A DNA stretch of 6,581 nucleotides from Chloroflexota bacterium. GTDB lineage: Bacteria > Chloroflexota > Anaerolineae > CG2-30-64-16. The notes under the pieces were generated by a model that was not told where the DNA came from, made no database searches, and saw nothing but the letters and a program-made list of their open reading frames with translations. A program made the position numbers and the translations under genes. The stretch is taken from the NCBI GenBank assembly GCA_029555885.1, contig JAKPQT010000143.1:1-6581 (forward strand). Direction: 5' to 3'. How positions within the stretch are numbered: the stretch's first letter is position 1; every line of letters begins with the position of its first letter. Shown here piece after piece: positions 1 through 6,581 of the stretch.

Positions 1-14
1 TCCTTGCGGCTGAA

Positions 15-51
15 CCCTCGCGAGCGGCCTCCCACTTCGCCTCGCGAAGGG
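15..51. repeat. Nested inverted repeat downstream of the - strand regulator gene
   Basis: CCCTCGCGAG (15-24) faces CTCGCGAAGGG (41-51), complementary apart from one bulged base. Inside the right half, CTTCGC-CTC-GCGAAG (35-49) is an alternative perfect 6-bp stem with a 3-nt loop. It begins 13 bases beyond the stop codon of the - strand gene, where a transcript-end hairpin would lie, but there is no T-run after it on the - strand, so an intrinsic terminator is not shown. An open frame on the - strand from an ATG at 55-53 also crosses it, so it might instead be the start of another gene. Confidence 0.45.
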
Positions 52-63
52 TCATCCCCGGCG

Positions 64-888
64 TCACTCGCCCGAGTGGTCGTCCTGGACCGACGTGTTG
101 TCGGTGGCCTCGGCGCTCTTCGGGATGATGCAGACGCGGCGGAAGACGCCCTCGCCCTCGGAGCGGGTCACGACGCCGGCGTACTCGCGCAGCGTGAGCG
201 CGGCCGCCTGCGCGTGTTCGACCAGGAAGCCCAGCATCCCCAGCAGCAGTTGACGGAGCAGGCTCTTCTCCACCGGCAGCCGGGCCAGCGGCGGCGGGAC
301 GTCGATGGACAGCGTCAACGCGCGCTGGCGCAACCGGTCTTCCAGCAGCGAATGGATGCCGTCCAGCAGCTCGCCCAGGCTGACGTGCCGCCCGGCCTGC
401 GCGAGCCGCGCGGCCTCCAGGCGCAGCAGGGCCAGGTCCGGCGCATCCCCGCGGGAATAATGGTCATCGGCGGGCGGCACAGCCGCCGTATCGCCCGCGT
501 CCGCGGCGGCCTGGTAGTGCTCCCACAGGATGTCGGCCAGGGCCGCGAGCGCGGCCTCGTGCTCCCGGTAGAACTGGCGTCGGCTGATGCCGATCTCGTG
601 CGCGATGGCGCCGGCCTCCAGCCCGTCCACGTACCGCCGCACGACCAGCCGGTGCCGCCGCCACTCACGGGAGAAGGGCGGGGCCAGCGGGCCGGGGTCC
701 AGTTCGTCGATCGCCCTGAGCAGCAGGTCATAGAGCTGCCACGCCCGCTCCTTCCGGCCCGCGTCGCGGCCCGCGGCTGCGCCTGGCGCCAGCGCCGCGG
801 CGAGCGGGTGCGTGCGCAGGTACACCTGGTCGTAGAGATGCTGGTATAGGTCCGCCACCTGGCGGTTGAAAGCTTCGCGGGTAAGCAT
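64..888 (-). CDS. HTH protein with degenerate histidine-kinase-like C-terminal region (putative regulator)
   Basis: This is a 274-residue cytoplasmic protein with no signal peptide or membrane segment; I do not recognise a named family with certainty. Residues 1-65 are helical. Residues about 88-112 look like a helix-turn-helix (GAIAHEIG, then ISRRQFYREH as recognition helix), followed by a helix ending LWEHY. An acidic linker (about 128-150) leads to a helical stretch (about 150-190) resembling the dimerisation region of sensor kinases. Residues about 203-233 (LPVEKSLLRQLLLGMLGF onward) resemble the segment around the N-box of a HATPase domain, but the conserved Asn is absent and no DxGxG-type box follows before the stop, so ATP binding is unlikely. 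Third codon positions stay G/C to the stop, so the C-terminus looks natural, not frameshifted. I chose the ATG at 888: the 14 extra codons back to 930 have poor codon bias and overlap the operator-like repeats. Neither start has a strong ribosome site. It is divergent to the sugar operon, which suggests, without proof, that it controls it. Confidence 0.72.
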   Translation of the reverse strand: MLTREAFNRQVADLYQHLYDQVYLRTHPLAAALAPGAAAGRDAGRKERAWQLYDLLLRAIDELDPGPLAPPFSREWRRHRLVVRRYVDGLEAGAIAHEIGISRRQFYREHEAALAALADILWEHYQAAADAGDTAAVPPADDHYSRGDAPDLALLRLEAARLAQAGRHVSLGELLDGIHSLLEDRLRQRALTLSIDVPPPLARLPVEKSLLRQLLLGMLGFLVEHAQAAALTLREYAGVVTRSEGEGVFRRVCIIPKSAEATDNTSVQDDHSGE

Positions 889-912
889 GGCACTCTGCAC
901 GATGACCAAATA

Positions 913-947
913 TGGCACAGCCTGGCACATGGCGTCTGGATTGTGCC
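913..947. promoter_or_regulatory. Operator-like repeats (TGGCACA x2 plus inverted TGTGCC)
   Basis: TGGCACA occurs at 913-919 and again at 923-929, exactly 10 bp apart (about one helical turn), and the inverted half-site TGTGCC lies at 942-947. The group sits between the divergent start codons and overlaps or abuts the proposed -35 box of the sugar operon. This arrangement would suit a dimeric or tandem-bound regulator. The binding protein is unknown; the divergent HTH gene at 64-888 is an obvious but unproven candidate. Confidence 0.4.
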
Positions 948-965
948 TGCCAGAATTGATATACT
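937..965 (+). promoter_or_regulatory. Putative sigma-70-type promoter of the sugar operon
   Basis: TATACT (960-965) matches the -10 consensus at 5 of 6 positions. TGGATT (937-942), 17 bp upstream, is a weak -35 (3 of 6). The AT-rich stretch at about 952-975 stands out from GC-rich surroundings. Transcription would start near 972, giving a leader of roughly 65 nt before the ATG at 1039. The weak -35 flanked by repeated TGGCACA words fits a regulated promoter. Confidence 0.5.
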
Positions 966-1025
966 AACATAAATCACCAGATTTTCGCAGCTTCCGTGGC
1001 CCTCACGTCATTTCCATCTGTTCAA

Positions 1026-1031
1026 AGGAGA
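1026..1031 (+). promoter_or_regulatory. Strong ribosome binding site of the binding-protein gene
   Basis: AGGAGA lies 7 nt before the ATG at 1039. It is one of the strongest Shine-Dalgarno sequences in the window, consistent with a highly translated substrate-binding protein, and it fixes the start codon. Confidence 0.8.
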
Positions 1032-1038
1032 AGAGCAA

Positions 1039-2442
1039 ATGTCAGTCAACGATTCCAAGAAGCTGAGCCGCCGCAAGTTCCTCAACGGTGCGCTCTTAGC
1101 TGGGGCAGGCGCCAGTGCGAGCTTCGCACTCGGCGCGTGCGCACCCACTACCGCACCGGCTCAGGCTCCCGCCGGCCAGCAGCCGGCCGCCGAAGCCACC
1201 GCTGCACCGGCCGCGGCCGGCAAGGTCAACCTGCGCTTCATCACCAACCACGGCGCAGCGGACGAGCCGCTGTTCGTCAAGGTCGTCGAAAACTTCATGG
1301 CCGCCAACCCCGACATCACCATCGAGCGCCTCGACATCGCGGGCGAGGAGTTCTACAACTCCATCAACACGCAGGGCGCGGGCGGCCAACTGCCGGATGT
1401 GTGGTACACCCGCACGTTCGATGTACCCGTCTATGCCAGCAAAGGCTGGACCGTGAGCCTGCAGCCGCTTGCCGAGCGCGATGCGGCCGAGGTCAACGTG
1501 GATGACTTCTGGCCCGCCGAGCTGGCGCAGATGCAGTGGAAGGGCGAGCTGTTCGCCCTGCCCTACGATTTCTCCAACATCGGCATCTACTACAACAAGG
1601 ACTGGTTCGATCAGGCAGGCGTTGCCTATCCCGCGAACGACGAGTGGAAGTGGGACGACCTGCTGCAGACCGGCCTGAATTTCGTTCAGAAGGAAGGCAA
1701 CGAGTTCAAGACCTGGGCGCTGGATATGTACCTGTGGGACTGGGTGTTCATGGGCCTCCTGTACGGCTGGGGCGGCAAAGTCTTCAGCGATGATTTCAAG
1801 GAAGTCCTGATCGATAGCCCCGAAAACTTGGCAGCGATGCAGTGGTTCGTGTCAGCCCGCGAGCAGGGCCTCTACCCCGAGGCCGGCGCCGCGCCGCAGG
1901 GCGTCGATCCATTCTCGGGCGCGGTGGTGCCGATGGCCTTCCAGGGCTCCTGGGCCACGGTCCAGCTTCGCGCCAACATCGCGGACAAGTTCGACTTCGA
2001 CTGCCTGGCGATGCCGAAGTCCCCGTCCGGTGCGCCCTGCATCAACGCGGCAGGCGGCGCGTGGGGCATCGCGAAGAACACGAAGGACCTCGAAGCGTCC
2101 TGGAAGTTCAACAAGTATCTGACCAGCACGGAAGGCACCAACATCCTGATCTCCGAGCCGCTGCGCAGCATCCCGGGCCGCAAATCCTCCGTGCCGAAGT
2201 GGAATGAGACCGCCGCGCAGGGTGGCCTGCCGCCGGAGAATGTGGAAGTCTTCGCCAGGCAGATGGAAGGTGCGCATGCTGCGCCCTACCCGCCGTACTG
2301 GCGCGACTATGCCAACGCGTGGACCAACATCATCGTCCCAACCCTCAACGGCACCGTGGACGAGGACCCAGCGGAGACCCTGAAGGCGTTCAGCGAAGAA
2401 GTGACCCGCATCATCGACCAGAACCAGGCCAGCCTGGGCTGA
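1039..2442 (+). CDS. ABC transporter sugar-binding lipoprotein (extracellular solute-binding protein family 1)
   Basis: This 467-residue protein should capture a sugar or sugar derivative outside the membrane and deliver it to the two permeases encoded downstream. The N-terminus carries a twin-arginine-like motif (SRRKFL, residues 10-15), a hydrophobic segment (about 16-30) and a lipobox (LGAC, 31-34), so Cys34 should be lipidated after Tat-type export. Residues about 35-62 form a low-complexity Ala/Pro/Gln/Thr linker. The mature domain follows with features of MalE/UgpB-like binding proteins: an early FITNHGAADEPLFVKVVENF segment, LPDVWYT, LFALPYDFSNIGIYYNKDWF (ligand-cleft region), FQGSW and AAGGAWGIAKNTK. 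The length is normal for the family. It is the first gene of the operon and has the clearest promoter and ribosome site. The ligand cannot be deduced; glycerol-3-phosphate, oligosaccharides and monosaccharides are all handled by this family. Confidence 0.93.
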   Translation: MSVNDSKKLSRRKFLNGALLAGAGASASFALGACAPTTAPAQAPAGQQPAAEATAAPAAAGKVNLRFITNHGAADEPLFVKVVENFMAANPDITIERLDIAGEEFYNSINTQGAGGQLPDVWYTRTFDVPVYASKGWTVSLQPLAERDAAEVNVDDFWPAELAQMQWKGELFALPYDFSNIGIYYNKDWFDQAGVAYPANDEWKWDDLLQTGLNFVQKEGNEFKTWALDMYLWDWVFMGLLYGWGGKVFSDDFKEVLIDSPENLAAMQWFVSAREQGLYPEAGAAPQGVDPFSGAVVPMAFQGSWATVQLRANIADKFDFDCLAMPKSPSGAPCINAAGGAWGIAKNTKDLEASWKFNKYLTSTEGTNILISEPLRSIPGRKSSVPKWNETAAQGGLPPENVEVFARQMEGAHAAPYPPYWRDYANAWTNIIVPTLNGTVDEDPAETLKAFSEEVTRIIDQNQASLG

Positions 2443-2445
2443 TAC

Positions 2446-2509
2446 GTGAACAGGTGAACGGGTGAAGAGGTGACAAGGTGACTGGGTGACAAGGTGAAGA
2501 GGTGAACAG
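2446..2509 (+). repeat. Left tandem array, eight GTGA-type 8-bp units
   Basis: The units in order are GTGAACAG, GTGAACGG, GTGAAGAG, GTGACAAG, GTGACTGG, GTGACAAG, GTGAAGAG, GTGAACAG. The first four bases are invariant and the variants are arranged almost symmetrically around the fifth unit. The array begins 3 bp after the binding-protein stop codon. Confidence 0.93.
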
Positions 2510-2551
2510 GCGCCAGAGTGAGAAAGCGCCGGGATGAAAAGGCTAATGGAT

Positions 2552-2613
2552 TCGAGGCTTTAGCCGGTTTGGCAGTGAACCAGCGTTCACTATGTTACCG
2601 GCTAACGCCTCGA
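2552..2613. repeat. Central 62-bp near-palindrome of element 1
   Basis: TCGAGGCTTTAGCCGGT (2552-2568) pairs with ACCGGCTAACGCCTCGA (2597-2613) at 16 of 17 positions. Inside it, AGTGAAC (2574-2580) and GTTCACT (2585-2591) form a second perfect 7-bp stem with loop CAGC. The two stems are separated by unpaired TTGGC and ATGTT. A promoter-like pair (TTGGCA at 2569-2574 and TATGTT at 2591-2596, 16-bp spacer) falls exactly in this unpaired part; it may be chance. Confidence 0.9.
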
Positions 2614-2624
2614 CTCCAGCGGCG

Positions 2625-2724
2625 CACCTCTTCACCCAGTCACCTTGTCACCCTGTCACCTTGTCACCCTGTCACCTTGTCACCCTGTCACCTTGTCACC
2701 CTGTCACCTTGTCACCTCTTCACC
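2625..2724 (-). repeat. Right tandem array, twelve CACC-type 8-bp units
   Basis: The units are CACCTCTT, CACCCAGT, then CACCTTGT and CACCCTGT alternating from 2641 to 2712 (a perfect 16-bp period, 4.5 copies), then CACCTCTT and a partial CACC. Every unit reads as a left-arm type on the other strand. The array ends 13 bp before the start codon of the first permease, so it could hinder or pace translation initiation there. Confidence 0.95.
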
Positions 2725-2737
2725 GCCGGGGGTGCTT

Positions 2738-3667
2738 ATGCTCCGATTACCCAAATTCTACATGCCCAAGTCGCGCCTCGCACGGCTGGAAGCCCGTGAC
2801 GGCTTCCTGTTTATCCTGCCGTGGGCCATCGGCTACCTGCTGTTCCGTCTGGGTCCCCTGCTTTACTCTCTTTACCTCAGCTTCACGGATTTCTCGGGCT
2901 CGGGCGCGCCGAAATTCATCGGCTTAGAGAATTACATCTATATGTTCACCCGGGATCCGCGTTTCATGGATTCGGTGCGCTCCACGCTGGCATTTGTCGT
3001 GGGCTTTCTGCCGCTCAACCTGATCGTGGGCCTGGCGATTGCGCTGCTCATGAACCAGCGCGTGCGGGGGATTCTGACCTTCCGCGCGATCTACTACCTG
3101 CCCTCCGTCACTTCGGGCGTGGGCGTTGCGCTGCTGTGGCAGTTTGTCTTTCACAAACAGTGGGGCATCCTCAACGCGATCCTGTCGTTCTTCGGCATCC
3201 AGAACATCGGCTGGTTGGTTGACCCGGACTGGGTCATGGTCGCATTCGTCATCATGTCCCTGTGGGGCGTCGGCGGCAGCATGATCATCTACCTGTCCGG
3301 CCTCCAATCCATACCTACCGAATTGTACGAATCTGCGTCCATCGACGGCGCCGGCCGGACGCGGCAGTTCTGGCACATCACCCTGCCCATGCTCAGCCCG
3401 ACCATCTTCTTCAACCTCGTCACGGGCCTGATCGGAGCGTTCCAGATCTTCGAGAGCGCGTACGTGATGACCGGCGGCGGCCCGCGCTACGCCACGTATT
3501 TCTTCGGACTGAACATCTACTTCACGGCGTTCCGGTCGCTGCGCTTCGGCTATGCGTCCACACTCGCCTGGATGTTGTTCGCCATCATCGTCGCGCTGAC
3601 GATCTTCGTGTTCAGCACGTCGCGGCGCTGGGTCTTCTACGCGGGTGCGCGGGACGAAGAGGCATAA
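2738..3667 (+). CDS. ABC sugar transporter permease, MalF/UgpA type
   Basis: This 309-residue inner-membrane protein is one half of the transport channel, partnering the MalG-type permease that follows. About six hydrophobic segments can be seen, near residues 22-48, 84-106, 115-138, 165-188, 221-242 and 275-296. The cytoplasmic EAA loop that docks the ATPase is at about 197-221: YESASIDGAG, then FWHITLPMLSP, including the diagnostic DGA...F...LP pattern. The MTGGGP motif (244-249) and the short charged tail are typical of the family. I chose the ATG at 2738, which has a G-rich ribosome site (GGGGGTG) just upstream. The frame stays open upstream to 2645, but that stretch is only the tandem repeat and would add a repetitive HLVTLSPC leader with no family counterpart. 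The in-frame ATG at 2762 has no ribosome site. No ATPase gene lies nearby, so a shared ATPase is inferred. Confidence 0.94.
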   Translation: MLRLPKFYMPKSRLARLEARDGFLFILPWAIGYLLFRLGPLLYSLYLSFTDFSGSGAPKFIGLENYIYMFTRDPRFMDSVRSTLAFVVGFLPLNLIVGLAIALLMNQRVRGILTFRAIYYLPSVTSGVGVALLWQFVFHKQWGILNAILSFFGIQNIGWLVDPDWVMVAFVIMSLWGVGGSMIIYLSGLQSIPTELYESASIDGAGRTRQFWHITLPMLSPTIFFNLVTGLIGAFQIFESAYVMTGGGPRYATYFFGLNIYFTAFRSLRFGYASTLAWMLFAIIVALTIFVFSTSRRWVFYAGARDEEA

Positions 3668-3672
3668 GGAGA
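3666..3672 (+). promoter_or_regulatory. Ribosome binding site overlapping the upstream stop codon
   Basis: AAGGAGA overlaps the TAA of the MalF-like gene and lies 5 nt before the ATG at 3678. This implies translational coupling of the two permease genes and argues against the in-frame ATG at 3645, which lies inside the upstream gene. Confidence 0.75.
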
Positions 3673-3677
3673 CGCGC

Positions 3678-4577
3678 ATGGCTATCGGACAACAATACCT
3701 CAGCGGCGCCTCAGGCGGGATCGACTACCACGGACTGGGTACTCGGCGCATGCGGCGCATCGAAAAATTCCTGGTCTATCTCGTTCTCTTCATGGGCGCC
3801 ACGCTGCTCATGGTTCCGTTCTTCTGGATGGCCTCGACCAGCCTGAAGAGTCTGGCTGAGGTGCAGACATGGCCGATTGTCTGGATTCCGAGCCAGTTCC
3901 TGTGGTCCAACTACCCAACTGTCTTTGAGCGCACACCCTTCGCCCGCTACCTGCTGAACAGCCTGATTATCTCCGGCGGAGGCATCATCGGCACCCTGGT
4001 CGGCAGCTCGCTTGCGGGGTTCGGCTTCGCCCGGCTGCGCTTCCCCGGCCGCGACCTGCTCTTCTTCATCAACCTGACCACCCTGATGCTGCCCGCCTGG
4101 GTCGTCATCGTGCCCCACTTCATGATGTTCAGCTACGTCGGCTGGCTCGACTCGTACAAGCCGATCATCGTGCCCGCGTTCTTCGGCAACGCGTTCCACA
4201 TCTTCCTGTTCCGCCAGGCGTTCCTGGGCATCCCGCGCGAGCTGGAAGACGCCGCGCGCATCGATGGCGCCTCGAACCTGCGCATCTTCGCGCAGCTCTT
4301 CCTGCCGCTGTCCAAGCCGGTCATCGCGACGGTCGCCATCTTTGCCTTCTATTACTATTGGAATGACCTGGTCTACCCGCTGGTCTACCTTCAGTCGCAG
4401 CTCAAGTTCCCGGTCAGCCTCGGCCTGCGCATGTTCCAGACCGCCAACATGGGTGTGGTTGAGATGCCCCTGCTGATGGCCGCCTCGGTCATGGCCCTGC
4501 TGCCGTGCGTGCTGCTCTTCCTCTTCGCGCAGCAACTGTTCATCCAGGGCGTCGTCGTCACGGGGGTCGAGAAGTAA
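3678..4577 (+). CDS. ABC sugar transporter permease, MalG/UgpE type
   Basis: This 299-residue inner-membrane protein is the second half of the channel. Residues 1-28 are a polar cytoplasmic N-terminus. Hydrophobic segments follow near 31-53, 91-118, 127-150, 160-178, 215-240 and 262-288. The EAA loop (about 188-214) reads ELEDAARIDGASNLRIFAQL followed by FLPLSKP, a very good match to the consensus with DGA and LP in place. The C-terminus QQLFIQGVVVTGVEK is the usual MalG-type ending, and the length is normal. The start at 3678 is fixed by AAGGAGA. It follows the first permease by only 10 bp, the tightest junction in the operon and the only one without a repeat element, which fits a need for equal amounts of the two subunits. 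Confidence 0.95.
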   Translation: MAIGQQYLSGASGGIDYHGLGTRRMRRIEKFLVYLVLFMGATLLMVPFFWMASTSLKSLAEVQTWPIVWIPSQFLWSNYPTVFERTPFARYLLNSLIISGGGIIGTLVGSSLAGFGFARLRFPGRDLLFFINLTTLMLPAWVVIVPHFMMFSYVGWLDSYKPIIVPAFFGNAFHIFLFRQAFLGIPRELEDAARIDGASNLRIFAQLFLPLSKPVIATVAIFAFYYYWNDLVYPLVYLQSQLKFPVSLGLRMFQTANMGVVEMPLLMAASVMALLPCVLLFLFAQQLFIQGVVVTGVEK

Positions 4578-4591
4578 GTTACAAGTTGGAA

Positions 4592-4688
4592 GGTTCAGGT
4601 TGAAGGTTACGGGATTCAGTGAAATGATTGCGGCAGCAACCTGTAACCTGGGCGGAGCAAAGCTCCGCACAACCTTCAACCTGGAACC
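4592..4688. repeat. Mirror-image intergenic element 2: AGGTT-type repeats with interrupted inverted arm
   Basis: This fills the gap between the second permease and the MocA gene. GGTTCAGGTTGAAGGTT (4592-4608) faces AACCTTCAACCTGGAACC (4671-4688), complementary apart from one extra base. GGTTAC (4605-4610) also faces GTAACC (4643-4648), so the right arm looks like a copy of the left arm split by about 22 bases. The left side is built of roughly 7-bp AGGTT-containing words (from about 4582). The style parallels elements 1 and 3, though the words are unrelated. Confidence 0.88.
4652..4668. repeat. Perfect mini-hairpin inside element 2
   Basis: GCGGAGC-AAA-GCTCCGC is a perfect 7-bp GC-rich stem with a 3-nt loop, located where the right arm of element 2 is interrupted. 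No T-run follows, so it is not a classical intrinsic terminator. It would be a very stable RNA hairpin about 40 nt before the MocA start codon. Confidence 0.85.
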
Positions 4689-4705
4689 AGAAAGGGTCAC
4701 ATCGC

Positions 4706-5764
4706 ATGACAATCAACATCGGTATCCTCGGCCTGGCGCACGGCCATGTCAACTCGTACCTGGCCCAGTGGCAGCAGAACGCCGGCCATGACATCGCCGC
4801 GGTCGCGGCTTGGGACCACAACGCGACACGGCTGGCGAAGGGCGTCGAGCAGTTCGGCTTCGACGGCTGTGCCAGCGTTGCGGAGCTCCTGGCCCGCCCG
4901 GACATCCAGGGCGTGGTAGTTGCCGCGGAAACCTCGCTGCACGCCGACCTGGTCGTGCAGGCGGCTGAGGCAGGCAAGATGATTGCCCTGCAGAAGCCCA
5001 TGGCACTCACGCTGCCGGAGGCCGACCGCATGGTTGCCGCGGTCGAGCGGGCGGGCGTGCCCTTCACCCTCGCCTGGCAGATGCGCGTCGACCCGCAGAA
5101 CATCGCCATGAAGGAGATGGTGCAGCAGGAGACGCTCGGCAAGGTCTACATGGTGCGCCGACGCCACGGCCTGCCCTCGCAGCTCTGGGACATCGCGACC
5201 ATGTGGCACTTCGACCCCGCGCTCAACCGCGACATCTGGGCCGACGACTCCGCGCACCCGATCGACTTCATCCACTGGCTGCTCGGCGTGCCTGAATCTG
5301 TCACCGCCGAGGTGATGAGCCTGCGTGACCCGCGCGCACCGATGGACAACGGCGTCGCGCTGTTCCGCTATGCAGGCGGCCCGCTGGTGCAGGTCGACTG
5401 CTCGTTCACCTGCGTGGCCGCGGAGAACACCACCGAAATCTACTGCGAGCGGGGCAGCATTATCCAGAGCTTCGGGGATGTGCCAGGCTGCGCTGCACCG
5501 CGGCCCGCCGGCGACCTGGGGCTGAAGTGGTACAGCCAGGACACCAAGAGCTGGACCTACAGCGACATCCCCAGCCCGGCCCAGCACGGCGCGCGCATCG
5601 CGGGGCTGTCCGGCCCGCTGGCCGAGTTCTTCCACGGCCGGCGCGCGCCGCTCGCCACCGCAGAAGAGGGGCGCACCTCGCTGCGCATGGTGCTCGCGAC
5701 CTACGTCTCCACGCGCGAGGGCTGCCGCGTGACGCTGGACGACCCGCGCATCGCCGCGGTGTAA
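4706..5764 (+). CDS. Gfo/Idh/MocA family NAD(P)-dependent oxidoreductase
   Basis: This 352-residue soluble enzyme probably oxidises or reduces a hydroxyl/keto group on a sugar, inositol or related polyol. The N-terminal Rossmann domain (1-120) starts INIGILGLAHGHV, a relaxed dinucleotide-binding glycine motif. Residues 95-98 are LQKP, the position of the family's EKP motif: the Lys (K97) is kept but Glu is replaced by Gln. The C-terminal domain carries WADDSAHPIDFIHWLLG (178-194), with H184 and D187 in the place of the family's catalytic-site His and Asp. The length is normal. I chose the ATG at 4706, with AAAGGG at 4691-4696 and the family-like MTINIGILG start. The frame is open back to 4628, but those 26 codons run through element 2 and resemble no Rossmann N-terminus. 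Its place after the permeases suggests it acts on the imported compound. The exact reaction is not predictable. Confidence 0.92.
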   Translation: MTINIGILGLAHGHVNSYLAQWQQNAGHDIAAVAAWDHNATRLAKGVEQFGFDGCASVAELLARPDIQGVVVAAETSLHADLVVQAAEAGKMIALQKPMALTLPEADRMVAAVERAGVPFTLAWQMRVDPQNIAMKEMVQQETLGKVYMVRRRHGLPSQLWDIATMWHFDPALNRDIWADDSAHPIDFIHWLLGVPESVTAEVMSLRDPRAPMDNGVALFRYAGGPLVQVDCSFTCVAAENTTEIYCERGSIIQSFGDVPGCAAPRPAGDLGLKWYSQDTKSWTYSDIPSPAQHGARIAGLSGPLAEFFHGRRAPLATAEEGRTSLRMVLATYVSTREGCRVTLDDPRIAAV

Positions 5765-5769
5765 GGGAG

Positions 5770-5880
5770 AATAGAACGCTGATGACGTTGATGCGACTGA
5801 TTGACGCTGATTTTTTCCATTATATAGATCACAACGGGATCAGCGTGAATCTGTCCAATCTGCGTCATCAGCGTTCTATT
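5770..5880. repeat. Mirror-image intergenic element 3: 42-bp inverted arms of TGAT/GCTGAT words
   Basis: AATAGAACGCTGATGACG (5770-5787) is perfectly complementary to CGTCATCAGCGTTCTATT (5863-5880). The pairing continues inward, 5788-5811 against 5839-5862, at 18 of 24 positions, so each arm is about 42 bp. The arms are built of loosely repeated CTGAT/TTGAT words. The 27-bp loop (5812-5838) is AT-rich. The element starts 5 bp after the MocA stop codon and ends 17 bp before the next ATG. It has the same architecture as elements 1 and 2 but different words. Confidence 0.93.
5801..5828 (+). promoter_or_regulatory. Possible internal promoter inside element 3
   Basis: TTGACG (5801-5806) matches the -35 consensus at 5 of 6 positions, and TATAGA (5823-5828) matches the -10 at 4 of 6 with a 16-bp spacer. 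It would place a start point in the loop or right arm of element 3 and drive the aldo/keto reductase gene. The AT-rich loop makes a chance match fairly likely. Confidence 0.28.
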
Positions 5881-5897
5881 TTAGCGTTGAGGTAAAC

Positions 5898-6581
5898 ATG
5901 CAGTACCGTCCCTTCCCCGGCCTGCCCCTGGCCCCCTCCGTCATCTGCCTCGGCACTGGCGGCTACGGCACGAACATCCCGACTGAGCAGGCCTTCGCGC
6001 TGCTGGACGCGTACGCCGAGCAGGGCGGCAACTTCCTCGACACCGCACGCATCTACGGCGCGTGGGCGCCCGGCGGCGACGGCGCCAGCGAGAAGACCCT
6101 CGGCGCCTGGCTCAAGCGCACGGGGGCGCGCCACCGGTTCGTCATCTCCACCAAGGGCGCACACCCTGACCTGTCCACCATGCACATCAGCCGCATCGGG
6201 CCGGCGGACCTCGCGGCGGACATCCGGGCCAGCCTCGATGCGCTCCAGACGGATGTCATCGACGTCTACTGGCTGCACCGCGATGACCCGGCCGTGCCGG
6301 TCGGTGAGATCCTGGCCGCGCTCAACGAGCACCTGGCCGCGGGCCGCGTGCGCGCCATCGGCGCGTCCAACTGGTCGCTCGCCCGCCTGGTCGAGGCGAA
6401 CGAGTATGCGCGCGAGCACGGTCTGACCGGCTTCCAGGCCAACCAGATCGGCTGGAGCCTGGCCGCCGCGAACACCGGCACGGCGCCGGTCGCGGGGATG
6501 CTCTACATGGACGCGCCGACCTATGCGTATCATCAGCAGACGGGCCTGCCCGTGCTGGCCTACTCGTCGCAGGCGACGGGC
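5898..6581 (+). CDS. Aldo/keto reductase, partial (3' end beyond window)
   Basis: The first 228 residues of an NAD(P)H-dependent aldo/keto reductase are visible. The family is usually about 300-340 residues, so roughly a quarter to a third is missing at the window end. The catalytic tetrad is present: Asp48 and Tyr53 (NFLDTARIYG), Lys86 (FVISTKGAHP) and His127 (VYWLHRDDP). LGTGGYG (18-24) starts the barrel, and GRVRAIGASNWS (149-160) and FQANQIGWS (179-187) are standard family segments. The ATG at 5898 is preceded by GAGGT (5889-5893). It most likely reduces or oxidises a carbonyl or hydroxyl group in the same sugar pathway as the upstream MocA enzyme. A pair of this kind often lies together in carbohydrate clusters. 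Codon usage and GC-rich third positions match the rest of the operon. Confidence 0.92.
   Translation, partial: MQYRPFPGLPLAPSVICLGTGGYGTNIPTEQAFALLDAYAEQGGNFLDTARIYGAWAPGGDGASEKTLGAWLKRTGARHRFVISTKGAHPDLSTMHISRIGPADLAADIRASLDALQTDVIDVYWLHRDDPAVPVGEILAALNEHLAAGRVRAIGASNWSLARLVEANEYAREHGLTGFQANQIGWSLAAANTGTAPVAGMLYMDAPTYAYHQQTGLPVLAYSSQATG

Follow-up and report, generated by a model that had tools for sequence, protein, structure and literature searches.

The window analyzed here, i.e., the whole stretch of 6,581 nucleotides of Chloroflexota DNA, contained the genes of a transport operon and several repeat elements (Table 1). A divergent gene upstream of the operon (positions 64-930, minus strand) had a weak HTH_7 match below the cut-off and might regulate the operon. 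By direct reading, a repeat array of 279 nt (2446-2724) filled nearly the whole gap between the binding-protein and first permease genes, starting 3 nt past the TGA of the former and ending 13 nt short of the ATG of the latter (2738).

Table 1. Genes and repeat features of the window, with positions counted from its first nucleotide.
Feature	Position	Strand	Basis
Extracellular solute-binding protein gene (stop TGA at 2440-2442)	1039-2442	+	SBP_bac_1, PF01547, E 6.5e-26
Leading arm of the array: eight G-rich octamers, GTGANNNG	2446-2509	+	Direct reading, repeat search
Leading arm, degenerate inner part	2510-2546	+	Mostly paired in RNA fold; within inverted-repeat arm
Core palindrome	2547-2618		Inverted-repeat search
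Trailing arm of the array: twelve C-rich octamers and CACC	2625-2724	+	Direct reading, repeat search
ABC permease gene 1	2738-3667	+	BPD_transp_1, PF00528, E 1.6e-12
ABC permease gene 2	3678-4577	+	PF00528, E 2.9e-17
Second gap element: leading arm AAGGTTGA-type, trailing arm AACCTTCAACCT	4578-4690	+	Fold, skew
GFO/IDH/MocA oxidoreductase gene	4706-5764	+	PF01408, E 1.6e-18
Third gap element: GACGCTGAT-type inverted repeat	5765-5882	+	Fold, skew
Aldo/keto reductase gene, truncated by the window end	5898-6581	+	PF00248, E 2.9e-41

Direct-repeat families within the array had a spacing of exactly 8 nt. The leading-arm units start at 2446, 2454 and so on to 2502, and their variable part reads, in order, ACAG, ACGG, AGAG, CAAG, CTGG, CAAG, AGAG and ACAG. 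The octamers of the trailing arm start at 2625 through 2713, followed by the final CACC that ends at 2724; CACCTTGT and CACCCTGT alternate, with CACCTCTT at each end and CACCCAGT in second place. Read as reverse complements from the outside inwards, they give AGAG, CAAG, four rounds of CAGG and CAAG, CTGG and AGAG. Both arms contain AGAG and CTGG, which are rare units, in the same order (AGAG-CTGG-AGAG), and the extra length of the right arm consists of copies of a 16-bp double unit, which is a sign of slippage. The preliminary description had counted eight units on the left and twelve on the right, which is correct. The mirror-image layout that it proposed holds in that the arms are reverse-complementary around a core palindrome, although this is an inverted repeat and strictly no mirror repeat. 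The inverted-repeat arms (2446-2542 and 2627-2723) are 97 nt long and 76% complementary, and the halves of the core palindrome (2547-2580 and 2585-2618) show 79% complementarity. The proposed long and stable RNA hairpin was also predicted: positions 2440-2736 folded into a long rod of -165.5 kcal/mol, compared to a mean of -102.1 (sd 4.9) for shuffled sequences (z -12.9; 0 of 200 shuffles equal or better). No U run, a feature of intrinsic terminators, followed the hairpin; the sequence after the trailing arm is GCCGGGGGTGCTT. A search of the whole window against Rfam at the gathering score gave no matches. The G/C skew, (G-C)/(G+C), was +0.45 in the first half of the gap and -0.51 in the second.

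One half of the core palindrome, CGAGGCTTTAGCCGG, is part of another dispersed family of palindromes, which was present in G002, G069, G183 and G135 but not in G101 among five genomes surveyed, so that the window element is nested. Copies of the core palindrome, CGAGGCTTYAGCCGG...CCGGCTRAAGCCTCG, occurred at window positions 2547-2618, L184:19143, L207:11339, L214:9341 and L270:4067, embedded in octamer arms in the window and in GATTGCG heptamer arms at L184. Another, near-identical palindrome (GCTGTGGCCGGTCTCCTGACCGAGCCA / TGGCTCGGTCAGGAGACCGGCCACAGC) was seen in several gaps of G069 (L183, L184, L194 and L195) and in some cases adjoined GTATCTTCTCAAT ends.

All three long gaps of the window carry inverted repeats, each with different units, and the two permease genes are separated by 10 nt without any element. 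Both the gap at 4578-4705 (AAGGTTGA-type units, z -3.2) and the gap at 5765-5897 (GACGCTGAT-type units, z -8.2) fold well. Skew changed from +0.60 to -0.21 across the second element and from +0.28 to -0.08 across the third, and each of the six elements found in the window and its nearest relative, L001, had a positive and then a negative skew. The five nearest loci were L001, whose permease is 92% identical, and then L002-L005. The binding-protein gene of the window also has near-identical counterparts on further contigs, namely P0001 (99% identity) and P0002 (95%). A hairpin was present in the binding-protein/permease gap of the window and of all five loci, with the shuffle test applied to the window gap only. 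The hairpin sequences of L002-L005 are unrelated to that of the window, L001 retains degenerate GTGA octamers, and in the other two gaps the repeat family differs between the window and L001. In a wider set, 69 loci with the permease gene called yielded 56 upstream and 55 downstream gaps that could be scored, the upstream gene being presumed to encode the binding protein. Stem scores of at least 12 were found in 27 of the 56 upstream gaps and scores of at least 18 in only 4, two of which were L001 and L003; the window array is thus larger than is typical for this gap, as had been suggested. Downstream gaps, with a far smaller median length (9 vs 110 nt), gave 4 of 55 and 0 of 55, respectively. 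Palindromes of CGTGCCAGGCACTTCCGAAGTGCCTGGCACG type recurred in L002 (5892-6003), L004 (5872-6003), L112, L116 and L213, and fill the binding-protein/permease gap in two relatives.

Of 298 genomes in the class to which G002 belongs, 55 contained a pattern of four octamer units, with a maximum of 484 matches per genome, which agrees with the earlier proposal of a dispersed repeat family; the reversed-letter control matched in 13 of the same 298 genomes (hand count of the table). Matches elsewhere were at or near the control level, so that the octamer family belongs mainly to this class: 7 of 246 genomes in the phylum of a locus labelled Thermoguttaceae contained the pattern (8 for the reversed-letter control, hand count), as did 1 of 199 in the phylum of a Paenibacillus locus (0 for the control) and none of 7 assorted other genomes. 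The preliminary description also mentioned, tentatively, similar octamer arrays translated as HLVTLSPC in misannotated proteins from several phyla. The translation is correct and comes from an open frame (2645-3667) that runs through the trailing arm, but support for a spread over several phyla is weak, consisting of the 7 and 1 genomes above. This frame is an example of an annotation risk, in that tandem arrays can be misread as protein. In G527, from the Thermoguttaceae-labelled phylum, there were 14 matches to nearly one octamer string, GTGATTTGGTGAAGTGGTGATTTGGTGA, some of them as opposite-strand pairs, and these repeats are perhaps a true mobile family.

The placement of arrays was surveyed in approximately 1.52 Mb from five class members (G002, G069, G183, G135 and G101), which are fragmentary MAGs selected as array-rich. 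Many of the stretches were picked for octamer arrays, and one subset was picked independently of arrays. Genes were called with a simple custom codon-usage caller, which recovered the expected genes on the window, and arrays were found with Tandem Repeats Finder (periods 6-10 and multiples). Gaps above 600 nt were dropped (557 of 585 kept); the hairpin survey covered gaps of 30-600 nt, and those with masked N runs were dropped (767 of 781 kept). Among 743 merged arrays, 308 within coding sequence (86% of bases) and 44 at edges stayed outside the strand counts except in a coding control, and the codirectional total was 312 or 336 according to how overlapping arrays were merged.

Tandem arrays of 7-10 nt units, belonging to many families, were located at gene ends, often across the stop codon. 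Hairpins with tandem-unit arms were present in 61 of 584 gaps between codirectional genes, in 8 of 87 between convergent genes and in 1 of 96 between divergent genes (Fisher p 0.001 for divergent gaps). In codirectional gaps, their 5' arm began a median of 2 nt from the stop and their 3' arm stopped a median of 25 nt ahead of the next start. Arrays as a whole were depleted in divergent gaps (39 of 391 vs 21.7% expected from gap length, p 1e-9). Octamer clusters in codirectional gaps were sense-oriented only in 42 cases, antisense only in 15 and both in 5; 11 others lay in convergent gaps, 2 in divergent gaps, 9 at contig or stretch edges and 13 in called ORFs. Since like elements are found at the ends of many unrelated genes, they are not specific to binding-protein/permease stoichiometry, the role first proposed for the array.

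These arrays followed a strand rule. An array was considered to be at the stop if no more than 12 nt separated it from the upstream stop codon, a limit that we chose. In codirectional gaps of the five genomes, where arrays within one genome are partly non-independent, arrays at the stop were G-rich on the sense strand in 116 cases, C-rich in 11 and tied in 2, whereas those away from the stop were C-rich in 151, G-rich in 53 and tied in 3. In convergent gaps, reading the plus strand, left stops had 13 G-rich, 1 C-rich and 2 tied arrays and right stops 16 C-rich and no G-rich arrays; i.e., 29 of 30 signed stop-touching arrays were G-rich on the sense strand of the gene that they touched. For 128 pairs of consecutive arrays, the order on the sense strand was G-then-C in 96, C-then-G in 8, two C-rich arrays in 13, two G-rich arrays in 8 and other in 3. 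G-then-C prevailed over C-then-G in pairs with no complementarity (43 vs 1), with weak complementarity (6 vs 0) and in complementary pairs (47 vs 7). Arrays lacking both G3 and G2 quadruplex potential behaved likewise (51 G-rich vs 7 C-rich at stops; 70 C-rich and 32 G-rich elsewhere). Stretches picked independently of arrays gave 30 G-rich, 5 C-rich and 1 tied at the stop, and 40 C-rich, 10 G-rich and 1 tied away from it. As a control, arrays wholly within coding sequence showed no G excess (193 C-rich, 142 G-rich and 10 tied, unmerged), and array-free gaps had an almost flat skew. The A/T sign tracked the rule less clearly (73 A-rich and 51 T-rich at stops). Heptamer arrays at stops were G-rich in 57 cases and C-rich or tied in 12; these units contain no stop codons, and the supply of stop codons as the sole cause of orientation was rejected because they obey the rule too. 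The strand rule is independent of unit, pairing and quadruplex potential, and we did not find such a generalised rule in print in searches of open-licence PMC text.

The closest known repeats are the GGGNATC and GGGGA(C/T)T heptamers of Xanthomonas and Nostoc, which were described as quadruplex-forming and for which, in the accessible text, the authors did not identify a role in gene regulation (Rehm 2015, PMC4692102). They resemble the arrays of our survey in their short tandem units, position, strand rule and inverted pairs. According to the same text, the majority of downstream repeats are found no more than 50 bp from the stop, overlap with it included, and their G-rich strand is the coding strand; repeats upstream of ORFs are G-rich on the non-coding strand, and few occur in divergent gaps (PMC4692102). 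Both the G-rich sense strand near stops, as in the window, and rarity between divergent genes were observed in our arrays. The excerpts available also report 70 and 75 inverted heptamer pairs in two Xanthomonas genomes and few in Nostoc, and heptamers that vary in length and sequence between relatives (PMC4692102). The heptamer unit and the quadruplex potential were not shared: the window has GTGANNNG octamers, and G3 quadruplex potential was absent in 298 of 336 arrays. As far as that text goes, Xanthomonas and Nostoc have one heptamer type per lineage, whereas here there are many 7-10 nt families per genome (PMC4692102). Unlike in the Xanthomonas/Nostoc reading, the rule here also holds without pairing, and whole families are swapped at orthologous gaps. 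What is new relative to PMC4692102 is that the rule is independent of unit, pairing or quadruplex.

A plausible, if not quite probable, interpretation is that the window array is one of a gene-border class, in which a G-rich array at or over the upstream stop and a C-rich array before the next gene punctuate transcription. Its computational basis is the placement, the strand rule, the exchangeable unit families and the independence from pairing and quadruplex potential; we take strand composition, rather than a hairpin, to be the property common to the class. Arrays may expand and contract by slippage, and their arms may at times be copied from one another by template switching, which would explain why some elements have inverted-repeat arms and others arms of unrelated words. 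The G-rich-then-C-rich composition would be kept because it punctuates transcription at gene ends, which is the least certain step. RNA leaving the gene would be G-rich, forming a stable RNA-DNA hybrid and inducing pausing; RNA ahead of the next gene, being C-rich and G-poor, could load Rho, and the switch from G to C would lower read-through without a U-tract terminator. In the window, the arms would also pair, placing a 279-nt rod in the message between binding protein and permease that should favor the former over the latter.

Rho is a possible candidate reader of strand composition. YC dinucleotides are a known Rho contact, but across 162 C-rich arrays they were no more frequent than base composition predicts (1919 seen vs 1950 expected), and 13 units were without YC. 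The Rho RNA-binding domain was present in 39 of 40 genomes, array-rich or otherwise, and the sole exception, G243, carries octamer arrays; this near-universal occurrence irrespective of arrays also counts against punctuation. The strongest finding against a role directed by the genes alone came from 25 array-bearing divergent gaps, in which those with at least two arrays were GC in 5 cases, GCC in 3, CG in 2 and CC in 1, a lean toward G-then-C suggesting that polarity may be the element's own rather than that of the gene end. In addition, non-complementary G-then-C pairs may be nested inverted repeats, each minus one arm, the avoidance of promoters could be mere tolerance, and many orthologous gaps were without any array. 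In the Xanthomonas excerpt, transcripts in one transcriptome start and stop more at quadruplex-capable repeats than at other repeats, which points to a quadruplex effect there (PMC4692102). Why short-unit arrays occupy bacterial gene ends is now a testable question. We consider it possible, though rather less credible than punctuation as formulated above, that punctuation is sequence-agnostic: strand composition alone would mark gene ends, with words and pairing exchangeable, and a conserved skew switch would be read by the transcription machinery through RNA-DNA hybrid stability and/or Rho, hairpins and quadruplexes being by-products.

Alternatively, the rod may be an intercistronic stabiliser or attenuator whose base pairing in the sense mRNA is under selection, which would explain the strong fold of the window (z -12.9), the hairpins of differing sequence in 6 of 6 orthologous binding-protein/permease gaps and the stems in 27 of 56 upstream vs 4 of 55 downstream gaps, given the shorter median of the latter (9 vs 110 nt). 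This was weighed in a partner test on 47 sense-oriented octamer arrays, 42 of which left a gap of at least 20 nt. At a cut set by the 99% shuffle line, a complementary partner was found for 16 of the 42 arrays, and 26 had none. G.U pairs did not clearly exceed A.C mismatches in codirectional stems (173 vs 190), tandem arms (90 vs 110) or plain stems (242 vs 218), and the positive controls were too small (3 usable tRNAs with 0 G.U and 2 A.C; 36 terminator-like hairpins with 8 G.U and 7 A.C). The partnerless arrays, together with the G-then-C order of the 43 non-complementary pairs, indicate that a hairpin is not a general conserved property of the class; pairing is common yet dispensable. Selection on the hairpin is accordingly a minority reading, and we prefer punctuation by composition.

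Of comparable, limited probability is neutral self-extension, in which arrays grow by slippage and microhomology-mediated template switching and survive where they are harmless, just past stops. It is a close rival because it explains array-supplied stop codons well. The stop codon was overlapped by 27 of the 42 sense-only octamer arrays at offsets of exactly -4, -12 or -20, so that TGA is supplied by the array unit, and four more arrays lay in phase at +4 (stop in octamer phase in 31 of 42). The last 8 coding nucleotides matched the array at 4.07 of 8 positions vs a background of 2.65 (n=43). The probability that two units are identical was also higher within an array (0.34) than within a genome (0.19) or between genomes (0.14), and, according to the part of a published study available, template switching is able to create and maintain hairpins (PMC8794818). 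Neutral growth does not by itself yield the G/C strand rule, above all for units without stop codons (7-mers, 57 vs 12).

Turnover of units was evident at orthologous gaps. In the gap between DAHP synthase and prephenate dehydrogenase (downstream gene PF02153 in G002; 30 matched loci examined, by eye and with stem scores), relatives carried unrelated units: octamers in G002, octamers and then TACCAATC in G135, AAGGTTC heptamers in G116, GGGTATT heptamers in G069, a GACGCAGAT-type pair in G196 and GGTAGACAAG in the more distant G209 (66% identity). Nothing comparable was seen at this gap in G050, G153 and G001, and G183 and G036 gave an ambiguous picture. A search for the PEBP-family gene gave a match in 94 of 296 genomes; 30 loci were examined, and octamer arrays were present at the 3 closest, one of the other 27 being too short to judge.

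Two further explanations appear very improbable. Mobilisation in trans by a transposase, as for REP/RAYT or MITE-type elements, would fit a dispersed, intergenic and patchy distribution, but the listed elements, whose unit number and order vary, showed neither constant ends nor a full-length consensus, and the Y1 transposase family, found in 205 of 296 genomes including G002, G101, G183 and G135, was not found in array-rich G069, whose assembly is possibly incomplete and which, as far as it shows, does not need such mobilisation. A G-quadruplex, as put forward for the Xanthomonas and Nostoc heptamers, has in its favor the equal placement rule and the more frequent transcript starts and stops described in the accessible text of PMC4692102, and G3-capable arrays obey the rule (14 vs 1 at stops), but it was rejected as a general cause on the 51 vs 7 arrays without potential, and the leading arm of the window has two GGG runs and otherwise GG. 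As the rule holds without quadruplex potential and without complementarity, neither quadruplexes nor pairing can be the general explanation.

Other known systems share some of these features. The STRR heptamers of cyanobacteria are tandem 7-nt units, like the arrays described here. In the excerpts available, DNA uptake sequences are likewise short dispersed words with dialects that form intergenic inverted pairs (at terminators), but they are single words that are common inside genes too, whereas here there are tandem arrays of several families (PMC3630211, PMC1590033). REP/BIME elements with RAYT are also intergenic palindromic repeats in the available text, but, unlike them, our elements have no conserved tagged palindrome or fixed element, and Y1 transposase was not found in G069 (PMC3733652). 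Hairpin clusters that act as terminators are likewise located past stop codons and do not need a U-tract, but in the text available they are short contiguous hairpins and not repeat arrays (PMC8355165). The concentration of intergenic stem-loops at gene 3' ends is already recorded in the accessible part of an earlier survey (PMC1590033), and that part of our findings is therefore not new. Literature searches with the octamer and HLVTLSPC strings gave matches only in three papers with titles on stem cells, a lncRNA and exosomes, and six other unit strings gave no match.

The arrays also affect the proteins that they border, as they can provide the stop codon and lengthen the C-terminus. PEBP-family proteins (PF01161, three genomes) and DAHP synthase (PF00793, two) end at the same point as several array-free relatives, and the array therefore starts at the native stop there. 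Array-encoded C-terminal tails such as VTR, VTG and DKVTR were seen on many different proteins (e.g., in L260, L276, L256 and L253), and homology searches could take them for conserved motifs.
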